64,000 nucleotides of DNA, from assembly GCF_023006325.1 (NCBI RefSeq), contig NZ_JAINDF010000002.1, positions 372,001-436,000 of the forward strand. The letters run 5' to 3'. Within the stretch, counting starts at the first letter, position 1. Each line of letters opens with the position of its first letter. Shown here piece by piece: positions 1 to 64,000 of the stretch. The DNA is from Kordiimonas marina (GTDB taxonomy: Bacteria; Pseudomonadota; Alphaproteobacteria; Sphingomonadales; Kordiimonadaceae). The position numbers were made by a program, and so were the translations under genes. The notes beneath the pieces were generated by a model that saw nothing but the letters and a program-made list of their open reading frames with translations, did not search any database and had not been told where the DNA came from.

Positions 1-2
1 CT

Positions 3-422
3 GTCGCCCAGGTGGTGATGAACGGCGCCATGATGTTCGCGGCCGACCTCACCCGGGCCATGTCCAGCCGGGGTTGTGTGATGGAGATGGACTTCATCCA
101 TGTCAAAAAAGACCGCCGCAAGGACAATGTCGACCTCGTCGCTGCGTCAGAATTGCCTGTCGAAGGCCGCGAAGTATTGGTGATCGACGACATATTCGAG
201 AACGGCCGGACGCTGTCTTTCGCCAGCAATTATTTTATGGCGCAGGGGGCTCAATCGGTCACAAGCGTTGTGTTGCTTGACAAAAGTGGGGGTCGAGCGA
301 CTAATATTAAGCCTGATTTCATTGGTTTCGAGTGCCCCGATATTTTTGTTATCGGTTATGGAATGGACATTGCATACAGATATAGGGAGCTGCCCTTCAT
401 CGGCAAAATGGGGCGCGCCTGA
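3..422 (+). CDS. hpt: Hypoxanthine phosphoribosyltransferase, 5' end outside the window
   Basis: Purine salvage enzyme that joins hypoxanthine or guanine to PRPP in the cytoplasm. The reading frame is open to the left edge, so the N-terminus is missing. The first visible residues resemble the family's conserved VLNGA(x)MFAADL stretch. The PRPP-binding loop is seen as VIDDIFENGRTL, close to the usual V(E/D)DIxD(T/S)GxTL but with E-N in place of D-T/S. The C-terminal aromatic segment with the base-contacting Phe-Ile-Gly-Phe region follows. The gene ends 40 bases before a CpdR-like regulator on the same strand, so the two may be co-transcribed. The family call is firm; the exact base preference cannot be read from the sequence. 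Confidence 0.85.
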   Translation, partial: VAQVVMNGAMMFAADLTRAMSSRGCVMEMDFIHVKKDRRKDNVDLVAASELPVEGREVLVIDDIFENGRTLSFASNYFMAQGAQSVTSVVLLDKSGGRATNIKPDFIGFECPDIFVIGYGMDIAYRYRELPFIGKMGRA

Positions 423-462
423 AAAATATTAATTTTTAAGTCCATCGCGGGAAGGAAATCCT

Positions 463-951
463 GTGGCTCGAATTTTGGTTGTAGAGGACGAGGAGTCCGT
501 CCGCGAATATGTTTCGCGGGTGCTCAGCATGCACGGCCACAGCGTCCTGACAGCCAATGACGGCGCCGAAGGCGTGGACCTGATGTCCGACCATCATTTC
601 GACCTGCTGATCACCGATATCGCCATGCCGCTGATGGACGGTATTTCGCTTGCGCTCAAGGTGCGGGCAAGTCGTCCGCATGTCCCGATCCTGATGATGA
701 CGGGCTATGCCAACGAACGCCAGCGCGCGCATAACCTGTCGCTGCTCATTGAAGGCGTGCTGTCGAAGCCCTTCTCGATGGACCAGCTTCTGTCAGCGGT
801 GAATGATGCCCTGAAGAAAAGCCGGGAGGCCCGGGGGCTTACACAGCACCCGGCGGCTCATCCATCACCAGCAGCGCAGCCTGCGCCTCAGCCCGAACCT
901 GTCAGCCAGGTCGGGACCTCATCGAGCGACAAGAGCTCTTCCAAAGACTGA
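463..951 (+). CDS. cpdR: CpdR-like single-domain response regulator with Pro/Ala/Ser-rich tail
   Basis: Receiver domain over residues 1-118, with acidic pair E8-D9, phosphoacceptor D52, T80 and K102 all in place, and no output domain. It resembles alphaproteobacterial CpdR, which when unphosphorylated helps bring substrates to the ClpXP protease at the cell pole; that role is inferred from sequence resemblance and context. The start has a good ribosome site (GGAAGG) 8-9 bases upstream. A tail of about 44 residues rich in Pro, Ala and Ser follows the domain, and its last part overlaps the 3' end of convergent lysA by 64 bases. Such a tail is unusual for a CpdR protein of about 120 residues. 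It could instead be another stand-alone receiver. Confidence 0.7.
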   Translation: MARILVVEDEESVREYVSRVLSMHGHSVLTANDGAEGVDLMSDHHFDLLITDIAMPLMDGISLALKVRASRPHVPILMMTGYANERQRAHNLSLLIEGVLSKPFSMDQLLSAVNDALKKSREARGLTQHPAAHPSPAAQPAPQPEPVSQVGTSSSDKSSSKD

Positions 952-2162
952 CGTTTGCGCACCACCGCGTAGCGCGTGTCATCCACCAGCACTTCCGGCA
1001 CCAGCGGCCGGCTGTTGTAGGTGGAGGACATAACGGCGCCATACGCCCCGGCTGACTTGATCGCGACCAGGTCCCCGGCCTTCAAGGGCGTGGTCTTGCG
1101 CGCTTTCGCGAAGGTGTCGCTGCTTTCGCACACGGGGCCGACGAAGTCCGCCTCCAGCGTGGCGTCGGTTTCGGCTTCGCGTACCGGCACGATGGCGTGA
1201 TAGGCGTCATACATCGCCGGGCGGCCGAGGTCGTTCATCGCGGCATCGAGGATATAGAAGGTGCGGTCGACGCCTTTTTTCTCATAAAGCATCCGCGTGA
1301 CCAGCACCCCGGCGTTCCCGGCGATCAGGCGGCCGGGCTCCAGGATGATGCCGCAATCGAGGTCACCCAGGACTTCACGGATCATGGTGCCATATTCGGC
1401 GGGCGCGGGCGGCGCGGCCTGTTCGGGGTCATACGGAATGCCAAGGCCGCCGCCGAGGTCGATATGACGGATGTCATGGCCTTTCGCGCGCAGGTCCTTC
1501 ACCAGCGTGACCACCTTGGCGAAAGCCTCACGGAACGGTGCGAGGTCGGTGAGCTGCGAGCCGATGTGAAGATCGACGCCGACGGCTTCCAGATGCTCCA
1601 ACTCCTTGATACGGGCATAAACCGCATCCACCCGCTGCCACGGAATGCCGAACTTGTTTTCCGACTTGCCGGTGGAGATTTTGGCGTGGGTCTTGGCGTC
1701 CACGTCCGGGTTCACCCGCACGCTGACAGGCGCCGTCAGGCCCATTTCCCCGGCGACGAGGTTGAGGACTTCAAGCTCGGCTTCGCTTTCGGCGTTGAAC
1801 TGCTTGATGCCCGCGCGCAAGGCCGCGTGCATTTCCTCAGGCGTTTTGCCGACACCGGAAAAGACGATGCGGTCACCCGGAATACCGGCCATCAGGGCGC
1901 GGGTCAGTTCGCCCAGGGACACCACGTCAGCCCCGGCGCCTTCACGCGCCAGGGTGCGCAGGACCGCCTGGTTGCTGTTGGCCTTGACCGCGAAGCAGAC
2001 GAGGGCGTGAACGCCCTGAAAGGCTTCGGAAAAGACCTGGAAGTGGCGCTTGAGCGTCGCCGTGGAATAGACATACACCGGCGTGCCAACCTCGAGCGCG
2101 ATGGTCTCCAGCGCGACGTCTTCGGCGGAAAGCTTGCCTTCTTTATAAGCGAAATGGTCCAT
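888..2162 (-). CDS. lysA: Diaminopimelate decarboxylase
   Basis: PLP enzyme that decarboxylates meso-diaminopimelate to L-lysine, the last step of lysine synthesis. The fold-III decarboxylase features are visible: the PLP lysine K60 in FAVKAN, HIGSQ at about 199-203, GGGLG at 237-241, EPGR at 275-278, and the active-site cysteine C345 in GPVCESSD. I chose the ATG at 2162, because a GGAG ribosome site lies 8 bases upstream; a longer frame to 2189 lacks one. The protein then has 424 residues, normal for the family. It is the last gene of argH-lptM-lysA. Its 3' end overlaps the convergent CpdR-like gene. Confidence 0.95.
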   Translation of the reverse strand: MDHFAYKEGKLSAEDVALETIALEVGTPVYVYSTATLKRHFQVFSEAFQGVHALVCFAVKANSNQAVLRTLAREGAGADVVSLGELTRALMAGIPGDRIVFSGVGKTPEEMHAALRAGIKQFNAESEAELEVLNLVAGEMGLTAPVSVRVNPDVDAKTHAKISTGKSENKFGIPWQRVDAVYARIKELEHLEAVGVDLHIGSQLTDLAPFREAFAKVVTLVKDLRAKGHDIRHIDLGGGLGIPYDPEQAAPPAPAEYGTMIREVLGDLDCGIILEPGRLIAGNAGVLVTRMLYEKKGVDRTFYILDAAMNDLGRPAMYDAYHAIVPVREAETDATLEADFVGPVCESSDTFAKARKTTPLKAGDLVAIKSAGAYGAVMSSTYNSRPLVPEVLVDDTRYAVVRKRQSLEELLSLDEVPTWLTGSG

Positions 2163-2203
2163 GGGCGGGACTCCTTCAGGGGCGCGCATGCGGGCCGGGG
2201 TTG

Positions 2204-2320
2204 TTACCCGGCCGGTTTTTCCTGATAGGCGGGCGGCGGGTTCACGTCACCCTTCTTGCCACAGGCGCTGAGGTTGAGGCCAAGGGCAATAAGCCCGGCA
2301 ATCATGACCAGCTTTTTCAT
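2204..2320 (-). CDS. lptM: Small lipoprotein of the LptM (YifL) type
   Basis: A 38-residue lipoprotein: start MKKLVMIAG, hydrophobic signal, lipobox LSAC with the lipidated cysteine at 20, then GKKGDV and a short Pro-rich end. The Cys-Gly-x-Lys-Gly start of the mature part is the hallmark of the LptM family, which in E. coli helps oxidative maturation of the LptD translocon in the outer membrane. In alphaproteobacteria a gene like this typically sits between argH and lysA, as here. Its ATG overlaps the argH TGA by four bases (ATGA), so it is translationally coupled. It is easily missed because of its size. Confidence 0.85.
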
Positions 2321-3789
2321 TTCAGGCTCTCCTTCGCGGCCTTGACGGCGGCGCGCACATTTTCGGGCGCGGTGCCGCCGAACGAGGTGCGGCTCATGAC
2401 CGAGGCGTCGACGGTCAGCACATCATACACATCCGCGGTAATGCGCGGCTCAACCGCCTGCATGGCATCGAGCGGCAGGGCGGAAAGGTCGATGCCGCGG
2501 GTTTCGGCTTCCTTGACCACGGCGCCGGTCACATGGTGCGCGTCCCTAAACGGCAGGCCCAACACGCGGACGAGCCAGTCAGCCAGGTCGGTCGCGGTCG
2601 AGAAGCCCTGGCCCGCGGCCTTTTTCATCGCGCTTGTGTTGGGGCGGAAGTCCTGCATCATGCCGGTCATGGCGGCGAGGCACAGGGCGAAATCGTCCAC
2701 GGCCTGGAACACGGGTTCCTTGTCTTCCTGCATGTCCTTCGAATAGGCGAGCGGCAGGCCCTTCATCACCACCATCAGCCCGTTCTGCGCGCCCATGATG
2801 CGGCCGACTTTTGCGCGGATCAGCTCGGCGGCGTCCGGGTTGCGCTTCTGCGGCATGATCGAGGAGCCGGTCGAGAAGCCGTCCGACAGTTCGAGGAAGC
2901 GGAAGGCGGCGCTGGCCCACAGCACGATCTCATCAGCCAGGCGGGACAGATGCACGGCCGAGATGGTCAGGACGGACAGGAACTCAAGCGCGAAATCCCG
3001 CGCCGAGACGGCGTCGAGCGAATTGGCCATCGGCCGGTCGAAGCCGAGCGCTTCGCTGGTCATGTGCCGGTCGATCGGGAAGCTGGTGCCCGCAAGCGCA
3101 GCCGCGCCCAGCGGGTTCTCGTTCACGCGCTTGCGGCAATCGGCAAGGCGGGCGCGGTCCCGGCTCAACATTTCATAGTAAGCCATAAGGTGATGGCCGA
3201 GCGTCACCGGCTGCGCGGTCTGCAAATGGGTGAAGCCGGGCATGACATCGCCCGCATGCTTTTCGGCCTCGTCAACGATCGCACCCAGAAGGCCAGCGTA
3301 AGCCACATCGAGCTGGTCGATGGCGCCCCTGACCCACAGGCGAAAATCGGTCGCGACCTGGTCGTTGCGGGACCGGCCGGTATGGAGCCGCGCGCCGGCG
3401 TCACCGACGAGCTCGCGCAGGCGGGCTTCCACATGCATGTGAATGTCTTCAAGCTCGGGCTTGTATTCCATTTCCCCGGCTTCGATTTCGGCCTGGACCT
3501 GGTCCAGCCCCTTATGGATGGCGTCCTTGTCGGCCTCAGTAATGATGCCCGCTTTCGCCAGCATGGCCGAATGCGCCTTCGAGCCCGCAATATCCTCACG
3601 GTAGAGGCGCCGGTCAAACCCGATCGAGGCATTGATTTCCTGCATGATGGCCGACGGTCCACCGCCGAAACGGCCGCCCCACATGCTCTGGCCCTTGCCC
3701 GCATCAGCAGCTGTGCGCTGATTTGTCCCGGTTTTGTGATCGGTCACGGCCTTGCCTTTCTCATTGGTCTTACTATGGTGGTCGCTCAT
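2317..3789 (-). CDS. argH: Argininosuccinate lyase
   Basis: Splits argininosuccinate into arginine and fumarate, the final step of arginine synthesis. The fumarase/aspartase superfamily signature [12 protein letters not shown] is at about 308-319, HTGRSRNDQ at about 136-144 and THLQTAQP at about 187-194. The frame as drawn has 490 residues. The first 35 are polar and not expected in the family, whose members start close to MWGGRF; that Met is at 3684. No strong ribosome site supports either start, so the N-terminus is uncertain. First gene of an argH-lptM-lysA operon, divergent from the tlpA-type gene with only 23 bases between the two longest frames. Confidence 0.95.
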
Positions 3790-3812
3790 GTTTCTAATAC
3801 CTGGAGGGATAC

Positions 3813-4400
3813 ATGCCTAAGAAGGCCCTCATCCTTATCGTTGGTCTCATTGTTGCCATCGGCGCTGGCGCCGCAGCTTATCGGGCAATGATGCCCGGCA
3901 CAATGTCTGATGCACCGATAAATTCTTATCTGAAGGGCGAGATGGCCAAGCTGTCCTTGCCCGAGAAGCCGGTGAATATTGGTGACTATCGGGTCCTTAT
4001 CCCGGGGGAACGCGCGATCAGGATCAGCTCCCTCAAGGGCAAGGCGCTGCTTGTCAATATATGGGCGCCCTGGTGTGCCCCGTGCCGCGAGGAAATGCCG
4101 GAACTTGCCAACCTCCAGAAGAAGCTGGGCGATGACAAGTTCGAGGTTGTGGCCATCAGCGTCGGCAAGGGCAGCCTCGGTGAAGCGCAGGACACGCTGG
4201 ATGAATGGGGCATCAAGGGCCTCAATGTTTATGCAGACCCATCTATGAAGATCGCGTTCGAGCTTGCCAAGGGGGCGCTGCCGACCAGCTTTATCGTCGG
4301 TGCCGACGGCAAGGTCCGCGCCATGTATCTCGGCCCGCTCAAGTGGGACGGCGATGACGCGGTCAAGCTCTTCACCGCGCTGAAGGCAGGCAAGATCTAA
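3813..4400 (+). CDS. tlpA: TlpA-type membrane-anchored thioredoxin
   Basis: A 195-residue protein with one N-terminal membrane anchor (about residues 5-25) and a periplasmic thioredoxin fold. The redox motif is WCAPC with cysteines 88 and 91, and the cis-proline loop is at P157 (GALPTS). TlpA-family proteins reduce disulfides in the periplasm, for example during cytochrome oxidase or cytochrome c maturation; the exact client is not readable here. The start follows a GGAGGG ribosome site. The divergent position relative to argH is conserved in many alphaproteobacteria. Confidence 0.85.
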
Positions 4401-4440
4401 ATCCGCCAGCCTTCAGGTCAGCCTTCAGGCCTGTAAAGAA

Positions 4441-5118
4441 TTAGCCCAGGTGTGTGGCGTCAGGGGCGATCTCGTCCTGCGTCACCACCTGGGTTTCCTT
4501 TGCCGCGGCTTCATACCAGGCGTTCACAAACGGATAGGCGCGCACGGCGTCCCGGTAGGCGCTCGCGGTTTTGCTGAGGCCGATGCCATAGCTGAGGAAG
4601 CGCGCCACCACCGGGGCATACATCATGTCCGCCGCGGAAAAGCCGCCGAACAGGAAATCGCCACCCGCGCCGAAACGCTCCCGCGCTTCTGCCCACAGGG
4701 CATCGATCCGGCTGACATTTTTCTGAACCGCGTCTGAGAGCGTGAGGCCGTGCCGCTGATCCCGCAGGTTCATTGGTGCCGCCGCGCGGAGCGCCATGAA
4801 GCCGCTGTGCATTTCCGCGACGATCGAGCGGGCAAAGCCGTAAGCTGCCATCTCGTCCGGCCACCAGAAACGCCCGGGCGCCAGCCGGGCGCAATAATCG
4901 ATGATCGCCAGCGAATCCCAGACCTTCACATCGCCATGCTGAAGCGCGGGCACGAAGCCGGACGGCGACAGCGTCTTGATGCGCTCATGAAATTCAGGGG
5001 TGTCGAGCGGAAGGTTGATTTCCGAGAACTCGAGCCCGGTGTGGGTGACCGCCAGCCAGCCGCGGAGCGACCAGCTTGAATAGGTTTTGGTGCCGGTGAT
5101 GATGGTCAGGTCTGTCAT
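4441..5118 (-). CDS. Glutathione S-transferase family protein
   Basis: A 225-residue protein with an N-terminal thioredoxin-like domain: TYSSWSLRGW holds a likely catalytic Ser/Tyr at residues 12-14, and SPSGFVPAL has the cis-proline. An all-helical C-terminal domain follows. I start at the ATG at 5118 (MTDLTII); the frame continues upstream to 5331, but those 71 residues lack family character and would run into the next intergenic region. It could act in detoxification or as a glutathione lyase; the substrate is unknown. It converges with tlpA, whose stop is 40 bases away. Confidence 0.85.
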   Translation of the reverse strand: MTDLTIITGTKTYSSWSLRGWLAVTHTGLEFSEINLPLDTPEFHERIKTLSPSGFVPALQHGDVKVWDSLAIIDYCARLAPGRFWWPDEMAAYGFARSIVAEMHSGFMALRAAAPMNLRDQRHGLTLSDAVQKNVSRIDALWAEARERFGAGGDFLFGGFSAADMMYAPVVARFLSYGIGLSKTASAYRDAVRAYPFVNAWYEAAAKETQVVTQDEIAPDATHLG

Positions 5119-5240
5119 GAGGAAGCCCTTTTGCCAAATGATGAAAACACGAGTATGAAGTCCTGCTCTCCCTGGCAGGGTGGAAGCAATTTTTTTAAGC
5201 CACCTACTATTGATCAAATCTGGGTAATTGTCCCCATGGT

Positions 5241-6872
5241 TTATTTTGTTAGTCCCGTTAGTCCCGCGATTAGGAAAGTGGCCAGGACATAGCCCATCAG
5301 GGTGTGGACATAGAAATAATAGCGGACACAATCTTTTTTGAGTTCAATTGCATAGTGAGCGTCCCTGAGTTTCACAAAGGGAAGTAGCATGTCTAGAGAA
5401 TAGATGAGGCCCAGCGGCTGGTCATCTAGGTCCTTCTCCTCGTTGTATCTGAGGAAAAAGTAGCCTACGAGCACCAGAATGCCAATCCACCAGAGAGACC
5501 GGAACTGATAGTTTCCGTAGCCATATCCTATGGTGGCCATAAGCAGGGTCTGCCATATCCATTCAAGGCAGTTTGTTTGGTGCCGGACGTGTTCGCGACC
5601 GGCAAAAAGAATGTGGTTGGCCTCGTTATATTTTCCGTAGTAGCGCAGGACGGAAGCTAATTGCTCATAAGGATAGGTGGATGATGCGGGGTCGCGCGCC
5701 AGCCAGTCCTGATATTGGCTAACGGGCCGCTCCAGAACGTCAGACTGATGTTCATTCAAGATGGGGCCCCCAAGGCGCTGATATTTGAAGCCTTGCAGAT
5801 CAATTGTTGCAGGCCATGAGTCATTTGAATCCACCAAAGTGGTAGCTGCAGTATTCCGCAAAATCAGCTTTGCTCCTTCACGCCATGTTGGCGGGCCTCT
5901 TCGCCTAGCGGAAGGGTCATCTTGTGCGGCCAGGATATTCTGCCGGGTCATGGTGCCAAGATTGAGATCACCCTCGATAACCGTGCTTGTCAGGTTCACG
6001 GTGCTAAAGTTTCCGCCCGATATATCGACATTGCCAATGTGGGCGAGATTGATCCTAACTTCTTCTTCAGCTGTAAACTGTTGTCGCAGCCAGACATTGC
6101 CTTTGACTTGGATTCCACCCATGAGCAGCTTGCCGTGAACAATGGCGCCGGAAAGGTCGACGAGCCGGTCGATGTTTGCGATGGACATGTTTAAAGTCTG
6201 AAATTCTGTTGGGGTGTGGGCAATCAGTGCGTCTCCCACGGTAGTAGAGTCCAATCTGACGTTCTTGAGGAATTTTGCGCCAGTCATGTTGAATCTTCCG
6301 TTTATGGTGGAAGCAGCAAAAGACGTGTCGTCAGCAAATATGCTGTTTTGCAGGAACAGGAATCTTCCTACCTGCGAGGTTTCCATGGTGAAACGGCCGG
6401 AAATGTAGCTGGATCGTATTACAAGAGCATTTGTCAGTATGCTGCGAGAGAGATCAACGCCCTTTTCAAAGCGAGATCTCTCGATGAACAACGTGAAGGG
6501 GATCTTGCCATCAGAAAGGTGGAGAGTTTCATTGAACCAGGCACCAGATATGAATATGCCATGCCTGTTGATACACTCCCGATAAGGTTTATCGAACAAT
6601 ATCGTCTCGATGAACGCACTACTGAGCTTCCTGGTTTCATCCCAACCATCACTTTTGTTAACAGCAGGAGAGGCGCCGGCTTTTTGGTTGAAGTCTGCGC
6701 TCAGGTGGTTGGATATTTGCTGCCATGCCCAGCGTTCGGCAGATGTCCAACTGGATTGAGGCGGGGTGGGACAGTCCGAACGGGCGGATGTGCTGGTTGA
6801 AGAGGCTTCTACGGGAGGCCCGATAACAATAATGGCCAGAGCAATGACCATATACCCCCATATCGTACGCAT
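5241..6872 (-). CDS. Exported beta-helix-like protein with C-terminal membrane domain
   Basis: A 543-residue protein. A signal peptide (about 1-23) leads into a Cys-containing N-terminal segment. Residues of about 105-310 show loosely repeated five-residue periodicity (short hydrophobic, then N/D/S/T turns), suggesting a pentapeptide-type beta-helix. After about residue 410 come two to three membrane segments: GYGYGNYQFRSLWWIGILVL, the region around YSLDMLLPFVKLRDAH, and HTLMGYVLATFLIAGLTGL. That C-terminal pattern (GYG, YSLDxLLP, then a final AGLTG segment) recurs in proteins loosely named membrane-associated oxidoreductases or pentapeptide-repeat membrane proteins, of unknown function. Base composition is clearly more AT-rich than the neighbours, a sign of possible transfer. 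I do not know its function. Confidence 0.7.
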   Translation of the reverse strand: MRTIWGYMVIALAIIVIGPPVEASSTSTSARSDCPTPPQSSWTSAERWAWQQISNHLSADFNQKAGASPAVNKSDGWDETRKLSSAFIETILFDKPYRECINRHGIFISGAWFNETLHLSDGKIPFTLFIERSRFEKGVDLSRSILTNALVIRSSYISGRFTMETSQVGRFLFLQNSIFADDTSFAASTINGRFNMTGAKFLKNVRLDSTTVGDALIAHTPTEFQTLNMSIANIDRLVDLSGAIVHGKLLMGGIQVKGNVWLRQQFTAEEEVRINLAHIGNVDISGGNFSTVNLTSTVIEGDLNLGTMTRQNILAAQDDPSARRRGPPTWREGAKLILRNTAATTLVDSNDSWPATIDLQGFKYQRLGGPILNEHQSDVLERPVSQYQDWLARDPASSTYPYEQLASVLRYYGKYNEANHILFAGREHVRHQTNCLEWIWQTLLMATIGYGYGNYQFRSLWWIGILVLVGYFFLRYNEEKDLDDQPLGLIYSLDMLLPFVKLRDAHYAIELKKDCVRYYFYVHTLMGYVLATFLIAGLTGLTK

Positions 6873-7068
6873 GTTCTATGCCCCCTAATATGTACTCCAT
6901 TGGCCTCAATACTGCACAATTATATATTATAATAATACAATTGATAATTGTTATTGTGTTGACATAGGAAGTGTCCCAGTTTTGGTGTCCGTACTTTTCT
7001 TTATATTCCTGCTGTTTTTTGACCCCCATTGCTCATAAGAAGAGAGCCGGATAGAAGCGAGGTTTTCA

Positions 7069-7938
7069 ATGGCGCATATGGACAGGTTTGGTCCGCTGGT
7101 TACAAGCCAGCAAAACGCACGGGTGAAGGCGGCGCGGTCGCTGGCGCAGAAGAAGTTCCGCCAGAAGGACCGGACGTTCCTGGCCGAGGGCGAAGCTTTC
7201 CTGCGCATGGGGCTCAAGGCCGGGTTCGAGCTTCGCGAAGTCTTCGTGATCGATGACAGCCTCAGCCGTATCGACGACCTGCTTCATGCGGGCCATGTTC
7301 GCGCGCGCGATGTGGCGCTGACCACGCCTGCGGTGCAGGCCTCTCTCGCCGGACGGGACAACCCGCAGGCGGTGATCTCGGTCTTCCGGCAGAAGGCGCT
7401 GACGCTTGATGAGGTCGAGCTGAAGGAAAATGCCCTGTGGGTGGCGCTGCAGGAACCGCGGGACCCCGGCAACCTGGGGACCGTCATCCGCACGGCGGAT
7501 GCCGCAGGCGCTGACGGTGTCATCCTCCTCGGCGGCGGGTGTGACCCTTACGGTCCTGAGGTGGTGCGTGCCAGCATGGGCTCGCTGTTCGCGGTGCCGG
7601 TTATCCGCGCCGATCTGAAGGCCTTCCGCGACTGGCAGACCATGGCGGCCACGCCCGGGCAGACGGTCGGTCTCGCGCTTGAAGGCAGCACGATCTATAC
7701 CGACGCCGAGTATAGCGCCCCGCTGATCCTGATGGCCGGGAACGAACAGACCGGCCTGCCGGAGGCCTACCGCGCGGCGTGTGACCGCCTCATCCATATC
7801 CCGATGGCGGGGGAGGCGGAATCACTCAATCTCGCCGTCTCAACCGCGATCGTGCTCTATCATGCCGCCCATGCGCTGCACCGGTTCCAGGGCGAACGCG
7901 CTACCCCGTCCACGCTGGATTTCAAGCCGCAGGGCTGA
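7069..7938 (+). CDS. TrmH/SpoU-family RNA 2'-O-methyltransferase
   Basis: A 289-residue SPOUT methyltransferase acting on rRNA or tRNA with S-adenosylmethionine. The N-terminal substrate-binding domain starts with the typical NARVKAARSLAQKKFRQKD stretch. The catalytic knot shows motif 1 (EPRDPGNLGTVIRTADAAG), motif 2 (LILMAGNEQTGLP) and motif 3 (IPMAGEAESLNLAVSTAIVLY). This domain order is that of RlmB/TsnR-like enzymes; which nucleotide it modifies is not readable. It starts at the ATG at 7069 after a short GCGAGG site. The downstream orphan gene on the same strand begins about 100 bases later and may share its transcript. Confidence 0.88.
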   Translation: MAHMDRFGPLVTSQQNARVKAARSLAQKKFRQKDRTFLAEGEAFLRMGLKAGFELREVFVIDDSLSRIDDLLHAGHVRARDVALTTPAVQASLAGRDNPQAVISVFRQKALTLDEVELKENALWVALQEPRDPGNLGTVIRTADAAGADGVILLGGGCDPYGPEVVRASMGSLFAVPVIRADLKAFRDWQTMAATPGQTVGLALEGSTIYTDAEYSAPLILMAGNEQTGLPEAYRAACDRLIHIPMAGEAESLNLAVSTAIVLYHAAHALHRFQGERATPSTLDFKPQG

Positions 7939-8036
7939 CGTCCGGGGCTGCCTTTTTCCGTACCGCCGCAGGTTCACAGAATCCCGTCCCCGTCCGTATT
8001 CAGTCTGAACCCAGGCTATAGGACAGGGAGAGCAGC

Positions 8037-9269
8037 ATGATCATCAGTTACGATACGGACTCGGAAGATACCGAAGGCAACAAGGTCCTTCCTGGCCTTG
8101 TGAACAACATCAACGCGGCGATCGCGGAGCGGATCGAAGCCTCCGGCGGCCTGGCGAACATTGGCCACTATCAGCTTTTCGGCTCGCCTGAGGGCCAGCA
8201 TCTTCTGGATGACCTGCCGGGAATGCTGAATTTCACCACGCTCACCTTCTATTTCAAGTCCGGCAAGGACCCGGCGGGCCTGTGCCCGATGCAGGGGCTC
8301 GAGGGCACGACCGACACGTCGGCCTCCATCCTTTATGGCAGCAAGGTGACGTCGCAAAGCGCGCCGCTTGCTTTCAGCAATTTCGATGTGATCACCGAGC
8401 TGACCACCTTCTATGCCTACACCAATATTACGTCCGAGCAGAAGCGCTATGGCCGCCGGTTGGTGGCGCTGAATGTGGTTGGCTATAAGGACGGCGCCGC
8501 CGCCACGGCCTTCGTCATGCCGACCACGAAGGGCAAGCTCTCGGGCGCGACCGACTTGGCTTCCCTGCGGACGAAGGTGGAGGAATTCAATGGCGGCAGC
8601 AGCTACCAGATCGGCGAGCTGACGGTGCCGATGAACCTGTCGCTCAAGGCTGGTGACAAACGGGTGAATATCATCAATGTCGGCCTGAACCAGTTCAAGG
8701 GGAAGAGCTGCTATTATATCGCCGGGATCGGGCTTTATAGCGGCCTGCCGAACGCCAGTTTCGCCTTTGAAAGTGCCAAGGTCACCAAGGTTGAATTCCT
8801 CTTGGATTTCGAGCAGGTGGCGCGCACGGGGGATGGTGACTTCGGTTCCTACGAAGTTACCTTCCAGGCCACCAACAGCAACCGCAACCTGGAAATTTCC
8901 CAAACCGGCAGCACCCACACGCTGACTGTGCCGTCGGTCAGTGTCGGGGTCTTTCAGGGTGCCAGCGTCGGTATCGGCAGCCCCTACAGCTACAGCCGGA
9001 CCTCGATGAAAAGCCGCCAGAAGGAAAAGTCGGACCAGACCCAACTGACCGAAAAGCTGACGGTGGCCCTACCGCAGACCTATTACCAGCTGAAGCATTT
9101 CACCGGGGCGAAGGTGGAGGATGTGATGGCGACCATCAGGGTTACCACCAAACCGCGGGAGGACAGCGACGACACCCAGGTCAACAGTGTCTCCGTGCCG
9201 CTCGGCCAGAAGCTTTTGTTGTGTGCGACCGAGGATGCCGTGGCCAACACCGTGGTCGCCACGATCTGA
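8037..9269 (+). CDS. Orphan 410-residue protein, no family recognised
   Basis: A cytoplasmic-looking protein without signal peptide or membrane segments, starting after a GGGAGAG ribosome site. The sequence is soluble, rich in Thr, Ser, Val and Gly, and dominated by short beta-type segments. It has a middle part resembling a jelly-roll-like alternation (residues of about 170-300) and a C-terminal stretch of Lys, Thr and Gln around residue 320-350. I recognise no catalytic motif. Codon use resembles the neighbours, so it looks native. It is closed by a strong hairpin terminator. A secreted or particle-forming structural protein is possible but unsupported. Confidence 0.65.
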   Translation: MIISYDTDSEDTEGNKVLPGLVNNINAAIAERIEASGGLANIGHYQLFGSPEGQHLLDDLPGMLNFTTLTFYFKSGKDPAGLCPMQGLEGTTDTSASILYGSKVTSQSAPLAFSNFDVITELTTFYAYTNITSEQKRYGRRLVALNVVGYKDGAAATAFVMPTTKGKLSGATDLASLRTKVEEFNGGSSYQIGELTVPMNLSLKAGDKRVNIINVGLNQFKGKSCYYIAGIGLYSGLPNASFAFESAKVTKVEFLLDFEQVARTGDGDFGSYEVTFQATNSNRNLEISQTGSTHTLTVPSVSVGVFQGASVGIGSPYSYSRTSMKSRQKEKSDQTQLTEKLTVALPQTYYQLKHFTGAKVEDVMATIRVTTKPREDSDDTQVNSVSVPLGQKLLLCATEDAVANTVVATI

Positions 9270-9294
9270 CGCACAGCTTCGGTGGGGCTATAAG

Positions 9295-9333
9295 AAAACG
9301 GCCCGAGGTGGAATGCCTGGGCCGTTTTTCTTT
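9295..9333. terminator. Bidirectional hairpin terminator
   Basis: Perfect 10-base stem (AAAACGGCCC, 9295-9304, with GGGCCGTTTT, 9319-9328) and a 14-base loop, with A's before and T's after. It sits between the convergent orphan gene and the 3-hydroxybutyryl-CoA dehydrogenase gene and can serve both. Confidence 0.85.
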
Positions 9334-9347
9334 TGCGTTTTTTAAGC

Positions 9348-10223
9348 TTAGCGGGTCGGCACAGGCTCGCCCTCACCACGGTAATCATAGAAACCGCGGC
9401 CGGTCTTGCGGCCGAGCCAGCCGGCTTCGACATATTTTACCAGCAGCGGGCAGGGGCGGTATTTGCTGTCGGCCAGGCCATCATACAGCACCTGCATGAT
9501 ACTGAGGCAGGTATCGAGGCCGATGAAGTCGGCCAGCTGCAACGGGCCCATCGGGTGGTTGGCACCCAGGCGCATGGCGCTGTCGATCGCCTCGACGCTG
9601 CCGACGCCTTCATACAGCGTATAGATGCCTTCGTTGATCATCGGCATCAGGATACGGTTGACGATGAAGGCCGGGAAATCTTCCGAAACCGCGGTGGTCT
9701 TGTCCAGGCTTTCGGTGAAGTCCTTGAAATGCTCGAACGTGTCCTTGGCGGTGGCGATGCCCGGGATCAGTTCCACCAGTTTCATCACCGGCACCGGGTT
9801 CATGAAATGAACACCCATGAATTTTTCCGGGCGGTCGGTGCTTGCGGCCAGGCGGGTGATGGAGATGGAAGACGTGTTGGAGGCAAGAAGCGCGCTCGAC
9901 TTCAGGTGCGGGCACAGTTCCTTGAAGATCTGGGTTTTGATCTGTTCGTTTTCGGTCGCGGCTTCGATCACCAGGTCGCAGGCGTGAAGAGCCTTCAGAT
10001 TGTCGGCCAATGTAATGCGGCTGAGGGCTGCATCCATTTCCTCACTGCTCATGCGGCCTTTGCCGACCGTGCGGGAGAGAAACTCGCGAATGACGCCAAG
10101 ACCGGCTTTAGCATGCTCCATCGAGACATCGGAGAGCACCACATCCATACCGGCGACTGCACAAATATGGGCAATGCCATTTCCCATTTGCCCGGCGCCG
10201 ATAACACCTACCTTGTCGACCAT
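9348..10223 (-). CDS. hbd: 3-hydroxybutyryl-CoA dehydrogenase
   Basis: A 291-residue NAD(P)-dependent enzyme that interconverts acetoacetyl-CoA and 3-hydroxybutyryl-CoA. The Rossmann motif is GAGQMG at residues 9-14; the catalytic histidine is H139 in GVHFMNPVP with N142 nearby, and the SNTSS loop is at 115-119. The length is that of the single-domain family, not a FadB fusion. It has a good GGAAGGG ribosome site. It follows etfB-etfA on the same strand, a common alphaproteobacterial order linking beta-oxidation with electron transfer, though a hairpin separates it from etfA. Confidence 0.92.
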
Positions 10224-10273
10224 GTTTCCCTTCCCTCAGTTTTTCAAAAGCCTTCCTAAGGCCTTTATACAAG

Positions 10274-10303
10274 AAGGGCGCCCCGAAAGGCGCCCTTTTT
10301 TTC
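10274..10303. terminator. Hairpin terminator between etfA and hbd
   Basis: Stem AAGGGCGCC (10274-10282) with GGCGCCCTT (10289-10297) and a 6-base loop. The T-run is best on the plus strand, but both directions are plausible. It lies between the etfA stop and the hbd start, so transcription into hbd may be reduced. Confidence 0.7.
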
Positions 10304-10310
10304 AGCTTTT

Positions 10311-11240
10311 TTAGCCGAGGGCTTTCTCGAGCGCTGGTACCGCCTCGAAGAGGTCGGCCACCAGGCCATAGTCCGCCACCTGGAAGATGGGAGCTTCCTC
10401 ATCCTTGTTGATGGCGACGATGACTTTACTGTCCTTCATGCCCGCCAGGTGCTGGATCGCGCCGGAGATGCCAACGGCGATGTAAAGCTCGGGGGCGACG
10501 ATCTTGCCGGTCTGGCCGACCTGATAGTCGTTCGGGACAAAGCCCGCATCCACAGCGGCGCGGGAAGCACCGACTGCGGCACCGAGTTTGTCGGCAACCT
10601 TTTCGATGATGGCGAAGTTCTCGCCCGAGCCCATACCGCGGCCACCGGAGATGATGATCTTGGCACTTGTCAGTTCCGGACGGTCCGATTTCGACAGTTC
10701 AGCGCCGACGAACGAGGAGATGCCGGCTTTTGCTGCAGCTGCAACAGTTTCAACGGCGGCCGAACCGCCTTCTGCTGCGGCCTTTTCGAAGCCGGTGGCG
10801 CGCACGGTGATGACCTTCTTGGCGTCGGACGACTTGACGGTCGCGATGGCGTTACCGGCATAGATCGGGCGCTTGAAGGTGTCGGTGTCGACCACTTCGA
10901 CGATTTCCGAAATCTGCGCAACGTCGAGGGCTGCGGCCACGCGCGGCATGATGTTTTTGCCCGATGCGGTCGCTGGCGCCAGCACGGCGTCATAATCACC
11001 CGCGAGGCTGATCACCAGCGCGGCGATTTCTTCAGCGAGCGGGTGGGCATAAGCCGCATCGTCCGCCATCAGTACCTTGGCAACGCCGTCGATTTTGGCG
11101 GCAGCGTCCGCGGCAGCCTGGCAGCCGGAGCCGGCAACCAGAACGGTCACATCACCGAAAGCCTTGGCGGCGGTTACGGTGGCGAGGGTTGCGTCCTTAA
11201 CGGATGCGTTATCGTGTTCTGCAATGACAAGAGCGGTCAT
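10311..11240 (-). CDS. etfA: Electron transfer flavoprotein, alpha subunit
   Basis: A 309-residue partner of EtfB that carries FAD and passes electrons from acyl-CoA dehydrogenases to ETF-ubiquinone oxidoreductase. The C-terminal FAD domain is clear from about residue 198: [51 protein letters not shown] and the [17 protein letters not shown] stretch. The N-terminal domain is Ala-rich and typical. Its ATG overlaps the etfB stop by one base (TGATG), so the two are translationally coupled, as suits the fixed 1:1 dimer. Confidence 0.95.
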
Positions 11241-11986
11241 CAGATTACCCCCTTCTCTTTAAGTTTGGCGACCAGTTCTTCGGCGCTTTCGACCTTGATG
11301 CCAGCTTCGCGCTTCGGCGGTTCCTCAACCTTGAGGGTGGTAAGGCGCGGGGTCATGTCGACACCGAAATCACCCGGGGTCTTCTCGTCGATCGGCTTGC
11401 GCTTCGCCTTCATGATGTTCGGCAGCGACGCATAGCGCGGCTCGTTGAGGCGCAGGTCGGTGGTGACGATCGCGGGCATGTTGAGCTTCACGGTCTCAAG
11501 GCCGCCGTCGATCTCGCGGGTGACATTCACGCTGTCGCCGTCCAGTTCAACCTTGGAGGCGAAGGTGCCCTGTGCCCAGCCAAGAAGCTGTGCCAGCATC
11601 TGGCCGGTCTGGTTGCAGTCGTCATCGATCGCCTGCTTGCCGAGGATCACGAGACCCGGTGCTTCGGCGTCCACAACGCCCTTGAGGACCTTTGCAACCG
11701 CGAGCGGCTCGGTCTCACCGTCATATTCGACCAGGATGCCGCGGTCGGCGCCCATGGCGAGGCCGGTGCGGAGGGTCTCGGTCGCGGCTTTGGGGCCGAT
11801 GGAAACAACGACGATTTCCTCAGCCTTACCGGCTTCCTTGAGGCGGATCGCTTCTTCGACGGCAATTTCGTCGAAGGGGTTCATGGACATTTTGACGTTG
11901 GCGAGTTCAACGCCGGTGTTGTCGGATTTCACGCGCACTTTGACGTTATAATCGACGACCCGTTTGACGGGGACCATGATCTTCAT
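11240..11986 (-). CDS. etfB: Electron transfer flavoprotein, beta subunit
   Basis: A 248-residue partner of EtfA that binds AMP. Family features are the start [14 protein letters not shown], the [17 protein letters not shown] segment, the AMP-binding region around [17 protein letters not shown], and the C-terminal recognition segment [14 protein letters not shown] start at the ATG at 11986 because the protein then begins exactly as the family does and a GGAG site is upstream; the frame runs on to 12067 without support. First gene of etfB-etfA. Confidence 0.95.
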
Positions 11987-12173
11987 GGGGATACTTCTCC
12001 CGGTTATTGTGCGGGGCAACAATGCCCTTAGAAACTTGTTTGTCCGGGCACGGGCAAAAGCGCCCAAACCCTTGGAATATTCAGGGGTACACAGCGTTAA
12101 ACCATCGCCAAACCCGAGTCAATGCAGCGCAGCAAAAGCGGCGTTGCCGTAACGTCGGATCGTCCCGTTATTA

Positions 12174-12740
12174 TCAGCGATTGGCGCCGGGTACCCAGAG
12201 CACATCATCCGCGCCGCCGCGGTTGAGGTGCCTCGATAGGACAAATAGGTGGTCCGACAGCCGATTCAAATATTTTATCGCCGCGGGGTTGATGGCCTCT
12301 GACCGGGCAGCGGTGATGGCATGGCGTTCGGCGCGTCTGACCACGGTGCGCGCCAGGTGCAAATGGGCGCTGGCCGGGCATCCGCCGGGCAGGATGAAGC
12401 TTGAAAGCGGTGCCATTTCGGCGTTCATCGCATCGATCTCGGCCTCAAGCCGGATGACCTGTTCATCGGTGATGCGGAGGGTCATCTCGGACGGCGTGAA
12501 ATCCTCTCCCGGGGTGGCCAGGTCGGCACCCAGGTCGAACATGTCATTCTGGATGCGCATGAGCATCTGGTCGGCATCACCCTCGGTGGTCAGCCGCGCG
12601 AGCCCGATGACGGCGTTGGCTTCATCGACCGTGCCGTAGGCTTCGATGCGGGCCTCATCCTTGGCGACACGGCGGCCGTCCACTAGGCTGGTTTCGCCCT
12701 TGTCGCCACCGCGGGTATAGATTTTGGTCAGCCGCACCAT
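12174..12740 (-). CDS. pduO: Cob(I)alamin adenosyltransferase, PduO type
   Basis: Transfers the adenosyl group of ATP to cob(I)alamin, making coenzyme B12. The 188 residues hold the ATP-binding N-terminal TRGGDKGETSL motif, the RIEAYGTVDEANAVIGLAR motif, and the late family motif VVRRAERHA followed by YLNRLSDHLFVLSR. This five-helix PduO/MMAB family often supplies methylmalonyl-CoA mutase. It lies about 190 bases upstream of etfB and just downstream of a twin-transmembrane gene, a grouping common in alphaproteobacteria. Confidence 0.92.
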   Translation of the reverse strand: MVRLTKIYTRGGDKGETSLVDGRRVAKDEARIEAYGTVDEANAVIGLARLTTEGDADQMLMRIQNDMFDLGADLATPGEDFTPSEMTLRITDEQVIRLEAEIDAMNAEMAPLSSFILPGGCPASAHLHLARTVVRRAERHAITAARSEAINPAAIKYLNRLSDHLFVLSRHLNRGGADDVLWVPGANR

Positions 12741-12752
12741 GAGGCAGGGGCC

Positions 12753-12950
12753 TTAGTTATGCGATGCTGCGAGCGCGAGGATGAAGATCAGAAGCACGGT
12801 GACCGCCTGGAAAGCGATGCGAAGCCGCATCAGCTTGTTGCCCCACTTCTTATTGAACTCACCGCCCCTGGCCATGGTGATCACCCCGGTGATCAGGATA
12901 CCGAGGGTCGCGAACATGGTCAGGATCGCCAGAATGAAAACGGCTTTCAT
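12753..12950 (-). CDS. Twin-transmembrane (HIG1-like) small membrane protein
   Basis: A 65-residue protein with two membrane helices (about residues 3-25 and 44-62) joined by the conserved polar loop RGGEFNKKWGNKLMRLR. This is the alphaproteobacterial twin-transmembrane family related in layout to HIG1 proteins; its function there is not firmly known. I start at the ATG at 12950, as the only alternative is a TTG six codons upstream. It is 12 bases upstream of the cobalamin adenosyltransferase gene and surely co-transcribed. Confidence 0.8.
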   Translation of the reverse strand: MKAVFILAILTMFATLGILITGVITMARGGEFNKKWGNKLMRLRIAFQAVTVLLIFILALAASHN

Positions 12951-13057
12951 ACGCCTAAACTCACCCAAGATTTCAGAATGGCCCCACTATAGGCCTCTCA
13001 CCTTGAACAGCAAGGGTTAACAAGGGTGGCGATCCGTCGCAGGGGTGCCCATTCCCG

Positions 13058-16000
13058 TCAGAAGGTGATGTCCATATGGTCGATGTCACTCGTGGTCAGG
13101 CCAACAAGGAAGATGGTGTCACTGCCGGCCGTGTCGATCCAGAGGCCGGAGACGCCGCCGATCGTGACGGTGCTGGCGTGCGCATGAATGTCTGCCAGGC
13201 TGGTGAAATTTATCCCCGTGGCCGACAGGTTCAGGCTGTCGGCATCGGTGTTGAAATCCTTGATCGTGTCATTGCCGTGCCCTGACTTGAAGACGAACGT
13301 ATCGGCGCCGTCACCCCCTGTCAGCGTATCGTCGCCGGTGCCGCCATTGAGGGTGTCGTTGCCGCTGCCGCCAGTGAGGCTGTCGTTGCCAGCACCGCCA
13401 TAAAGGGTGTCATTGCCGTCCACGCCTTCAAGCGTATCGTAGCCGTCGCCGCCATAAAGCAGGTCCTTGCCGGTGCCGCCCAGCAGATGGTCATTGCCGT
13501 CCCCGCCATAGAGGGTGTCGTTGCCCACGCCGCCATCCAGGGTGTCATTGGACTGGCTGGCCGGTCCGGGGCCACCATAAAGGATGTCGTTGCCGTCCTG
13601 GCCTGCTATGTCGTCATTGCCGACACCGCCCCCCAGCACATCGTGGCCCCCGGCGCCATAAACTTTGTCATCGCCGCTGCCGGCCCAGATGACGTTGGCG
13701 CCGTCGCCCGGGTTGTTGCCTGTCTGTGCGAGCGTTACGATGCCGGTGTTGTTGGTGTCGGTCCATGTGCCGCCGACAAGCGTGTCGTTGCCGTCGCCGC
13801 CGAACAGGGTGTCAGCGCCGTCCCCGCTGGTGCTGGACGTGCCGAAGGTAACGCTGCTGGTACTGGAGCCGCCGATGACCAGGTCGTCGCCTGGGCCGCC
13901 GCCCAGAATATCGTCGCCATTGTCCCCGCGCAGGGCGTCATTGCCAGTCCCGGCGAAGACCTGGTCATTGCCGTCACCGGCTGTCACCGTATCATTGCCG
14001 TCGCCGCCTGAGACGAAATCGTCGCCGGCCTGTCCGGCGATGAGGTCGTTATTGTTGCCCCCATTCATGGTGTCGTTGCCGGTGCCACCGAACAGGGTGT
14101 CATTGCCATCGGCGCCGTAAACCGTATCGTTGCCGGCACCGCTATAAAACAGGTTGGCGGCACCTGAGCCCGAGATATGATCGCCATAAGCGGTGCTGGT
14201 GATATTCTCGATCGCAACCAGTGTGTCATTGCCACTGGCTCCACTGCCTGTGCCAGTGGCGAGGTCGATGGTAACCGCACCCGACGCGCTACTATAGTCC
14301 GCGGTGTCGATGCCGTCTCCGCCGTCAAGCAGGTCTCCGCCCGCGCCGCCATCAAGCGTATCATCGCCACTGTCGCCACTGACGGTGTCGTTGCCACTGC
14401 CGCCGTCAATAACATCGTTGCCACTGCCGCCATACAGGCTGTTACTGCCGCTATCGCCGGAAATGGTGTCGTCAAACAGTGACCCGGCGATATTTTCGAT
14501 ACTGGTCAGTTGGTCATTAAGTCCGGCGCTGGTGACTGTGCCGGCGGCGAGGTCGGCGACAATGCCTTCGCTAAGGCCGAGCTCATCCCCCCCTAAGCTG
14601 AAGGAGTAGAAATATTCGGCCAGGTCCGTTCCGGTCCCGCCATCGAGGTGATTGTTACCGAGGCCTGCTATGATCTTGTCATTACCTGCACCGCCATTGA
14701 GCGTGTCGCTGCCATTGCCGCCGTACAGAACGTCGTCGCCAGCGCCGCCATAAAGGCTATCGGCGCCTTCCGAGCCGAGGATAGAATCTCTGCTGCTGGT
14801 GCCATATAGGCTCCAGCCATCCGCGAGATAGGCATCATTGAACCGGAGCAGGGGATAGGAAGTCACCGTCTCAAGGTAAGCTTCATGCGTGGTGGGGGAC
14901 AGGAGCATGACGCCATTGATGCCTTCAAAATAGTCGAGATGGACCTGATACGTGGTGCCGCCAACCTTAATCTGCTCTATGCCCGTTATACGGATGGTCT
15001 GGTCGCCGAACTGGATTTGCGGCATATAGCTATAGGTTGTTGCCGTAACGCTACTGCTGGCAATGACACCGAGGCTGAAGCTGAGGTCGGACAGCGATAC
15101 ATTGTCCCCGAACACCAGCGTATCGGTTCCCTCATTGCCTGCGATATCCAGAAATGACGACTGACCATTGCTGACGATGAAACTGTCGTCGCCATATCCG
15201 CCTTCAAGGGTTTCGGAGCCCGCCCCCGTGGTGATGGTGTCGTCTCCCAGGCCGCCTGTAATGCTGTCGAGTGCGTGCCCGGTATAGCTCTGCCCGACGA
15301 AGGCATTGTCGATAAAGAAGCTGTTATCCAGGTTGGCGGAAGGCACATTGACCACCACGGCCAGAATTTCGTTTGTCGCGGTAAGCCGAACAACGGCAGA
15401 GGTCTGGCCGTTAATATCGGTATCGCTGAGGGAAAGGTCAGACCGCTGCAGGCCATCGAGCGCCAACCTCTGGGGGTGGTATGGCGTTGAAGGGGAGAAA
15501 TCATAGATAAGGTCGGCGTTGGCGACGTCCGCTGCGCCGTCGCCTGCGCGCAGGACAAAATAGGCTTCACCGGACGCGGACATCGTGTCGGCGCCTGTTC
15601 CGCCATCGATGATATTATAAAAAGAGCCGGAAATGCTATCATTCCCGCTCCCTCCCGCGAACCAGCCAATACCTGTCATTACGTCATCGCCGGCGCCTGC
15701 GTCGACGTGGCCAAACGCCCGGTTGGAGTCGGTGGCCGAGATGGTATCGTTGCCGCCCCCGGTCGCCAGGTCATAGTCGTTCTGGCTCTTCAGGTTGCCG
15801 GTATTATTATAGGTGGAGACCACGATATCTTCCGGCGCGTCGGTCGTCGTTACCGAAAAATAATTGTTTTGAGAATAGAGGGCATAGTGCTCGAAATTAT
15901 GGACAGCCGTAAGGTCGGCAAAGTTGAGCGTATTATGGCTGGGGTCGTATAGGAGAATATCCAGGCGGTCGTCGCCGTTGCCGCCGTTCAGGTCATTGGC

Positions 16001-16174
16001 GGTCAGGGCTGCTGTTGCCGCGATGCCCAGTGTATCATCACCATTCCCCATATTGACGGTATTGATGCCGCCGGGTTCGAAAACATAGTCGTTTCCATCC
16101 AGCATGGTAACTGTGTCATCCGCGCCTGTGCCCCTGAAGATGTCGTGGTTGCTGGTCCCGGTATAGTTGGCCAT
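13058..16174 (-). CDS. Large RTX (haemolysin-type calcium-binding repeat) protein
   Basis: A 1038-residue acidic protein rich in Gly, Asp and Asn. Nonapeptide repeats of GGxGxDxLx type are scattered from the N-terminus and dense from about residue 460 to 950, forming calcium-binding beta-rolls. There is no signal peptide. The end, from [16 protein letters not shown] onward, closes with hydrophobic residues like type I secretion targets. No protease, lipase or cadherin domain was found between the repeats, so it is probably an extracellular structural or surface protein. No type I exporter genes lie in this window. It has an AGGA ribosome site. A 72-residue RTX relic lies upstream on the same strand. 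Confidence 0.88.
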
Positions 16175-16659
16175 GGATCGTCCTATAGTAAAATCACATA
16201 AAATCAGGGAGAGACGTTATGGGCGTGCCGAAGGAACCGCCAGTATGGGGGTCGTCATGGGAACCGCTGTCATGCGTTTCAGTCACGGCGCGTTAAGACG
16301 GCAGTTCTCCGTAAAAAGAAATTCTCACAAGATGCCCCCCCCAAAATACGGCATACCGGTCTTTTCTGTCCGGTTTACCGTCAGGCTGGTCCCCTCAGCC
16401 TGTTATGTTCGAAATTGAAATGTCCTGTGCGGCGAAATACAAATTGGCCGTACTAAATTCAGACATTCGGCTAAAATCTTTTCTTTGCTACGGGTAGTCT
16501 TTTCGCAAGTCAATATTGCATTTAGGCTGACAGATATTTTTCTGTCCGTGATCTTCCGTAATTTAAACTATGGTTTATTTTTGTGAGGATGCTTCCCGGG
16601 TGTTTGATTGACGGAAGAGGGCCGCTGTCAGCAAGGCCCGCATCCACATCTATTTCCCC
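16175..16659. other. 485-base non-coding gap between two RTX genes
   Basis: AT-richer than the flanks, with no credible frame on either strand. It should carry the promoter of the large RTX gene near its left end. I see no clear operator or RNA gene. Confidence 0.5.
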
Positions 16660-16878
16660 CTAGAACACGAAATCAGCCTGGCTGATGAGACTGATGTCGA
16701 TACTAACGAGGATGATGGTATTACCGCTGCCGTGATCGATCAGCACAATGCCACCCAACAGGCTATCGGCATTGCTGTCCCCTATGAGCGTGTCATTGCC
16801 GTCGCCGCCAATCAGAGTGTCGCCATTGTTGCTGGCATTAAGCCCGTCGTCTCCGTTGGTGCCCACAATTGTGGCCAT
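16660..16878 (-). CDS. 72-residue mini-RTX protein, probable deletion relic
   Basis: It starts MATIVGTNGDDGLNA, has two to three RTX nonapeptides ([17 protein letters not shown]), and ends with GNTIILVSIDISLISQADFVF-type hydrophobic residues that parallel the C-terminus of the large RTX protein ([21 protein letters not shown]). It thus looks like the two ends of an RTX protein with the middle missing. A GGGGGA ribosome site precedes the ATG, so it could still be expressed. It could also be a genuine tiny secreted protein. Confidence 0.55.
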   Translation of the reverse strand: MATIVGTNGDDGLNASNNGDTLIGGDGNDTLIGDSNADSLLGGIVLIDHGSGNTIILVSIDISLISQADFVF

Positions 16879-17034
16879 CGGTCAGTCCCCCATCAAACGT
16901 AACAAAACAGTCTTAAAAGAATCGAGCATTATTGCAGCACGGCCTGCGCGTGCTTTGTAGTCAATAACCGGTTGTGGCTATGGCGCGCGGGGGAGGATGT
17001 GTTGCCGATACAACAGGACTTGCCTCTTCTGGCG

Positions 17035-17919
17035 TTACGCGCTGAGGAGCTGGGCCTTGAGGTCCTCAGGCGTCATGCCGTGCATGCGCATGTCGGCGAG
17101 GGTGACGGAGAGGTTGCGTTTGGCGAAGCGCTGGCCGTGCTCGTCAAGCAGCAGGCCATGGTGGTGGTAGATGGGGGTCTTCAGGCCCAGAAGGCGCTGC
17201 AGGACCACATGGATGTGGGTGGCGTGGAACAGGTCTTCGCCGCGGATGATGTGGCTGATGCCCTGAAGCGCGTCATCGGTGACGACCGAGAGATGATAGC
17301 TCGTCGGCGTGTCCTTGCGGGCGAGCACGATATCACCCAGCGTTTCCGGTTCTGCCGTCACGGTGCCTTTCAACTCATCCTTCCATGTGAGCGGCTCCCC
17401 GATGTGCGTGAGCGCGGCGGCGAGGTCGAGCCGCCAGGCGTAGGCCTTGCCGCTCGCCATCAGGGCCTCCCTTTCATCCGCCGAGCGGTGACGGCAGGTG
17501 CCGGGGTAGAGCGCCCCGTCCGGGCCATGCGGGGCTGAGGGCGCGCGGGCGATCTCAGCCGCGATCTCCTTGCGGGTGCAGAAGCAGGGGTAGATGACGC
17601 CCATGGCTTTGAGCCGGTCAAGCGCGGCCTCATAGTCGGCGAAATGCTCGCTCTGGCGCCGGACCGGGGTCTCCCACGTCAGCCCGAGCCAGGCCAGGTC
17701 CTCGTAAATCCCTTCGATATAGTCTTCCCGGCAGCGAACGGTATCGATGTCCTCGATGCGCAGAAGGAAGCGGCCATTTTCTTCGCGTGCGCGGGCATAA
17801 GCCAGAAGCGCCGAATAGGCATGGCCCTTATGGAGCCTGCCTGTCGGGCTGGGCGCGAAGCGGGTGACGAAGGTGTCTGGCCGGTCTGTGGTCATGCCTG
17901 TGGTCATTACTGGGGTCAT
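17035..17919 (-). CDS. gluQ: Glutamyl-Q tRNA(Asp) synthetase
   Basis: A shortened relative of glutamyl-tRNA synthetase that attaches glutamate to queuosine in tRNA(Asp). The class I HIGH motif is HKGH at residues 30-33 after FAPSPTG. The zinc site C112, C114, Y138, C142 (CFC and YPGTC) is the family mark. The KMSKS counterpart is FAKRN, and there is no anticodon-binding domain: the protein ends at 294 residues. The first Met codons (17919, 17907, 17895) lack a clear ribosome site, so the first dozen residues are uncertain. Divergent from the HNH gene. Confidence 0.92.
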   Translation of the reverse strand: MTPVMTTGMTTDRPDTFVTRFAPSPTGRLHKGHAYSALLAYARAREENGRFLLRIEDIDTVRCREDYIEGIYEDLAWLGLTWETPVRRQSEHFADYEAALDRLKAMGVIYPCFCTRKEIAAEIARAPSAPHGPDGALYPGTCRHRSADEREALMASGKAYAWRLDLAAALTHIGEPLTWKDELKGTVTAEPETLGDIVLARKDTPTSYHLSVVTDDALQGISHIIRGEDLFHATHIHVVLQRLLGLKTPIYHHHGLLLDEHGQRFAKRNLSVTLADMRMHGMTPEDLKAQLLSA

Positions 17920-18175
17920 GGGCGGAGAGTAGAGAATCCCGGTCCAGATGAAAACAGGAATGATGCCTGTCCCAGGTGTGGCGCACGGGACTCACTTGCC
18001 GCCCAAAAGCACTGCCCCGGACCCCGTGCACATACAATATAAGGCTTTGTCATCAAGGCGTAACACTGTATCTTGATTTTCAGACGTGTCGGAGTAGTGC
18101 CTCATGTGGCGGGCCGACCCTATCGTCGGCCTCCTACCCGGCGCGGTTGTTGAGAACCAGAACGGGGGATGGACT

Positions 18176-18751
18176 ATGGGTGTGAATTTTACACCCCACT
18201 TGCCTTCGCCGGACAGTTGCCCGGCCCTTGTGCTGAACGCCGATTTCAGGCCGCTCAGCTATTACCCACTCAGTGTCTGGAACTGGCAGACGGCGCTTAA
18301 AGCCGTGTTCCTGGACCGGGTCAGCATCTTGTCTGTCTATGACCGGCAGGTGCATTCACCGTCAACGGCGGTCAGTCTGCCCAGTGTGATTGCCCTCAAG
18401 AAATATGTGCGCCAGCCGCGCTACCCGGCCTTCACCCGCTTCAACCTGTTCCTGCGCGACCAATTCACCTGCCAATATTGCGGTTCGACCGAGGATTTGA
18501 CATTTGACCATGTCATCCCGCGCTCGCAAGGGGGCAGAACATGCTGGAGCAATATCTCCGCCGCGTGCGCGCCCTGTAACCTGAAGAAGGGCGGGCGAAC
18601 GCCGGAAGAAGCCCACATGCAGCCCGCGCGCTGGCCCTACAGGCCCACGAACCACGAGCTGCACGAGAACGGACGTCATTTCCCGCCAAACTATCTGCAT
18701 GAAAGTTGGCGGGATTTTCTTTATTGGGACACCGAGCTCGAGAAAGGCTGA
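18176..18751 (+). CDS. HNH endonuclease family protein
   Basis: A 191-residue protein. The C-terminal half holds a zinc-bound HNH domain: CQYC at 99-102, DH at 111-112 with the catalytic histidine, N126, and CAPCN at 131-135. The N-terminal half starts with the conserved LNADFRPLSYYPLSVWNWQ segment, typical of the large chromosomal HNH family found across alphaproteobacteria, whose role is unclear (DNA repair or housekeeping nuclease). I start at the ATG at 18176, which has a GGGGGA ribosome site; the frame opens earlier at 18104. Next to gluQ, as in related genomes. Confidence 0.85.
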   Translation: MGVNFTPHLPSPDSCPALVLNADFRPLSYYPLSVWNWQTALKAVFLDRVSILSVYDRQVHSPSTAVSLPSVIALKKYVRQPRYPAFTRFNLFLRDQFTCQYCGSTEDLTFDHVIPRSQGGRTCWSNISAACAPCNLKKGGRTPEEAHMQPARWPYRPTNHELHENGRHFPPNYLHESWRDFLYWDTELEKG

Positions 18752-18766
18752 GGCGGCTATGCCTGC

Positions 18767-19345
18767 CTATGCTGCTGCTTCGGTTTGCTGGGGCAGCGCG
18801 CGCCAGCGCCTGTTCAGCACTACCAGCGAAACCAGATAGACCGCGACGATCACCGCCGGGATGACGGTAAAGCGGTGGTCGGGGACCAGATACCAAGCCG
18901 CCAGCACGAGCGCCGTGCGGCTGAAGGTGTGGAACAGCCCGACCCAGTGGCCGATGATCCAGCTGACCGGCACCCACATGAGCCCCGTGAGGATACCGAG
19001 CGACAGCGGCAGCGACGTCGGGTCCTGCAGCTGGAACGGGATCGCGACCGCGAACACCAGAAGCGCCATCAGGTTGCCGAGCAGGAACAGCGTGTCGAAC
19101 GTGTTCTTCGGTCTCGACTTGTCGAAAAAATACTCGCCGGTGAAGCGGGATATTAGAAGCCCCAGGTAAAAGATGCAGCCGGTACCGATATAGAAGGTGA
19201 GCACGGCCCAGGGTGTGGGCAGGAAGGCCCCGGCCACGCCCAGCGCGGTCCAGACGATGGTGCCGGCAAGCGGTGTGGCAATCAGGCGGCGGTTCTTGAA
19301 CTCTTCACGCTGCATCTCGAGCGTGCGGGTGGTTTCCGTCGTCAC
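18767..19345 (-). CDS. Multi-pass membrane protein of unknown function
   Basis: A 192-residue protein with about six predicted membrane helices between residues 26 and 183 and a charged N-terminus. I start at a GTG at 19345 because GAGG lies 6 bases upstream; the frame runs on to 19543 without support. A conserved-looking FTGEYFFDKSR loop links helices two and three. It resembles small uncharacterised DUF-type membrane proteins, but I cannot name the family. It converges with the HNH gene, with 15 bases between the stops. Confidence 0.65.
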   Translation of the reverse strand: MTTETTRTLEMQREEFKNRRLIATPLAGTIVWTALGVAGAFLPTPWAVLTFYIGTGCIFYLGLLISRFTGEYFFDKSRPKNTFDTLFLLGNLMALLVFAVAIPFQLQDPTSLPLSLGILTGLMWVPVSWIIGHWVGLFHTFSRTALVLAAWYLVPDHRFTVIPAVIVAVYLVSLVVLNRRWRALPQQTEAAA

Positions 19346-19533
19346 GTTTTCCTCACTGTCTTTTATGCGTTTTGGCGCTGGCCCCCCGCCATGCGCCTTT
19401 AGCCTATCTTGGGTGTTTGGGGGCGGGGTCAAGAGGGGAAGGCACGGAATATGAGACTTCAGCGAAGGGTTTGCGCCTTGTGTCTCGTAGCACTCGTTGG
19501 GTGACAGGGTGCTATGATCCAGGAGGCTAGACC

Positions 19534-20025
19534 ATGACGACAATCAGTGGCGTACAGGGAGGCGGGCATTTCGGCCCACCGCCAGGGAAGGCGCTGACAG
19601 ACGACCAGAAAAAGCAGATCAGCGATATCCTTTCCAATTATGACCCCAGCAAGCTGACGAAGGACGATGCGAAAGCAATCGTCAGCCAGCTGCAGGATGC
19701 CGGTATCCAACCGGGCAAGGGCTTTGCCGAGGCCTTCAAGGCCGCGGGCTTCGATGCGAAGGCCGTGGGGGAGAAAGCCGGGCTCAAGCCGCCTAAAGGC
19801 GGTCCGGGTGGCCCGGGCGGTCCAGGTGGTCTCGGCGGAGCGGGGCAAGGCGGCGGTCTCAATGCCAAGGGTTTGCAGACCCTGAAGGATGTGCTGTCGA
19901 ACTATGACCTTTCGAACCTGAGCGCGGATGACGAAAAATCGATCGTCGAGGCGCTTAAGGGGGCCGGGCTATTGGGTGAGCAGGGTGAAAGCGAAAACGG
20001 CGGTCTTGTATCCGTCAAAGCGTAA
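19534..20025 (+). CDS. Orphan protein with two LSNYD repeats and a Gly-Pro linker
   Basis: A 163-residue soluble protein. A unit near residues 31-75 (ILSNYDPSKLTKDDAKAIV, then QDAGIQPGKGFAEAFKAAGFDAK) is partly repeated at 117-140 (VLSNYDLSNLSADDEKSIV). Between them lies a linker of G-G-P and G-G-L units at about 88-106. The Asp-rich SNYD...DD pattern could bind calcium in a helix-loop-helix, but it is not a canonical EF hand. There is no signal peptide. AGGAGG before the ATG shows efficient translation. I know unnamed proteins with similar LSQYD/LSNYD units but no function for them. Confidence 0.7.
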   Translation: MTTISGVQGGGHFGPPPGKALTDDQKKQISDILSNYDPSKLTKDDAKAIVSQLQDAGIQPGKGFAEAFKAAGFDAKAVGEKAGLKPPKGGPGGPGGPGGLGGAGQGGGLNAKGLQTLKDVLSNYDLSNLSADDEKSIVEALKGAGLLGEQGESENGGLVSVKA

Positions 20026-20047
20026 GCGGTGTTCACATCTCTAAAGG

Positions 20048-20077
20048 AAAAGGGCGGCCATGACGGTCGCCCTTTTT
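20048..20077. terminator. Hairpin terminator after the LSNYD gene
   Basis: Stem AAAAGGGCGGCC (20048-20059) with GGTCGCCCTTTT (20065-20076), 5-base loop, T-run on both strands. It separates the orphan gene from convergent coq7. Confidence 0.8.
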
Positions 20078-20103
20078 CATCGCTGCTTTAGCGTGCGGTA
20101 GCG

Positions 20104-20709
20104 TCAGACGCGTTTGGCGAGCCAGATGGCAGCACGGCACCCGGCCTTGATGGCGCCTGAAAGGATCGGATAGCCCGGGGTGTCCTCAGCACCGTTTTCG
20201 AGCGCGATTTCCTTGTGCTCGACCTCTTCAGCCTGGAAGGTCTTGATCATGCCTTCCAGTTCCGGGTCGGCGCCATCCAGCGTGTCCAGCTGGCTCTGGT
20301 AATGTTCGTCGATCACTTCCTCGACCGCGGCGGTGCAGGCCATGGCGGCTTTTTCACCCATCAGCGCGGTGGCGGCGCCGAGCGCGAAACCGGCCACGTC
20401 CCAGAAGGGCGACAGCGCGGTCGGACGTACGCCACGCTTGTTCATAAGCTTGTTGAAACGGTCGAGATGGACCTCTTCCTGCGCGTGCATGTGGCGCAGC
20501 ATCCCGGCCATCGGGTGGCGCTCACCCAGCACAGCGCGCTGGCCCGAATAGATGCGCACGGCGCCGAACTCACCGGCATGGTCAACCCGGACCATGCGCT
20601 CGGTCAGCACAGTAACATCCCGGTCGCCGGGCAGCGGGCGCGCGGGCGCGGTCTTCTCGGTTACCGCCGGGTAGATGTCGGTTTCAGCTTTTGCTGCAGC
20701 TTTTGCCAT
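20104..20709 (-). CDS. coq7: 2-nonaprenyl-3-methyl-6-methoxy-1,4-benzoquinol hydroxylase (Coq7)
   Basis: Di-iron monooxygenase that hydroxylates demethoxyubiquinol in ubiquinone synthesis. The ligands are visible in four helices: RVDHAGEFGA, the EEVHLD pair, the VEEVIDEHY helix and EEVEHKEIA near the end. The 201-residue length includes a short variable N-terminal lead. Use of Coq7 rather than UbiF for this step is typical of alphaproteobacteria. It follows dsbB with 4 bases between them, so dedA-dsbB-coq7 may form one transcript. Confidence 0.93.
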   Translation of the reverse strand: MAKAAAKAETDIYPAVTEKTAPARPLPGDRDVTVLTERMVRVDHAGEFGAVRIYSGQRAVLGERHPMAGMLRHMHAQEEVHLDRFNKLMNKRGVRPTALSPFWDVAGFALGAATALMGEKAAMACTAAVEEVIDEHYQSQLDTLDGADPELEGMIKTFQAEEVEHKEIALENGAEDTPGYPILSGAIKAGCRAAIWLAKRV

Positions 20710-20713
20710 GGCG

Positions 20714-21196
20714 TCAGCCCTTTCTGCTTCTGATCAGGCTGAAGAGCGCGAGCCCCAAAGCCACGATGAAATTATAGCCTGCCATGGAAATTCCGAAAAG
20801 GGACCATGCGATTTCGTCGCACCGGACCAAGGGTGCGTTCATGATCGCCTTCAGGGCTTCGGCGGGGTCGTCGCTCAAAAGCCCGGAGGCGGTGCATTCG
20901 GTCGGTCCCTGCCACCATTTCTGTTCAACGCCGACATGGTAGGCGGCAATGCCCGCATCCGCGAGGAACAGGAGGCCGAGGAGGATGAGCACCGGCTTCA
21001 CCGGCGCCTTGATGAAATGGGCGATGAAGGCGATGGGGATGATCGCCATATAGGGATAGCGCTGCAGCCAGCACAGGTCACACGGCGCGTAGCCTGCAGC
21101 CTGGAACCCATAAGCCGAGCCGAGGATCACAAGCGCGGCCAGCCCGGCGAACAGGACAGGCTGGCGGTTGGGCATGGACATGAGGGTGCTGGGCAT
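20714..21196 (-). CDS. dsbB: Disulfide bond formation protein DsbB
   Basis: Inner-membrane quinone reductase that reoxidises a DsbA-type protein. It has four membrane helices and the two redox pairs: C39 and C42 in PCDLCWLQRYPY, and C101 with C126 in the second periplasmic loop. I start at the ATG at 21196, four bases after the dedA stop, giving 160 residues, close to the family. The frame extends to 21253, where it would overlap dedA. No DsbA gene is in the window. Confidence 0.9.
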   Translation of the reverse strand: MPSTLMSMPNRQPVLFAGLAALVILGSAYGFQAAGYAPCDLCWLQRYPYMAIIPIAFIAHFIKAPVKPVLILLGLLFLADAGIAAYHVGVEQKWWQGPTECTASGLLSDDPAEALKAIMNAPLVRCDEIAWSLFGISMAGYNFIVALGLALFSLIRSRKG

Positions 21197-21200
21197 GGGT

Positions 21201-21782
21201 CTATCCGATATATTTGAGCGCGACAAAGCCGCCGATGATACCGGCGACGACAAGCGATATCACGAGGCCGAGCCGTTTTTCGATAAAGCTGCGGATCGGC
21301 TCACCGTACCGCCACAACAGTCCTGCGACCAGATAGAATCGTGATGCGCGCGCCGGGATGCAGGTCAGGAAAAACAGTACGGGGTTCAGCCCTGCCACGC
21401 CGCTCGCGATGGTGAAGACCTTGAACGGGATCGGCGTGAAGCCGGCGATGAGGATGATCAGAATGCCATAGTCGGCATAATAGCTCTTGAAGGTGTCGAA
21501 CTGCGTCTCAAGGCCATAGAAGGCGATGATCGGCTGCGCCACGGCTTCATAGAGGAAGGCCCCGATGAGATAGCCGAAGACCGCGCCGATGACCGAGCCG
21601 ATGAGCGCGAGGGTCGCCAGCCGCCAGGCGCGTTTGCGGTCCGCCAGGATCATCGGGATCATCAGGATATCCGGCGGGATCGGGAAGAAGCTCGCCTCGG
21701 CAAAGGCAAGGCCCATGAGCCAGCGTTCGCCTTTGGGGCTTGAAACTTTGGTCATGGTCCAGTCATAGAGGCGCCTGATCAT
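21201..21782 (-). CDS. DedA-family (YqaA type) membrane protein
   Basis: A 193-residue protein with four to five membrane segments. The family region is FAEASFFPIPPDILMIP, followed by GYLIGAFLYE and a second half with AGFTPIPFKVFTIASGV and the conserved arginines in CIPARASRFYLVAGLLWRYG. DedA proteins are lipid or undecaprenyl-phosphate flippases or related transporters of the inner membrane; the YqaA branch is not well defined. First gene of a probable dedA-dsbB-coq7 operon. The tRNA-Leu gene lies divergently upstream. Confidence 0.88.
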   Translation of the reverse strand: MIRRLYDWTMTKVSSPKGERWLMGLAFAEASFFPIPPDILMIPMILADRKRAWRLATLALIGSVIGAVFGYLIGAFLYEAVAQPIIAFYGLETQFDTFKSYYADYGILIILIAGFTPIPFKVFTIASGVAGLNPVLFFLTCIPARASRFYLVAGLLWRYGEPIRSFIEKRLGLVISLVVAGIIGGFVALKYIG

Positions 21783-21844
21783 ACGGGGCGGGTCCTTGTT
21801 GTTATGGTTTCCTTCCTTAGCAACGGGCCGGGGTGATTACAATC

Positions 21845-21875
21845 TTGCTCGCGTGCTTTTTACAGGCTATATGAT
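21845..21875 (+). promoter_or_regulatory. Possible promoter of tRNA-Leu
   Basis: TTGCTC (21845-21850) and TATATG (21868-21873) are separated by 17 bases, about 30 bases before the mature tRNA. The match to a housekeeping promoter is moderate. Confidence 0.4.
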
Positions 21876-21904
21876 GCGCCACGTCAAATGACGTCAGCCT
21901 CAGG

Positions 21905-21989
21905 GCCCCTGTGGCGGAACTGGTAGACGCGCCGGATTCAAAATCCGGTTCTTTCGGGAGTGTCGGTTCGAGTCCGACCGGGGGCACCA
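21905..21989 (+). tRNA. tRNA-Leu (anticodon CAA), CCA encoded
   Basis: An 85-base cloverleaf with a long variable arm, as leucine tRNAs have. The acceptor arm GCCCCTG pairs with CGGGGGC (21979-21985), followed by the discriminator A and an encoded CCA. The anticodon stem CCGGA/TCCGG holds the loop TTCAAAA, reading CAA. The T arm with GGTTCGAGTCC is intact. A partial copy of its 3' half lies at 22945-22990, beyond the sulfotransferase gene. Confidence 0.95.
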
Positions 21990-22167
21990 TTCACCTTCTT
22001 TATATCGGTATCCGCATCCGCGCAGGCGCTGGGCCGCTGACCCCGGCGGCAGTCTTGCCGCTCAGCAAGGGACGGCCTATGGTGGCCTGGGCCGCCTCAT
22101 CGGCATTGTCAACCGGCCCGGTTGAGCGGTGGGCGGTTAAGGTGACGCAGCGGGAAGGGACCCGGTA

Positions 22168-22929
22168 GTGAACTTGTTTTTCTGCACATGTGCACAGCGG
22201 TCGGGTTCGACGCTTTTAACGCGGATTCTCGATAGTCACAGCAGGATTGCCGCACCGTTCGAAATTCCGATGGCGGGCTATTATCTCAATACGTCCGACC
22301 AGAATGTCGGGCTCGACAAGATCATCAAGATCAGCAAACTGATCGGCGTGCCGCCCACGCTCGCGCTGGATGACCCCAAGCGGTTTTTCGCGGCCATCCT
22401 GGCCCATGAGGGCAAGGAGACCCTGGTGGTGAAGGAGCCGACCAACACCCGGCATCTGCCGCGCATCTTCATGGACTTCGGCGACGTGCCGCTCATCCAT
22501 ATTGTCCGGGACGTGCGACAGGTTGGCCAGAGCGAGGCGCTCATACGCGCCTATGGCTCGGCCAAGAGGGCGATGATGCTGTGGCTCCAGTACAATCTGG
22601 ATGCGGTCAAGTATCACAGCTATTTCAGCCGTGCCTATCTGATGCATTATGAAGCGCTTACGGCCCGGCCGGAGCAGACCATCAAGGACCTGGTGACATA
22701 CATGGGGCATGAGTTCGAACCCGCCATGCTGGACTATTGGCTCCATGACCATTCGGACGACAAGCTGACGCTGTGGGACGGCATGAAGCCGAGCGAAACC
22801 GAATGGGCACGTGACCTCTATCAGGGCAAGATTGCAGCCAAGGTTCGTGAGCCCTCAGCCGAAGTTCTGGAAATCTACGAGACCACGCCACAAATGCGCT
22901 CGGTGAACGAACGGTTCGGCTACCGTTAA
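22168..22929 (+). CDS. Sulfotransferase-family protein
   Basis: A 253-residue protein starting at a GTG after a GGAAGGG site. The PAPS 5'-phosphosulfate loop is seen near the N-terminus in QRSGSTLLTRILDSH, and the 3'-phosphate-binding region near RDVRQVGQSEALIRAYGS. Such proteins sulfate carbohydrates or small molecules; the substrate is unknown. The gene lies alone between tRNA-Leu(CAA) and a partial copy of that tRNA, so it may have arrived with a small integrated element. No integrase is nearby. A second, divergent sulfotransferase-like gene lies at 60373. Confidence 0.75.
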   Translation: MNLFFCTCAQRSGSTLLTRILDSHSRIAAPFEIPMAGYYLNTSDQNVGLDKIIKISKLIGVPPTLALDDPKRFFAAILAHEGKETLVVKEPTNTRHLPRIFMDFGDVPLIHIVRDVRQVGQSEALIRAYGSAKRAMMLWLQYNLDAVKYHSYFSRAYLMHYEALTARPEQTIKDLVTYMGHEFEPAMLDYWLHDHSDDKLTLWDGMKPSETEWARDLYQGKIAAKVREPSAEVLEIYETTPQMRSVNERFGYR

Positions 22930-22944
22930 CGCCCGGTCTGCCTT

Positions 22945-22990
22945 GCCGGCTTCAAAATCCGGTTCTTTCGGGCGTGCCGGTTCGAGCCCG
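22945..22990 (+). repeat. Partial copy of tRNA-Leu(CAA), possible attachment-site remnant
   Basis: 42 of 46 bases match tRNA-Leu positions 21931-21976, including a 22-base identical block over the anticodon loop and variable arm and an identical CGGTTCGAG of the T arm. The 5' half is missing, so it is not a tRNA gene. The run of T's just after it, at about 23004-23010, could end transcription of the sulfotransferase. Confidence 0.85.
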
Positions 22991-23054
22991 GCCTGCCCCC
23001 AGCTTTTTTTGATAGCAGTGGGCAAACAGCACGCTTTAGTTGGCGTGATGAGGC

Positions 23055-23792
23055 CTATTTATCATTGGCGGCAGTCACTTTGTTTACCACCGTTTCCACC
23101 TCTGTCAGCATGCCCTTAATGGTATCCGCATTCTCATAGAGACGGTATGAAGTGACCGCCACAAGGTGATGTTGAACGACGGCAAAGCCCATCATCGACG
23201 CCATACGCCCCTGTTTGCTTCCCATTTGGACCTGGGTTATCAGGGCGGCAAAGACGCCTTTGTCTGTTTTCTTGAGAAGAGAGGGAGTGCTCCCTTTAAT
23301 GTCTACCGGTATGGATTTGGTATCAGCGGTAAGCTGGTCGATAGCAGACTGTACCTTATCGGTCGCTTGATCATAGTCGACATGAACGCCGTTTGTGAAC
23401 TGTTCGGCGATACCGCTAAGCACCTGAGATTTAGGGAGCGTTTGCAGCGCCTTGGCTTCAGTTGGGTCGACGGGGGGTGCAAACATCATCATCATCCGCT
23501 TCATCATGACGATTTGACCGATACGGAGCTTTGACAGTGAGTCACAGTCAATAAAGGCACCGAGGAGGGTCCCGCTTTCTGCCGTGACACGTTTCTGAAA
23601 ATCCAGCCAGCGTTGATCGAAGCGGTATTGCGGGTCAGCCTGGCAATAGCCGGGTTGCAGCTCGAAGGACAGGGTGGTTTCGCCGAAAGGAAGCTGGAAG
23701 GTTTCAGCACTCGCAGCTTCCGCGATGCATAAGGTAAATAGAAGTGTGGTCCACACGAGAGCAAGGCGCTTAACGGACGTGGTGAAATTCAT
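23055..23792 (-). CDS. Exported protein of unknown function
   Basis: A 245-residue protein with a clear signal peptide (about 1-29, ending ASAE). The mature part has two cysteines near residues 50 and 83 that may form a disulfide, a Met-rich hydrophobic stretch (VMMKRMMMMF, around residue 100), and a long C-terminal alpha/beta region. No enzyme motif is visible. It is probably periplasmic. The position after the tRNA remnant and next to an exported hydrolase gene, divergently oriented, gives no clue to function. Confidence 0.65.
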   Translation of the reverse strand: MNFTTSVKRLALVWTTLLFTLCIAEAASAETFQLPFGETTLSFELQPGYCQADPQYRFDQRWLDFQKRVTAESGTLLGAFIDCDSLSKLRIGQIVMMKRMMMMFAPPVDPTEAKALQTLPKSQVLSGIAEQFTNGVHVDYDQATDKVQSAIDQLTADTKSIPVDIKGSTPSLLKKTDKGVFAALITQVQMGSKQGRMASMMGFAVVQHHLVAVTSYRLYENADTIKGMLTEVETVVNKVTAANDK

Positions 23793-23957
23793 AATGGTGT
23801 CCCTGATAAAATAGTCCCCGGAGATGACCGTATAAGGTCCCCTTCCCGTATCTCAAGAATTTTCGCAATGAGGGGTGGAGAAATATCGGAGGCAATTTGC
23901 CTGCCCGCCCGGATAGGCTATCTTAAGCTGCAAGAAGCCAAGACTGGGAGGTGGAAT

Positions 23958-25247
23958 ATGGCGCTGTTGCGGATTTTGCTGGTGTGCGTGGTGTGGCTCG
24001 GCGTGGCCACGCAAGGAACGGTGGCGGACCCATTGCCGCGCGCGCGGCCGGGGGCTGAAGGGGTATCGGTCGCCAAACTTGCCGCGCTCGATGCACATTT
24101 CCAGGCCTATGTGGATAAGGGAATGCTGGCAGGTGCCACCACGCTCGTGGCCCGCCACGGCAAGGTCATCCATTTCGCTCATTATGGTATGCTGAACAAG
24201 GCTGCGGGCGTGCCGATGACGGACGATGCCATCTTCCGCATCTATTCGATGACCAAGCCGATCACCGGTGTCGCCCTGATGATGCTTTATGAAGAGGGGC
24301 GCTTCAAACTCAGCGATCCGGTTTCCAAATACCTGCCTGAGTTCGCCCATGCCCGCGTTTATAAAGCCACGGACAAGGACGGCACAGTGGAAACCGTGGC
24401 CGCCGACCGGCCGATTACTATCCTCGACCTGATGCGCCACACGGCGGGGCTGACCTACGGCGTGTTCGGCAACACGCCGGTGGATAAGCTGTACCGCGCG
24501 AACGGCGTGACCGACTTCAACCAGACGCTGGGCCAGTGGACCAAGAAGATCGCGGCCGAACCGCTTCTGTACCAGCCGGGCAAACGCTGGGTTTATTCTT
24601 TCGCAGTCGATGTGCAGGGGCGGCTCGTTGAGGTGCTTTCCGGCATGACGCTCGACCAGTTTTTCAAGAAGCGGATCTTTGAGCCCCTGGGGATGAAGGA
24701 TACCGGCTTTGCCGCCACCGGCGACCGGGCGGCGCGCCTGGCGGAGATTTACGCGGTCGACGCCAAAACACACGCGCTCGCGGCTTACCGCGGCAATCTC
24801 TATCAGGATTTCACCAAACAGCCGGTGCTGTTCTCCGGCGGGGGCGGGCTCGTCTCCACCGCGGCTGATTATTGGCGCTTCTGTCAGATGCTCCTGAACG
24901 GGGGTGAGCTGAATGGCGTACGGCTTCTGAAGCCCGCAACCGTGCGGCTGATGGCCACCAACCATCTGCCCGAAGGGCTCAAGGGCATCCACGAAGGCAA
25001 GGCGGGCCTCGGCTTCGGGCTCGACTTTGCGGTGGTGAAGGACCCGGGCAAGCAGGGGCACGGCGCGCGGAAGGGCGAATTTTTCTGGGGCGGCATGGCC
25101 AACACCATTTTCTGGATCGACCCGAAAAGCGACCTGATTGCCATCATGATGACCAACGTGTTGCCGAGCGATGTGTACCCGCTTCGGGACGATATGCGCC
25201 AATATGTCTATGACGCCCTGGAGCCGGCCACCGCGACGGCCCGCTGA
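23958..25247 (+). CDS. Exported serine hydrolase of the beta-lactamase (class C/EstB) fold
   Basis: A 429-residue protein with a signal peptide (about 1-23). The catalytic SxxK motif is SMTK in IYSMTKPITG; the Tyr motif is Y-S-F in WVYSFAVDVQG; the third motif is WGG in FWGGMANTIFWIDP, as in EstB-type esterases rather than true beta-lactamases. It probably cleaves an ester or peptide bond in the periplasm. I start at the ATG at 23958 after GGGAGG; the longer frame to 23868 has no signal peptide at its start. Ends at a perfect 19-base hairpin. Confidence 0.88.
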   Translation: MALLRILLVCVVWLGVATQGTVADPLPRARPGAEGVSVAKLAALDAHFQAYVDKGMLAGATTLVARHGKVIHFAHYGMLNKAAGVPMTDDAIFRIYSMTKPITGVALMMLYEEGRFKLSDPVSKYLPEFAHARVYKATDKDGTVETVAADRPITILDLMRHTAGLTYGVFGNTPVDKLYRANGVTDFNQTLGQWTKKIAAEPLLYQPGKRWVYSFAVDVQGRLVEVLSGMTLDQFFKKRIFEPLGMKDTGFAATGDRAARLAEIYAVDAKTHALAAYRGNLYQDFTKQPVLFSGGGGLVSTAADYWRFCQMLLNGGELNGVRLLKPATVRLMATNHLPEGLKGIHEGKAGLGFGLDFAVVKDPGKQGHGARKGEFFWGGMANTIFWIDPKSDLIAIMMTNVLPSDVYPLRDDMRQYVYDALEPATATAR

Positions 25248-25260
25248 GCCCTCAAAGGGT

Positions 25261-25311
25261 GCGCATGAAGAAAGGGCGGTCCCTGTGGGGGGCCGCCCTT
25301 TCTTCATGCGC
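25261..25311. terminator. Perfect 19-base-pair hairpin between convergent genes
   Basis: Bases 25261-25279 are the exact reverse complement of 25293-25311, with a 13-base loop. Stretches of A and T sit inside the stem rather than after it, but it should stop transcription in both directions between the hydrolase and exbD genes. Confidence 0.85.
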
Positions 25312-25323
25312 TTTCAAGCCGTC

Positions 25324-25737
25324 TTACTTGATGTTGACGGCGATGTGCCCAGGCTTGATGCCGGCCTTGCGGGCTTCGTCATAGAGCCGAACCACCATGT
25401 CGGTGTGGGCGGCCGGGTCGGCGACGATCAGCACAGGCGCCTTGGGCCGGGCCGTGCTTTCGGCCTTGACGATGGCGCCGACCGAGAAGGGGGCGATCAG
25501 CTGGCCGTTATGGAACAGCCGGTTGCCCGCATCGATGCGGAAGCCGATCGGCTCCATGGGGGAGACCGGGCCGGTAAGCGGACGGCTGAGGTCGGGCGTG
25601 AGGCCGGTCGCGCGGACGAAACTCGCCGTTACCACAAAGAAGATCAGCATGATGAAGACGACATCCAGCATCGGGGTGAGGTCGGGGCCTTGCTTCAGGG
25701 CATGGGCCCGGGCCATACGGGGCAGGGTGCGTGTCAT
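25324..25737 (-). CDS. exbD: ExbD-type biopolymer transporter of a TonB-ExbD pair
   Basis: A 137-residue protein with one membrane helix after a short cytoplasmic N-terminus: the family core LTPMLDVVFIMLIFFVVTASFV carries the functionally essential aspartate, with the periplasmic domain behind it. ExbD works with ExbB to drive TonB with the proton gradient. It sits 9 bases after a tonB gene on the same strand and has a strong AGGAGG site. No exbB accompanies this pair, so it may borrow ExbB from the neighbouring cluster. Confidence 0.9.
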   Translation of the reverse strand: MTRTLPRMARAHALKQGPDLTPMLDVVFIMLIFFVVTASFVRATGLTPDLSRPLTGPVSPMEPIGFRIDAGNRLFHNGQLIAPFSVGAIVKAESTARPKAPVLIVADPAAHTDMVVRLYDEARKAGIKPGHIAVNIK

Positions 25738-25746
25738 GGCAGCCTC

Positions 25747-26358
25747 CTACTTGTCATCGCCGAGGGTGAAGGTCATGCGGTAGCGCACGCCGGTCGAGCG
25801 GACGGCATGGCCGTCGACCACCTTGGGCTTGTATTTGAACTTGCTGACGGCACTCAGGCTCGCGTGCTCGAAATAGCCTTTGGGCTGAGCGTCGATAATG
25901 ACCGGGTTCTCGACCTGGCCGTCGGCATTGACCGCGAATTCAACGACGGCCCAGCCTTCAATACCGCGTTCGAGCGCCCGGCGCGGATATTGCGGCTCAA
26001 CCCGGACGATGGGGATTTTCTCGCCGTCAACCATGCCAAGGTCGATCCGGTCCGTTGACTTGGGGAGACTGGGGGCGACCGGGGGGATGCCGGTAGGGAT
26101 GTGGGTCCCGGTTTCCGTACGAGGCGGGAAGTGCGTCTTGGTCTCTGGCGGTTTGACCTGTTTCGGCCTGTCGACGCGGGTGCGTTCGTGGACCGGCTTG
26201 TCGGGCTGCTGTGTTAAAACAAAATCGATCGGCACATAGGGCTTGGGTTCCTTGATGTCGATGACATTCGAGGCGACCAGCGCCTGCATCAGATAGAAAA
26301 GCCCGAAGGTCATGCCGGTCGCGGCAGCGGTGATTGGCAGTGTGCGTCCAGTAGTCAT
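25747..26358 (-). CDS. tonB: TonB-type energy transducer of the TonB-ExbD pair
   Basis: A 203-residue protein: N-terminal membrane anchor (about residues 8-30), Pro/Lys-rich spacer (about 60-95), and a C-terminal TonB domain with VEPQYPRRALERGIEGWAVV, YFEHASLSAVSKFKYKPKVV and GVRYRMTF. It links inner-membrane energy to outer-membrane receptors. It is a close paralogue of the TonB at 27973-28593, best seen in the shared RGIEG and DAQPKGYFE stretches. The ribosome site GGAGGGG is strong. A palindromic operator-like site lies 15 bases upstream of the start codon. Confidence 0.92.
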   Translation of the reverse strand: MTTGRTLPITAAATGMTFGLFYLMQALVASNVIDIKEPKPYVPIDFVLTQQPDKPVHERTRVDRPKQVKPPETKTHFPPRTETGTHIPTGIPPVAPSLPKSTDRIDLGMVDGEKIPIVRVEPQYPRRALERGIEGWAVVEFAVNADGQVENPVIIDAQPKGYFEHASLSAVSKFKYKPKVVDGHAVRSTGVRYRMTFTLGDDK

Positions 26359-26372
26359 TTAACCCCTCCATG

Positions 26373-26435
26373 TATTGTTACAACATAACAATATCACCGA
26401 ATAGGCATTATGAAAAGTGATAACGTAACAATGTA
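26373..26435 (-). promoter_or_regulatory. Operator-like palindrome and third half-site upstream of the TonB-ExbD pair
   Basis: TATTGTTA (26373-26380) and TAACAATA (26386-26393) form a perfect 8-base inverted repeat with a 5-base spacer. A third copy of TAACAAT occurs at 26426-26432 in AACGTAACAATG. The pattern TTGTTA-n5-TAACAA resembles Zur-type zinc operators in general form. The regulator is not shown by the sequence. Confidence 0.5.
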
Positions 26436-26564
26436 GATTGTGCCTATAGATAGGGACTGACGGGAGGCGAGGGACGGTCTGCCGTGACCAAGAGCCTGTC
26501 AGGCTTTAAGGGGCGTGCGGACGATGCGGGGAAAACGAATAGGTGAGGGGCTATCCCTCAAAAT

Positions 26565-26594
26565 AAAAACGGCGCCGGAAGGGCGCCGTTTTCA
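26565..26594 (-). terminator. Terminator of the TonB2-type cluster
   Basis: Stem AAAACGGCGCC (26566-26576) with GGCGCCGTTTT (26582-26592) and a 5-base loop, just after the TPR gene on the minus strand. It separates the cluster from the TonB-ExbD pair. Confidence 0.85.
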
Positions 26595-26615
26595 GTGTTT
26601 TCATGAAGCCAGCAC

Positions 26616-27968
26616 TTAGCCGGTCAGCATCTTTTCACGAGCTTCTTCCGCCTTCAGGTAGTTCTGCCACTGACGGACGGTATTCTTGTCCTTCTTGTCT
26701 TTGGCAAGTTTGGCGGCAGTGTCGAACTCCTTGTGGGCGTCCGCAAACTGCTTGAGCTCGGTATAAGCGGTGCCACGCTGCATCAGTGCAGTGAGACGCT
26801 TGTGGCCAGCTTTGGTGGACTTGTCGTTCTTCAGGCTATCAAGAACCTGACCAAACGAGTTGATCGCATCCTTATAATGGTCAAGCTGCATCTGGATCTG
26901 GCCGATCTGCATCCAGAGTTCCACATCGGACTCCAGCTTGGCAGATTCGGTCATCGGCGCAATCGCCTTGGCCCATTCGTTAGCCATCATATAGCACTGA
27001 CCCAGAAGGCGCAGGTTTTTGGCGTTTCTTTCGACCCGCTTTTCCTTGAATGCCTTCTCCATGATCCAGGCACACTTGATCGGTGCACCGCGGACGATCT
27101 GGATCTGGGCGACGTTCACCAGCTGGGCCGGCTTGTCGTCCAGGAAGCCTTGTTTATACGCGGCTTCGGTCAGAGCGTAGGACGTGGTCTCGTCCCCGAG
27201 TTCCTGGTAAACAGCGGCAAGCTGCTGCCAGTAACGGGGCTTCGGCCAGTTGATCAGCAAAGTCTCCAGCACGTCGCGTACCTTTTTGAACTCACCGAGT
27301 TCCCAGTAAGCGGACAGTGCCAGCTGGTACCATTGCTCTTTCACTTCGACGAGGTCGGTCGCTTGCGCCTGCTTGATGGCCTTATTGATATATTCAATAC
27401 AGGTCTTGAAGTCGTTACGCGTGTAATAGAGCTGCGAGATGAAGACCAAGTTGCTGACGCTGATCAGCGTCGGGTCAACCTGGCTCTGCCACTCTTTTAC
27501 GTAAGCGAGCGATTTGTCGTAGTTTTCGATGCTGTAATACAGTTGGGCCAGGCCGTAGATGATGTTGGTCTCCAGCGCAACCGGGATGCTTTCCCGATAT
27601 TGCAGGATCTTCTCATACGCGGCGATGGTACCCTTGGTATCATCTTCATCGTAGGCGATCATGGCGCGTAACTGCCACGTAATGGCGCGCTCATAATCGT
27701 TTAGGTGTTTGCGCTCAAGGACCTCACCAAGAATTTTATTGGCGGTTACATAGTCCTTGGCATCCATAGCTTCCTGCGCCTTCTGGATATGCTTGTGCGT
27801 CTCCAGGGACATTGCAGGAACCTTACGGGTTTTGGCTTGCGAGATGGCGCTCGGCTGCTTGTCTTGCGACGCGTAAGCCGCACCACCGCTGGATGCGGGC
27901 AGCATAGCGAGGACCGCTGCTGCTGCCACTGCCATCGGCAGGGATTTGATGGTTTTGATCATCTTCAT
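26616..27968 (-). CDS. Exported TPR protein of the TonB2-type cluster
   Basis: A protein of 450 residues with a signal peptide (about 1-33, ending AYA) and about 8-9 helix-turn-helix TPR-like repeats over residues 50-430, several with the typical W/L-G-Y-A/P spacing. In Vibrio TonB2 systems a TPR protein also follows tonB2; it is thought to help the system in the periplasm, by inference from cluster position. I start at the ATG at 27968, four bases past the tonB stop, with GGGAAG upstream; two earlier in-frame ATGs at 27983 and 27986 overlap tonB. Last gene of the cluster, closed by a hairpin. Confidence 0.85.
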   Translation of the reverse strand: MKMIKTIKSLPMAVAAAAVLAMLPASSGGAAYASQDKQPSAISQAKTRKVPAMSLETHKHIQKAQEAMDAKDYVTANKILGEVLERKHLNDYERAITWQLRAMIAYDEDDTKGTIAAYEKILQYRESIPVALETNIIYGLAQLYYSIENYDKSLAYVKEWQSQVDPTLISVSNLVFISQLYYTRNDFKTCIEYINKAIKQAQATDLVEVKEQWYQLALSAYWELGEFKKVRDVLETLLINWPKPRYWQQLAAVYQELGDETTSYALTEAAYKQGFLDDKPAQLVNVAQIQIVRGAPIKCAWIMEKAFKEKRVERNAKNLRLLGQCYMMANEWAKAIAPMTESAKLESDVELWMQIGQIQMQLDHYKDAINSFGQVLDSLKNDKSTKAGHKRLTALMQRGTAYTELKQFADAHKEFDTAAKLAKDKKDKNTVRQWQNYLKAEEAREKMLTG

Positions 27969-27972
27969 GACA

Positions 27973-28593
27973 TTACTTCCCATCATCCAGGTTAAAGGTG
28001 AAACGATACTTCACACCCGTAACCGCCTGCGGTTTGCCATTCACAACCTTCGGCTTGTATTTGAACTTCTCTGCAGCGCGGGTGGCTGCACGTTCAAAAT
28101 AACCCTTGGGCTGCGCGTCGAGGATGACGATGGAATCCGGCGGGACAGTCCCGTCTTCACTCACCGTCAGGGACACGATCACGTACCCTTCGATCCCCCG
28201 TTCCTGAGCCCGGCGCGGATACTGCGGCTGCACGCGAACGAGCGGCAGATAGTCACCATCCTGGCTGGGACCAAGGTCGATGGAGCCAAGGTCTACACCC
28301 GTCCCCTGATTGGCGCGGCCAATCGAGAGGTTCAGTTTATTCGGGCCTTGGACCTGGACCTTCGGGGTTTCGATCTCCGGCGGGGGTGCTTCCACCTCCG
28401 GCGGCTTCTCTACTTTCCGCTCCAGATGCTGGGGCGGCTGGTCTTTGATGTTTTGAACAACATCGATGAACCGCAGCTGCTTTTCCTCGTTAAGTTTGAC
28501 GTCATCGAATGTCACCAGGTTCTGCATGATAAAAAACAGACCAAAGGTAACTAACGTCGAGGCAACAAGTGCGGATCCGTAACGAGTAATCAT
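27973..28593 (-). CDS. tonB2: TonB-type energy transducer of the TonB2-type cluster
   Basis: A 206-residue protein: membrane anchor (about residues 10-30), a short Pro-rich spacer around 55-75 with Pro-Pro-Glu runs, and the C-terminal TonB domain with VRVQPQYPRRAQERGIEGYV, DAQPKGYFERAATRAAEKFKYKPKVV and GVKYRFTF. The spacer is short, as in TonB2 proteins. Its start codon overlaps the exbD stop by one base (TGATG), so it is translationally coupled. It is paralogous to the other TonB at 25747. Confidence 0.92.
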   Translation of the reverse strand: MITRYGSALVASTLVTFGLFFIMQNLVTFDDVKLNEEKQLRFIDVVQNIKDQPPQHLERKVEKPPEVEAPPPEIETPKVQVQGPNKLNLSIGRANQGTGVDLGSIDLGPSQDGDYLPLVRVQPQYPRRAQERGIEGYVIVSLTVSEDGTVPPDSIVILDAQPKGYFERAATRAAEKFKYKPKVVNGKPQAVTGVKYRFTFNLDDGK

Positions 28594-28994
28594 CAGATTT
28601 TCTCCGCAGCTATGGCTATTTTTTCAACGCCGGCAGCGCGCACGGCGTCGTAGACTTTCATAACCAGCCCGGCCTTCGATTTTTTGTCAGCCTGGATCGC
28701 CACCGACCCTTTCGGGTTTTCCGCATGAAGCTTTTCGATGGCCGTACGGACACCTGCAAGCTCCACCTTATGGCGGTTGATCCAAATCTCGTCATTGGGC
28801 CGAACCGCAACCAGGATACTCACCTGGCGCTGAATAACAGCTGTATGCGCTTCTGGCTCAATAACCGAGACACCGGCTTCCTTCACGAAGACCGCGGTCA
28901 CGATGAAGAAGATCAGCATGATGAACACGACATCCAGCATGGGTGTCAGGTCAATCTCTGCTTCATCACCTTGTTTTTGTGCGTGGTCTCGCAT
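28593..28994 (-). CDS. exbD: ExbD-type transporter, second copy in the cluster
   Basis: A 133-residue protein starting at the ATG at 28994, which has GGAG 6 bases upstream; a GTG at 29006 is the alternative. The family core is LTPMLDVVFIMLIFFIVTAVFV with the proton-path aspartate, then a periplasmic domain. It is the second ExbD in a row (the first is at 29061-29480); the two differ clearly in the periplasmic part, where this one lacks the Asp/Pro-rich insert. Two ExbD genes in a row also occur in other TonB2/TtpC-type clusters. Confidence 0.9.
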   Translation of the reverse strand: MRDHAQKQGDEAEIDLTPMLDVVFIMLIFFIVTAVFVKEAGVSVIEPEAHTAVIQRQVSILVAVRPNDEIWINRHKVELAGVRTAIEKLHAENPKGSVAIQADKKSKAGLVMKVYDAVRAAGVEKIAIAAEKI

Positions 28995-29060
28995 CACTTT
29001 CTCCACTGTGCCCCTATGCGGGGCATCGCCCTGAAGGGCGGGGGCTTGCCCCCACCAAGG

Positions 29061-29480
29061 TTATTTCTTGGGCGTTAAAACGATCTTGTCGCGCGGGATT
29101 CCAATATCGATAGCTGCGTCGTAAATACGAACTGACAGCCCTGTATAGGAACCCGAGGCGGCCTGAATCACGACCGGAGCCTTAGGGCGTTCGACACTTT
29201 CTTTCTTGATGATCGACTCCACCGACGAGATGTCGATGGACCGGAATTCATGGAAGATCCGGTTGTTGTCATCAATGATGAAAGCGATCGCACGCTTGTC
29301 GTCATCCGGGGGCGGGGACTGATCATTAGCTTGATTGTCCTCCGGCTTATTGATCTCAAGACCGGACTCTTTCACGAAAGTCGCGGTAACGATGAAGAAG
29401 ATGAGCATGATAAACACAACGTCGAGCATCGGCGTCAGGTTTACTTCAGCTTCTTCCGTTTCCTTTGCGAATTTACGCAT
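29061..29480 (-). CDS. exbD: ExbD-type transporter, first copy in the cluster
   Basis: A 139-residue protein with the same core as its neighbour (LTPMLDVVFIMLIFFIVTATFV), then a charged insert, ANDQSPPPDDDKRA, near residue 50-65, and the periplasmic domain ending in DIGIPRDKIVLTP. A GGAG ribosome site lies 8 bases upstream. It follows exbB by 20 bases. The insert may distinguish its partner from that of the second ExbD. Confidence 0.9.
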   Translation of the reverse strand: MRKFAKETEEAEVNLTPMLDVVFIMLIFFIVTATFVKESGLEINKPEDNQANDQSPPPDDDKRAIAFIIDDNNRIFHEFRSIDISSVESIIKKESVERPKAPVVIQAASGSYTGLSVRIYDAAIDIGIPRDKIVLTPKK

Positions 29481-29500
29481 TGGTTAAACTCCAATCCGGT

Positions 29501-30028
29501 CTAGTGGTCCGTGGTCAGGCTGTCTTCAAGCCGTTCCGATTCACGTTGAGCGCGGCGTTCGATATAGGTGCTCAGGAACAGTCCGGAGAGGGCTGCAACC
29601 ATACCGGCCATGGTCGGAATAGTTGCTTTGGATACCCCGGCTGCCATGGCGCGAGCGTTCGAAGAACCCTGCGTCGCCATAACCTGGAACACTTCAATCA
29701 TCCCCGTCACGGTACCGAGAAGGCCAACCAGCGGGCACAGTGCGACCAAGGTCTTGATCGTGCCGATGTTTTGGCTCAGCTCGGTGTTGATTTCGGAAAT
29801 CATGGCTTCACGAATTTTGTGTGCATACCAGGATTTCCGCTCCGGACGGGACTCCCACGCGTCGATGACGCGGTTCTTCTGCTTGCGGTACTCCAGCGTG
29901 AAGTACCAAAGACGCTCGACGATCAGCACCCACATGATGAAGGTGACCGCAAGGATCATGAAGAGGACGTTACCGCCCCGCTCCATGAACGCTTGGATCG
30001 CGTTGAATGCGTCATTAAGCGCCAGCAT
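29501..30028 (-). CDS. exbB: ExbB-type proton channel protein
   Basis: A 175-residue MotA/TolQ/ExbB-family protein without a periplasmic extension. A first membrane helix near residues 20-40 (LFMILAVTFIMWVLIVERLWYF) is followed by the cytoplasmic loop, then two helices: IKTLVALCPLVGLLGTVTGMIEVF with the conserved GLLGTVTGMI, and the last one around AGMVAALSGLFLSTYIERR. I start at the ATG at 30028 (MLALNDAF); the longer frame to 30163 lies inside the TtpC-like gene. The start overlaps that gene's stop by 14 bases. Confidence 0.9.
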   Translation of the reverse strand: MLALNDAFNAIQAFMERGGNVLFMILAVTFIMWVLIVERLWYFTLEYRKQKNRVIDAWESRPERKSWYAHKIREAMISEINTELSQNIGTIKTLVALCPLVGLLGTVTGMIEVFQVMATQGSSNARAMAAGVSKATIPTMAGMVAALSGLFLSTYIERRAQRESERLEDSLTTDH

Positions 30029-31379
30029 GTCCGTGCTCTTTCTCCGCATGAACGGCAATGATGCCAGCGGACTGCTCTTCAAGAACATGGATGACCGACT
30101 TGGACGTGCCAGCAACAAAGCTGTGCAGCAGCAGAGTCGGGATCGCGACGACAAGACCTTCAACCGTGGTCATCAGTGCTGCCGAAATACCGGACGCCAT
30201 CATGGACGGGTCACCGGTACCGAAGAGCGTGATAGCCTGGAAGGTTTGGATCATACCAGTAACCGTACCGAGCAGACCGAAGAGCGGTGCAACGGCGGAG
30301 ATCAGCTTGATCATGGTCAGGAAGCGTTCAAGAGCCGGCGTTTCCTTGAGGATGGCTTCGTCGAGTTTAAGCTCGAGCGTTTCCACGTCGACAGATTTGT
30401 TCGCCTGATAAACAGCCAGAACACGACCCAGCGGGTTGTTGGTGTTAGCAACATCCGTGCGCATCTGCTTCTTCACCTTGCCGTTGACAAGGGTGAGGTA
30501 GGTCCACTGAACGACAGCGAACAGAACTGCGAAGAAGCCGAGAACCAGGGTTACGTAACCAATGAAGCCACCCTGAGCCAGGTATTCCGGCAGGGTCGGT
30601 TTTTGGATTTCCAGGTTCAGGAGCTGACCACGCGACGGGTCGATGCCGAGCGGGGCAACGCCGGAGGTAGCCTTCTGGAAGTCAGCAACAGTGCCGGTGA
30701 AACGGCTGGAGGGCTGGCGCTGCAGCTCTTCAATCGTGCCATCGTCTTTCAGGATGTAGTATTTGCCGTTACCAACCACTTCGAAGTCACCAACGCGGGT
30801 CAGTTTAACGGATTCCATGTTGCCCTCTTTGGTGCGGACTTCATGGTTGAAAGTAACAACCTGGCCAGAACCGATCATTTCGGTGATCATCTGGGTCGGC
30901 CAAGCGCGGATTTCGTCAATGGTCGGCAGTTCGCCGGAGTCGGATGCTTTAGCAACGAGAGTATCGATGCCTTTCATGCGGTCCGGGGTGTCGACGGTAA
31001 CGTAGGAGCTCTTGATGGTTGCTTTGGCGTCGCCTGCAGCCTGCTGGAGAACACCGAACAGCTCTTGCAGCTGACCAAGACGGTCACGCTGTACGTCAAG
31101 CTGGCGGGTGATTTCAGCTTCGTTGGCACGACGGGTGCCTTCAAGACGGGTCGATTCGCGCTCAAGACGGGCTTCGGTCTGATGCTCTTCTTCAAGCATC
31201 TTGGCCTGCTCGGACTTGCGCTTCAGGAACTCAGCTTCGCGAGCTTTGTGCTCAGCTGATTCGGAAACACGGCCTTCGCGAACCTTCATCAGGAGCGAGT
31301 TGAGGTCTGCAGACTGGGCGTGGGCCATGGTGGACGCGCCGAGAATCAGAACAGCAGCGGAGGTAAGGATCTTTTTCAT
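30015..31379 (-). CDS. ttpC: TtpC-like ExbB/TolQ-family protein with large periplasmic domain
   Basis: A 454-residue protein. A signal peptide (about 1-21) and a long coiled-coil-rich periplasmic domain (about 25-250, with many Glu/Arg heptads around 40-100) precede a MotA/TolQ/ExbB domain with three membrane helices, the last carrying SAVAPLFGLLGTVTGMIQTF. This architecture and its position right before exbB match TtpC of Vibrio TonB2 systems, which is needed for TonB2-dependent iron uptake there. The GGAGAAATAAT site sits directly before the start, one base after the DUF3450 stop. Confidence 0.88.
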   Translation of the reverse strand: MKKILTSAAVLILGASTMAHAQSADLNSLLMKVREGRVSESAEHKAREAEFLKRKSEQAKMLEEEHQTEARLERESTRLEGTRRANEAEITRQLDVQRDRLGQLQELFGVLQQAAGDAKATIKSSYVTVDTPDRMKGIDTLVAKASDSGELPTIDEIRAWPTQMITEMIGSGQVVTFNHEVRTKEGNMESVKLTRVGDFEVVGNGKYYILKDDGTIEELQRQPSSRFTGTVADFQKATSGVAPLGIDPSRGQLLNLEIQKPTLPEYLAQGGFIGYVTLVLGFFAVLFAVVQWTYLTLVNGKVKKQMRTDVANTNNPLGRVLAVYQANKSVDVETLELKLDEAILKETPALERFLTMIKLISAVAPLFGLLGTVTGMIQTFQAITLFGTGDPSMMASGISAALMTTVEGLVVAIPTLLLHSFVAGTSKSVIHVLEEQSAGIIAVHAEKEHGHAGA

Positions 31380-31380
31380 A

Positions 31381-32154
31381 TTATTTCTCCTTCGGCGCTT
31401 CGATCGGCAAGACCAGGACGTTCAGCGGAACCTGGTGACGGGCCATTTTGATCAGCTGCTTAACCGAGGTAGCGAACTCGTCTTTGCGTTCCCAGCTCTT
31501 GGTGTCGCGGTTCCAGACGTCAGTCTCTTTGCCGTCTTTGGTCTGGTAGTAGAAACCAACGCGACCGATACGAACGAAGTTGACCGAACGGCCATCATCA
31601 ATCGTGCCCTCGTAGGTGTTAAGCGTGCGGCCGTAGGAGACCTCAGCTTTGTATGCGTCAAGAACAACGCGGAAGCGCTCAGGGTCGCTTACGTTCGGGT
31701 TGTCCATTGCCTCTTTCAGCTTTTCGATACGGTCTTCCCGTTCTTTAAGCTGGAAGGGGATGTCCGCATGGACGAAGTCGTCGAGGTTGGCGATCATCTC
31801 AAGCATCAGAGGTGTAATCTGGCGCTTGATTTCGTCAATCCGACCGATCGAGTTTTTGATCTTCTCGATCTCTTCTTCCTGCTTTTTGATCACGCGGTTC
31901 TGCTGAGCGTTGTACGCGCGCAGACCTGCATTGGTCTTCAGGACTCCTTTGTATTCGGCAAACAGTTTAGCGGTTGCGTCGGCAACAGAGTCGATTTTCT
32001 TCTGCGACGCTTGCGCGATTTTGTTGGCCTGGTTCACCTCGTCGACGATCGACTTCAGGCGAGCATCCTGTGCGTTAGCAGCAGTTGCACCCAGAAGGAT
32101 CGAGGCAACCGCGGCCGTCGAGACAGCTATCCGTTTCACTTTAGCCTTATCCAT
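31381..32154 (-). CDS. DUF3450-family periplasmic coiled-coil protein
   Basis: A 257-residue protein with a signal peptide (about 1-28, ending ANAQ). A long coiled coil spans about 30-110 and runs on around 140, and a small beta-rich domain from about 170 ends in VLVLPI. DUF3450 proteins often precede TtpC-like and ExbB genes, so it likely belongs to the complex, perhaps as a periplasmic scaffold; that is inference. First gene of the cluster. A leader with a small hairpin (about 32185-32210) lies in front of it. Confidence 0.85.
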   Translation of the reverse strand: MDKAKVKRIAVSTAAVASILLGATAANAQDARLKSIVDEVNQANKIAQASQKKIDSVADATAKLFAEYKGVLKTNAGLRAYNAQQNRVIKKQEEEIEKIKNSIGRIDEIKRQITPLMLEMIANLDDFVHADIPFQLKEREDRIEKLKEAMDNPNVSDPERFRVVLDAYKAEVSYGRTLNTYEGTIDDGRSVNFVRIGRVGFYYQTKDGKETDVWNRDTKSWERKDEFATSVKQLIKMARHQVPLNVLVLPIEAPKEK

Positions 32155-32752
32155 TTTCTGCCCACATGGGTTTTAACAAAGCTACAGCCTGACCCTTCAG
32201 GAAGGGGCTGACTGCAGCGGATTAAACCTTGCAAAGATGTGGTGCCGTATCTGGCTCCAAACCCTTACCCTTTTTAAAATTGGGAGCAAGCCGACGTCAA
32301 ATCATGGACCGAACAACAAGTTGCCCGGTTGATATGCGTCGTATCAGAAGGCTTTCCCGTACCTCTCCCAATTGTGCCGACCGCCTCACGGATTTGCTCC
32401 GCTTATGCTGCCTCCTTTATTCACCCCGTATGAGGTGCCAGGAGATCTAGTATTATGTCCTCTCCAACCGCGATGGGTCGGGGGGAGGGTTGAGACGGGC
32501 GGTCCGGCTCGGGGCCTATCATCCAAGAATCTTCTACGATTCCAAGCAAAAATTTTACTTTTCGTGTTTCAGCCCCTCTCCCAACATAATTTTAACACTT
32601 AAACCCGGGTCCGTTTCCGGCGGATGGGTATGTGATAATGTAACTGAGCCATTGAAGAGTCAATGACTTACCCCCGACTGATCGCCGATGACGCGTAAGT
32701 TTAGACCGGGAAGCGGGAAAAGACCGCATGCTGTAACCTTGGTTTACTCTGA
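32155..32752. other. 598-base non-coding region upstream of the TonB2-type cluster
   Basis: It must hold the cluster's promoter and 5' leader. A hairpin CAGCC...GGCTG (about 32185-32210) lies 31 bases before the DUF3450 start. I see no open frame with coding character and no recognisable RNA gene. Confidence 0.5.
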
Positions 32753-32959
32753 TCAGCGCCTGACGCTACGTCCACGCTGCATTTCCATCAGAGCGGTCAC
32801 AACGCCGTGCCACTGATTCTCTGTACTGACCTGGATTGCGGCCTCAAGCCCCATGTGGCTCGAAAGCCTTTGGGCCAGCGCTCGGGTATGAGCGGAAATG
32901 CTGCCGTTATCGGCATCAGCCTGCATATTGATGGAGGATGACTCAGAAGATGAGCGCAT
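32753..32959 (-). CDS. Possible 68-residue small protein
   Basis: A frame with a Ser-rich start (about 1-10), then a segment with amphipathic helical character (ALAQRLSSHMGLEAAIQVS, then HGVVTALMEMQRGRSVRR). It lacks a strong ribosome site and similar genes were not recognised, but the C-terminal half looks like real protein rather than chance. It could equally be non-coding. It lies between the TonB2-type cluster and the fumarylacetoacetase gene on the same strand. Confidence 0.4.
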   Translation of the reverse strand: MRSSSESSSINMQADADNGSISAHTRALAQRLSSHMGLEAAIQVSTENQWHGVVTALMEMQRGRSVRR

Positions 32960-33121
32960 TGAGTGATGAAACCCTCGACTACCAGAAACGATTCACCCGC
33001 AGCCAGCCGCTCCGGGTTGAACCAGATTAAAGGGCACATCTAAAAAACGGGTTAACGGGGTCGTCAATTACGCGCTTAATTTTAGAGGGAATAGCGACAG
33101 AAGTTTATCTGTCTCCTCGCG

Positions 33122-34003
33122 CTACCGGACGCCGTTTGCGCGCATGGCGACGGTCATGCTGAGCGAATCAAGCCCTTCGATTTGCACCTCCACCGTTTCA
33201 CCGGCTTCTAAAAAGCGGGGTGGTTTACGGCCGGCGCCGACACCGGCAGGCGTGCCGGTGAGGATAATGTCCCCCGGCTGCAGCTCGGTCACGCTGCTGA
33301 GGACCGCGATGACGGTGGCGATGGGGAAGGTCATGTCTGCCGTCGTGCCGTTCTGCATCATCTCGCCCTCTACCAGGGTCTTGAGCGTGAGCGCCTGCGG
33401 CTCGGGTATCTCCCCGGCGGGGACGATGGTGGGGCCCATGGCGCCGGACCGGTCGACATTCTTGCCGAGGGTAAACTGGCTGGTCCGTTTCTGGATGCGG
33501 CGCAGTGAGCCATCATTGGTGGCGGTATAGCCAAAGACATGGTCGAGCGCCTGGGCTTCGTCAATCTGTGCGCCGGGCTTGCCGATGACCACGGTCAGTT
33601 CGCCTTCAAAATCGAAGCTCGATTCGCCGGCCGGATATTCGATCGTACCTTCGTGGCCGACGAAGGAGGACGGGAAGCGGATGAATATATCGGGCGCGAC
33701 CGGGCCATCCGTCGCCATGCCCATTTCCTTCGCGTGGTCGGCATAGTTTTTCCCGACGCAGAAGATCCGGCTTTTGGCCGACAGGGGCGGGGCATAGCGT
33801 GTGCCCGCCATTGGCTGCCAGGGCGCGGATGCCGCGGCCGCGCAAAAATCCGCCCATGTGGTGCCGTGCTCTGTAAGCCAGGCGAGGAAGTCTGCCATGT
33901 CCGCGGGTGCCTCACGGTTCACCGCGCCAACCGGGACAAAGCGGTCACCGTCAACAAGGCTCAGATGAGGGGTGCCGGCTGATTCGATCATGCCCAGGCG
34001 CAT
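33122..34003 (-). CDS. Fumarylacetoacetate hydrolase-family protein
   Basis: A 293-residue enzyme of the FAH superfamily, which hydrolyses or decarboxylates beta-keto or acylpyruvate-type acids. The family start of the catalytic domain is FCVGKNYADHAKEMG, then the metal-binding region with FDFEGELTVVIGK, and LTGTPAGVG near the end. The N-terminal lid domain spans about 1-75. The start follows AAGGAGA. It is 12 bases after the pabB-pabC fusion on the same strand, so they share a transcript; there is no obvious pathway link between the two. Confidence 0.88.
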   Translation of the reverse strand: MRLGMIESAGTPHLSLVDGDRFVPVGAVNREAPADMADFLAWLTEHGTTWADFCAAAASAPWQPMAGTRYAPPLSAKSRIFCVGKNYADHAKEMGMATDGPVAPDIFIRFPSSFVGHEGTIEYPAGESSFDFEGELTVVIGKPGAQIDEAQALDHVFGYTATNDGSLRRIQKRTSQFTLGKNVDRSGAMGPTIVPAGEIPEPQALTLKTLVEGEMMQNGTTADMTFPIATVIAVLSSVTELQPGDIILTGTPAGVGAGRKPPRFLEAGETVEVQIEGLDSLSMTVAMRANGVR

Positions 34004-34015
34004 GGCGGGGTCTCC

Positions 34016-35860
34016 TTATATTATGGCGTCTGCCGCCAGGGTTACCGCACGCAGGCCCCTGAGGCTGTTTCCGATATATATAGCGTCGGCGGCGAGAAGG
34101 TCATCCCGTGAAATCGTCCGTTCCGTGATTCCCGGGCTATGACTTTCCAGAAGCTCGGCCCGCAACACCCCCGGCAGCAGCCCTGCGGACAGGGGCGGGG
34201 TGAACCATTTCCCGTCCTTCACAATAAAGACATTGCTGATCGCGCCTTCGGTCAGTTCATCCCTATCATTGAAGAACAGGATGTCGGCATAGCCCGCGGC
34301 GTGCGCGCGGGCGAAGGCAGCGTCATAAAGGCTACGGTTCGTGGTCTTGTGAAACAGGAACGGGTCCGAGGGGTTGGTCCGCTCGGCGGCCAAGCAGACG
34401 CGTGGTGGTTCCGGGGAATCTGCAGTGTCGGGAAGCGGGGCGGAACTCACCCCTGGTGTGCCGTCCTGGCTGAGCGTCAGGCGGACACGCAAACGGTTGT
34501 GGTCCGCGTCATGGGCCACATGGTCGGCAAGGGCCTGGCGGATAGCCGCCTCATTATAAGGAATATCGAAATAGTCAGCGCTGTCCTGAAGGCGCGCCAG
34601 GTGGCGGTCCAGCCGGATGAACCCTTTGCCGGGTTCATGGCCCAATGTTTCGATCAGGGAAAACACGGGGGCAGTGGCCTGGGCGAACCGTGCCTTCAGC
34701 AGGCATTCGTCATACTCCCCTTCGGCGTCTGAGTCGGCGACAACGCCGCTGCCGATGCTGAGGCGGCCCTTGCCGTCTTTATCCAGTATCAGGGTGCGGA
34801 TCGGCACATTGAGGCACCAGTCAGAGCCGTTCCCGGGGGCTTCCGCCGGGCTGAAATGGCCGATGGCACCGCAATAAACCCCGCGGGGTGCTGCTTCCAG
34901 TTCGGCGATGATTTCCATCGCCCGCACCTTGGGGGCGCCGGTGACGGACCCGCACGGGAACAGCGCGCGTAACAGCGCGGACGGCATCAGCCCTTCGGCG
35001 CATTCGGCGCTGATGGGCGATGTCATCTGGTGAAGGGTGCGGTAGCGCTCGACCTCGAACAGGCGGTCGACCTTGACACTGCCAGGCAGGGCGAGACGGC
35101 TGAGGTCATTGCGAATCAGGTCGACAATCATCAGGTTTTCGGCCTGGGACTTTTCATCGGCGGCCAGATCAGAGGCGATCGCTTCGTCTTCAGCTGTTGT
35201 CCGCCCGCGCGGGGCTGTGCCTTTCATCGGCCTTGCCACAAGCCGGTTGCCATCCCGCCTTATGAACAGTTCGGGGGATAGCGACAGCACCTGGGTCTCA
35301 CCCGTATCGATCAGGGCACCGTAGGCCACGGGCTGGCTCACCCTCAGCCTGGCATAAAGCGCTGCGACGTCGCCATGCAGGCGGCACGGCAGGGGGAAGG
35401 TATGGTTGACCTGATACACATCGCCGGCCTCGATGTAGGCATGTATCTGCGCGAGCGCGTCCAGATACGCTTCCCGGGTTTGAGCCGGGGTGCCGAAATC
35501 GAGGGTGGTATCCGTGTGGGGGTCAGTTTGCAGAAACTGTGCAAGCCCATCTTGGTCCAGCATGTCCCGGTGGCGGGTGGCGATCAGCCAGATCAATGGC
35601 TCATCCGCTTGATGACGGATCGCGGCGGCGAGCCTGGGTTCAAACGCGGCGGCACATTCATACGCGATCCACCCAGCGACATGGAGGCCCGCTGCCAGGG
35701 CGGCATCAAGCCGTTCAAGCGCCATGGGAATGTCTGCGCGTGTGCGGGCAACTATAATGTCTTCGGGGGAATGGAACAGCATGGTCCGTCCGCCCCGGTG
35801 CACCGGGCGGCTGTCGTCCAGAAGGACATAGGGTACATGTCTGCCGGATGGTGTGGTCAC
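34016..35860 (-). CDS. pabBC: Fused aminodeoxychorismate synthase component I and aminodeoxychorismate lyase
   Basis: A 614-residue bifunctional protein making p-aminobenzoate for folate. The N-terminal chorismate-binding domain (about 1-390) shows KGTAPRGRT, DLIRNDLSR and FPCGSVTGAPKVRAMEII. The C-terminal PLP fold-IV lyase (about 400-614) shows the KTTNRSLYD lysine region and FNDRDELTEGAISNVF. The start is a GTG with a weak ribosome site, so it might lie slightly elsewhere. The fusion is common in proteobacteria. The glutaminase PabA is not in the window. Confidence 0.9.
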   Translation of the reverse strand: MTTPSGRHVPYVLLDDSRPVHRGGRTMLFHSPEDIIVARTRADIPMALERLDAALAAGLHVAGWIAYECAAAFEPRLAAAIRHQADEPLIWLIATRHRDMLDQDGLAQFLQTDPHTDTTLDFGTPAQTREAYLDALAQIHAYIEAGDVYQVNHTFPLPCRLHGDVAALYARLRVSQPVAYGALIDTGETQVLSLSPELFIRRDGNRLVARPMKGTAPRGRTTAEDEAIASDLAADEKSQAENLMIVDLIRNDLSRLALPGSVKVDRLFEVERYRTLHQMTSPISAECAEGLMPSALLRALFPCGSVTGAPKVRAMEIIAELEAAPRGVYCGAIGHFSPAEAPGNGSDWCLNVPIRTLILDKDGKGRLSIGSGVVADSDAEGEYDECLLKARFAQATAPVFSLIETLGHEPGKGFIRLDRHLARLQDSADYFDIPYNEAAIRQALADHVAHDADHNRLRVRLTLSQDGTPGVSSAPLPDTADSPEPPRVCLAAERTNPSDPFLFHKTTNRSLYDAAFARAHAAGYADILFFNDRDELTEGAISNVFIVKDGKWFTPPLSAGLLPGVLRAELLESHSPGITERTISRDDLLAADAIYIGNSLRGLRAVTLAADAII

Positions 35861-36076
35861 CGAACTGGAACTCCATTTCCCGGGGGGCGAGCTTATGGCC
35901 TGCCGTATCGGCAGACCTTATGAGCCAGGGCCGGGCGTCCGTCAACATGGAGGGGACTTTTGGGAACCGCTGTCATGTCACTGTCGCTCATTTATGCTTG
36001 AACCCCTCCTTCAAATGCTGGCATGGTTCTGCATCAATAAGTATTCAGTATAGAGTACGACCAAGCGAGGGATAGT

Positions 36077-36988
36077 ATGCAAAGAACAGGCAAAAGACGG
36101 TTGAAAATGCCGCGTGCCAAAATCATCGAAGCCTTTGCGTGCCTTGTTTTGTTTTTTGCAGCCCCGCCCCTGCGGGCTGATGATAAGGCGCCTGTTGCTG
36201 TCCAATGGTATGTCATGGACTATCCCCCGTCCTACATTGTTAGCGGGCCGGAGAAGGGAACAGGCTATCAGGACAAAATCCTCGATTATTTCGCCTCGAA
36301 AATGCCGGGCTTCCGGATCGAACGCCACCCTGCGGCGATCGCGCGCCTCTTGTCCAACCTGTCAAATGGCGTTGGCGTATGCTCCGGGTCTCTGGGCCGC
36401 ACGGCTGAGCGCGAAAAGCATATGGTTTTCTCCGATCCGATCCTCTATTCGCTGCCGACGCGGCTGGTGGTGACTGCGGCCGCAGCGCCCAAAGTACGGG
36501 CCCTTCTGGATGCGAATGGCAAAATCCAACCGGAAAAGCTCGCCAAAGCGGGCTTTGTGCGTGCCGGTGTGGTGAAGGGCCGGACCTATGGCCCTGTGGT
36601 CGATGCTTTCCTGGCCCGGCATAAAGACGAAGTCAGCAGCACGGGGCGGACCGAACTTGTGTTCCGGATGCTGGCGCGGGGACGGGTGGACTATAGCTTC
36701 TCCTACCCTGATGAAGCCGGCTATTATGCCCGTATCCATATGGCGGCGGATGACGATTCGTCTTTCACAACATTCCCGATTGCCGGGTTGCCGGATGTGA
36801 TGGCCAGCTATTTCGCCTGCTCGAAAGATGCGGTGGGGCGCAAGGTGATCGGAGCGGTCAACAAGGTCATCAGCGAACACAGGTCCAGAACTGTCACCAC
36901 GCCCTGGACCCATTATTATCTTTCCTGGATCGACAAGAACGCCCGGCATGATATCGAGCTTGCGCAAGACCATCCGGCGCAGCGGTAA
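36077..36988 (+). CDS. Exported solute-binding family 3-like protein (TIGR02285 type)
   Basis: A 303-residue protein with an N-terminal signal (about 1-35, after MQRTGKRRLKM) and a type II periplasmic-binding fold. The start WYVMDYPPSYIVSGPEKGTGYQDKIL and the VCSGSLGRTAEREKHMVFSDPI segment are typical of TIGR02285 proteins, usually stand-alone and without an ABC transporter, as here. The ligand is unknown. The ribosome site GAGGGA is good. It is closed by a hairpin and is divergent from pabBC. Confidence 0.8.
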   Translation: MQRTGKRRLKMPRAKIIEAFACLVLFFAAPPLRADDKAPVAVQWYVMDYPPSYIVSGPEKGTGYQDKILDYFASKMPGFRIERHPAAIARLLSNLSNGVGVCSGSLGRTAEREKHMVFSDPILYSLPTRLVVTAAAAPKVRALLDANGKIQPEKLAKAGFVRAGVVKGRTYGPVVDAFLARHKDEVSSTGRTELVFRMLARGRVDYSFSYPDEAGYYARIHMAADDDSSFTTFPIAGLPDVMASYFACSKDAVGRKVIGAVNKVISEHRSRTVTTPWTHYYLSWIDKNARHDIELAQDHPAQR

Positions 36989-37016
36989 AACCCGCCCGTC
37001 AGGTGCGGAGAAATAA

Positions 37017-37041
37017 AGAAGGGCCCCGACGGGCCCTTTTG
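37017..37041 (+). terminator. Hairpin terminator after the binding protein gene
   Basis: AAGGGCCC (37019-37026) pairs with GGGCCCTT (37031-37038), then T's. It also faces the convergent MAPEG gene. Confidence 0.8.
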
Positions 37042-37083
37042 TGTGTCTGATGTTTTTCGCCAGTCCTTACTGGCGACAGGAGC

Positions 37084-37473
37084 CTAGAGGCTGTAGGCCA
37101 GGATGAGCGTATGGACGGACGCCCACAGAAGGATGACCGCCGTCCCCATGGCCCCAAGGCTTCTGAGCGCATTGGGCTTGTCCGTCTCCGTCAGGAGGCC
37201 CCAGGCGTGCAGCACGCGGGCGGCAAAGAAGCCGACACCCAGGATCATCATTTCCAGATATCCGGCGCCCAGGCTTTCAGAGGCGCCCAGCACGATCAGG
37301 GTGATCGGTGCCCATTCGGTCAGGTTGGCGTGGGCGCGTACGGCTTTCATAAGCCGCGGGTCATCGCCCATGCCGAGCGAGGTTTTGGTCACGCCGCGCA
37401 TCCGGCCGACCTGCAGGCCCAGAAGGGCGTAAAGAAGCCCGGTAAAGGCTGCGGTGATAAAGGTAATATGCAT
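37084..37473 (-). CDS. MAPEG-family membrane protein, copy 2
   Basis: A 129-residue protein with four membrane helices. The family signature is the polar loop after the first helix (RVGRMRGVTKTSLGMGDDPRLMKAVRAHANLTEWAP) with the conserved Arg and Asn of the glutathione-type binding site. MAPEG proteins act on lipophilic substrates with glutathione, but bacterial members such as this are mostly uncharacterised. The neighbouring gene at 37483-37872 is a paralogue of the same length, 9 bases upstream. Confidence 0.88.
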   Translation of the reverse strand: MHITFITAAFTGLLYALLGLQVGRMRGVTKTSLGMGDDPRLMKAVRAHANLTEWAPITLIVLGASESLGAGYLEMMILGVGFFAARVLHAWGLLTETDKPNALRSLGAMGTAVILLWASVHTLILAYSL

Positions 37474-37482
37474 TGGTGCCCC

Positions 37483-37872
37483 CTAGACCAGGTGATAACC
37501 GACAAGAAGGCCCATCACGGACTCGACAAGGATGACAACGCCCGTAAGGACAGTGCCCCAGAAGCGGAACAAGTTGGGATCGTCGATTTTGCCCAGCGTC
37601 AGGCCGTGCATACAGCGGGCGACCACGAAAGTCGCGCCCAGCACGATCAGAAGCGGCCGGTTTGCCCCCATGCTTTCCAGCAGTCCAAGCAGGATCAGCG
37701 CCACCGGGGCATATTCCACCAGGTTGCCCTGCGCCCGGATCGCATAGGTCAGCCCTTCATCGCCGCCATCCCCAATCGATGTCTTGGTTCTGCCACGATG
37801 TTTGGTTACGTTATATGATAGGTAAATTAGCAGTAGCCCGATAAAGCTTGCCGTTATAAGCGTGATCGTCAT
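37483..37872 (-). CDS. MAPEG-family membrane protein, copy 1
   Basis: A 129-residue paralogue of the next gene: YNVTKHRGRTKTSIGDGGDEGLTYAIRAQGNLVEYAP in the same loop, again with four membrane helices. The two share spacing and the N-L-x-E-Y/W-A-P core but differ elsewhere, so this is an older tandem duplication. Divergent from the SRPBCC gene. Both may be expressed together. Confidence 0.88.
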   Translation of the reverse strand: MTITLITASFIGLLLIYLSYNVTKHRGRTKTSIGDGGDEGLTYAIRAQGNLVEYAPVALILLGLLESMGANRPLLIVLGATFVVARCMHGLTLGKIDDPNLFRFWGTVLTGVVILVESVMGLLVGYHLV

Positions 37873-37975
37873 AAGTCCTCCCCAAGATTTCCGGCCGGTC
37901 TTTCATTGCAGACGGCACGAGGGTGCTGCTAAACGAAGGCCGGGTCAAGCGACACAGGTAAAAGGACCGTCAGCA

Positions 37976-38569
37976 ATGGCACGGGATAATTTCAAAGACT
38001 GGAACCTTCTGCACAAAGTCACAGCGGCTGTTGTGGCCGCCCTTGTGGTCGGCATCGCCATCCATGCTGTCAGGGTGCGGACAGCGGCTTTCAAGTTTGA
38101 AGCCAGCCGCGACTATAACGTGAGTGCCGAGACCCTCTGGCCTTGGCTTGTCAATTACAAGGATCGTATCCGCTGGCAGGCTGAACTCATTGACATGTCG
38201 CGCCTGATGGGCGATGCGGACAAACCCGGTTCAACCCGCCTCATATTCTGGCAGCGCGGCTATAAAAAATGGTCGGCTGTGGAACGGACCGAAGAAGTAG
38301 TCCAGAACCGGCTTTACGCCACGTATCAGGAAGCGGACGGTGACCACCGTTGGTTCCGGGTGGAACTGATCCCGGAAGGTGCGTGCAAGACGCGGGTCGT
38401 CATGCATGAAGTGATCAAGCCGCTGACCTACGCGGACCGCTTCTGGTATTTCAGCGAAGCGTCCGACAGGCAGCACCGGCTGGATATTTCACTGGATGCG
38501 CTTGGCTACTGGATGAAGAAAACCGCCCCCACATGCAAGGGCGAGACGGCAGGGGATGCCGCCGGGTAA
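37976..38569 (+). CDS. SRPBCC-superfamily lipid- or ligand-binding protein with membrane anchor
   Basis: A 197-residue protein. An N-terminal membrane helix (about 13-33) is followed by a single helix-grip domain of the SRPBCC (START-like) type: ASRDYNVSAETLWPWLVNY opens the first strand and helix, and the final long helix lies near 170-185. I start at the ATG at 37976 (MARDNF), which has AAAAGGA upstream; the frame opens much earlier without support. The ligand is unknown. Confidence 0.7.
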   Translation: MARDNFKDWNLLHKVTAAVVAALVVGIAIHAVRVRTAAFKFEASRDYNVSAETLWPWLVNYKDRIRWQAELIDMSRLMGDADKPGSTRLIFWQRGYKKWSAVERTEEVVQNRLYATYQEADGDHRWFRVELIPEGACKTRVVMHEVIKPLTYADRFWYFSEASDRQHRLDISLDALGYWMKKTAPTCKGETAGDAAG

Positions 38570-38581
38570 CGCTGTCTAGGC

Positions 38582-38761
38582 TCAGATCTGGGCGACGTCG
38601 AAGTCGGTGAATTCCCATTCTTCGATCCGGTCCATTTCGGTCAGGAACAGGTTCTCAGCAGCGACCACTGCTTCTTCTTCGCTATCGGCGTCGACCTCCG
38701 TAACCCAATAAAACATGCCGTGGGGGAGTTTTGCTTGCAGGGTAACTTTCTGACGGGCCAT
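38582..38761 (-). CDS. 59-residue acidic small protein
   Basis: A short cytoplasmic protein: start MARQKVTLQAKLPHGMFYWV, then TEVDADSEEEAVVAAENLF and an acidic aromatic end. The ribosome site AGAGGA is 7 bases before the ATG. The alternation of strand, helix and strand suggests a ferredoxin-like half or a small regulatory domain similar to those where residues after 'DADSEEEA' form a helix. No function is known to me. Confidence 0.7.
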   Translation of the reverse strand: MARQKVTLQAKLPHGMFYWVTEVDADSEEEAVVAAENLFLTEMDRIEEWEFTDFDVAQI

Positions 38762-38893
38762 ACGTGCGTCCTCTTGCGCAAAAAAGCTTGTTCAATGTGG
38801 TTAGCGTATGGCGACCTCCTAGCATGAAGGCGCCGGGGCTGCAATGACGTGTGTCAAGTCTGCCGACTTGGGCGCGCGGACGGCCGGATGGTC

Positions 38894-39889
38894 CTAAAAC
38901 CAGGCAGGGGCCTCGGGTTTGATGGCTTCCCCTTTGAGAAAAGCGTCATTGAGCGCGTAAAAATAATCGATCGGATGGCGGCGGATGGCTTCGAAGTCCC
39001 GGTGGGCCTGCGCGGTGAAGGACCGGCGGCTTTCATACACCTTGCGTGTGGCTTCGGCTTCGGCGGTGGGCAGGGTGGCCAGCAAGGCCCAATAGGCGGC
39101 GAAGGCCTTGTCCCCCATCAGGATGCGCGCGGTCGCCAGCTTATTGAAATGCTGGTACTTGATGTGGTCGACCCAGGGCGCGCCGCGGCTATCCCGGTAG
39201 ATATGGCCAATCTCCACCTCGTTGATCAGCTGGCAGCTACCACCGGCGAGCCAGGCCTTGATGCTGATAAGCGGTTCCTCGCCGCCATAGCGGTGCAGGC
39301 CGCGGTAGCCGCCGATCTTCATCAGGAAATCCCGCCGCATGGCATAGCAGCCGCCCAGCACGCAGGGCACATAGGCTGTGCCCGTATCGCCCAAGGGACG
39401 CTGGTTCCATTCGGGCTTCAGCGATTCCGTGAAGGTGGCCTCAAGCAGTTTGACGCTGGCGCCGCGGCCCAACGGCGCCCCGGTTTCGACAGCATCCCGG
39501 TCTGCGGTTGCCGGGCGTAAGGGCCGGCTGAGCGCGCAATAAAGCGCCTTCGGGTCGGCGGCGATGGTGTCGTTGATGATCCGGTGCCAGTCGCTTGCGT
39601 AGAAGCGGACATGGGCATCGAGGAAAAGGACATTCTCGGTCCTGGCCCAGCGCGCGCCCTTGTGGCGGCTGTGGGCCGGCCCGACGCGGGCTTCATTCAG
39701 CATGTAGCGGCAGCCGTAACTGTGGGCGACCGTTTCATAATCGACGTCGTCGTCGGAGGCATCGTTGATCAGAAGGATATCGACCTCATGCCCCGCGGTT
39801 TCACGGATGCCGCGCACGGTCCGTTCCACCTCGTCGCCTTCATTGGCGAAACAGATGGCGGCTGTGAGCGCGGGTGTGGGCATTGGCAT
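38894..39889 (-). CDS. Glycosyltransferase family 2 protein
   Basis: A 331-residue GT-A enzyme. The start TAAICFANEGDEVERTVRGI forms the nucleotide-binding part, ILLINDASDDD the first Asp-rich strand, and LFLDAHVRF carries the DxH in place of the usual DxD metal motif. A GGCYAMRRDFLMKIGGYRGLHRYGGEE acceptor loop follows. DxH is known from polypeptide GalNAc-type GT2/GT27-like enzymes. It likely decorates a cell-surface polymer. It is alone here, with no polysaccharide cluster around it. Confidence 0.85.
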   Translation of the reverse strand: MPMPTPALTAAICFANEGDEVERTVRGIRETAGHEVDILLINDASDDDVDYETVAHSYGCRYMLNEARVGPAHSRHKGARWARTENVLFLDAHVRFYASDWHRIINDTIAADPKALYCALSRPLRPATADRDAVETGAPLGRGASVKLLEATFTESLKPEWNQRPLGDTGTAYVPCVLGGCYAMRRDFLMKIGGYRGLHRYGGEEPLISIKAWLAGGSCQLINEVEIGHIYRDSRGAPWVDHIKYQHFNKLATARILMGDKAFAAYWALLATLPTAEAEATRKVYESRRSFTAQAHRDFEAIRRHPIDYFYALNDAFLKGEAIKPEAPAWF

Positions 39890-39980
39890 CCTGTCCTGGG
39901 TTGATGGTCGCCTTCAGTTAACATGGTTGCGCGCCCGGCTTGCAAGGCAAAACGGGCGCGCAAATGAGAATGGTTCGGGC

Positions 39981-41120
39981 TTAAAGCGAGCGGCCGATCA
40001 GTTCCTTCATGATCTCGGAGGTGCCGCCATAAATGCGCTGCACCCGGCTGTCGGTATAATGGTGCGCGATTTCATATTCCGCCATGAAGCCGTAGCCGCC
40101 ATGCAGCTGGACGCAGGTGTCCACCACACGGCCCTGCATCTCGGTAGTCCACAGTTTGGACATGGCGCCGCCCATGGCATCCAGCTCGCCTTTCACATGG
40201 CGGGCCAGGCACTGGTCGATGAAAGCCCAGCCGACCTCGATCTCGGTTTTCATTTCAGCGAGCTTGAAGCGGGTGTTCTGGAAAGCAGAGATCGGCCGCC
40301 CGAACGCCTGACGCTCCTTGACATAATCAAGCGTGATGTCGAAGGCGCGCTGGGCGCCCGCCATGGCGATGACGCCGATCGACAGCCGTTCCTGCGGCAG
40401 CTGTTGCATCAGATACATGAAGCCTGCGCCCTCGGCCCCGATCAGGTTGGTGGCGGGCACGCGCACTTCGTCGAAGAACAGCTCCGACGTGTCGGACGAA
40501 TGCTGGCCGATCTTCTCGAGGTTGCGGCCGCGGCGGAAGCCCTCGCGGTCGGCCTCAACCACGATCAGGCTGACGCCCTTGGCGCCTTCCTTGGGGTCGG
40601 TCTTGCAGGCGACGATGACGAAGTCGCAGTTCTGGCCGTTGGAGATGAAGGTCTTCTGGCCCGAAACCACATAATGGTTGCCGTCCAGCTTGGCGGTGGT
40701 CTTGATGCCCTGAAGGTCCGAGCCGGTACCCGGTTCGGTCATGGCGATCGCGCCGACCATCTCCCCCGTCGCCATCTTGGGCAGGATGCGTTCCTTCAGG
40801 TCGTCCGAGCCGTAATGCAGGAGGTAGGGGGCAACAATGTCGGAATGCACGGCCAGCGCCGCGCCGCCGCCGCGGTTATAGACCTGCTCCTCGTTGATCA
40901 CGCAGTTGAAGCGGTAGTCACCGCCGGCGCCGCCATATTCTTCCGGGATCTGCGGGCACAGGATACCGGCCTCACCGGCCTTGTTCCAGAAATCCCGCGG
41001 GACCTTGCCGGCCTTCGACCATTCCTCGGCGTGCGGGGTCGCTTCCGCCTGGAAGAATTTGCGCACGGCGTCGCGGAAAATATTGTGTTCTTCATCGTAT
41101 ACGGCGCGGTTGGCCAGCAT
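39981..41120 (-). CDS. Acyl-CoA dehydrogenase
   Basis: A 379-residue flavoenzyme with the complete family plan: N-terminal helices, a middle beta domain with AMTEPGTGSDLQGIKTTA and VSGQKTFISNG, and C-terminal helices ending in RVQRIYGGTSEIMKELIGRSL. The family's usual glutamate in IYEGT is Gly here, as in long-chain and isovaleryl-CoA members, where the catalytic base is on another helix. The substrate is thus probably long or branched, by inference. It should pass electrons to the ETF encoded at 10-12 kb. Confidence 0.92.
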   Translation of the reverse strand: MLANRAVYDEEHNIFRDAVRKFFQAEATPHAEEWSKAGKVPRDFWNKAGEAGILCPQIPEEYGGAGGDYRFNCVINEEQVYNRGGGAALAVHSDIVAPYLLHYGSDDLKERILPKMATGEMVGAIAMTEPGTGSDLQGIKTTAKLDGNHYVVSGQKTFISNGQNCDFVIVACKTDPKEGAKGVSLIVVEADREGFRRGRNLEKIGQHSSDTSELFFDEVRVPATNLIGAEGAGFMYLMQQLPQERLSIGVIAMAGAQRAFDITLDYVKERQAFGRPISAFQNTRFKLAEMKTEIEVGWAFIDQCLARHVKGELDAMGGAMSKLWTTEMQGRVVDTCVQLHGGYGFMAEYEIAHHYTDSRVQRIYGGTSEIMKELIGRSL

Positions 41121-41238
41121 GTCGTCCCTCCCTCAAAAGACATGACCGTGAAGATGGGGGCGGTGTGGGCACAAGTCAAATTTTATGGACCGGATAGTCC
41201 AATAAAGATGGCAGTGCTACACCCGAGACCCGGAAATG

Positions 41239-41276
41239 AAAAAGGACCCTGGCCGGTTTTCCCGGCGGGTCCTTTT
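41239..41276 (-). terminator. Terminator of the small exported protein gene
   Basis: On the minus strand, a stem AAAGGACCC...GGGTCCTTT with an inner CCGG-AAAA-CCGG part, ending in T's, lies directly after the gene at 41304. Confidence 0.75.
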
Positions 41277-41303
41277 GGTATGGCTTAGGGAATTGGGGCT
41301 GGC

Positions 41304-41672
41304 TTATTTGCCGCCTTCTTCCTCATGCAGATGGGCATCGCGGTAGGCGCGGATGGCATCGTTCATCTGGATCTGAAGGTTGCGGCGGCCGTTATGCAGG
41401 CTGGCCAGGTCCTCGGCCCAGCGGGCCTTCTGGTCCTTGGTCATGAACGGCATGATCTGCTGCCCCCACGTATCCATGCAGGACAGATATTTATCGACCT
41501 TTTCCGAATAAGCGACCACGGCATCGCGGGCCAGCCGGATATGCTCCGTGGTGGCGGTGGCGCCGTTCGGGATCGTGGGCTTGTCAAGCGGCGGCTGGCC
41601 GCAATCTCCGGCCGCGGCAGGCAGGGATGCGAACAGGCAGAAAGCAATAAGAAGAGACAAGCGTTTCATCAT
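41304..41672 (-). CDS. Small exported protein of unknown function
   Basis: A 122-residue protein: signal peptide (about 1-21), then mature start GDCGQPPLDKPTIPNGATAT, a helical part with YLSCMD, and a charged end. Two cysteines at about 24 and 65 could form a disulfide. The KPTIPDGxxAT opening is shared with small periplasmic proteins of proteobacteria that have no assigned role. It stands alone between an acyl-CoA dehydrogenase and a gene with a histone-like tail. Confidence 0.75.
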   Translation of the reverse strand: MMKRLSLLIAFCLFASLPAAAGDCGQPPLDKPTIPNGATATTEHIRLARDAVVAYSEKVDKYLSCMDTWGQQIMPFMTKDQKARWAEDLASLHNGRRNLQIQMNDAIRAYRDAHLHEEEGGK

Positions 41673-41785
41673 GGATGTGGGTTCCTGTTACTCTGTGCCG
41701 TCACGAAAATCAGTCTGCGGCGATGTCATGACCGGCTGTCCATGCGGAGGTGCCGCAAGGGCAGCCGGCATTGTTTGATACGGGC

Positions 41786-42562
41786 TTAGTCAGCCTTTTT
41801 CTTCGGTGCCGCTTTTTTAGCCGGCGCTTTTTTAGCAGCCGGTTTCTTGGCGGCTGCCTTCTTCGCGGCCGGTTTCTTGGCAGGCGCCGGTTCGGCAGGC
41901 TCACCCAGGTCAACGGGCGGCGGCAGGTCATCTGCGCTCAGCGCTTCTGCCTGGACATTCCCTTGAAGGGCGGCCTGCTGGGCTTGCGCTGCTGCCTGCG
42001 CCTGGCGCATGGCTTCATCTTCCGCAGCAGCCTGTTCCGGGAACATCTGGCGGTAGACGGCATTGACGCGGCCAGCCACGTCCATCATCGCATCGGCGAC
42101 AGCCTTCAGGTTATAGGCCATGCCGCGATAGTAGAAGAGGTTGTTGTCCGGGTTATAGGCGCGGAACACACACTCATCCGTCGTGGAACCGTCGCCAACC
42201 GTGGCCGGGTCGCCGACAAAGTCGAACACAACCTGCTTGCCTTTGGTGGCGGTGATCCATTCTTCGACCCTCTCGTCACCGCGCTCCCACATTTCGCTGA
42301 GACGACGGTCATTGAGCGGATGCTTCTCCGGCAGCTGCAGCACTTTCCGGAGGGCTTCACCCCGGGTGCGAGCGCGCGCGCGCGGCGGCCACAGAAGGGC
42401 GGAAACCTGGCTCGCCGGCATCAGCACCATCTGGCCCGCGAAAAGCACGCCGGTGCCTGCGCGGTTGGTCAGCGACTGGTTGAAAAGTTCGAATGCGGCC
42501 TGGATATGAATGAACTGATTCCTCAGTTCGTGAATATAGATGGCAAGCGTGTTGTTATCCAT
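41786..42562 (-). CDS. Protein with histone H1-like Lys/Ala/Pro-rich tail
   Basis: A 258-residue protein. Residues 1-175 form an unknown alpha/beta part: a helical start MDNNTLAIYIHELRNQFIHIQ, and a later stretch around AYNPDNNLFYYRGMAYNLKAVADAMM. From about residue 178 it is Ala/Gln-rich and helical, and from about 226 to the end it has the PAAKK/AAAKK repeats of histone H1-type tails, which bind DNA in eukaryotic H1, in bacterial H1-like proteins such as AlgP, and in similar fusions. DNA or polyphosphate binding is therefore likely; the N-terminal domain is not recognised. Confidence 0.7.
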   Translation of the reverse strand: MDNNTLAIYIHELRNQFIHIQAAFELFNQSLTNRAGTGVLFAGQMVLMPASQVSALLWPPRARARTRGEALRKVLQLPEKHPLNDRRLSEMWERGDERVEEWITATKGKQVVFDFVGDPATVGDGSTTDECVFRAYNPDNNLFYYRGMAYNLKAVADAMMDVAGRVNAVYRQMFPEQAAAEDEAMRQAQAAAQAQQAALQGNVQAEALSADDLPPPVDLGEPAEPAPAKKPAAKKAAAKKPAAKKAPAKKAAPKKKAD

Positions 42563-42775
42563 TGTGTCCGTTCACTTCATACTTAGCGTTTTGTTTTCTG
42601 GTTCTGAAATGCCACGCCCGTACCCCCCTCATGAAGCCGGACATCCGCACTTGCATCGCAGCGATAGCACAGGCGCGGGCCCCTTTTCCAGCCCGTTATT
42701 GTCAGGATGGATTGCCAAAGTGGGGGCTTAGACGCTAAAGTGTCCTTGGGTGTTTAAAATTTGGGTGCGTATTTC

Positions 42776-43261
42776 ATGGCGAATACCTCGCTTGCCATGC
42801 GTTCGCATGGTACTGCCCCCACTGCGGGAAAACCAACGTCTGCGGCCAAGGCTTCAGGCGCCCAGTCCGCACGTCCGGCTGACGGGGCCAGCTTCGGCCG
42901 CAACTTCGGCACGGCACAAACCCAGCAGGCAGCACAAGCGGCAACCACCACCCAGGCCTTCGCAAAGCCAGGCGGTCCGGGGCTTTTGTCCACCGGCGTC
43001 CAGTTCCTGCTTGCGGAGACACGGACCCAGGAAGCGACCGCCGGTTTCGCGGCGCCATCTAACCTGGGACGCGCGCGGGATGCTTACCAGCGGGTGCAGA
43101 AACGGGTGCGGGAGACGATCAACGCCAGCATCCATGCCGCCAGTTCAGACCTTGGGCTTTCCGAAGCATCGCACAGCTCCTCCGGGCACGCGGCCTATGC
43201 GACGGCGGCAGCCGCTTATCAGGACAGCGGCGCGCTCGATGACGATATCGGCGGCGAATAA
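42776..43261 (+). CDS. Orphan Ala/Gly-rich protein
   Basis: A 161-residue protein rich in Ala, Ser and Thr. The first 65 residues look disordered; a short hydrophobic stretch GLLSTGVQFLLAETR is followed by a helical segment (about 100-125, with many Arg/Gln) and an Ala-rich end closing with the acidic DDDIGGE. No signal peptide or catalytic motif. A GTG at 42761 is a second possible start; neither start has a strong ribosome site. Function unknown. Confidence 0.6.
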   Translation: MANTSLAMRSHGTAPTAGKPTSAAKASGAQSARPADGASFGRNFGTAQTQQAAQAATTTQAFAKPGGPGLLSTGVQFLLAETRTQEATAGFAAPSNLGRARDAYQRVQKRVRETINASIHAASSDLGLSEASHSSSGHAAYATAAAAYQDSGALDDDIGGE

Positions 43262-43301
43262 CGCCTGTTTCCCGGCCAAATCCATACCATTCCGTCCATA
43301 A

Positions 43302-43330
43302 GAAAACAGGCCCGGCAGTGCCGGACCTGT
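43302..43330 (-). terminator. Probable terminator of the DUF1499 gene
   Basis: On the minus strand, ACAGG(T)CCGGCA pairs with TGCCGG(G)CCTGT (with one mismatched base each side) and is followed by TTTTCTT. It lies between convergent genes. Confidence 0.55.
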
Positions 43331-43391
43331 ATGTGTCTCATGTGTGATTCCCGAGAAGTGGACCCTGGGGCGCTTGGTTGCGTCAGCTGCC

Positions 43392-43922
43392 CTACGGTTT
43401 TTCCAGGCGGCTTCTCAGTTGATGAATCCAGCGTTCGACCCGTTCTTCATGGTCTTTCGACGTGCTTTTCCCGACCGGCTGGTAGCTGTAGATCGCCATC
43501 GCGCTCGACAGTTGCCCGGTCTTAACCACCCGGACCGAAACGACGGACGGATAGCTTTGGCCGGGTAGGCGCTCGGTGAAATCGAACTGGCTGTTGGCCA
43601 GGTCCACCTTGATGGTCTTGACCGTCGGCATCTGGTCGGCAAAGTCCGCGACCAGTTGGGTCAAGCGCCGGGCGCTGATATCGAAAAGCTCCGAATTGCC
43701 ATCGGCTTCGGCGTTCTTGCACAGGCTTGGCGAACACAGAAGGTATCCGGCCTTATCAGGCGTGTAGGCAAGCGTCTCGAAATCGGTCGGCGACAGGCTT
43801 CCCTGCTTTTCACCGAACAATTTGCTGCCGCCGCCCATCTGCGTCAGGAAAAAGGCCGCGAGGCCTGCCATGACGACGATCAGGCTGACGGCAATAACGA
43901 GCGAACGAAACCTTTCGAGCAT
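43392..43922 (-). CDS. DUF1499-family membrane-anchored protein
   Basis: A 176-residue protein with one N-terminal anchor (about 9-28). The DUF1499 domain follows from about residue 50: LLCSPSLCKNAEADG, then the SARRLTQLVADFADQMP helix and the VDLANSQFDFTERLPGQSYPSVVSVRVV strands. The Cys-x5-Cys is kept. The role of the domain is unknown. It lies upstream of nothing on its strand but next to an SCP2 gene 15 bases away, same orientation. Confidence 0.72.
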   Translation of the reverse strand: MLERFRSLVIAVSLIVVMAGLAAFFLTQMGGGSKLFGEKQGSLSPTDFETLAYTPDKAGYLLCSPSLCKNAEADGNSELFDISARRLTQLVADFADQMPTVKTIKVDLANSQFDFTERLPGQSYPSVVSVRVVKTGQLSSAMAIYSYQPVGKSTSKDHEERVERWIHQLRSRLEKP

Positions 43923-43937
43923 TGAGCGGAACCTGCC

Positions 43938-44237
43938 TTAACCGAGGATCGAACCAAGCTGCATGGCGAGGCTCATATCGCCTTCAACGCGCAGCTTGCC
44001 GGTCATGAAGGCCATCTGCGGGTTCAGGTCGCCCTGGGCGATCTGGACGAAATTGTCCATCGAAACCTTGACCGTGCAATCGGCTTCCGAATCCTCGTTG
44101 TCAACGACGGTCGGCGAGACTTTGCCGTCGATCCGCACCACGCCATCTTCACCGAAATCAAACTTGATAATAGCGGCGAGCGGCGAATGGGCGCCGACAC
44201 GGCCCCGCAGTTCATCGGTGATTTTAGCAAGTGACAT
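43938..44237 (-). CDS. SCP2 sterol-transfer-domain protein
   Basis: A 99-residue protein that is just the SCP2 fold, which binds lipids or CoA esters in a hydrophobic tunnel. The run ends in GDLNPQMAFMTGKLRVEGDMSLAMQLGSIL, typical of the domain's last strand and C-terminal helix. I start at the ATG at 44237 (MSLAKI), with GGAG upstream; the frame extends seven residues further. It could carry fatty acyl or sterol-like lipids. Confidence 0.9.
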   Translation of the reverse strand: MSLAKITDELRGRVGAHSPLAAIIKFDFGEDGVVRIDGKVSPTVVDNEDSEADCTVKVSMDNFVQIAQGDLNPQMAFMTGKLRVEGDMSLAMQLGSILG

Positions 44238-44305
44238 CTTTATCTCCCTTGACGACATCTTTTTGAGTATGCGCTGTATATTGGACTGGCACGTCCAGAA
44301 ATCAA

Positions 44306-45049
44306 TCAGTTATTGGGCTGATCGGATTTTTCTTCTTCCTTGGGTTTGAGCTTGCCCAGAACATCGCCCAGCTTGCTCTCGAGACCGCCCCGCTGATCCT
44401 TTAGCATATTCTGTATCTTGTCGCCAAAACCGGCGGAAACCAGGGCCTTGGTGATCTGGGGCTGAAGCGTGTCCATGATATGGCGGGCGATTTCCCAGGG
44501 CGCGAGGCCCTTTTCATCGGTGCCGATATTGGTAAGCGTGAAGTCCGCGAGCGAGACGTCCTTGTCAACCTTGAGCATGGCTTTGCTGTGGATGGAAAGC
44601 TTGGGCGCCTTGACCGAAAGCCGACGGATCGTCAGCGTGATATCGCTGGGGTCGGACGCTTTGCTCGGGCCCAGGTTTTCCTGCAGCGCCTTGAAATTGG
44701 TCTTGCCCTTGTCGTCGATCCGGACATCGAAAAGCGGGGCTGTCACGTCGATATGGTCGATGATGATATGCTTGGTCAGCAGTGATTTGGGCTCAAGCTT
44801 CATGTCGAGCCCTCCGACTGACGCCATCACGCCATCGCCGAAGCCCGTGGGCTGGCCGATGTTGAAACCGTTCACGGCGACCTGACCCGAAAAGGGCGAC
44901 AGGTTGACCTTCTCCACGCCGACCGAAACCTTGAGCGCTTTGGGCCCACCGGTTTCGATGCCTTTTTTCACAATGCCGTCGAGTTGGCTGTAGCCCACCC
45001 CGACGACGATGAGCAGGATAACGATAAGACCGAGAATGATTTTTTTCAT
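44306..45049 (-). CDS. AsmA-like membrane-anchored protein
   Basis: A 247-residue protein with an N-terminal membrane helix (about 3-22), then a beta-rich part with the AsmA-family pattern: VSVGVEKVNLSPFSGQVAVNGFNIG, and IDHIDVTAPLFDVRIDDKGKTNFKAL. It is far shorter than AsmA proteins that span the periplasm for lipid transport, so it may be a small member. It is upstream of the SCP2 gene, suggesting a link to lipid handling. Confidence 0.65.
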   Translation of the reverse strand: MKKIILGLIVILLIVVGVGYSQLDGIVKKGIETGGPKALKVSVGVEKVNLSPFSGQVAVNGFNIGQPTGFGDGVMASVGGLDMKLEPKSLLTKHIIIDHIDVTAPLFDVRIDDKGKTNFKALQENLGPSKASDPSDITLTIRRLSVKAPKLSIHSKAMLKVDKDVSLADFTLTNIGTDEKGLAPWEIARHIMDTLQPQITKALVSAGFGDKIQNMLKDQRGGLESKLGDVLGKLKPKEEEKSDQPNN

Positions 45050-45222
45050 GCCAAGGCTCCCTTAACCATTATCGGGCCATGATGGCACTGTTTGATGTTC
45101 TTGTTAAGGTGGGGACTGTACGCGCGGCCAATAAAATCCTTAACGAAAACGGTCAGCCGTGCCAGCATGGGGCACCCTTAAGGGGGTGCGATATCAATGT
45201 GACGGGAGGGGGTCCTCGGTCT

Positions 45223-46773
45223 ATGGGCTTGGTTACACAGATTCTGCTTTTCATCTCATACGCTATCCTCGGGGTGGCCGTTATGGTGATCCCGCCGATG
45301 TTTTTCGGTGTGTCACAGCAGGCCTCCGGGATGCTGGGAATGCTTGTTTTCTTTGGGGCCTGGCAGCTGCAAAGCTTTTTCATGACCCGCAAGGAAGCGA
45401 CCGAAACCAAGGCGCGTCTCGACCAGCTTGAGGATATGATGACCATCCTGCGCGGCGATATGGAACGCACCCGCCGCGACGTGGACAGCAAGGCCAAGGT
45501 CAGCGGGGAGAAGAGCGACAAGCTGGTGTCCGAGTTGAAGGTGCTGCACACGCTTCTGACCCAGGTGATGACCCGCGAAATTGCTCTCAAGAAGGGGGGT
45601 AAAGGTCAGCCGCCGCAGAAAGCAGCGCCTCAGAAGGCTGTTTCGGCGCCGGCGGAAGCCGCGAAGGCCGAGTCGGAACCTGAGGTGCAGAAACAGGCCG
45701 AGATGGAAGCCAGGGCCGCTGAAGTGGATATCGACGAGGCGGAGGCCCGTGCGGCCAAATCTGTCGCCGCTGATAAAGCCGCAGAGCCCGCGGCGGGAGA
45801 ACCCGCTGAAGACGCTGAGGAGGACAGGCTCACCCAGGAAGAGATCGAGGAACTTGAACTCACGCCGGAGGAGGCCGCGCTCGCCGTCGTCGATACAGGC
45901 GAGGAGGAGGAACCCGCCATTGAGGGGGCCGCAGCCGAAGGCGGCACGGAATCCGCACCGGGGGGTGGTGCCACGCCCCGTGGTATGGCAGGCCGTGGCA
46001 AAAAGGCTGCGATTCGCCTGATCAAGCGGGAGGATCAGCTCCTGTCGGTTATCCGCAGTTCGCTGTCTGAAAACCGGGTCGACCTGTATCTGCAGCCCAT
46101 CGTCGGCCTGCCGGCCCGCAAGATCGTGCATTATGAATGTTTCTCCCGCGTGCGGGATGAGGAAGGGCGGATCATCCTGCCCCGGCAATATATGCGGGTG
46201 GCGGAAAGCAAGGGGCTTATCGGCACCATTGATAACCTGCTCTTGTTCCGGCTGATCCAGCTTGTCCGGCGGTTGGGGCGGCGCAAACCGGATGTGCGCT
46301 TCTTCTGCAATATGTCCCGCTACTCGATGACCGACGCCGAGTTCTTCCCGCAGTTCATTGACTTCATGACCGCCAATGAGGAGTTCGCGGGCCGTCTGGT
46401 GTTCGAGATTTCCCAGGAAGACTTCTACACCCTGGAAACCGATGTTCTTGAACGGCTGATGACGCTGGGCCGCAAGGGGTTCGGCTTCTCCATGGATATG
46501 GTGAAGGATTTCGAGCGCGATTTCCCGGCGCTTGGCAAACAGCATTTCCAGTTCATCAAGTCTGACGTCAGGGACCTGATGTCGACCCATCCGGAAGAGG
46601 GCGACGTGGAGGCCTTCAAGAGCCAGCTCCGGCGGAACGGCATGGAGCTTATCGCCAGCCGGATCGAAAGCGAGGAAATGGTGCTTGAGGCGCTTGACGC
46701 CGAGGTCGAACTGGCCCAGGGCTACCTGTTCGGTGAACCGGCTTCATCGACGAACCTGACCCGCGAACTGTAA
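45223..46773 (+). CDS. tipF: TipF-like membrane protein with degenerate EAL domain
   Basis: A 516-residue protein: two N-terminal membrane helices (about 5-27 and 36-54), a coiled coil (about 55-120), a long Ala/Glu-rich disordered linker (about 130-260), and a C-terminal EAL-type domain from about 288. The EAL motif is E-C-F at about 305-307, and other catalytic residues are missing (FEISQE in place of ELTE, no DDFG). It therefore probably binds c-di-GMP without cleaving it. This plan matches TipF of Caulobacter, a polar flagellum-assembly factor. I start at the ATG at 45223 after GGGAGGGGG; the frame opens at 45079. CheZ and CheY genes lie 1-2 kb away. Confidence 0.72.
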   Translation: MGLVTQILLFISYAILGVAVMVIPPMFFGVSQQASGMLGMLVFFGAWQLQSFFMTRKEATETKARLDQLEDMMTILRGDMERTRRDVDSKAKVSGEKSDKLVSELKVLHTLLTQVMTREIALKKGGKGQPPQKAAPQKAVSAPAEAAKAESEPEVQKQAEMEARAAEVDIDEAEARAAKSVAADKAAEPAAGEPAEDAEEDRLTQEEIEELELTPEEAALAVVDTGEEEEPAIEGAAAEGGTESAPGGGATPRGMAGRGKKAAIRLIKREDQLLSVIRSSLSENRVDLYLQPIVGLPARKIVHYECFSRVRDEEGRIILPRQYMRVAESKGLIGTIDNLLLFRLIQLVRRLGRRKPDVRFFCNMSRYSMTDAEFFPQFIDFMTANEEFAGRLVFEISQEDFYTLETDVLERLMTLGRKGFGFSMDMVKDFERDFPALGKQHFQFIKSDVRDLMSTHPEEGDVEAFKSQLRRNGMELIASRIESEEMVLEALDAEVELAQGYLFGEPASSTNLTREL

Positions 46774-46784
46774 GGATTACCCCA

Positions 46785-47675
46785 ATGCCCAATACGAGCG
46801 GCGCGGCTGTCGCGCTGATCCCCGGTCTGCGTCATATGGCGGAGGACCTGTCGCTGATCATCTGTGATCTGTGGGGGGTGATGCATGACGGCATGGCCCT
46901 GAACCCGGACGCTGTGACGGCGATCGAGGCCGCGCGCAAGGAGGGCATCGAAACCGTGTTCCTGTCGAACGCGCCCAGGCCGCGGACCCATGTACGGGAA
47001 CATCTGTTGGAGATGGGGCTGCCGAAGGCGTTGACCGACCGTGTGGTCACTTCAGGCGGGCTCGCGCGCGATGAAGTGCGGAACCGCTATGCCGGGGCGC
47101 GGCTTTATCATGTCGGGCCGGAAAGCGACCGCAACACCATTGAAGGATTGCCGGTTGAGGAAGTCAGCCACCCGGACGATGCCGACATTATCCTGGCGAC
47201 GGACCTGGACTATCCATCCGTGGAAGCGCACCGGGACTGGCTGAAGGGCGCGGCGGAGAAGGGCGTGCCCCTCCTGTGCGCGAACCCGGACAGGGTCGTC
47301 CATGTTGGCCCGCGCCTTTATACCTGCGCAGGCGCAATCGCCGACCTGTACGGGGACATGGGCGGCGAGGTGCACTGGTTCGGCAAGCCGATGGCATCGG
47401 CGCTGACCTCATGCCTGACCGAGGTCGGGATGGCGGCCGACACCGATGGCCGCAAGGTCTTGATGATCGGGGACAGCCTGCAAACCGATATGGCCGGTGC
47501 GCGCGCCGCCGGGTTTGGGGGGCTGTTTATCGCGGGCGGCATTCACCGGGCGGAATGGCCCCAGCTTGTGGCTGCGGCGGAGGGGGCGCCGGGCGTCACG
47601 CCGGAAGAGTTCTCAAAAATATTCGGCGCGGGAAAAGCTGTTCCCCACGCCGTTATGGAAAGATTGCACTGGTAA
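46785..47675 (+). CDS. HAD-family hydrolase (TIGR01459 type)
   Basis: A 296-residue phosphatase of the HAD superfamily, subfamily IIA: nucleophile region LIICDLWGVMHDG with the first aspartate, motif II SNAPRP, a cap domain with DLDYPS, the CANPDRVVHVG segment, and motif IV GDSLQTDMAGARAAGF. TIGR01459 is found mainly in alphaproteobacteria and has no firm substrate. It has an AAGGA site and starts 11 bases after the TipF-like gene, so both may share one mRNA. Confidence 0.88.
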   Translation: MPNTSGAAVALIPGLRHMAEDLSLIICDLWGVMHDGMALNPDAVTAIEAARKEGIETVFLSNAPRPRTHVREHLLEMGLPKALTDRVVTSGGLARDEVRNRYAGARLYHVGPESDRNTIEGLPVEEVSHPDDADIILATDLDYPSVEAHRDWLKGAAEKGVPLLCANPDRVVHVGPRLYTCAGAIADLYGDMGGEVHWFGKPMASALTSCLTEVGMAADTDGRKVLMIGDSLQTDMAGARAAGFGGLFIAGGIHRAEWPQLVAAAEGAPGVTPEEFSKIFGAGKAVPHAVMERLHW

Positions 47676-47686
47676 GATGAAACGGG

Positions 47687-48688
47687 TCAGCCGAAGAGGG
47701 CGTCGATATCGTCCTGGCTGACTTCTTCGCCCGCCGCGAGGTTGAATTCCTCTTCCTTCTTCTTGCTGTCTTTTTTCTTCTTCTCGTCTTTCTTGGCGTC
47801 CGACTCTGCCGCGGCGTCCGGCTTTTTGGCTTCGGCGGCTTTTGCTTCAGCGGCTTTCGCGGCTTCCTTCGCCTCCATATCGGCGATGGGGTCGAAATCT
47901 TCCTCGAACATTTTGTCGAGCTGGGCCGGGTTGACCGCTTTCGGCGCTTCCGGCTTGGGCGCTTTCGCTTTTGCCGGGGCCGGCTTCGGGGCAGGCTTCG
48001 GCGCCGGAGCGGGCGCTGGTGCCTGCTGGGCCGCAGCAGCGGCATCGTTCATCAAGGCGTCGACCTCGGTCTGGTCGATCCCTTCCCCTTCAAGGGCCGG
48101 GCCGGAAAGCAGGGCTTTGTCGAGGTCCTCGACTTCGGCCTGGTGGGCGCTCTTGGCTTCTTCGATGTCGTGGTCGGTGACGCCGAGAAGGTCCCTAAGC
48201 TCCATGACGCGCTGTTCGATGTGCGACAGGGTTTCCACCACTTTCGAAATGCGCTGGCCGGTGATGTCCTGGAAGGAACAGGCCTCGAAGATGCGCATCA
48301 TGCCGTCTTGGGTCGTGGAGACATATTTGTCCATGTCGCTGGGGTCCAGCGCCATGATCTCCTCGGCGGCTTCCATGATGGTGTTGGTGGCTTCTTCGGT
48401 CTGCTGGACGATGGCGTCGAGCTCCAGCCCCGCACGCGGGATGCGCGCGCTTTCCAGGTCACCGGGCTGAAGCGCGGCGATTTCCTTGCGGGCGTTGCTG
48501 ATATAATCAGAAAGCGACCGGCACTCACGGTAGATCGAGGTATCAATCGAGCGGAAGAAGACCTGCATCGTACCGATGAGGACTTCAGTGACCGAGGCAA
48601 CATCCGTCAAAGAGAGGGCAGCCGTATTTTGCTTCCGCAGACTATCGACCAGAAGTTGGATCTGTTTGGGAAGCTGTTCGGAAGACAT
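47687..48688 (-). CDS. cheZ: CheZ-type protein phosphatase
   Basis: A 333-residue protein. The helical CheZ domain (about 1-180) contains CSFQDITGQRISKVVETL, whose Gln is the residue that activates water on CheY-phosphate. From about 185 to 333 a long Ala/Pro/Lys-rich linker leads to a C-terminal acidic peptide, EVSQDDIDALFG, the kind of end that docks on CheY. It shuts off the chemotaxis response. It starts at the base before the CheY stop, and the two are co-transcribed. Confidence 0.9.
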   Translation of the reverse strand: MSSEQLPKQIQLLVDSLRKQNTAALSLTDVASVTEVLIGTMQVFFRSIDTSIYRECRSLSDYISNARKEIAALQPGDLESARIPRAGLELDAIVQQTEEATNTIMEAAEEIMALDPSDMDKYVSTTQDGMMRIFEACSFQDITGQRISKVVETLSHIEQRVMELRDLLGVTDHDIEEAKSAHQAEVEDLDKALLSGPALEGEGIDQTEVDALMNDAAAAAQQAPAPAPAPKPAPKPAPAKAKAPKPEAPKAVNPAQLDKMFEEDFDPIADMEAKEAAKAAEAKAAEAKKPDAAAESDAKKDEKKKKDSKKKEEEFNLAAGEEVSQDDIDALFG

Positions 48689-49075
48689 TTAGAATTCTCC
48701 GAGTACGGCGACCAATTTCGTCTTTAGCGTGGCAGCGTTGAACGGCTTCACGATGTAATTGTTCACGCCGGCTTTTTTGGCCGCGATAACGTTATCGGTT
48801 TTGGACTCGGCCGTGACCATGATGAATGGCGTGGCCTTGAGCTGGTTGTCGGCGCGGACTTCCTTAAGAAGTTCATAGCCTGTCATCGGCTCCATGTTCC
48901 AGTCGGAAATGATCAGGCCATATTGTCTTGCCCGGGCTTTTTCGAGCGCCTGTGCGCCGTCGGTTGCCTCATCAACATTGTCGAAGCCAAGCTGCTTCAG
49001 AAGGTTACGGACAATCCGCAACATGGTTTTGTAGTCGTCGACGATAAGGATCGGCATACCCAAATCAACGGCCAT
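48689..49075 (-). CDS. cheY: Chemotaxis response regulator CheY
   Basis: A 128-residue receiver: acidic pair D13-D14, phosphoacceptor D58, T88 and K110, with the extra N-terminal Gly-Met-Pro lead and the SDWNMEPMTGYEL stretch typical of CheY. Phosphorylated CheY binds the flagellar switch. It lies directly upstream of cheZ and downstream of a divergent region with strong inverted repeats. Confidence 0.93.
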   Translation of the reverse strand: MAVDLGMPILIVDDYKTMLRIVRNLLKQLGFDNVDEATDGAQALEKARARQYGLIISDWNMEPMTGYELLKEVRADNQLKATPFIMVTAESKTDNVIAAKKAGVNNYIVKPFNAATLKTKLVAVLGEF

Positions 49076-49433
49076 GGTTTTTCCTCAGTTTTCTGAATTG
49101 CGCCCTTCCGGAAGCTCTTTTGAAGCCCCGGTACTATTCCCTTTTCGGGACACTAGCCCCTATCTCATGAAGAATTGGTTAACCCAAAGGTGACGAAGTT
49201 TCAATCACTTCCGCAGGAGAATGCCTCGAAAGGACAGACAATATCCCCTTATGAACCCTTTGTACATAAGGGGGTGAGGCCGCGCCGCGCGGCCACAGGA
49301 TATGCCCGCAGGCGATAAAACGGTGGTCCCGTGGGCGCGAATGGTGTATGTCCGCGGTCCGACCGGTCATTCAGATGGATGTTTCGTCCGCCGGTTTTGT
49401 CACATTCAAGCGGTATCAGACGCAGGAACAGAC
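49076..49433. other. 358-base divergent region between cheY and ribF
   Basis: Holds promoters for both directions. Two successive inverted repeats lie in it: CCCCTTATG/CATAAGGGG (49245-49253 with 49265-49273) and GGCCGCG/CGCGGCC (49278-49284 with 49288-49294). No coding frame is credible. No FMN riboswitch pattern was recognised upstream of ribF. Confidence 0.55.
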
Positions 49434-50462
49434 ATGCGGTTATTCCGGCATATCAATGAGGTAACTTCCTCGGATCGCGGCTCCGTCGTCGCACTCGGCA
49501 ACTTCGATGGTTTCCATCGGGGGCACCAGGTGGTCATCGGCGAAGCGGGCCGGCTGGCGCGGGAGATGGGTGTGAACCTGACGGTGGTTGTGACCGAACC
49601 GCACCCGATCAGCTTTTTCGCACCGAACAAGCCGCCGTTCCGCCTGACCCCGTTCCGGGAACGTTCCCAGCTTCTGGAGCAGTTCGGCGTTGACCAGCTT
49701 CTGGTGCTGCCGTTCGACCAGGATCTCGCTGCCATGTCGGCGCAGGATTTCGTAACCGATATCCTTCTGGATGGCCTCGGCGCCTACCATGTCTGTGTCG
49801 GCTACGACTACCGGTTCGGCAAGGGCCGCGGTGGCGGTACCGACGTGCTGGCCTGGATGGGTGAGATGGAAGGCTTCGGCCTCAGCGTCATCCGCGCGGT
49901 GACCGTGGGCCTCGAAGGCTATGCCGGGGAAGTTTATAGCTCCACGCTCGTGCGGCAGGCGCTGCAGGCGGGGGAAGCCCGCAAGGCAGCGGCGCTTCTC
50001 GGTCACTGGTGGTCGATCAACGGCCGGGTCACGTCGGGTGACAAACGCGGCCGCACCATCGGTTTCAACACCGCCAATGTGGAACTGGGCGAAAGCCTGG
50101 AACCCAAGCTCGGCGTTTATGCCGTACGCGTCCATATCGAAGGCGATGACCGTATCCTCACGGGGGTCGCCAACATCGGCCGCCGTCCGACCTTCGACAA
50201 GCGCGATGTACTTCTGGAGGTTCATCTGTTCGATTTCGATGAAGACCTCTATGAGCGTCACCTGCGGGTTGAACTGGTTGCCTTCCTGCGTCCGGAACAG
50301 AAGTTCGACGGCCTCGATGCCCTCAAGGCGCAGATCGCCCGTGACTGCAAGGTGGCCAAAGTGGTGCTGGCGGAACCGGAGAATGCGCGCGACCGTCTGG
50401 AGCCGCCGACCCTGGACCGCTATCTCGACCTTTTCCCCGAGCCGCACGTCCGCGCACGCTAA
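49434..50462 (+). CDS. ribF: Bifunctional riboflavin kinase/FMN adenylyltransferase
   Basis: A 342-residue enzyme making FMN and then FAD. The N-terminal adenylyltransferase domain has LGNFDGFHRGHQ with the HxGH-like motif, and YSSTLVRQALQ; the C-terminal kinase domain has GDKRGRTIGFNTAN and the ANIGRRPTF stretch. I start at the ATG at 49434 (AGGA upstream); the longer frame begins with an unrelated stretch. It leads the common order ribF-(receiver)-ileS-lspA. Confidence 0.93.
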   Translation: MRLFRHINEVTSSDRGSVVALGNFDGFHRGHQVVIGEAGRLAREMGVNLTVVVTEPHPISFFAPNKPPFRLTPFRERSQLLEQFGVDQLLVLPFDQDLAAMSAQDFVTDILLDGLGAYHVCVGYDYRFGKGRGGGTDVLAWMGEMEGFGLSVIRAVTVGLEGYAGEVYSSTLVRQALQAGEARKAAALLGHWWSINGRVTSGDKRGRTIGFNTANVELGESLEPKLGVYAVRVHIEGDDRILTGVANIGRRPTFDKRDVLLEVHLFDFDEDLYERHLRVELVAFLRPEQKFDGLDALKAQIARDCKVAKVVLAEPENARDRLEPPTLDRYLDLFPEPHVRAR

Positions 50463-50599
50463 GAGCGCGGCACTCGTTACGGATACGAAACGGAAAATTA
50501 CCGAAGCCCATGTCTTTATAGGCTTTGTATAAGCTTCAAGTTTTGTTAAGCCTGTCACGTTAACCTTTTATATCAAGGTAAACGTTGGGGGTTTTAACT

Positions 50600-51139
50600 A
50601 TGCCGGCAATCAGCCTCGGCTCCTTACATGTCATGGTGGCAATGTCCAGCCAGCAGGTGGCGGAGGGACTGCGTGATATATTGATCATGCAGCGCGTGGG
50701 CCGTGTGTTTGTTCCGGCGGATAACCGTGAAGCGGTCGCTGAAATGCAAAGCCGCGGCTTCAACCTCATCATCATCGAACAGGACTTCCCGGAGCTCGGC
50801 GGCGTCGATTTCTGCCGCTTCCTGCGCCTGACCAGCGGGCCTGCCTCCGTGGCACCGATCATCTTCGGTATCCCCGCGCCGGACCGGGCCAAAGTACTGG
50901 CCGCGCGCGATGCCGGGGCGACCAAGATCGTCGCCGTCCCCTTCACCGGCGCGAGCCTGATGAAAGCGGTGCAGGACGCCGTCAGCGACCCGCGGCCGAT
51001 CATTCAGACATCCAGCTACAACGGGCCTGACAGGCGCCAGCGCGTCGACCCGAGTTTCCGTGGGCCGGAGCGGCGCCAGAAAATGCCGGACATGATTACC
51101 CCGACCCTGCGCACCAAGATCCTGAATGGCGTCGAATAA
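50600..51139 (+). CDS. Pseudo-receiver protein with C-terminal GPDRR/GPERR repeats
   Basis: A 179-residue protein. The receiver fold (about 8-130) lacks the working residues: no acidic pair near residue 12, Glu60 (IIIEQDFPELGG) at the phosphoacceptor position, no Thr/Ser at strand 4, and V113 instead of the conserved Lys. A Glu at that place mimics phosphorylation in some receivers. The tail carries GPDRRQRVDPSFRGPERR (142-159), a motif seen at the end of several alphaproteobacterial receiver proteins. It lies between ribF and ileS. Confidence 0.75.
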   Translation: MPAISLGSLHVMVAMSSQQVAEGLRDILIMQRVGRVFVPADNREAVAEMQSRGFNLIIIEQDFPELGGVDFCRFLRLTSGPASVAPIIFGIPAPDRAKVLAARDAGATKIVAVPFTGASLMKAVQDAVSDPRPIIQTSSYNGPDRRQRVDPSFRGPERRQKMPDMITPTLRTKILNGVE

Positions 51140-51381
51140 CGCCCGGATACCCCCGTGTTTCCGCTCGACACCCTCTGCCTTCGCTGATAAAAGTTCCGCC
51201 ATGCAATCCGTACGGACATACAGGCGGTACACGCCCGTCGTCATAGGACGAATTACTGGCCCGGCGCTCTCCAGTGGCGACCGGGGTATTTAGTATCAAT
51301 TTTTTAAAACCAGTATTCAGTATGCCGTGCCAGCCCTCAGACGCGGGGCCCATGCACCAAGACCAAAGCGAGACCTGATCT

Positions 51382-54216
51382 ATGTCTGCCGATGAAAGCA
51401 CCAAGCGCGATTATCGCGATACCGTCTTTTTGCCGACCACCGAGTTCCCCATGCGCGCGGGACTGCCGCAGCGCGAGCCGGAATTCCTGGCGCGCTGGTA
51501 CAAGGACAATCTGTATGGCCGCCTGCGCGCTGAAGCCGCGGGCCGGGAAAAGTTCGTCCTGCATGACGGCCCGCCGTATGCGAACGGCGACATTCACTTC
51601 GGCCACGCCATGCAGAAGACGCTTAAGGACGTGATCGTCAAATCCCAGCAGATGCAGGGCAAGGATGCGCCGTACGTGCCGGGCTGGGACTGCCATGGCC
51701 TGCCGATCGAATGGAAGATCGAAGAAAAATACCGCAAGAAGAAACTTAATAAGGATGAGGTCGACCCGGTCGAGTTCCGCAAGGAATGCCGCGAATTCGC
51801 CGACCACTGGATCAACACCCAGCGTGAGCAGTTCAAGCGCCTCGGCATCATTGGCGATTGGGACAACCCATACACCACCATGGCGTTCGACGCCGAAGCC
51901 ACCATCGTGGAGGAACTGCTGAAGTTCGCCATGTCGGATGCGCTTTACCGCGGTTCCAAGCCGGTGATGTGGTCGCCGGTCGAGAAGACCGCGCTCGCCG
52001 AAGCCGAGGTCGAGTATCATGACCATCTCTCGACCCAGATCGATGTCGCCTTCCCGTTCGTGAAGGCGCCGAGCGAGGAACTCAAGGACGCCCGCGTGGT
52101 CATCTGGACCACCACGCCCTGGACGATCCCGGCCAACCGCGCCGTCTGTTATGGCCCGGATCTGGACTATGTGGTGATCGAGGTTACCGAGGTGGCCGAA
52201 GGCTCCATGGCGAAAATCGGCGACCGGCTGATCGTGGCCGACGGCCTCGTGGTCAGCTTTGTCAAGCGCGCACACATCGACAATTATCTGCTGATCTCGC
52301 ACCTCAAGGGCTCGGCCTTCGAAGGCAGCGTGCTCGCCCACCCGTGGCGCGGCCAGGGCTATGACTTCGACGTGCCGATGCTGCCGGGGGACCATGTCAC
52401 CACCGATGCCGGTACCGGTTTCGTGCACACGGCCCCGGGCCACGGTGACGACGACTATCAGGTCGCTCACGTCAAGTTCGGCATTCCGGTGCCGTTCACG
52501 GTCGATGAGGCGGGCTGTTATTACGACCATGTGCCGCTGGTTGCCGGGGAGCATGTCTATAAGGTTGCGGACCATGTCTGTGAGCTTCTGGAAGGCGTTC
52601 ACGCGCTGATGGCCAAGGGCAAGATCAGCCACAGCTATCCGCACAGCTGGCGCTCCAAGGCACCGCTCATCTTCCGGAACACGCCGCAGTGGTTTATCTC
52701 GATGGAGAAGAACGACCTCAGGAAGAAGGCCCTCAAGGCCATCCGCGAGGACGTGAACTGGTACCCGGCCATTTCCAAGAACCGGATCGATGCCATGGTT
52801 TCCGACCGGCCGGACTGGGTGATCTCGCGCCAGCGTGCCTGGGGTGTGCCGATCACCATCTTCGTCCATAAGGAATCCGGTGAAATCCTGCAGGACCCGG
52901 AAGTCAACGCCCGCATCGTTCAGGCGGTCAAGGAAGGCGGCGCCGATGCCTGGGTCGCGATCCCGGCGCAGGATTTCCTGGGGGATGCCTACAAAGCCGA
53001 CGATTATGAGCAGGTCACCGACATTCTCGACGTCTGGTTCGACAGCGGCTGTACCCATGCCTTCGTCAGCGAAAAGCGGCCTGAGCTTCAAAGCCCGGCT
53101 GACCTGTATTTCGAAGGTTCGGACCAGCACCGCGGCTGGTTCCAGTCCAGCCTTCTGGAAAGCTGCGGCACCCGTGGTGTCGCGCCTTACAAGAATGTGC
53201 TGACCCACGGCATGGCGCTGGACGGCGAAGGCCGCAAGATGTCCAAGTCGCTCGGCAATACGGTCGCACCGCAGAAGATCATCGACCAGTATGGCGCCGA
53301 TATCCTCAGGCTCTGGACCGTGTCGGTCGACTATAAGGAAGATGTCCGCATCTCCGACCAGATCATCAAGGGCCAGGTCGATGCCTACCGGAAGATCCGT
53401 AACACCATGCGCTATCTGCTCGGCAACCTGGCGGGCTTCACCGAAGAGGAACGTCTGGACGCCGCCGACATGCCGGAGCTGGAGCGTTTCGTCCTGCACC
53501 GCCTGACCGAGCTGGATACGATGATCCGCGCGCGTTCGTCGGAGTTCGACTATAACCCGATCTTCCAGGCGCTGTATCAGTTCTGCATCGTCGACCTGTC
53601 GGCCTTCTATTTCGATGTCCGCAAGGACAGCCTCTACTGCGATGACCGCATGGGCATCCGCAGGCGGGCCGCACGGACCGTGCTGGATGAAGTGTTCAAG
53701 TGCCTCGCCACCTGGTTCGCGCCGATCCTGTCGTTCACGGCGGAAGAGGTATGGATGTCCCGCTACGGGGTGGACGCCGAAAGTGTGCACCTCCAGCAGT
53801 GGCCGACGCTGCACACGTCCTGGCAGGATGATGCGCTCGCTGAAAAATGGTCGAAAATCCGCCGTCTGCGCCGGGTTGTCACCGGGGCCCTGGAAATCGA
53901 CCGCCGTGAAAAGCGGATCGGTGCCAGCCTGCAGGCGAAGGTCGCTGTCTTTGTCGAAGATCCGGCCTATGTCGAAGCCTTCGCAGGGCAGGATGCCGCC
54001 GAGCTGTTCATCACCTCGACTGCCAGCTTGGAGCAGGGCCCGGCCCCTGAAGGCGCCTTCACGCTTGACGACGTCAAAGGCGTTGCAGTTGTTACCGGGC
54101 TTGCCTCGGGCGAGAAATGCGAACGCTGCTGGGTGGTTTCCGATGAGGTCACCGAGCACGGCGAGCTGTGCCACCGCTGCGCGGACGCCGTGAAACGCCA
54201 GGACGACGCGGCCTGA
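51382..54216 (+). CDS. ileS: Isoleucyl-tRNA synthetase
   Basis: A 944-residue class I enzyme. The HIGH counterpart is in DGPPYANGDIHFGHAMQKT; the CP1 editing domain spans about 200-420 (TTPWTIPANRAVCYG and GTGFVHTAPGHGDDD); KMSKS is in GEGRKMSKSLGN; the zinc-binding end is CERCWVVSDE...CHRC. This is the bacterial IleS1 type. Its stop overlaps the lspA start by one base. A 242-base leader with no T-box separates it from the upstream pseudo-receiver gene. Confidence 0.97.
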   Translation: MSADESTKRDYRDTVFLPTTEFPMRAGLPQREPEFLARWYKDNLYGRLRAEAAGREKFVLHDGPPYANGDIHFGHAMQKTLKDVIVKSQQMQGKDAPYVPGWDCHGLPIEWKIEEKYRKKKLNKDEVDPVEFRKECREFADHWINTQREQFKRLGIIGDWDNPYTTMAFDAEATIVEELLKFAMSDALYRGSKPVMWSPVEKTALAEAEVEYHDHLSTQIDVAFPFVKAPSEELKDARVVIWTTTPWTIPANRAVCYGPDLDYVVIEVTEVAEGSMAKIGDRLIVADGLVVSFVKRAHIDNYLLISHLKGSAFEGSVLAHPWRGQGYDFDVPMLPGDHVTTDAGTGFVHTAPGHGDDDYQVAHVKFGIPVPFTVDEAGCYYDHVPLVAGEHVYKVADHVCELLEGVHALMAKGKISHSYPHSWRSKAPLIFRNTPQWFISMEKNDLRKKALKAIREDVNWYPAISKNRIDAMVSDRPDWVISRQRAWGVPITIFVHKESGEILQDPEVNARIVQAVKEGGADAWVAIPAQDFLGDAYKADDYEQVTDILDVWFDSGCTHAFVSEKRPELQSPADLYFEGSDQHRGWFQSSLLESCGTRGVAPYKNVLTHGMALDGEGRKMSKSLGNTVAPQKIIDQYGADILRLWTVSVDYKEDVRISDQIIKGQVDAYRKIRNTMRYLLGNLAGFTEEERLDAADMPELERFVLHRLTELDTMIRARSSEFDYNPIFQALYQFCIVDLSAFYFDVRKDSLYCDDRMGIRRRAARTVLDEVFKCLATWFAPILSFTAEEVWMSRYGVDAESVHLQQWPTLHTSWQDDALAEKWSKIRRLRRVVTGALEIDRREKRIGASLQAKVAVFVEDPAYVEAFAGQDAAELFITSTASLEQGPAPEGAFTLDDVKGVAVVTGLASGEKCERCWVVSDEVTEHGELCHRCADAVKRQDDAA

Positions 54217-54755
54217 TGCTGAAAGCTGGGCTTCATCTCCGGTTTGGGCTTCTGGTCGGCTTCCTTCTCATGGTGGCCGACCAGCTCAGCAAATACTGGA
54301 TCCTGCACGGGCTGGACCTGCCGACACGCGGCAGTATCGCCCTGCTGCCGTTCCTGAATTTCACCATGGTGTGGAACCACGGCATCTCCATGGGGCTGCC
54401 GATCGGGTCTGCACTTGGCAAGTGGGGCATTGTGGTGCTCACCGGTGGGATCAGCGCATGGCTTCTGGCGTGGCTCGTGAAAACCGCCAGCCGGGTTGAG
54501 GCACTTTCGCTCGGCCTCATCATCGGCGGGGCCGTCGGCAACATCATCGACCGGCTGATTTACGGCGCCGTGGTGGACTTTGTGCACCTCCATGCGGGCG
54601 GTTACAGCTTCTATGTTTTCAACCTCGCGGACAGTGCGATCAGCATCGGTGTGGCCATCCTGCTCATTGATGGCTTGCGGGGAGGCGCTAAAGGCCCTAA
54701 AAATGCCCAAAAGGTCGGCGAGGGTGCGACCGACCGTGAAGGAGAGAGTTCATGA
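54216..54755 (+). CDS. lspA: Lipoprotein signal peptidase
   Basis: A 179-residue inner-membrane aspartyl protease (four membrane helices) that removes signal peptides of diacylglyceryl prolipoproteins. The catalytic aspartates are in GGAVGNIIDRL and in FNLADSAISIG. A polar C-terminal end of about 20 residues (from GAKGPKN) lies in the cytoplasm. The ATG overlaps the ileS stop, and its own stop overlaps the next ATG, so ileS, lspA and the DUF3035 gene form one operon. Confidence 0.95.
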   Translation: MLKAGLHLRFGLLVGFLLMVADQLSKYWILHGLDLPTRGSIALLPFLNFTMVWNHGISMGLPIGSALGKWGIVVLTGGISAWLLAWLVKTASRVEALSLGLIIGGAVGNIIDRLIYGAVVDFVHLHAGGYSFYVFNLADSAISIGVAILLIDGLRGGAKGPKNAQKVGEGATDREGESS

Positions 54756-55198
54756 ATCTCAAGTCTGTATCGTTGCTGGTGGCTGCTGGCCTGAGTGTCG
54801 CGGCCTGTGGCGGCAGCGGCAAAGCAAGCCCTGACGAATTCCAGGTTGTCGACCGGGCACCGCTTGTCGTGCCGCCGGAAGCCGATCTGACCCCGCCGGC
54901 GCCGGGTAAGGCGCGCGCGCAGGAGATTGATCCCGGCCGTCAGGCTTTCGAGGCCCTGTTCCCGGGCAAGAAATATACGCCCAAGCCCAAAAGCAAGGGT
55001 GAGGTAGCGCTTCTGTCCCGCATTGGCCGCGCTGATGCCGATGTTCGCTCGAACACGAGCGGCAAGAAGGATGTCCAGGTGGTCAAGAAGACCCTGCTTC
55101 TGGCGGACCTTCTGAAGGCGACCGACCGCCAGTTCGAGCCGGACAATATCGCCATCCGCCGTGTGGCCGAAGGCTCGAAGGCTGAAGGCGATAACTAA
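54752..55198 (+). CDS. DUF3035-family lipoprotein
   Basis: A 148-residue lipoprotein: signal with lipobox SVAAC (Cys19), then the conserved SPDEFQVVDRAPLVVPPEADLTPP typical of DUF3035, an alphaproteobacterial family that often follows lspA. It is presumed to be an outer-membrane or periplasmic lipoprotein related to envelope upkeep; the function is not established. It overlaps lspA by four bases (ATGA) and is closed by a hairpin. Confidence 0.88.
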   Translation: MNLKSVSLLVAAGLSVAACGGSGKASPDEFQVVDRAPLVVPPEADLTPPAPGKARAQEIDPGRQAFEALFPGKKYTPKPKSKGEVALLSRIGRADADVRSNTSGKKDVQVVKKTLLLADLLKATDRQFEPDNIAIRRVAEGSKAEGDN

Positions 55199-55220
55199 GC
55201 CAACCAGGCAGCCAAATGTT

Positions 55221-55256
55221 TCAAACGCCCGGCCCCTTCAGGACCGGGCGTTTTGC
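55221..55256 (+). terminator. Terminator of the ileS-lspA operon
   Basis: AAACGCCCGG (55223-55232) pairs with CCGGGCGTTT (55244-55253), 11-base loop, followed by TTTTGC. Confidence 0.85.
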
Positions 55257-55336
55257 TATTTAGCGCCTCGGCCTCGGGGCACGGGTCTTGCATGGTTTTT
55301 GAAAAGTACTGAAAACCACGTCCGAGGGGGATAAAT

Positions 55337-55783
55337 ATGCCGGTCGACCCAATTGCTCAATCTGCTGCCGCATCGTCTACGACGCGGGCGGGGCTAGGGG
55401 TGACAATAGGTGCCGGCCTGGATGTGAGTTTTCAGGACACCCTGGCCCAGCTTGAGGCGCGGGAAAAAGGCACGCCCATTGAAAGCGTCGATACAGGCGT
55501 CGCCGTGCATGGCCTCCTTGGCTGGGCTGCGGTGCGCAAACAGCAGGAAGCGAGACTGCAGGCGCTTTCCGTCATCATCCATGAAATGGGACTGACCACC
55601 CAGGCGGTGGAGAAGATGAGCGCGGCGGATCAGGCCGATCTTGAAGCCAAGGTTTCGAAACGGACCGATTCCATGCTCCAGGCGATCAAGGAGGACGCGC
55701 TCGAAAAGGCGGAAAAGAAGAAATCCGTGCTTTACCGCCATACCCCGCTCCCACGGGAAAAGAACACCCTGCCGGGCATTTGA
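55337..55783 (+). CDS. Orphan protein of 148 residues
   Basis: A soluble helical protein: a disordered Ser/Thr/Ala start (about 1-30), then VSFQDTLAQLEAREKGTPIES, a LLGWAAVRKQQEARLQALSVIIHEMGL helix, and a charged end with repeated Lys/Glu (KAEKKKSVLYRHTPLPREK). The length and helical nature recall chaperone- or FliK-like flagellar accessory proteins, but I see no direct similarity. The ribosome site GAGGGGG precedes it. It lies between the lspA operon and mutL, both on the same strand. Confidence 0.6.
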   Translation: MPVDPIAQSAAASSTTRAGLGVTIGAGLDVSFQDTLAQLEAREKGTPIESVDTGVAVHGLLGWAAVRKQQEARLQALSVIIHEMGLTTQAVEKMSAADQADLEAKVSKRTDSMLQAIKEDALEKAEKKKSVLYRHTPLPREKNTLPGI

Positions 55784-55840
55784 GGCAGGGACGGCGCGCG
55801 CCCTCTTCCGCTCAGTTTCATTCCCTGATAGGGTCGCGCC

Positions 55841-57736
55841 ATGACCAGCCAGAACAGACATGACCTGCCGGAAAGCGCCGGGATTATCCGGCTTCTCTCA
55901 GAACGCACGATCAACCGAATCGCTGCGGGTGAAGTGGTTGAACGCCCGGCGAGCGCGGTGAAGGAACTGGTCGAGAATTCGATCGACGCCGGCGCCACGC
56001 GCATCGATGTGGTGATGCGCGATGGCGGCAAGGCGCTCATCCAGGTTACCGATGACGGCAAGGGCATGAGCCCGGACGAACTCAGCCTCTCGGTAGAACG
56101 CCATGCCACCTCCAAGCTTACGGACGAGGACCTCGTCAATATCGCCTCGCTCGGCTTCCGGGGGGAGGCTCTGGCCTCCATCGGCGCGGTGGCGCGGCTG
56201 AGTGTGACCTCCCGCGCGCGCGGCAGTGATGAAGCTTGGGCGGTGCGGGTCGAAGGCGGTGGAAAGCACGCGCCGGAACCGGCGGCTTTTTCAAATGGCA
56301 CGCGGGTCGAAGTGCGGGACCTGTTCTACGCCACGCCCGCGCGGCTCAAGTTCATGAAAACCAGCCGCACCGAATATGGCCAGGCGGCGGATGTTTTGAA
56401 GCGCCTCGCCATGGCGCATCCGGACATTGCCTTCAGCCTGTCGGACGGTGACCGCACGACTTTTTCGGCGCCGCCCGTGGGCGGACTCGCGGGCGACGCG
56501 CGGCTCGAACGCCTCGCCGCCATCCTCGGCCGGGAATTCCGCGATAACGCCATCGAAATCGATGCCGAACGCGAAGGCCTGCACCTGACCGGGTTCGCCG
56601 GTCTGCCGACCTTCAGCCGTGGCAATGCCATGCACCAGTATCTGTTCGTGAATGGCCGCCCGGTGAAGGACCGGCTGCTGGTGGGCGCGGTCCGTGGGGC
56701 CTATCAGGATTATCTCGCGCGGGACCGGCATCCGGTGCTGGCGCTGTTTCTGGATGTGCCGTCCGAATTTGTCGATGTGAACGTGCATCCGGCGAAGGCG
56801 GAGGTGCGCTTCAAGGAGGCGGGGCTGGTGCGCGGCATGATCGTCTCGGCGCTCCGCCACGGTCTCGGCATGGCCGGGCACCGGGCCTCGACAACTGTTG
56901 CCAGTGCAGCACTTGGCGCGATGCGCCCGCATGACGGCGGACCGTCGCTGCCGTGGGGTCGCGCGGCGGAACGCCCGACGCTGCCGAGGGGCTTTGCCGC
57001 CCAGTTTGATGGCATTTATGCCCCGGCCGAATCCTCCGGCGGCAGCTTCGGTGAGGGCGGGCAGCTGGCCCTCGACCGCACCGGCGATATCGCCATGCCG
57101 AGCGCGCGCCCGACCTATGAAACTACAGAGATGCCAGCCGCCCCCGTGCAGGAGGACTTCCCGCTCGGCACCGCGCGCGGGCAGGTGCACGCCACCTATA
57201 TCGTTTCGCAAACCGCGGACGGCATCGTCATCGTCGACCAGCACGCCGCGCATGAGCGACTGGTCTATGAGCGCATGAAAAAGCAGATCGCGGCCACCGG
57301 CGTCGCCCGCCAGACGCTTCTGCTGCCGGAAGTGGTGGAGCTGGAAGAAGGCCCTGCCGAACGGCTGACCGCGCGCGCGGACGAACTGGCCGGGCTTGGC
57401 CTGATCATCGAACCCTTCGGCGAAGGCGCGGTGGTGGTGCGCGAAGTGCCCGCCATGCTGGGCAAGATGAATGTTCAGGGCCTTGTGCGGGACCTGGCTG
57501 ATGAGCTGACGGAACTGGATGAAGCACTGTCCCTCAAGGAACGGCTTGAGGATGTCGCGGGCACCATGGCCTGCCACGGCAGCGTCCGCGCGGGCCGCCG
57601 CTTGACGGTGGATGAGATGAACGCGCTCCTCCGTGAAATGGAAGCCACGCCGCATTCCGGCCAGTGCAACCATGGCCGCCCCACCTATGTGGAGCTCAAG
57701 CTCGCCGATATCGAAAAGCTGTTCGGACGGCGCTAG
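55841..57736 (+). CDS. mutL: DNA mismatch repair protein MutL, endonuclease type
   Basis: A 631-residue protein. The N-terminal GHKL ATPase has [16 protein letters not shown] and [10 protein letters not shown] long variable linker (about 350-430) leads to the C-terminal dimer domain, where the endonuclease motif [12 protein letters not shown] (DQHAx2Ex4E) and QCNHGRPT are present. This is the nicking MutL of bacteria without MutH. It lacks a close ribosome site but starts at the family position. Converges with the patatin gene, with 3 bases between the stops. Confidence 0.95.
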
Positions 57737-57739
57737 GCC

Positions 57740-60124
57740 TCACTCGCTGAACTGGGCCTTGAGGGTCGCGATGAGGTCGCGGCATTGTTCGGCGTGGTGA
57801 TATTCGGTGTCGAGGATGGAGAGGTAAAGCCGCTTCTTGAGGCCCTCGAGGTCGAAATCGTCCGGCAGGGCACCCGGTCCCGCGGCATCGAGCACGAAGT
57901 CGATCAGCCGGGTGGCGGCGTGGATGCGGCCCCAGATATAGTCATTTTCCCGCGCGCGGCGGCTGAAGAAAGCGCCGAAATTATACAGCTGGTTCCCCAG
58001 AAGCGGGTGCTTGGCCGCCCCCTCATAGAGGTCCTGGCAGTCAAGCGGGCTGATGCGGTCGACGCGGATTTCATCCACCTCCAGAAGGTCGAAGCTCTTG
58101 TTCATCGGCAGGGTCATGATGTCATAGAAGGCATAGCCCACGTAGGCGCGGAACAGCGTGTGCCGGAGCTCGGTGTTCGGTAGGCCGGAGATGGAGGCCG
58201 AGAGCATTTCGTCGGTGTCGAGGTCGAGTGTTTCGAGCCGCATGGCTTCGCCCAGGCTTTTCAGGAAGCTTTCGATGTCGGCGTCGGCCATCGGCCCCTG
58301 AACCAGTTTGGTGAAGAGCGCGGGGTCATACACGGTGGCGGTCCAGCAGCTTTTGAAGGCTTCCAGGTCTTCGTAGATGCTTTTCTTCAGCGCCTTCACC
58401 TGGATGAATTCCTGGGCGGCTTCCTCATGCTGCATGAAGCGGTTGAGCTTCTGGATCACGAAGCGGAGGCGGCGCACGCGGTAGTCCACATCCAGTTCCC
58501 GGAACATCTGGACATGGAGGAGAAAATTGTCTTTCCCGGTCGGGCGGCGGCCGCCTTCGGGGTAGAGCATCCCCTTGTCCTCAGCCCAGGTCTTGAGGGT
58601 TTCAAACGTGTCGCCTTCCGAAACGCGCAGGCCCTGCAGGGCGGCACCCTCAACGATCAGCTGGCTGAGCCGTTCCAAGAGCCGCACGGTCTTGGCCTGG
58701 ACGTAGCTTGCGTAGGTATAGCCGGTGCCCTGGTGGGCGACCTCATGCGCGCGTTCGCGCCAGGAGGCCAGCATGGCGGTATCCAGGCGCCAGTCGCGTT
58801 CGAGCACGATATTTTCGTCGACGAGTTCGTTGATCTCGACCTCGACCGACTGCAGCACGGCTTCCAGCCGGCGCGCCGCCTTGTTCTGGCGGCCGATTTC
58901 CAGAAGGTCCTCATAGATCGGTTCGTTGCGCGGGATTTCCGCCAGCGACGACAGGATGGTGCGGAAGAAGCCGGGCAGCTCGTCATGGCGGCGATATTGC
59001 AGCAATTCCTCCGGGTCGTCCGGCAGCGGGTCGACATAAACGATGCGGCGGTCCACCTCCCGGTGCGCCGGGCGGTCATAGACCGACTGGATCGCGGCGC
59101 CGAACGGCTTGTTGTTGGTCACACCGCCATCGATGAAGGACATGGCATTCAGGACCGAACGGTCGCTGGCCAGGTTCGGGAAGTTCTTGGCGATAAATTC
59201 ATCGCGCTTCGGCCACACCTGCCCGCGGGCGGACAGCCGTTCTTCCAGGTCCATCAACCGCATCGGCGGGAAGGCGCCGGGGAAGCTGGAGGTCGCGCGC
59301 GCGGCAAACCCGAGCCCGGCGACATTGTCATCACCGAAATCGCTGGTGATCCCGGCGCCGAGCGCGTTCCGGTAGCCGAAATTGAGGATGACGCTGTGCT
59401 GGTGCTCCAATATTTCCGCCGGGTCATGCAGTGTGATGCGCCGGTGCTGGCCGTAAAAATTGGTCAGGCTGACGAACAGTTCCAGCTTGTGGCCGATCGG
59501 CATGAGGCTGCTGTCGTCCGTCACCTTGCCCATGTTTTCGCAGGCGTTGAGCATCCAGGTCAGCATCCGGGTGCCGGAGAAGGGCGGCTTGAACCAGCGT
59601 GAGCGCACAAAGCGGGACAGCTTGCGCCGGGTTTCCATATCCGGGCGGTTGCGGCCGAAGATACGCTTGCTGAACAGCCACAGGAACGGGTGCATATAGA
59701 CCTTGCTCCAGCGCTCGGCGAGGGTGCCTGTCTCCATCAGTTCCTCGACATCGCCGAGGTGGAGCCACATGGTGCGAAGGGGGTCCAGGTCCAGGTCGTG
59801 GGCCAGCGCACGGGCGAGGAAAATCCCGTTGATGCCGCCCGCCGACGCGCCGGAGACAGCGTCGACGATCACCCGCAGTTCCAGCTTGTGGCCGAGCGCC
59901 TGAAGAAGCTCGAAATAAAGCGCTTCGGTGTCGGTGCTGTAGGGCCGTTCCGGGGCGACTTTATCGAAGCTGGTGCGGTGGCGTTCCTGCCGGTCGGTGA
60001 GGCTGTGGTAGGCGCGGGAGGCGCGGACGAGCTTCAGGACTTCGTTCGAAATGCCGTTCATATAAACGGCAAGCGAAGCCCCGCCGTAGCATACGAGCGC
60101 CAGTCTGAGTTCCTTTTCGCGCAT
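57740..60124 (-). CDS. Patatin-like phospholipase with DUF3376 domain
   Basis: A 794-residue protein. The patatin domain occupies about 5-400: the oxyanion loop GGASLAVYMNG near the start, the nucleophile S94 in SGASAGG, and the dyad aspartate D332 in SFIDGGVTNNKP. The DUF3376 region follows from about 400 to the end, all helical. Such proteins are presumed lipid acyl hydrolases of unknown substrate; this length and layout occur in many alphaproteobacteria and actinobacteria. There is no signal peptide. Confidence 0.85.
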   Translation of the reverse strand: MREKELRLALVCYGGASLAVYMNGISNEVLKLVRASRAYHSLTDRQERHRTSFDKVAPERPYSTDTEALYFELLQALGHKLELRVIVDAVSGASAGGINGIFLARALAHDLDLDPLRTMWLHLGDVEELMETGTLAERWSKVYMHPFLWLFSKRIFGRNRPDMETRRKLSRFVRSRWFKPPFSGTRMLTWMLNACENMGKVTDDSSLMPIGHKLELFVSLTNFYGQHRRITLHDPAEILEHQHSVILNFGYRNALGAGITSDFGDDNVAGLGFAARATSSFPGAFPPMRLMDLEERLSARGQVWPKRDEFIAKNFPNLASDRSVLNAMSFIDGGVTNNKPFGAAIQSVYDRPAHREVDRRIVYVDPLPDDPEELLQYRRHDELPGFFRTILSSLAEIPRNEPIYEDLLEIGRQNKAARRLEAVLQSVEVEINELVDENIVLERDWRLDTAMLASWRERAHEVAHQGTGYTYASYVQAKTVRLLERLSQLIVEGAALQGLRVSEGDTFETLKTWAEDKGMLYPEGGRRPTGKDNFLLHVQMFRELDVDYRVRRLRFVIQKLNRFMQHEEAAQEFIQVKALKKSIYEDLEAFKSCWTATVYDPALFTKLVQGPMADADIESFLKSLGEAMRLETLDLDTDEMLSASISGLPNTELRHTLFRAYVGYAFYDIMTLPMNKSFDLLEVDEIRVDRISPLDCQDLYEGAAKHPLLGNQLYNFGAFFSRRARENDYIWGRIHAATRLIDFVLDAAGPGALPDDFDLEGLKKRLYLSILDTEYHHAEQCRDLIATLKAQFSE

Positions 60125-60372
60125 ATCCTTTAGCCCTCAGGCCTCTCCCCCGCTGGTCGTTCCGCTAGTGTGCCGTTTTTTAACGTGAATTTCCAATGGC
60201 TTTTCGAGGGGCGCTTGTGACGGTGGCTGGAAAACGCTGGCTGTGTGGTCTAACTTTGGTTTGAGGGGGCGCCAAAGCATTTGCGGCACCCGCCCGGCGG
60301 CCTTTAAGACCGAAGGAACGGATATCGGCCTCGTCTGGTCATGACAGAGACGACAGGCCCCAAGCGGAAGGA

Positions 60373-61413
60373 ATGCCCGTGGCCCAAACCATGCCGCCAA
60401 AGCCCGAGATCGCTGCCAGCGCGGACTGGCTGCCGCACCGGTATGATCCGGTGCGCGACGCTGTGCATTTCCACCATATTCCGCGCGCCCTGCACCGGGG
60501 GGCCACCTTCCTGACGGATGACCATCTGCCAACCACGGGCACGCCCGCGGTGATCGGCAGCGCCGAGGCCATGGCTGCGGCGCAGGGTGTGGCCGGGCCC
60601 ATCCATTATATTTTCCATTCGGCTTACTGCTGTTCCACGCTGCTCGCCCGCGCGGTCGATATTGACGGCGTGGCGATGGGGCTGAAGGAGCCGGTGATCC
60701 TGAATGACATGGTTGGTTGGCGCCACCGGGGCGGGGCTGAAGCGAGTGTGAAAAGCCGCCTAGATATGGCGCTGACGTTGCTGGCCCGGCCGTTCAGTCC
60801 GGGGGAGGCAACAGTGGTCAAGCCGTCGAACCTGGTGAACGGGCTCGCGCCCGCCATGCTGGACATGCGGCCGGGGGCGCGGGCACTTCTGCTGCACGCA
60901 CCTTTGCGCGCCTATCTGGCGTCGATCGCCAAGAAGGGCATGTGGGGCAGGCTGTGGGTGCGCGACCTTTTGATCAAGCTTCTGAAGGAAGGCCGGGTCA
61001 ACCTCGGTATTGCCGACGACCAGTATCTGGCGCTCACCGATATCCAGGTGGCAGCGGTTGGCTGGCTGGCGCAGCATGACTTTTTCACCCGGCTTGCCCG
61101 GCACTATGGCCCTGCGCGGGTGCGGACGCTGGACAGTGAAACGCTTCTGGACCGCCCCGCCGAGGTGATGGTGCAGTTGAACGCGCTTTTCGGGCTCGGC
61201 CTTTCAGCCGAAGCGGCTGGTGCCATCGCCACAGGGCCCGCCTTCACCCGGCATTCCAAGCTGGGTGGTGATTTCGGCGCCGAGGACCATCGGGCCGAGA
61301 ATGAAACCTCGGCTGATCATCATGCGGACGAGATCGAGAAAGTCGCCAAGTGGGCGGAAGCCATCGCCAAAACCGCCGGGATAGAGGCCGCCTTGCCGAA
61401 CCCGATTCTCTGA
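60373..61413 (+). CDS. Sulfotransferase-like protein next to a TonB-dependent receptor
   Basis: A 346-residue cytoplasmic protein. The segment GPIHYIFHSAYCCSTLLARAVD carries a P-loop-like phosphate-binding site in the place of the PAPS loop of sulfotransferases; the rest is helical and distantly similar to that fold. A charged His/Asp/Glu end follows (about 295-335). The start could be the ATG at 60373 or the GTG at 60379, both shortly after AAGGA. It converges with a TonB-dependent receptor; such gene pairs occur in glycan- or siderophore-uptake loci of other bacteria, which is only a hint here. Confidence 0.65.
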   Translation: MPVAQTMPPKPEIAASADWLPHRYDPVRDAVHFHHIPRALHRGATFLTDDHLPTTGTPAVIGSAEAMAAAQGVAGPIHYIFHSAYCCSTLLARAVDIDGVAMGLKEPVILNDMVGWRHRGGAEASVKSRLDMALTLLARPFSPGEATVVKPSNLVNGLAPAMLDMRPGARALLLHAPLRAYLASIAKKGMWGRLWVRDLLIKLLKEGRVNLGIADDQYLALTDIQVAAVGWLAQHDFFTRLARHYGPARVRTLDSETLLDRPAEVMVQLNALFGLGLSAEAAGAIATGPAFTRHSKLGGDFGAEDHRAENETSADHHADEIEKVAKWAEAIAKTAGIEAALPNPIL

Positions 61414-61463
61414 CAGCTCATGTAAAATCAGTTGGGCCGGTCTTTCTGGCCTGGCGGACAAAA

Positions 61464-61496
61464 GGAAAGGGCGGACCCGAAGGTCCGCCCTTTTTG
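61464..61496. terminator. Bidirectional terminator
   Basis: AAAGGGCGGACC (61466-61477) pairs with GGTCCGCCCTTT (61482-61493), 4-base loop, between the sulfotransferase-like gene and the convergent receptor gene. Confidence 0.88.
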
Positions 61497-61514
61497 TTTG
61501 GATGTTCGTCAACC

Positions 61515-64000
61515 TTAGAAGGTGACTTTCGCATTCAGGCCGAAGCGGCGGCCGATCGCGTCGTAGGTCGACGGGAAGGTGTTGCCGCTGTTGAAGGCGG
61601 TCGTGCCGGTGTAGAAGCCTACGATCGGCGGACGACGGTTGAACACGTTCAGGACGTTCGCGGTGACCGAGACGTTTTCGGTTACGTTGTAGCGAACCGA
61701 AAGGTCGAAATAGTCGTATGCCTTGATCTTGTTGAAGTTGGCGTAGCCCAGATCCTGGAGCTGACCTTCGAACAGTTGATCGGTGCCGTTAGCAAAGTCT
61801 TCGTAGGTTTCTTTGCCAATGTGGCGCCACAGGACCGACACGTCGAACTTCTCGAGCGAGAAGGTGTTGCGGAAGTTCCAGCTGATTTTCGGCTGGATCG
61901 ACGCACAGTTCGCGCTGTAGAGGCCGACGCACTCACGGTTGACCGAAACGCCGGTTACGGCCTGGAACGTGGACCGGTGGGTCCAGTTACCCGTCAGGGT
62001 CGAATTCCAGTGTACGTCACCGATGTCATGGCTGTAGTTAACCGTGAAGTCGATACCGTCGGTGTGCAGGTTACCAGCGTTCGACAGAGCGAGCGGCAGG
62101 CCTTTCACAACGGCTTCATCACCAGAGAGGCTACCGTCGATCGGCGAACGCACGATCGCGAGGCAAGCTGCGCTGGTCGGATCCGGGTTATCGAAGCAAG
62201 CTGCAAGCGCATCGCCCGGTGCCGGGGTGGTGATCGCCTGGTCGATCTTGATGTTGTAGTAATCGACGGTGACGGTCAGGTTCGGAACCACGGACGGCTG
62301 CAGGATCATGCCCAGAGTCCAGCTGTTCGAGGTTTCCGGCTTCAGGTTGAGGTTACCACCACCGGTGAAGTTGGCCTGGCCAGCTGCCGGCTGCGGAATG
62401 AAGCCGATAGCACCAGCCGGAGCACCCTGAGCGATACAAACGTCGCGAACGACGCCGGTCGGGATGTTGCCGGTCGGGTTGCCCGAGTCGTCAAGCGACG
62501 CACACGGATCGGTTGCCAGGTTGGTCAGCTGCGTGATTTGCGGCGTGAACAGCTCAGCAATGTTCGGCGCACGAACAGCGCGGGCGAAGGTGCCGCGGAA
62601 CGTGACGTCGTCAACCGGGGTCCAGTTCAGGCCCAGTTTCCAGGTCGTGGTCTGATATTTCGGGCTCGAGTCCGCATCGACCTTGTAGGACGAATAGCGG
62701 AGACCAGCTTCGAGAGTCAGCGACTTGGCGAAGTCTGCATTTTCAACGATCGGGGCGTTGAGTTCCATCATGCCTTCGATAACGCTGTAGCCACCCGAGA
62801 TGTTCGGGGACGCACCACCGGCACCACCAAGGTCACCAGACTGCGACAGAAGGTCGGAAGCCTGCGAACCGGTGTATTTCCGGTATTCACCGCCGATAGC
62901 GAAGTTAACGGCGTTTTCAGCCCACGGCATGGTGAAGCCGGTTTCGCCGGACAGCGAACCCTTAACCTGGCCCATGTCGAAGCGCGTGGTGATGTTGCTT
63001 TCGCCGCCCAAGAGGTAAGCGTTCTGCTCAGGCGTGATCGAGCCGGTCGGGCCGAAGAAGTCAACCGGGATACAGCCGTCGGACTGGTCGAAACAGCCGT
63101 TCGGGCCGGACATCAGCGACTTGCGGAAGCGCGACTTGAGCCAGTAGCCCTTCTGAACCTGGGTCTGCTCGCTGGCGCCGTAAGATGCCATGACGTCCCA
63201 GTGCATCGACTCATCGATGTCGCCGCGCAGGCCAACTTCAACGTCGAAGTAGGTGGCGCCGAAATCGCTGACACGCGGACCGCCTTCTACGTCACGACGA
63301 CGCAGCTGGGTGGTAACCGAGCGGAAGTTCGGGTCGGATGCGCTGGTTGCGGTTGCAGCCGCGTCACACTCAGCCTGAGTGTAGAGCGGAACGTAGGAAC
63401 CAGCAGTCGGGTCGGTGTCGAACGCACAGAAAGCGTTACGCTGAGCCGTCGACAGGTACGGGTTGCTGAGCGAAACCTGAACGGTATCACCGAAGGAGCC
63501 CGACGGTGCGATCAGCGTGTTAACCGTGTTCTTGGAGAACATGCCGCGCGCATACATCTCGATCTTGTCGGTGATCTGGTAGGTACCGGCGGTGTAGATG
63601 TTGTAGCGCTGGAACGGCGTCTGATAAACGTTCAGCGGGTTGAAGTTGAACGGCGTGTAGGCTGCCGCGAAGGTGCGGTCCGGCTGAACGCCGCCCAGAA
63701 CCAGGTTGCCGTTGTCGGTACCGGTCGGGTTTACGTTGCCGAAGCGGCTGTTGTAGGAGCCGAGGCCGGAACCAGCGCGCGACCCGTCATAGGAATCGAG
63801 GGCGTAGGCGCCATAGTCGCGGTCACCCTGGTAAACCGGGTCGGATTTCTGGTAGCCGACGCTGAGGACGATGTTGCCCTTGCCGTCAGCGAGGTCGGAA
63901 CCCATGGTGAGTTCAACGCGCTTGGTGGTGCCGTCGCCTTTGAAGCTGGTGCCGTAGTTGGCATCAACCTGTACGCCGGTGAAGTGCTTCTTGGTCACGA
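61515..64000 (-). CDS. TonB-dependent receptor, N-terminus outside the window
   Basis: At least 827 residues of an outer-membrane receptor; the plug domain and signal peptide lie beyond the right edge. The visible part is the 22-strand barrel, with the typical late segments GLNWTPVDDVTFRGTFARAVRAPNIAELFTPQ, TGVSVNRECVGLYSANCASIQPK and the final NRRPPIVGFYTGTTAFNSGNTFPS...GRRFGLNAKVTF, where the terminal Phe is the BAM signal. It resembles the large receptors used for glycan or peptide uptake by marine and sphingomonad-type bacteria rather than siderophore receptors, but the substrate is not readable. It would depend on TonB, as encoded at 25-32 kb. Confidence 0.93.
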   Translation of the reverse strand, partial: VTKKHFTGVQVDANYGTSFKGDGTTKRVELTMGSDLADGKGNIVLSVGYQKSDPVYQGDRDYGAYALDSYDGSRAGSGLGSYNSRFGNVNPTGTDNGNLVLGGVQPDRTFAAAYTPFNFNPLNVYQTPFQRYNIYTAGTYQITDKIEMYARGMFSKNTVNTLIAPSGSFGDTVQVSLSNPYLSTAQRNAFCAFDTDPTAGSYVPLYTQAECDAAATATSASDPNFRSVTTQLRRRDVEGGPRVSDFGATYFDVEVGLRGDIDESMHWDVMASYGASEQTQVQKGYWLKSRFRKSLMSGPNGCFDQSDGCIPVDFFGPTGSITPEQNAYLLGGESNITTRFDMGQVKGSLSGETGFTMPWAENAVNFAIGGEYRKYTGSQASDLLSQSGDLGGAGGASPNISGGYSVIEGMMELNAPIVENADFAKSLTLEAGLRYSSYKVDADSSPKYQTTTWKLGLNWTPVDDVTFRGTFARAVRAPNIAELFTPQITQLTNLATDPCASLDDSGNPTGNIPTGVVRDVCIAQGAPAGAIGFIPQPAAGQANFTGGGNLNLKPETSNSWTLGMILQPSVVPNLTVTVDYYNIKIDQAITTPAPGDALAACFDNPDPTSAACLAIVRSPIDGSLSGDEAVVKGLPLALSNAGNLHTDGIDFTVNYSHDIGDVHWNSTLTGNWTHRSTFQAVTGVSVNRECVGLYSANCASIQPKISWNFRNTFSLEKFDVSVLWRHIGKETYEDFANGTDQLFEGQLQDLGYANFNKIKAYDYFDLSVRYNVTENVSVTANVLNVFNRRPPIVGFYTGTTAFNSGNTFPSTYDAIGRRFGLNAKVTF

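Follow-up and report, generated by a model that had tools for sequence, protein, structure and literature searches.

Organization of the locus

We analyzed a 64,000-nucleotide stretch of the Kordiimonas marina genome (the window), in which nine open reading frames, all on the minus strand, encode in order a DUF3450 protein, a TtpC-like protein, ExbB, ExbD1, ExbD2, TonB-A, a TPR protein, TonB-B, and ExbD3 (Table 1). The first seven constitute a core operon of the known Vibrio TonB2 type, in which ttpB is the DUF3450 gene and ttpD the TPR gene; gene order and Pfam matches agree on this point, bearing out the earlier note, which had described the core as a complete relative of the TonB2 machinery of Vibrio. 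The V. vulnificus TonB2 operon, ttpB2-ttpC2-exbB2-exbD2-tonB2-ttpD2 (PMC6957404), has the same six components in identical order, with DUF3450 first and the TPR protein last. However, the core operon of K. marina contains two old ExbD types where the Vibrio operon has a single ExbD, which is why we call it a variant, and it is accompanied by a TonB-ExbD unit with a putative promoter of its own. The three ExbDs match PF02472 with E-values of 6e-20, 1e-27, and (ExbD3) 1.3e-17. The ExbB half of the TtpC-like protein is located at residues 319-434, preceded by a long N-terminal domain predicted to be periplasmic, with coiled-coil and beta structure. The TPR and TonB-A genes overlap by 14 bp, and ExbB probably starts at the ATG at 30028, inside the end of the TtpC gene.

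Table 1. Positions of genes and other features within the window, listed in the order of the minus strand.
Feature	Positions	Strand	Evidence and remarks
Leader 5' of the core operon, conserved, probably structured	32152-32389	-	Outside the proposed zinc control
ttpB-like gene, DUF3450 protein, 257 aa	31381-32154	-	PF11932 E 3.4e-74; heads the core operon
ttpC-like gene, 454 aa	30015-31379	-	PF01618 E 4e-29; periplasmic domain fused to ExbB/TolQ-type channel half
ExbB, about 175 aa	29501-30028	-	PF01618 E 9e-25; genome survey
ExbD1, 139 aa, ancestor type of ExbD3	29061-29480	-	PF02472; trees
ExbD2, 137 aa	28593-29006	-	PF02472; trees
TonB-A, 206 aa: TM helix, Pro-rich linker, C-terminal domain	27973-28593	-	PF03544 E 1.6e-18; alignment
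ttpD-like TPR protein, 456 aa, at the end of the core operon	26616-27986	-	TPR families; ordered as Vibrio ttpD
Rho-independent terminator, ends the core operon	26560-26592	-	AAAACGGCGCC-CTTCC-GGCGCCGTTTT, then TATTTT
Zur-like box 1, GTTACGTTATCAC	26417-26429	-	One mismatch to GTTA-N5-TAAC; just 5' of the -35
Promoter-like sequence, -35 TTTTCA / 17-bp spacer / -10 TATTGT	26388-26416	-	Between the two Zur-like boxes; by inspection
Zur-like box 2, GTTATGTTGTAAC, exact GTTA-N5-TAAC	26377-26389	-	Inside palindrome TATTGTTATGTTGTAACAATA
TonB-B, 203 aa, TonB-A paralogue	25747-26358	-	PF03544 E 1.9e-16; tree; alignment
ExbD3, 137 aa, ExbD1 paralogue, fast-evolving	25324-25737	-	PF02472 E 1.3e-17; tree; AU test; region identities

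The core gene order is kept in dozens of other genomes, and is therefore not a chance arrangement; because the same order is found across Gammaproteobacteria, Myxococcota, and Alphaproteobacteria, the view that such a cluster is unusual outside Vibrio has to be given up. The functions of the DUF3450 and TPR proteins, which had been taken as undescribed, are in fact partly described: work on V. vulnificus in 2019 showed that iron transport by TonB2 needs both TtpB2 and TtpD2 (PMC6957404). Iron (Fur) control has also been described for Vibrio.

Transcription of the second TonB-ExbD pair

Directly 3' of the TPR gene is a GC-rich hairpin followed by a T-tract, observed at the same position in the relatives inspected; the automatic terminator scan gave this hairpin (26592-26560) on the opposite strand only. 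The terminator is followed by a 258-bp gap before TonB-B, containing a promoter-like sequence that was missed by a consensus scan and that we located by inspecting the sequence together with its relatives, where it reads TTTACA/TATTGT. The terminator and the separate promoter rule out a single operon of nine genes, and TonB-B/ExbD3 is a transcription unit in its own right. No receptor gene lies beside this pair: the genes next to it encode a serine hydrolase and other proteins that are not receptors, and the closest Plug match on the contig (G000:C18:436008) is 38 kb away.

In many proteobacteria, Caulobacter included, Zur has the motif GTTA-N5-TAAC (PMC4176598), and what is new here is that two Zur-like boxes bracket the TonB-B/ExbD3 promoter. 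This separate control of the second pair, by Zur-like boxes and its own promoter, was missed in the earlier note. Exact boxes precede the second TonB in 18 of 23 loci of the family, compared with 0.09 in shuffled sequences (the five others being L119, L121, L124, L125, and L128), and in all 15 complete loci of the genus; the sites number 27, compared with 0.08 in shuffled sequences. In relatives the two boxes are usually about 40 bp apart and flank the promoter. None of 28 core operons is preceded by an exact box. Elsewhere in the relatives, the box precedes zur (L219), a znuGHI-like ABC-2 transporter (L211), and TonB-dependent receptors (L214, L216, L223), and many other boxes precede unrelated genes.

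Pattern searches of the K. marina genome located the 15-mer TGTTAYNNNRTAACA, which covers box 2, at the TonB-B promoter only, and found no exact box in front of any znu or receptor gene; one-mismatch matches numbered four genome-wide, not above the control (eight). A Zur regulon would thus be very small or degenerate. The genome encodes a Zur homologue, with its best NCBIfam match to NF008646 (E 6e-42, 143 bits, against a cut-off of 167), and FUR-family genes number two in all. Zur would be the protein that binds the boxes at the TonB-B promoter. Since the second pair has both Zur-like boxes and its own promoter, the core and second outputs are probably used under different conditions.

Motor genes in the genome and origin of the second pair

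The 3.68-Mb genome (100% complete) encodes only two TonB-type ExbB proteins, the TtpC and ExbB of the core. MotA/ExbB-family matches total six genome-wide and each is accounted for, those outside the core being TolQ, encoded in tolQRA, and three MotA-like proteins, of which one is encoded next to a FliH-like gene and two are weaker matches. The strong C20 matches, considered as a possible ExbB for TonB-B/ExbD3, were rejected because they are TolQ and the MotA-like protein encoded next to the FliH-like gene. Because both TonB-type ExbBs sit in the core cluster, the second pair is truly without an ExbB, as had been suspected from the locus and as our survey of the genome now confirms. Eight other TonB_C proteins were rejected as extra outputs: they are short, apparently secreted, and without a TM helix and Pro-rich linker. 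The genome sets 35 TonB receptors against one TonB-type motor.

The ExbD3 sequences of the family form one clade (support 99/97) that is sister to ExbD1 (100/99), and an origin of ExbD3 as a copy of ExbD2 was ruled out (AU p 0.0002). Within the same genome, ExbD3 and ExbD1 are 81% identical in the TM region and 30% in the periplasmic region; ExbD3 conserves the TM helix and the TM Asp, a residue present in 65 of 65 ExbDs. Between TonB-A and TonB-B, identity is 59% in the C-terminal domain and 27% in the linker. ExbD3 and TonB-B arose by duplication of the core ExbD1 and TonB-A. A single origin for all downstream ExbDs was also ruled out (AU p 0.004): in a second family (f8), both ExbD (AU p 0.004) and TonB were duplicated independently, and the second TonB of that family, which branches inside f8 (support 98*), has a Zur-like box (AATGATATAACATAACATT) in front. 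Both ExbD3 and TonB-B evolve fast, for which weak constraint is another possible meaning.

The second TonB is retained in 23 of 25 complete loci of the family, and ExbD3 is absent from 9 of the 23 relatives that have it. A genome-wide check of seven relatives without ExbD3 revealed at most two core ExbDs and one other ExbD-family protein, TolR-like by position; TonB-B in these species must therefore use the core motor. Of 11 relatives checked, one (G012) encodes an additional ExbB at another place in its genome, immediately next to two additional ExbDs. Beside the core, only output genes are duplicated (TonB and ExbD, with the TPR gene as well in three species).

A probable shared motor with two outputs

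The suggestion that one motor serves two TonB outputs stands as the simplest reading, since the second pair lacks an ExbB genome-wide and ExbD3 and TonB-B descend from the core ExbD1 and TonB-A. The added pair without its own motor, the duplication of output genes only, and the Zur-like boxes together make it probable that one motor drives both. With moderate confidence, we infer motor sharing and a zinc response, in the form of a single motor whose exchangeable output cassette is controlled by zinc. ExbB and the ExbB-like subunit TtpC would form the proton channel, with ExbD1 and ExbD2 sitting inside, and TonB-A with TtpD would be the core output. When zinc is plentiful, Zur would keep TonB-B/ExbD3 off; when zinc is scarce, the pair would be made and would dock into the same ExbB/TtpC channels via the conserved membrane helices, ExbD3 most likely taking the ExbD1 position beside ExbD2, and would pull on the outer-membrane receptors that serve during zinc starvation. 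That the two outputs physically share a motor, that Zur binds the boxes, that ExbD3 replaces ExbD1, and which receptors are served are all inferred. More tentatively, at somewhat under an even chance, the Ton motor would have output cassettes that can be exchanged: in zinc starvation, a TonB-ExbD pair released by Zur, accompanied in some species by a TtpD of its own, would replace the usual ExbD1/TonB in the same channels and re-aim the motor at other receptors, an arrangement that would have evolved at least twice, by duplication of the output rather than of the motor.

The shared motor might be occupied differently, with an ExbD3 homodimer joining TonB-B in a distinct set of ExbB complexes instead of ExbD3 replacing ExbD1. 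The ExbB5-ExbD2 stoichiometry (five ExbB, two ExbD) established in E. coli and Serratia permits such homodimers, and the TM helix and Asp of ExbD3 are conserved. We nevertheless consider this arrangement unlikely: ExbD1 and ExbD2 are an old pair, strictly kept in the lineage, so that ExbD heterodimers look normal here, and ExbD3 comes from ExbD1 only. Far less probable is that TolQ of the Tol-Pal system energizes TonB-B/ExbD3 in place of the TtpC/ExbB motor. TolQ is encoded in the genome, and in E. coli TolQ/TolR and ExbB/ExbD can partly replace each other, but throughout the family the pair stays adjacent to the TtpC motor, and the TM helices of its two proteins match those of their recent sources, ExbD1 (81%) and TonB-A.

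The control of the second output is open to a similar question. A regulator other than Zur could bind the boxes, in which case the output would answer another signal, as the single exact box in the genome itself and the several box-bearing genes of relatives with no evident zinc link might suggest; against this, the boxes have the motif published for Zur, which in relatives precedes zur, the znuGHI-like transporter, and receptors, and we give the idea roughly the same low standing as the ExbD3 homodimer. Finally, the long branches, the periplasmic identity of about 30% within ExbD3, and the lack of ExbD3 in several species would fit a tandem duplicate that is degenerating and retains little function. 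This is very improbable given that the frames are open, the TM Asp and helix are conserved, the double operator and promoter are conserved, and the second TonB persists in nearly all complete loci of the family (23 of 25).

Comparison with other Ton systems

A shared motor with a second output can be set beside several known systems. The TonB1 cluster of Teredinibacter turnerae, tonB1a-tonB1b-exbD1 without exbB, in which tonB1b functions redundantly with tonB2 (PMC10734418), is likewise an exbB-less TonB and ExbD set in a cell with TtpC-type clusters (TonB2/TonB3), but it lies apart from TonB2, has no reported zinc control, and includes one TonB with extra TM helices. HasB of Serratia marcescens, a motor-less TonB paralogue that uses ExbB-ExbD in common with TonB (PMC9008036), resembles TonB-B in lacking its own ExbB; in contrast to TonB-B/ExbD3, which has no receptor adjacent, it has a linked cognate receptor, HasR, serving haem, and it has no ExbD of its own and works with a classical three-part motor. 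The promoter of the TonB1-ExbB1-ExbD1 system of Acinetobacter baumannii contains a Zur box, and the system is induced by zinc chelation (PMC3516566), but it is a complete set that includes an ExbB rather than an output added to a shared TtpC-type motor. Two ExbDs per Ton operon are found in the tonB1-exbB1-exbD1-exbD2 arrangement of Sphingobium SYK-6 and Xanthomonas (PMC8599685), where TonBs also outnumber ExbBs; however, DUF3450, TtpC, and a TPR partner are unreported there, and there is no TonB-ExbD side unit.

The locus is a natural case in which the outputs (TonB, ExbD, and sometimes TtpD) have been duplicated, separately controlled (apparently by zinc), and diverged, while the motor parts are single. 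The locus bears on how one TonB-type motor shares its energy among 35 TonB receptors, and offers a clean genetic means of testing whether ExbD subunits can be swapped for one another and whether they determine the TonB that is driven.

The leader and the DUF3450 protein

The conserved leader of the core operon corresponds to no Rfam family, all Rfam matches in the region being far below gathering scores and taken as chance. Covariation support from RNAalifold is modest, because the variable hairpin is not brought into register by aligning sequences.

For the DUF3450 protein, no related solved structure was found by profile beyond coiled-coil noise, nor by fold at E <= 0.001. Its AlphaFold model (pLDDT 85) predicts a 102-residue helix and a small beta domain, and hhalign matches it to the N-terminal half of the TtpC-like protein with an E-value of 7e-5 across 209 columns. 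DUF3450 and the periplasmic half of TtpC thus share the same predicted layout, which provides a structural hint for TtpB.

Gene layout and type of the core system

Open-reading-frame listing and family matches confirmed the nine minus-strand genes described in the earlier note, both in position and in family. The core genes overlap or are closely spaced, in the order DUF3450 (TtpB-like), TtpC-like, ExbB, ExbD1, ExbD2, TonB-A and TPR (TtpD-like), and a strong hairpin with a T-tract directly 3' of the TPR stop closes the unit; TonB-B and then ExbD3 start 258 bp further on. The conserved neighbour of ExbD3, in the window and at loci L022 and L025, is a convergent gene for a beta-lactamase-type serine hydrolase. 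At L022 (also L102), from the nearest relative, an IS1595-like transposase gene lies between TPR and TonB-B/ExbD3, with both units intact.

Coordinates of the features discussed
Feature	Location	Strand	Remark
Core-operon leader	window 32152-32389; core 32278-32374	-	strongly conserved non-coding sequence in genus
DUF3450 (TtpB)	window 31381-32154	-
TtpC-like	window 30015-31379	-
Hairpin, T-tract	window 26592-26560
TonB-B	window 25747-26358	-
ExbD3	window 25324-25737	-
Serine hydrolase	window 23868-25247	+
Transposase	L022 11081-11995
Further ExbDs	G012 C1:91359-92619		two genes
Further ExbDs	G016 C21:456866-457611		two genes
Small secreted protein	L186 5212-5949 (G000:C20)		own genome

V. vulnificus has the same six-gene order, ttpB2-ttpC2-exbB2-exbD2-tonB2-ttpD2, and its TonB2-dependent iron uptake needs both TtpB2 (DUF3450) and TtpD2 (PMC6957404); the earlier statement that the roles of these partners are not described is thus outdated. 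A scan with TtpC found the core gene order in Gammaproteobacteria, Myxococcota and Alphaproteobacteria, and the fetched regions of the window's own family (f1) contain it in essentially all cases. DUF3450 was matched in 77 of 118 relatives surveyed (74 above the family cut-off).

In some genomes the DUF3450 model is also weakly matched by the N-terminal half of TtpC. Profile comparison of the two was collinear over 209 columns (E 7e-5, probability 63%), while the channel half of TtpC gave nothing against DUF3450. The AlphaFold models of both show, in the same order, a helix of ~100 residues, two short helices, five strands and one helix. This layout and the weak profile similarity suggest a common origin, and we infer that TtpB is probably related to TtpC's periplasmic half, exists as a separate protein and packs against that half. 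DUF3450 has already been seen as the N-terminal domain of ExbB-like proteins in a 2025 study (PMC12505986).

One motor and two TonBs

We sought an ExbB for TonB-B/ExbD3 throughout the window's own genome (3.68 Mb, 100% complete). None of its six MotA/ExbB-family matches is a second motor. Two are the cluster's own TtpC and ExbB, one is TolQ, encoded within tolQRA, and the other three are MotA-like: one has a FliH-like gene as its neighbour and two match more weakly. There are four ExbD-family proteins (ExbD1, ExbD2, ExbD3 and TolR), 35 receptor plug domains and ten TonB_C matches, only TonB-A and TonB-B having the TM helix, linker and C-terminal domain of a true TonB. Thus the inventory amounts to one motor, two TonBs and ~35 receptors, genomic evidence that supports the shared motor proposed earlier. 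Two close species each carry two further ExbD genes elsewhere; those of G012, the one of the two species checked for ExbB, directly follow an extra ExbB.

In a careful tree, f1 ExbD3 forms one clade (99/97) joined to f1 ExbD1 (100/99). Grouping ExbD3 with ExbD2 was rejected (AU p 0.0002), as was grouping f1 ExbD3 with the downstream ExbDs of f8, a second family (p 0.004); the latter therefore arose separately. TonB-B is placed beside f1 TonB-A, and in f8 and at several gammaproteobacterial loci the second TonBs likewise cluster with the respective core TonBs, indicating repeated tandem gain of extra TonBs beside a TtpC-type motor. Among complete f1 loci, 23/25 have a second TonB and 14 have ExbD3 as well. 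In three species (L103, L109, L111) a further TPR (TtpD-like) gene lies next to TonB-B/ExbD3, so duplication can extend to the entire output side. At the f1 loci the pair was never accompanied by an additional ExbB, TtpC or DUF3450 gene. In seven genomes without ExbD3 the ExbD family consists of just the two core proteins plus one more, and their TonB-B must therefore work with the core ExbDs. Many TonBs per motor also occur at the gammaproteobacterial MAG loci L053, L092, L100 and L101, where a single TtpC motor is followed by two to four TonB-like genes, some of them long open frames (501-611 aa).

Within the same genome, ExbD3 and ExbD1 are 81% identical in the TM helix and 30% in the periplasmic part; between species the corresponding values are 79% and 30% for ExbD3 versus 93% and 75% for ExbD1. 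The TM Asp is invariant in 65/65 ExbDs. TonB-B and TonB-A share 59% identity in the C-terminal domain, 27% in the linker and 43% in the TM segment. Judged from sequence, such a pattern would be expected were the membrane part obliged to fit one and the same ExbB channel and the periplasmic part at liberty to adapt; alternatively, the periplasmic part may be weakly constrained.

Zur-like boxes and a proposed mechanism

The TonB-B promoter region contains a conserved double palindrome around TTTACA-N17-TATTGT. GTTA-N5-TAAC is the proteobacterial Zur motif, with full matches among Caulobacter sites, for example GATGTTATATCATAACAAT (PMC4176598). Exact copies of it lie upstream of 18/23 f1 second TonBs, with 15/15 complete loci from the genus among them (27 sites altogether, versus 0.08 in shuffles), counts that are not independent because the box-bearing genomes are related. 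Even so, the half-sites are kept while the five central bases vary. The exact box was found upstream of 0/28 core operons. In relatives, the 15-mer box lies upstream of zur itself (L219), of an ABC ATPase and ABC-2 permease resembling znuGHI (L211) and of receptors (L214, L216, L223), and also of genes without a zinc link; f8 second TonBs have the promoter box AATGATATAACATAACATT or similar. The window's own genome encodes a Zur homologue. The chief objection to the sequence-based reading that Zur would switch the extra pair is that this genome has the exact 15-mer at the TonB-B promoter only. Elsewhere in it a Zur-like site with one mismatch, TTAATTGTTACTTTATATCACTTCT, precedes a small secreted protein, which may also belong to the regulon.

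We propose that core ExbB/TtpC channels would carry ExbD1-ExbD2 and power TonB-A. In zinc shortage Zur would leave its boxes, and the TonB-B and ExbD3 then made would take part of these channels, ExbD3 most simply in the place of ExbD1, and drive receptors needed under that condition. Serratia HasB, which shares ExbBD with TonB (PMC9008036), a functional tonB-exbD cluster without exbB in T. turnerae (PMC10734418) and a complete Ton system under Zur control in A. baumannii (PMC3516566) are each precedents for one half of the model; the literature searched held none for the combination. What is new here is that a cassette made up of output genes alone appears to have its own, Zur-like control.

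The leader of the core operon comprises a stem CAATTGGGAG/CTCCCAATT, a motif GAGGTACGGGAAA and a hairpin, followed by the blocks AGGGTAAAGG and ATCTTTGCAAGGTTTAATC. It matches no Rfam family, and covariation support is modest (three pairs with double changes). The hairpin varies in sequence, yet forms in 14/14 sequences folded singly, and the leader may act as a regulatory RNA of a TonB2-type operon.
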